Source: Chloroflexota bacterium (lineage in GTDB: Bacteria > Chloroflexota > Anaerolineae > 4572-78 > J111). From it: a stretch of DNA of 7,431 bases. The notes under the pieces are model-generated. The model was not told the origin of the DNA. It ran no database searches and saw only the letters and a program-made list of their open reading frames with translations. The position numbers and the translations under genes were made by a program. The stretch lies in NCBI GenBank assembly GCA_003695455.1, contig RFJF01000426.1, forward strand, positions 1 through 7,431, read 5' to 3'. This document shows positions 1-7,431 of the stretch, piece after piece. Each line of letters starts with the position of its first letter. The first letter of the stretch is position 1.

Positions 1-659
1 CAGGTTACCTGCGGCATAAATTCTTCGCAATCCAGCGCGTATCCCTGCTGCCGGACATCGGCCAGCACGGTGCGCAACTGCTCCAGCGTGGTTACGGTGT
101 TGGGGGTAAATGCGGGCAGGGGGCGATTGGCAAAGTAGCGGGCCAGTTCCGCATCGGGCAGCGCAGCCAAAATGGCCTTGCCCAACGCGCTGGCGTGATT
201 GGCGCCGGTTTCGCCAATGGTCAGCGATTTGACCCGCACGGTTTGCGGCGCTTCAACAATGGCCGACAGCGTGATTTCGCGGCCATCCCACACCGAAAGG
301 TAGGCGGTTTCGGCGGTGATTTCCTGCAGGGTTTGCACGTGGGGGGTCAGGTGCTGCACCAGTTGGGCCGGCGATGCCTGCTGAAACACCGCAAATCCAA
401 TTTTTCCGCTGACGCGGAAACAGGTTGTGTCCGGCTCTTTCACCAGATAGCCTTCGTGTTCCAGGGTGTTGAGCAGGTGGTAGCAGGTACTCAGGTTGAG
501 CTGCATTTTCAGCGCCACCTGCTTGGCTGTCAATCCTTCGGGGCAGGCGGCAACCTGTTCCAGAATGCGCAGCGCGCGCTGTACCGAACCGATTAACTGT
601 TTTTGGGGGCGCGAATCTCGCGCCACAACGGGCGTGTGCATGTAAACGGCGATATTCAT
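1..659 (-). CDS. IclR-family transcriptional regulator (partial, C-terminus beyond left edge)
   Basis: The minus strand is open from ATG at 659-657 to the window edge (219 codons). Residues about 22-75 form the IclR winged helix-turn-helix: SVQRALRILEQVA, then GLTAKQVALKM and STCYHLLNTLEHEGYL as recognition helix and wing. From about residue 95 the effector-binding domain follows, with the family signature HASALGKAILAAL near 155-167 and YALDCEEF near 207-214, close to where the ligand domain's conserved Glu lies. About 30-40 C-terminal residues are probably missing. A purine-rich GAGGAGG lies immediately before the ATG (661-667), unusually close, but no better start is present. IclR proteins are cytoplasmic dimers that usually control adjacent catabolic genes and respond to small metabolites. 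Divergence from the agmatine-deiminase gene makes that gene a candidate target. Ligand unknown. Family assignment is secure; target is inference. Confidence 0.93.
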   Translation of the reverse strand, partial: MNIAVYMHTPVVARDSRPQKQLIGSVQRALRILEQVAACPEGLTAKQVALKMQLNLSTCYHLLNTLEHEGYLVKEPDTTCFRVSGKIGFAVFQQASPAQLVQHLTPHVQTLQEITAETAYLSVWDGREITLSAIVEAPQTVRVKSLTIGETGANHASALGKAILAALPDAELARYFANRPLPAFTPNTVTTLEQLRTVLADVRQQGYALDCEEFMPQVT

Positions 660-736
660 TCCTCCTCGAATGACGGCGGTGGACAACAATATTTCAAATG
701 ATGGAGTGACTTGGGGAATTGGGATAGTGTGATTAC

Positions 737-764
737 ATTATAACCAACAAAAACAGGATTTCAA
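737..764 (-). promoter_or_regulatory. Putative sigma70-type promoter of the IclR gene
   Basis: On the minus strand TTGAAA (764-759) is followed after 16 nt by a perfect TATAAT (742-737). The predicted transcription start near 730 gives a leader of about 70 nt before the IclR ATG. The surroundings are AT-rich compared with the coding regions. This is a consensus match by eye, not an experimental call. Confidence 0.6.
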
Positions 765-823
765 GGGGATTTTTTTCAAATAGTGAAACAGAGAGGTGCC
801 TGCCATTCTAAGCAGAATTCCAC

Positions 824-859
824 TTTTCACAGGTGTCGTTTTGTGGTACAGTAACCAAC
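824..859 (+). promoter_or_regulatory. Putative promoter for a leaderless agmatine-deiminase mRNA
   Basis: TTTTCA (824-829) and TACAGT (847-852) are separated by 17 nt, and TGG directly before the -10 gives an extended -10 (TGn). Seven bases after the -10 lies the GTG at 860, so transcription would start at or next to the start codon. No Shine-Dalgarno sequence is seen before either possible GTG start (833 or 860), which fits a leaderless transcript. Each hexamer matches consensus at only 4 of 6 positions. Confidence 0.35.
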
Positions 860-1975
860 GTGAATTCCAGACGACAATTCCTGAAAATATCCGGCGCAGT
901 TGCCATGTTTTTTCTGGCGGGCTGCGGAACCGGCGGGGCCGGCAATCAGGGTTCTGCAAAACCGGCAGGCAGCCGCTGGTTCATGCCGGACGAATCAGCC
1001 ATGCACAAACGCACGTGGATGGCGTTTTGCGCCGGCGAAGAGATTTGGGGTCGCAGGCTTGCGCCTGCGGTGCAGGACAACCTGGCTGCAATCGCCCGAA
1101 CTATCGCCAAATATGAGCCGGTTGTGATGCTGGTGAATCAAGAAGATTACGATATTGCCCGGAAAAAGTGCGGGCAGAACGTTGAACTGCTCAAAACATC
1201 GCTTGACGATTTGTGGGTGCGCGACACCGGGGCCACATTCGTGCAAAATCAGAATGGCGGAGTTGGGGCGGTAGACTTCAACTTTAATGGTTGGGGAGAA
1301 AAACAGACCCACCAAAGTGATGCAAAGGTTGCTCAATTTATGGCGAAGCACACCCGGGCAGAGTTGTTGAACACGCAACTGGTGCTTGAAGGCGGCGGGA
1401 TTGAGGTGGATGGGCAGGGCACAGCCATCATCACTGAAAGCTGTGTTCTCAATCCAAACCGCAACCCCGGTGTGAGCCGGCAAGATTGTGAGACCGAGTT
1501 GCAGAATCTGCTGGGGCTGCGCAAGATCATCTGGCTGCCGGGCGTTAGCGGGCAGGATATTACCGATGGTCACACAGATTTTTACGCCCGCTTTGTTCGG
1601 CCAGGCGTGGTAGTGGCCCATTTGGAGAATGATCCCCGATTTTACGACTACGAGGTCACCCGCGTTCACCTTGAACTGCTGCAATCAGCCACAGACGCTG
1701 CCGGCAATCAACTGGATGTGGTCGTCCTGGAAGGGCCGCAGAGCATCCGCCCCAAGTATGCCAGTGACGATTTTGCAGCCGGATATGTAAATTTTTACGT
1801 GGCAAACGGGGTTGTGGTTGCGCCTGAATTTGGCGACAGTGACGCGGATGACAAGGCGCGGGCAACGCTGGGCCGCCTGTTCCCAACACGTAAAATCGTG
1901 CAACTCAACATTGATGCCATTGCGGCGGGCGGCGGCGGCATTCACTGCACAACGCAACAGGAGCCTCTTCCCTGA
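860..1975 (+). CDS. Exported agmatine deiminase-family enzyme (Tat lipoprotein)
   Basis: This is a guanidine-group-modifying enzyme of the agmatine deiminase / bacterial peptidylarginine deiminase family (PAD_porph type). The family hydrolyses agmatine to N-carbamoylputrescine plus ammonia, or peptidyl-arginine to citrulline. Numbering from GTG 860 (371 aa): substrate-end motif MPDESAMHKRTWMAF (42-56), DDLWVRDTGATF with catalytic-type Asp122, EGGG (177-180), LNPNRNPGVS (about 197-206), DGHTDFYARF with His238, and GGGGIHC with the nucleophilic Cys363 near the C-terminus. All active-site landmarks are present. The N-terminus reads MNSRRQFLK, a Tat motif, then a hydrophobic stretch ending FLAGC (Cys22), a lipobox, so the mature enzyme is probably lipid-anchored outside the membrane. 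The in-frame GTG at 833 (380 aa) is the alternative start; I prefer 860 because the Tat n-region is then of normal length. Agmatine versus arginine-type substrate is not settled. Confidence 0.9.
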   Translation: MNSRRQFLKISGAVAMFFLAGCGTGGAGNQGSAKPAGSRWFMPDESAMHKRTWMAFCAGEEIWGRRLAPAVQDNLAAIARTIAKYEPVVMLVNQEDYDIARKKCGQNVELLKTSLDDLWVRDTGATFVQNQNGGVGAVDFNFNGWGEKQTHQSDAKVAQFMAKHTRAELLNTQLVLEGGGIEVDGQGTAIITESCVLNPNRNPGVSRQDCETELQNLLGLRKIIWLPGVSGQDITDGHTDFYARFVRPGVVVAHLENDPRFYDYEVTRVHLELLQSATDAAGNQLDVVVLEGPQSIRPKYASDDFAAGYVNFYVANGVVVAPEFGDSDADDKARATLGRLFPTRKIVQLNIDAIAAGGGGIHCTTQQEPLP

Positions 1976-2029
1976 ACGCAGATAAATATCACGGTCAGAC
2001 TAAACATTTAACACGATGGAGAAAAATTG

Positions 2030-2587
2030 ATGGCACAAATAAAACATTTGACGATGGCAGAACTTGAAGCAGGACTGGACTCAATCCGCCAATCGCCCAA
2101 AGATGAAGGGGTGCTACAAATGATAGTGCGGCGGCCCAAAACAAACGAGCGCGAAGTGCTGCTCGAAGGCCAACTTGATGTGCTCGAAGGTCTGGTGGGC
2201 GATAACTGGCGCGCCCGCGGCAGCGCCCAAACCCCGGATGGTTCGGCTCACCCGGAAATGCAAATCAACATGATGAATTCACGGACAATCGCGTTGTTGG
2301 CGCAGGATAAAAACCGGTGGCAACTGGCCGGAGACCAGCTATTTATTGACCTGGACTTGAGCGCAGACAACCTGCCGCCGGGAACCCGGCTGGCCGTGGG
2401 TACAAGCATCATCGAGGTTACGGCGGTACCCCACACCGGATGCCAAAAGTTTGCGCAGCGCTTTGGCAAGGATGCGGCAAAATTTGTGAATTCAGCGGTG
2501 GGGCGGCAGCTTCATTTGCGTGGAATTAACGCCAAAGTGGTGCAACCCGGTACAATCCGCGTTGGCGATTCCGTTAGAAAATTGTAG
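2030..2587 (+). CDS. MOSC-domain protein
   Basis: This 185-residue protein is a stand-alone MOSC domain, related to the C-terminal domain of molybdenum-cofactor sulfurases and to YiiM/mARC proteins. The C-terminal half carries the diagnostic segment EVTAVPHTGCQKFAQRFG, with the invariant cysteine at 138, followed by DAAKFVN and LRGINAKVVQPGTIRVGD. The N-terminal part (MAELEAGLDSIRQSPKDEG) is the usual leader of this short subfamily. MOSC proteins are thought to bind or transfer sulfur or Moco through the Cys; the substrate of this subfamily is not established. ATG 2030 is chosen over TTG 2027 because GGAG at 2018-2021 is then 8 nt upstream. It lies 54 nt after the deiminase gene with no visible terminator, so co-transcription is possible. 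A link to the molybdoenzyme operon downstream is tempting but unsupported. Confidence 0.88.
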   Translation: MAQIKHLTMAELEAGLDSIRQSPKDEGVLQMIVRRPKTNEREVLLEGQLDVLEGLVGDNWRARGSAQTPDGSAHPEMQINMMNSRTIALLAQDKNRWQLAGDQLFIDLDLSADNLPPGTRLAVGTSIIEVTAVPHTGCQKFAQRFGKDAAKFVNSAVGRQLHLRGINAKVVQPGTIRVGDSVRKL

Positions 2588-2601
2588 TTTTGCCCCAGCC
2601 C

Positions 2602-2617
2602 CCTGACAAATGTAACC
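2602..2617 (+). promoter_or_regulatory. Upstream degenerate CRP/FNR-like site
   Basis: The sequence CCTGACAAATGTAACC matches the stronger downstream site at 12 of 16 positions and shares an uninterrupted TGACAAATGT with it. The two sites are 23 bp apart centre to centre, close to two helical turns, as in tandem activator binding. The outer half-site bases are degenerate, so this may be a weak secondary site. Confidence 0.4.
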
Positions 2618-2624
2618 CCAAAGA

Positions 2625-2640
2625 TGTGACAAATGTCACT
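2625..2640 (+). promoter_or_regulatory. CRP/FNR-family operator (TGTGA-N6-TCACT)
   Basis: TGTGACAAATGTCACT contains a perfect inverted repeat GTGACA-AA-TGTCAC (2626-2639) and differs from the CRP-type consensus TGTGA-N6-TCACA at one base. HcpR-type regulators of anaerobic and nitrosative metabolism use closely similar sites. Its centre (2632.5) is about 42 bp before the start predicted from the -10 box at 2663-2668. That is the classical position of a class II activator, and the -35 region there is poor, as expected for activator dependence. Confidence 0.6.
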
Positions 2641-2641
2641 A

Positions 2642-2662
2642 ACGCGAATTCTCGATTCGTGT
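2642..2662. repeat. Imperfect inverted repeat overlapping the operon promoter
   Basis: ACGCGAAT (2642-2649) and ATTCGTGT (2655-2662) form an inverted repeat with one mismatch and a 5-nt spacer. It occupies the region between the CRP/FNR-like site and the -10 box. It could be a repressor operator, perhaps for the ArsR protein, or chance. Confidence 0.3.
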
Positions 2663-2668
2663 TATATT
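2660..2668 (+). promoter_or_regulatory. Extended -10 element of the ArsR-cytochrome-YeeE-molybdoenzyme operon
   Basis: TGT (2660-2662) precedes TATATT (2663-2668), giving an extended -10 box. The -35 position (around 2640-2645, TAACGC) is not consensus-like. The predicted transcription start is about 2675, leaving a 5' leader of about 48 nt before the ArsR ATG. Confidence 0.5.
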
Positions 2669-2693
2669 TTTCACAGAATATATCCGCATTTCC

Positions 2694-2709
2694 GAATATT
2701 AGAATATTC
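2694..2709. promoter_or_regulatory. Perfect palindrome, candidate ArsR operator
   Basis: GAATATT-AG-AATATTC is a perfect 7-bp inverted repeat with a 2-nt spacer, ending 13 bases before the ArsR start codon. A third GAATAT copy lies at 2676-2681. AT-rich palindromes of this kind near the start of their own gene are typical of ArsR-family autoregulation. Here it would lie about +20 to +35 of the predicted transcript, so binding would block elongation or the ribosome-binding region rather than the -10. Confidence 0.5.
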
Positions 2710-2722
2710 ATAAGAGGCGCTT

Positions 2723-3073
2723 ATGGATAAGCCAAAGAATTACGAATTACGGGCCATGCACGCCACCCTGTGCCAGGCCATTGCCGACCCAACCCGCATC
2801 GCCCTGCTGTACGAACTGGGCGACGGGCGCAAGCACGTGTCGCAACTGGTAGGCAGCCTGCAACTGCCGCAGGCCACGGTCTCGCGTCACCTCAAAATAC
2901 TGCGGGACCGTTCGCTGGTTGCCACCGAGCGCGAAGGCACGTTTGTGTACTACAGCCTGGTCTACCCCGAGGTGCTGGCGGCGCTGGATATTATGCGCAG
3001 TGTGATGCACACCAATTTGTCCGAGCAAAGCAGTTTGGCAAACGCCATTTATTTTACTCAAGGAGAGGGATAA
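2723..3073 (+). CDS. ArsR-family transcriptional regulator
   Basis: This 116-residue winged-helix repressor has the family pattern throughout: LCQAIADPTRIALLYELGDG (helices 1-2, about 16-35), HVSQLVGSLQLPQATVSRHLKILRDRSLV (helix-turn-helix, about 38-66), and the wing EREGTFVYYSL (about 69-79). Helix 3 lacks the ELCVCDL-type cysteine motif of arsenic/cadmium sensors. The only cysteine is Cys17, so the paired-cysteine persulfide switch of BigR/SqrR proteins is not visible either. AAGAGG at 2712-2717 lies 5 nt before ATG. As first gene of the operon, 5 nt before the cytochrome gene, it is probably a local autoregulator. A sulfur- or redox-related signal is suggested by the neighbouring YeeE genes, because YeeE/YedE half-transporters are often paired with ArsR regulators; the actual ligand is unknown. 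Confidence 0.92.
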   Translation: MDKPKNYELRAMHATLCQAIADPTRIALLYELGDGRKHVSQLVGSLQLPQATVSRHLKILRDRSLVATEREGTFVYYSLVYPEVLAALDIMRSVMHTNLSEQSSLANAIYFTQGEG

Positions 3074-3077
3074 TCCC
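3067..3077 (+). promoter_or_regulatory. Small hairpin joining arsR stop and cytochrome ribosome site
   Basis: GGGATAATCCC forms GGGAT/ATCCC, or realistically GGGA/TCCC with the TAA stop of arsR in the loop. It includes the G-rich ribosome site for the cytochrome gene. A ribosome finishing arsR would open it, giving translational coupling. The stem is short, so the effect may be slight. Confidence 0.3.
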
Positions 3078-3078
3078 G

Positions 3079-4074
3079 ATGAAATCCAACAAAGTTTTAC
3101 TCCTGCTCTTCGCCAGTTTCACGCTGGTGTTGGTGGGCCTCATTTTCTCCATTCCCGACCCCGCACAGGCCCAGTGCGGCTCGTCGGCGTCGTCCTGCAA
3201 AACCTGCCACGAAACGCAGGGCCAGGACCCGGTCAACACCAAGGGCGACTGGCACACCCAGCACGCCTTTGGTGATTTTTGCGAGTTCTGCCACGCGGGC
3301 AACGTGCAGGCCACGGAAAAAGAGGCTGCCCACGAGGGGTTGGTTCCCCCGCTGGAAGATGTAGCCGCCAGTTGCCAGGGCTGCCACCCGCAGGATTTGA
3401 CCGAACGGGCCGGCATTTACGCTTCGGCGCTGGGGGTTGAGCTGGGCAGCGGCGGCTCCACCGGCAGTTCCAGCGGCGATTCCGGCTCCTCCGGCGATGA
3501 TTCGTCCGGCGGCGGAGATTCTACCACCAGCAGCGGCCCAGTCACGGGCGTGGCGGCCCCGCTCGGCGGCGAGGAAATTGATTTCAACCTGATTTACGCC
3601 GAACAAACCGCGCCCAAACCGCTGGTTGAAAACTGGGCCAACATCATCCTCATTTTATTGATTGTGGGGGTGGGCGTTGCCTTTTTCATCACCGCCTGGA
3701 CGTGGGAAGGTTGGGGCAACGTGATTGCCGCCTGGGTCAACAACAACGTGACCGTAGTCTCCGATGCGGTTTTGGAAGCAGGCCGCGCCGGCAGTGATGA
3801 CTCCCCCGCCGAGCCGGACTCCGCCGCCCTGCCCGGCCCGGCCCAACTGGCCGCCGCGCTGGAAGACAGCCCGGAACTGCGGCGGCTGTGGCCCAAATTA
3901 ACCCGCGCCGACAAGCGCCTGCTGCGTGACCTGAACCAGATTCTGAGCGACGAGAAGCAGGGCGCGGAACTGCTCCGCGCGGTGAGCCGGCTGGATTTGA
4001 AGCTGGCCCAATCCATCAAACAACTCAACCCCAATGACCGGGAGCTGCTGCTGGCCCTAGCCAATGAAATGTAA
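3079..4074 (+). CDS. Membrane-anchored triheme cytochrome c
   Basis: The 331-residue product is probably an electron carrier facing outside the membrane. It starts with a signal peptide (residues 1-31, cleavage likely after AQA). Three CXXCH heme-attachment motifs follow at 40-44 (CKTCH), 68-72 (CEFCH) and 99-103 (CQGCH). Extra histidines at 59, 62 and 85 could serve as distal ligands, giving bis-His hemes as in cytochrome c3/NrfH-type proteins. A Gly/Ser/Asp-rich linker spans about 123-153, a transmembrane helix about 187-207, and a charged, helical C-terminal tail of about 120 residues follows, predicted cytoplasmic. ATG 3079 is chosen because it opens the signal peptide and has GAGGG (3065-3069) 9 nt upstream, inside the end of arsR; an open frame extends farther upstream but there merely shadows arsR. 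It likely exchanges electrons with the operon's molybdoenzyme. Heme domain is certain; partner is inference. Confidence 0.9.
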   Translation: MKSNKVLLLLFASFTLVLVGLIFSIPDPAQAQCGSSASSCKTCHETQGQDPVNTKGDWHTQHAFGDFCEFCHAGNVQATEKEAAHEGLVPPLEDVAASCQGCHPQDLTERAGIYASALGVELGSGGSTGSSSGDSGSSGDDSSGGGDSTTSSGPVTGVAAPLGGEEIDFNLIYAEQTAPKPLVENWANIILILLIVGVGVAFFITAWTWEGWGNVIAAWVNNNVTVVSDAVLEAGRAGSDDSPAEPDSAALPGPAQLAAALEDSPELRRLWPKLTRADKRLLRDLNQILSDEKQGAELLRAVSRLDLKLAQSIKQLNPNDRELLLALANEM

Positions 4075-4087
4075 CGGGAGAAGACTC

Positions 4088-4621
4088 ATGCAAAAAATTA
4101 TCGGTTGGCTCAAAGCGCCCGAGTGGTCGCCGTACGCGGGCGGCGTGGCGCTGGGTCTGCTCAGCATTGGCGCGCTGTTGTTCACGGACCGGCTGTTTGG
4201 CGCGTCCGGCGCGTTTGAAAACATCGGCGGGGCCGTGATGCAGGCCGTGTCACCGGCCCTGGCCGACAACATGTACTGGAATTTTGTCATGCCTGCCGGC
4301 CTCAGTCTCGGCGTGATAATGCTCATCGGCATCATGCTGGGTTCGATGTTGTCGGCGCTGGCATCCGGCACCTTCAAATGGCGCGCCGTGTCTGACGACC
4401 AGTGGATTGCCATGTTCGGCCCTAACCGCTGGAAACGATGGGCCGCGCTCTTTGCCGGCGGCATTTTGCTGGAATACGGCGCGGGCATTGCCGGCGGCTG
4501 CACCAGCGGGCTGGCAATTTCTGGCGGGGTGCAGCTTGCGCCCGCCGCCTACCTGTTCATCGCCGGAATGTTTGCCTCCGGCATTGTCACTGCCATGTTC
4601 ATCTACGGAAAGAGGTACTAA
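4088..4621 (+). CDS. YeeE/YedE-family half-transporter 1
   Basis: This is an integral membrane protein of 177 residues, half the size of full-length YeeE/TsuA thiosulfate transporters. Hydrophobic segments lie at about 17-33, 66-92, 117-135 and 150-173. The diagnostic loop GAGIAGGCTSGLAISGG (131-147) contains the conserved Cys138, a residue type that handles the sulfur substrate in this family. ATG 4088 is chosen because GGAG (4077-4080) is 7 nt upstream; the in-frame ATG at 4064 lies inside the cytochrome gene and has no good ribosome site. It is followed after 2 nt by the second half-transporter, so the two probably form one pseudo-symmetric pore, as in PmpA/PmpB pairs. Substrate is likely thiosulfate or another sulfur or selenium species; not resolvable from sequence. 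Confidence 0.9.
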   Translation: MQKIIGWLKAPEWSPYAGGVALGLLSIGALLFTDRLFGASGAFENIGGAVMQAVSPALADNMYWNFVMPAGLSLGVIMLIGIMLGSMLSALASGTFKWRAVSDDQWIAMFGPNRWKRWAALFAGGILLEYGAGIAGGCTSGLAISGGVQLAPAAYLFIAGMFASGIVTAMFIYGKRY

Positions 4622-4623
4622 CC

Positions 4624-5181
4624 ATGTACGATATGATTGCCGCCCTGATTGTGGGCCTCATCTTCGGCTGGATTTTGCAAAAAGTCCGGCTCACGCAGTA
4701 CGCCAAAATTGTCAACGTGTTCCGCTTTACTGATTTGGCCGTGCTGAAATTTATGCTCACCGCGATTGTGGTCGGTGCGGCGGGTATCTACCTGCTCAAG
4801 GATTTGGGGATGGTCACGCTCACCGGCACCACCCCCACCTACATTGTCGGCAACCTGATTGGCGGCCTGATATTTGGGGTGGGGATGGCCTGGGCCGGCT
4901 TCTGACCGGGCACGTGTGCCGCCGGTGGCGGCCAGGGCAATGTAGATTACCTGATTCCCGGAATGCTCGGTTTTCTGGTAGGCGCCATTCTTTTTGGATT
5001 AACGTACGGCAGTGTCTACCCGGCTGTGTCGGCGATTGCCAACCTGGGTAACACCTACATGCCGGATTTGTTCAATGCCAACGCCTGGCTGTTGATTGTG
5101 CTGCTGGCGCTGGTATCGGCCTACCTGTTCTATATTTTAGGCAAAAAGGGCGACCCCAGAGCGAAATCGCAAACCATGTAA
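4624..5181 (+). CDS. YeeE/YedE-family half-transporter 2, putative selenoprotein (Sec94 encoded by TGA 4903-4905)
   Basis: Read through the in-frame TGA at 4903-4905, this gene encodes 185 residues ending at TAA 5179-5181, matching its 177-residue partner in size. The segment around the TGA reads GMAWAGF-U-PGTCAAGGGQG. YeeE/YedE proteins have G-[FY]-C-P-G-T here, so the TGA replaces a conserved cysteine. Hydrophobic segments occur on both sides of it (about 4-18, 39-58, 73-92, 109-135, 153-174), so neither piece alone is a complete half-transporter. A SECIS-like hairpin follows the TGA (see 4918-4932). Cys98 gives a U-x3-C pair. The homologous cysteines in TsuA relay thiosulfate through the pore; selenocysteine there would be more nucleophilic and more acidic. 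ATG 4624 begins 2 nt after the first half-gene, with AGAGG (4611-4615) upstream. Alternatives are a nonsense mutation or a base error (TGC/TGT to TGA); the hairpin and intact downstream frame argue against both. Confidence 0.85.
4903..4905 (+). other. In-frame TGA, candidate selenocysteine codon
   Basis: The TGA is codon 94 of the YeeE half-transporter 2 gene. It stands between codons for GF and PGT, at a position normally occupied by Cys in the family. The same frame is open for a further 91 codons with family-like membrane sequence, then ends in TAA directly before the ribosome site of the next gene. Confidence 0.85.
4918..4932 (+). promoter_or_regulatory. Bacterial SECIS-like hairpin
   Basis: GCCGCC (4918-4923) pairs perfectly with GGCGGC (4927-4932), leaving a 3-nt loop GGU (4924-4926). 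The loop starts 18 nt after the TGA, as the 7th codon. From memory, the E. coli fdhF SECIS also has its GGUC loop starting 18 nt (codon 7) after UGA, with the loop G and U contacting SelB. A bulged U in the stem, present in fdhF, is not evident here. Such an element recruits SelB with selenocysteyl-tRNA to the ribosome. Confidence 0.75.
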
Positions 5182-5192
5182 AGAGGGACACA

Positions 5193-7431
5193 ATGACCCA
5201 TTTGACACCAACTCAAACCGAAAATGAAACAGCGTCCACCCTGTCGCGCCGCCAGTTTTTGGGCGTGGGGCTGGGCGCCGCCGCCGGCGCGGGGCTGCTG
5301 AGCCGCTTCAACCTGCTCAAACCCGCCGCCGACCCCGCCGCACTGCCCGTTGCCGACAGCGTGGAATATTACCCGCCCGTGCAATTTGACCGCGAAGTGT
5401 TCACCCTGTGCGAAATGTGCGTCTGGCGCTGCGGTGTGCGGGCCAAAATCAAAGACGGTGTGGTCCGCAAACTCGATGGCAACCCCTTCCACCCCCATTC
5501 CCGGGGGATGCTCTGCCCGCGCGGGCAGGCCGGCGTCGCCACGCTGTACGACCCGGACCGGCTCAAATACCCGCTCATCCGCAAAGGGCCGCGCGGCGAA
5601 GGCCAGTTTGTGCGCGCCAGTTGGGAAGAGGCGCTCGATTACGTGGCCAGCCGGATGCTGGAAATCAAAGAGAAATACGGCCCGCAGGCCATGATTTTCA
5701 GCACCACCCACAACCTGATTCAAACCCAGTTTGAAAACCTGCTCAAAGCCTACGGCTCGCCCAACTACGGCACGCAGCGTTCGCTCTGCTTCAACGCCAT
5801 GATTACCGCCAACCTGATGACCTTTGGCATGGAAGAGCCGGGCCGCGATTACAGCGGCGTCAAATATATCATCCTCACCGGGCGCAACCTGCTGGAAGCT
5901 ATCTCCAACTCTGAAACGCAGGATTTGGTGGCGGCCCTGCACCGGGGGGCCAAACTGGTGGTGCTGGACCCGCGTTTCACCAAAACCGCCGCCAAAGCCG
6001 ACTTGTGGTTGCCCATCAAGCCCGGCACCGACCTGGCCTTTCACCTGGCGCTGCTCAACGTGATTATTTCCGAAGGGCTGTACAACGCCGAATTTGTGGA
6101 GCGGAACACCGTCGGCTTTGATGAAGTGAAGGCCGAAGTTGCCGGCTACACGCCGGAATGGGCCGCCAGCAAGTGCGAAATCCCCGCCGACACCATCCGG
6201 CAGGTGGCCCGCGAATTCGCCGCCGCCGCGCCGCACGCCTTTGCCCACCCCGGCTGGCGCACCAGCAACTTCCTCAACTCCTTCCAGACCGAGCGCGCCA
6301 TTGGCGTATTGAACGCCATTGTGGGCAACTGGGGCCAGCCCGGCGGCTTTTTTGCCGCCGCCGGCGAAGGGGGCGGCATCGAACTGGGCAGTGTGCCCCA
6401 GCCGCCTTACCCCCGCGTCAGCGCCATTCGCATGGATGGCGTGCCGTGGAAATACCCGCTGGTGCCGCTCAAGCTGGGCGTGTTTCAGGAAATCCGCGAC
6501 AACATTCTCCGCGGCGACCCCTACGAGGCGCACGGCTGGTTCATTTACCGCCAGAATCCCGTTAACTCGCTGCCGGAACGGCACAAAACGCTGGAAGCGT
6601 TCAGCAAAATGGATTTCATCGTCACCACAGATGTCAGCATGAATGACACCGCCTGGTTCTCGGATGTGGTGCTGCCGGAGGCCAGTTACCTGGAACGGTA
6701 CGACCCGCTGGCCGTGATGGGCAACACGGTGTTCATTCGCCAGCCGGTGGTTGAGCCGTTGTTTGAAAGCAAGTCCGGCCTGTGGATTTTCAAGGAATTG
6801 GGCACGCGACTGGGGTTGGGTGATTATTTTCAGTACGCCGACGAAGAGGATTACATCCGGCAGCAGATTGCCCCGCTGGACATTACGCTGGACGAGTTGA
6901 AAGCGCGGGGCTACTACACCGCCCCCGCCGCCGAGACCGAAGAAGCCGCCGCCGAAGAATTCAGCTTTAACACGCCCAGCGGAAAAATCGAATTGGCCTC
7001 GGAGACGCTGCGCTCCAGCGGATTTGCCGCCGTGCCCACCTGGGAAGCGCCGCCTCCCACCGAAGAGGGGCGCTTCTACCTGCTGTCCGGCAAAGTAGCC
7101 CAGCACACCCAGTTTGCCACCCACAACAACCAGCTTTTGCACGAGCGCGTGCCGGAAAATCCGCTGTGGATGAATCCCGCCGAAGCCGCCAAACGCAGCC
7201 TGAACGATGGCGACATGGCCTGGGTTGAAAGCGAGAGCGGCAAAATTCAGACCCCGGTTCACGTGACAGAAAAAATCCGGCCTGACTGCGTCTACATGAC
7301 CCCCGGATTTGGTCACGTCAGCAAAGGGCTGACCACAGCCTTTGCCGCCGGTGTCAGCGACAGCGACCTGCACCAAACCTTCACCGACCCGGTGTCCGGT
7401 TCGCAGGCGCTCACCCAGACCACGGTCAAAA
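5193..7431 (+). CDS. Molybdopterin oxidoreductase, PhsA/PsrA-type catalytic subunit (partial at 3' end)
   Basis: This is a large DMSO-reductase-family subunit with bis-MGD cofactor and one [4Fe-4S] cluster, most like thiosulfate/polysulfide reductase catalytic subunits. Residues 18-24 (SRRQFLG) plus a hydrophobic stretch form a Tat signal, so it acts outside the cytoplasmic membrane. The cluster motif is C73-x2-C76-x3-C80-x27-C108. The Mo ligand is probably Cys199 (RSLCFNAM, codon TGC). Family segments include NAIVGNWGQPGGFF, NPVNSLP, SDVVLPEASYLERYD and NTPSGKIELAS, and a C-terminal cofactor domain with TPGFGHVSKGL. 746 codons are in the window and only a handful seem missing. GAGGG (5183-5187) lies 5 nt before ATG, 11 nt after the YeeE stop. 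An iron-sulfur and an NrfD-type subunit may follow beyond the edge. Substrate and direction (reductase or oxidase) are not determined; YeeE and cytochrome neighbours suggest sulfur oxyanion or polysulfide chemistry. Confidence 0.9.
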   Translation, partial: MTHLTPTQTENETASTLSRRQFLGVGLGAAAGAGLLSRFNLLKPAADPAALPVADSVEYYPPVQFDREVFTLCEMCVWRCGVRAKIKDGVVRKLDGNPFHPHSRGMLCPRGQAGVATLYDPDRLKYPLIRKGPRGEGQFVRASWEEALDYVASRMLEIKEKYGPQAMIFSTTHNLIQTQFENLLKAYGSPNYGTQRSLCFNAMITANLMTFGMEEPGRDYSGVKYIILTGRNLLEAISNSETQDLVAALHRGAKLVVLDPRFTKTAAKADLWLPIKPGTDLAFHLALLNVIISEGLYNAEFVERNTVGFDEVKAEVAGYTPEWAASKCEIPADTIRQVAREFAAAAPHAFAHPGWRTSNFLNSFQTERAIGVLNAIVGNWGQPGGFFAAAGEGGGIELGSVPQPPYPRVSAIRMDGVPWKYPLVPLKLGVFQEIRDNILRGDPYEAHGWFIYRQNPVNSLPERHKTLEAFSKMDFIVTTDVSMNDTAWFSDVVLPEASYLERYDPLAVMGNTVFIRQPVVEPLFESKSGLWIFKELGTRLGLGDYFQYADEEDYIRQQIAPLDITLDELKARGYYTAPAAETEEAAAEEFSFNTPSGKIELASETLRSSGFAAVPTWEAPPPTEEGRFYLLSGKVAQHTQFATHNNQLLHERVPENPLWMNPAEAAKRSLNDGDMAWVESESGKIQTPVHVTEKIRPDCVYMTPGFGHVSKGLTTAFAAGVSDSDLHQTFTDPVSGSQALTQTTVK

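What the first reader, a model, noticed from the sequence alone, without database searches (positions are those of the whole stretch)
4624..5181. Selenocysteine-containing YeeE/YedE transporter hidden behind an in-frame TGA
The sequence shows a TGA exactly in place of the cysteine in the family's G-[FY]-C-P-G-T motif. The reading frame then stays open for 91 codons of convincing YeeE sequence and ends in TAA right before the next gene's ribosome site. Conserved cysteines of the YeeE/TsuA family handle thiosulfate in the pore, so Sec at such a place would be chemically meaningful: a selenolate relay for sulfur or selenium species. YedE-type proteins have been linked to selenium metabolism by co-occurrence. 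I do not know whether a Sec form of this half-size transporter has been described.
Basis: partly seen in the sequence, partly recalled or inferred. Interest (0 to 1): 0.95.

Follow-up and report, generated by a model that had tools for sequence, protein, structure and literature searches.

The report
Selenocysteine in a sulfur transporter pore
A gene for half of a bacterial sulfur transporter carries a stop-type codon exactly where relatives have their key pore cysteine; the same codon and a following RNA hairpin recur in dozens of related genomes, so the cell is predicted to insert selenocysteine there, which would likely help pass reactive sulfur through the membrane.

Summary
The TGA at 4903-4905 replaces the Cys of G[FY]CPGT in a 185-residue YeeE/YedE half-transporter. 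In 83 distinct rows the site is TGA in 51 and Cys in 32, nothing else. On a tree the state switches 10 times. A bacterial SECIS-type hairpin follows: 45 of 51 TGA genes meet the published model, 3 of 32 Cys genes do. Eight genomes of a Bacillota draw have TGA at the same site. Own MAG (87% complete): selA and selB fragments found, selC and selD not; five TGA relatives have all four.

Sec94 aligns with TsuA Cys91, the partner half's Cys138 with Cys293. The pair sits in a conserved operon with a triheme cytochrome and a PhsA-like molybdoenzyme. Most likely it is a split sulfane-sulfur importer with a selenolate in its relay; transport is inferred.

A Sec YeeE/YedE is already catalogued with motif GUxSG; this site, G[FYT]UPGT, does not fit it. 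New variant of a known kind.

The parts
2723..3073 (+). ArsR/SmtB-family regulator, first gene of the cluster
   Evidence: PF01022 44.2 bits, NF033788 80.8 over cut-off 55; an ArsR-like hit somewhere in the fetched DNA of 55 of 82 relatives, any orientation
3079..4074 (+). triheme c-type cytochrome (three CxxCH), probably membrane-anchored (hydrophobic stretch read by eye); no Pfam or NCBIfam family
   Evidence: CKTCH, CEFCH, CQGCH at residues 40, 68, 99; no family hit; hit in 77 of 82 relatives
4088..4621 (+). YeeE/YedE half 1 (C-terminal-half type, PmpA-like), 177 aa, motif GGCTSG
   Evidence: PF04143 65.5 bits, positions 169-309 of the profile; profile A5 aligns Cys138 with TsuA Cys293
4499..4501 (+). 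TGC codon of Cys138 of half 1, partner pore cysteine
   Evidence: invariant in A5, 43 rows; TGC or TGT, never TGA, in the 72 of 83 rows in which GGCTSG was read in frame; the other 11 were missed or read out of frame by the script
4624..5181 (+). YeeE/YedE half 2 (N-terminal-half type, PmpB-like), 185 residues with TGA read through
   Evidence: PF04143 73.2 bits, positions 9-153 of the profile; 51-58% identity to seven homologs, up to 80%
4903..4905 (+). in-frame TGA, predicted Sec94, aligned with TsuA Cys91
   Evidence: alignments
4915..4917 (+). TGT codon of Cys98, four residues after the Sec; possible selenylsulfide partner
   Evidence: Cys in 50 of 51 TGA rows and 22 of 32 Cys rows; Leu in three of eight Bacillota TGA genes
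4918..4932 (+). SECIS-type hairpin GCCGCC-GGT-GGCGGC, loop 18 nt after the TGA
   Evidence: meets the published bSECIS model; pair counts
5193..7430 (+). PhsA-like molybdopterin oxidoreductase, probably exported (twin-arginine-like SRRQFL start, by eye), runs off the contig
   Evidence: PF00384, PF04879, PF01568; NF012032 PhsA 601 bits, below cut-off 694; hit beside the pair in 79 of 82 relatives

Best explanation
The gene encodes one half of a two-subunit YeeE/YedE transporter in which an in-frame TGA stands in place of the central pore cysteine and is predicted to be decoded as selenocysteine by a SECIS-type hairpin 18 nt downstream; with its Cys-bearing partner half it would likely import sulfane sulfur or thiosulfate by handing it from Cys138 of half 1 to the selenolate of Sec94. 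Shown here: TGA/Cys exclusivity at the site, hairpin conservation linked to TGA, alignment of Sec94 and Cys138 with TsuA Cys91 and Cys293, and the conserved operon with a PhsA-like molybdoenzyme. Inferred: Sec insertion itself, pairing of the two halves, substrate and direction, and a link between the imported sulfur and the neighbouring respiratory reductase, whose sulfur chemistry the transporter would feed on or drain. Cys98 may close a selenylsulfide with Sec94 as a resting or resolving state (inference).
For: Of the nine closest matches in a Bacillota draw eight have TGA there and one Cys. bSECIS model met by 45 of 51 TGA and 3 of 32 Cys rows. Hairpin stability against synonymous codon resampling: mean z -1.57 for TGA rows, -0.04 for Cys rows. 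Pair counts: 89.8% of cells paired in TGA rows, 0 of 500 shuffles as high, 15 double-sided changes against 3.6 expected; Cys rows 64.7%, as shuffled. On the tree 8 independent TGA/Cys pairs: a strong stem (45 of 51 TGA rows, 4 of 32 Cys rows) goes with TGA in 5.6 on average, opposite in 0.0, no difference in 2.4; sign test median p 0.031, range 0.016-0.375. L095 and L110 are 496/520 identical in DNA around the site yet TGT and TGA. selA, selB, selD and tRNA-Sec in all five TGA relatives. Transport: TsuA Cys91 and Cys293 are called indispensable (PMC11582611, passages); a two-gene half-size pair, YedE1E2, imports zero-valent sulfur and both its conserved Cys are essential (PMC10812762, passages).
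Against: No protein-level evidence. The own MAG shows no selC (best RF01852 hit, 47.3 bits, is a tRNA-Ser) and no selD; selA is a C-terminal fragment below cut-off at a contig end; its 19 formate-dehydrogenase-type matches hold no inner stop, so no second selenoprotein of that kind was seen. The window's hairpin taken alone is not beyond synonymous resampling (p 0.17 and 0.11). tRNA-Sec does not separate the two forms: 60 bits or more in 32 of 42 TGA genomes and 21 of 30 Cys genomes. Six of 51 TGA rows miss the strict SECIS rules, L096 by far (-2.7). The sign test over independent pairs is only just under 0.05. The third TsuA relay cysteine, Cys22, is Thr24 here. The AlphaFold model of half 2 is poor (pLDDT 61; best PDB match the TsuA mutant 6lep, E 0.74, TM 0.51), and half 1 found no TsuA match. 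Why a probably periplasmic reductase needs a sulfur importer is not explained.
Confidence: 0.78

Rival explanations
1. The TGA is a genuine stop or pseudogene mutation: the gene makes a 93-residue fragment, or two fragments by re-initiation.
For: The own MAG lacks detectable selC and selD; an ATG at 4963 opens a 72-aa frame.
Against: TGA at one codon in 51 of 83 distinct rows and Cys in the rest; third-position bias continues downstream; no further in-frame stop in the matched region of the 51 TGA rows, its last three residues aside; hairpin constraint.
Confidence: 0.03
2. TGA is read as another amino acid (a code like table 4 or 25, or a suppressor tRNA).
For: 4 of the 120 listed database proteins carry Trp at the site, apparently because TGA was called as Trp.
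Against: The alternative residue is always Cys in the 83 rows; the frame at 833-1975 of the same contig ends in TGA; the hairpin and SelA/SelB point to Sec.
Confidence: 0.02
3. Sec is inserted, but the pair is not an importer: it senses or relays redox state (signal transduction like SoxT1B), or exports sulfite, sulfide or selenium species made by the neighbouring reductase.
For: An ArsR regulator is the first gene; SoxT1B, a YeeE relative, acts as a signalling unit (PMC11582611, abstract and passages); the reductase is probably periplasmic (start read by eye); Cys22 is absent.
Against: Half 1 and the molybdoenzyme accompany half 2 far more often than ArsR does (80 and 79 against 55 of 82); YedE1E2 imports and does not export zero-valent sulfur.
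Confidence: 0.27

Closest known systems
YeeE/YedE thiosulfate transporter family selenoprotein, motif GUxSG (WP_012471001.1), listed in PMC13188914 and, without motif, in PMC9312934
   Same: PF04143 family with a predicted Sec
   Different: Motif GUxSG against G[FYT]UPGT here. I could not fetch that protein, so whether its Sec lies at the same pore position is open; TsuA Cys91 itself sits in GGCASG, and half 1 here has GGCTSG.
TsuA/YeeE of Spirochaeta thermophila (6LEO, 6LEP, 8J4C, 8K1R)
   Same: Sec94 aligns with Cys91 and half 1 Cys138 with Cys293
   Different: One chain against two genes; Cys22 is Thr24 here; equivalog scores far below cut-off (50.7 of 400). A YeeD/TusA partner was not searched for.
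PmpA/PmpB and YedE1E2 half-size pairs (PMC11582611, PMC10812762)
   Same: Two half-size genes with one conserved pore Cys each; PmpB Cys equals Cys91, PmpA Cys equals Cys293
   Different: 177 and 185 aa against about 130; Sec in the Cys91 half; beside a PhsA-like molybdoenzyme, where the papers name PDO, rhodanese and other sulfur genes for YedE1E2. Not compared by direct alignment here.
Selenium-linked YedE (TIGR04112, NF033796)
   Same: Distant family relation, both tied to selenium
   Different: Scores 27.6 of 200 and 30.6 of 350 bits; the link there is gene neighbourhood and co-occurrence with Se genes, not Sec in the protein (PMC5322559, passages).

Membership tests
bacterial selenoprotein | in-frame TGA conserved in relatives, Cys in the other homologs | tested here: met
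   51 TGA and 32 Cys of 83 rows
bacterial selenoprotein | bSECIS hairpin (loop 3-9 nt with early G, stem 4-16 bp, spacing 16-37 nt, energy at most -7.5) | tested here: met
   window: loop GGT, 6 bp, 18 nt, -10.4; model as given in PMC13188914
bacterial selenoprotein | selA, selB, selC, selD in the genome | tested here: inconclusive
   selB fragment 302 bits over cut-off, selA fragment 208 bits under cut-off 267.9, selC and selD not found in an 87% complete MAG; same-genus G402 has tRNA-Sec but no selD over cut-off, family member G410 has both
bacterial selenoprotein | selenium in the protein | not testable with these tools
   no cells or proteomics
YeeE/YedE (PF04143) | profile score over cut-off | tested here: met
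   73.2 and 65.5 bits, cut-off 27
YeeE/YedE (PF04143) | pore relay positions Cys91 and Cys293 | tested here: met
   Sec94 and Cys138; the half 1 match to TsuA is weak (E 0.0088)
TsuA thiosulfate transporter equivalog | score over NF052577 or NF041049 cut-off | tested here: not met
   50.7 of 400, 37.5 of 645
TsuA thiosulfate transporter equivalog | third relay cysteine Cys22 | tested here: not met
   Thr24 in the window, Thr in 77 of 83 rows at that fixed offset
catalogued Sec-YeeE | motif GUxSG | tested here: not met
   GFUPGT in the window; the TGA rows read G[FYT]UPGT
PmpAB/YedE1E2 half-size pair | two adjacent half-size genes, one conserved pore Cys in each | tested here: met
   half 1 found beside half 2 in 80 of 82 relatives; Cys138 invariant in 43 rows; in half 2 the Cys is Sec or Cys
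PmpAB/YedE1E2 half-size pair | import of zero-valent sulfur | not testable with these tools
   needs an uptake assay
selenium-linked YedE | TIGR04112 or NF033796 cut-off | tested here: not met
   27.6 of 200, 30.6 of 350

The most novel reading that the evidence does not exclude
A lineage of split sulfur channels in Anaerolineae and Bacillota uses a selenolate as the conducting relay atom inside the membrane pore, swapping freely between Se and S over evolution (ten switches on the tree), as a fixed part of a respiratory sulfur-reductase operon. A sister rhodanese-fused branch carries Sec at the same pore site and again at its C-terminal GGGUG tail, giving a Sec-to-Sec sulfur relay from pore to tail.
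Probability: 0.5. Interest if true: 0.87.

Novelty: new variant of a known kind. Interest (0 to 1): 0.76.

Why it matters
Sec is usually seen in redox enzymes (general knowledge); here it would lie in the substrate path of a membrane transporter, at the position where TsuA needs Cys91. The natural Se/S swaps between close relatives (L095/L110, L046/L048) make the question what selenium buys in sulfur transfer directly testable. A gene caller that takes TGA as stop would cut these transporters at residue 93 and so hide half of the pair from surveys of sulfur respiration in Anaerolineae.

Tried and rejected
Rejected: sequencing error, pseudogene and alternative genetic code (see rivals). Rejected as evidence: the selenium-YedE co-occurrence (other subfamily), and selC presence as a separator of TGA and Cys forms (32 of 42 against 21 of 30; one search ran with stricter filters). 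Led nowhere: Rfam scan of the window gave three weak unrelated hits; no Fdh-type selenoprotein in the own genome, none of the 19 matches has an inner stop; AlphaFold and Foldseek weak; plasmid search found only remote relatives, 12 records under 60% identity. I could not fetch WP_012471001.1, nor read PMC12013261 (not held). PMC2398784 and PMC5029168 held none of the YeeE/YedE words asked for in the main text, nor did PMC12013277. Literature searches; no mention of a Sec form with G[FY]UPGT was seen in what they listed, but most papers were seen as listings only and supplements could not be read.

Limits of counts: 25 of 105 relatives were not returned. The 83 rows are 80 loci plus window, L035 and L039; L125 was dropped as a copy of L046, and L036-L038, L040 and L041 were left out because they repeat L062, L069, L116, L054 and L094. 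L087 and L088 were added after a look by eye. For tRNA-Sec, 43 of 48 TGA loci were given (five left out as the same genome or searched) and 42 were held; 30 of 32 Cys loci were given. Counts at 60 bits or more are my reading of the score tables. In one search, 18 of the 20 loci were read (L140 and L145 were not). The 120 proteins are the best of 2535 and, by the tool's length rule, cannot include forms cut at the TGA.

Full report
Observation. The window (7431 bases) is a whole contig of a 4.4-Mb, 929-contig, 87% complete MAG. Its nearest named relatives at this gene are Anaerolineales and other Chloroflexota MAGs. The frame 4624-5181 contains one TGA at 4903-4905 inside GF-TGA-PGT, then 91 sense codons and TAA. 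The read-through product is a clear Sulf_transp protein.

TGA or Cys, nothing else. A search of 400 genomes of the phylum found seven full-length close homologs (52-59% identity): five have one TGA at exactly this codon, two have TGC. A scan of the GTDB contigs, by peptide patterns away from the site, found 105 relatives, 80 of them returned: 48 TGA, 32 Cys, none with another residue or with TAA/TAG. The combined set used below has 83 distinct rows, 51 TGA and 32 Cys. Outside Chloroflexota, TGA occurs in Bacillota: in a draw of 398 genomes around L096, the nine closest matches are eight TGA and one Cys at the site (two of the eight, G441 and G445, are the genomes of L096 and L105); the nine remoter loci that were read have Cys, two were not read. 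Among the 120 listed database proteins, which by the length rule are uncut forms, 116 have Cys and 4 have Trp at the site, the latter probably TGA translated as Trp. Near-identical pairs differ at the codon: L095 (TGT) and L110 (TGA) share 496 of 520 bases.

SECIS. Right after the TGA comes GCCGCC-GGT-GGCGGC. The published bacterial model asks for a 3-9 nt loop with an early G, a 4-16 bp stem, 16-37 nt spacing and energy of at most -7.5 (PMC13188914, passages). The window has a 3-nt GGU loop, 6 bp, 18 nt and -10.4. With perfect stems only, 45 of 51 TGA rows and 3 of 32 Cys rows meet it; one of the three is L095, whose twin is a TGA gene. Stability against synonymous recoding is marked for TGA rows as a set (mean z -1.57) and absent for Cys rows (-0.04); for the window alone it is not significant (p 0.17, and 0.11). 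Pair counting gives 89.8% paired cells and 15 double-sided changes (3.6 expected) in TGA rows against 64.7% and no excess in Cys rows. The Bacillota L120 keeps the hairpin with different letters (GATCACA-GGT-TGTGGTC). On a maximum-likelihood tree with the site masked, TGA and Cys interchange 10 times, 8 forced by starred branches; in 8 independent pairs a strong stem follows TGA in 5.6 on average, goes the other way in 0.0 and does not differ in 2.4, median p 0.031, range 0.016-0.375. That p is the fairest figure; the Mann-Whitney p of 8e-11 ignores kinship.

Machinery. Own genome: selB 302 bits over cut-off, open for 488 codons and cut by the contig end; selA C-terminal part at a contig start, 208 bits, under the cut-off of 267.9; best tRNA-Sec hit is a tRNA-Ser; selD not found. 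All five TGA relatives have selA, selB, selD and tRNA-Sec, their selD itself with an inner TGA. In the window's family, the same-genus genome G402 has tRNA-Sec at 69.3 bits but no selD over cut-off; G410 has both. tRNA-Sec at 60 bits or more is in 32 of 42 TGA genomes searched and in 21 of 30 Cys genomes, so it permits but does not separate.

What the protein is. Half 2 aligns with residues 5-102 of S. thermophila TsuA, Sec94 on Cys91; half 1 aligns more weakly with 227-330 (E 0.0088), Cys138 on Cys293. PmpB and PmpA are described the same way, and Cys91 and Cys293 are called indispensable (PMC11582611, passages). In TsuA, Cys293, Cys91 and Cys22 are stacked at 8.6 and 6.7 angstrom and are proposed to relay thiosulfate (PMC11073785, passages). 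The half-size pair YedE1E2 imports zero-valent sulfur, not the reverse, and needs both its conserved Cys (PMC10812762, passages). Cys22 is Thr24 here. Half 1 is Cys in all 72 rows read in frame, never TGA; 11 rows were missed or read out of frame. Cys98, one turn after the Sec, is present in 50 of 51 TGA rows and 22 of 32 Cys rows, but three of the eight Bacillota TGA genes have Leu there, so it is not required.

Operon. In 82 relatives, searched with the window's own proteins and three from relatives, half 1 is found in 80, the PhsA-like molybdoenzyme in 79, the triheme cytochrome in 77, the FeS protein in 70 and ArsR in 55; contig ends explain an unknown part of the gaps. The membrane subunit is NrfD-type in some and cytochrome b561-type in others. 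The molybdoenzyme is nearest to thiosulfate reductase PhsA but below its cut-off. Other neighbours, TusA or rhodanese genes among them, were not searched for.

Mechanism. I take the pair to be a split sulfane-sulfur or thiosulfate importer in which sulfur passes from half 1 Cys138 to the Sec94 selenolate. Sec is a better nucleophile and leaving group than Cys (general knowledge), which would speed a thiol-sulfur relay or protect it from irreversible oxidation. Substrate, direction and the link to the reductase are inferred.

Relation to what is known. Two reviews list a YeeE/YedE selenoprotein (WP_012471001.1), one giving the motif GUxSG (PMC13188914, PMC9312934, passages). The TGA genes here read G[FYT]UPGT and lie in a half-size, operon-borne branch. 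For the window's protein no NCBIfam model reached its cut-off. So this is a new variant of a known kind, with wide distribution and a natural Se/S swap series.

Side branch. G402, of the window's own genus, has a rhodanese-fused half 2 with TGA at the same pore motif, a SECIS-type hairpin (loop GGTC, spacing 20, -8.2), and a second TGA in a C-terminal GGGUG tail followed by a 3' hairpin; G406 has pore Cys, no such pore hairpin, but the same TGA tail and hairpin. Ten YeeE proteins of other genomes with a similar C-terminal end (compared by eye, not aligned) finish in GGGCG. This supports Sec use in this family and repeats the pore-site result in a second branch.

Noticed in passing
L128 (G402:C24) and L127 (G406:C343), minus strand: Rhodanese-fused YeeE half with a probable second Sec: tail TGGG-TGA-GGC-stop with a hairpin in the 3' flank (-12.0 and -9.6), where ten similar proteins end in GGGCG; in G402 the pore motif is TGA as well.
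   Followed up: partly
L128, L127: The rhodanese domain reads VVMSNDE where an active-site Cys is usual (recalled), so the GGGUG/GGGCG tail may supply the nucleophile.
   Followed up: no
L095:3761-3805: Cys (TGT) form that keeps the full SECIS-type hairpin, next to a 95% identical TGA gene (L110): a recent Se/S switch.
   Followed up: partly
P0042, P0090 and two more of the listed proteins: Trp at the Sec site, apparently TGA translated with code 4 by an annotation pipeline.
   Followed up: no
G318, G055, G297, G224, G248, G377, G028 and family genomes: SelD of these genomes has an inner TGA and so is probably a selenoprotein itself.
   Followed up: no
window 833-1975: Agmatine-deiminase-like (PAD_porph, 361 bits) protein with a twin-arginine-type or lipoprotein-type start; no link to the operon was looked for.
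   Followed up: no
L130 (G571), L139 (G614), L140 (G843): Bacillota homologs for which the search lists an inner TAA (and in L130 two TGA); L139 has TGT at the site. Possibly true ends within the match or decayed copies.
   Followed up: no
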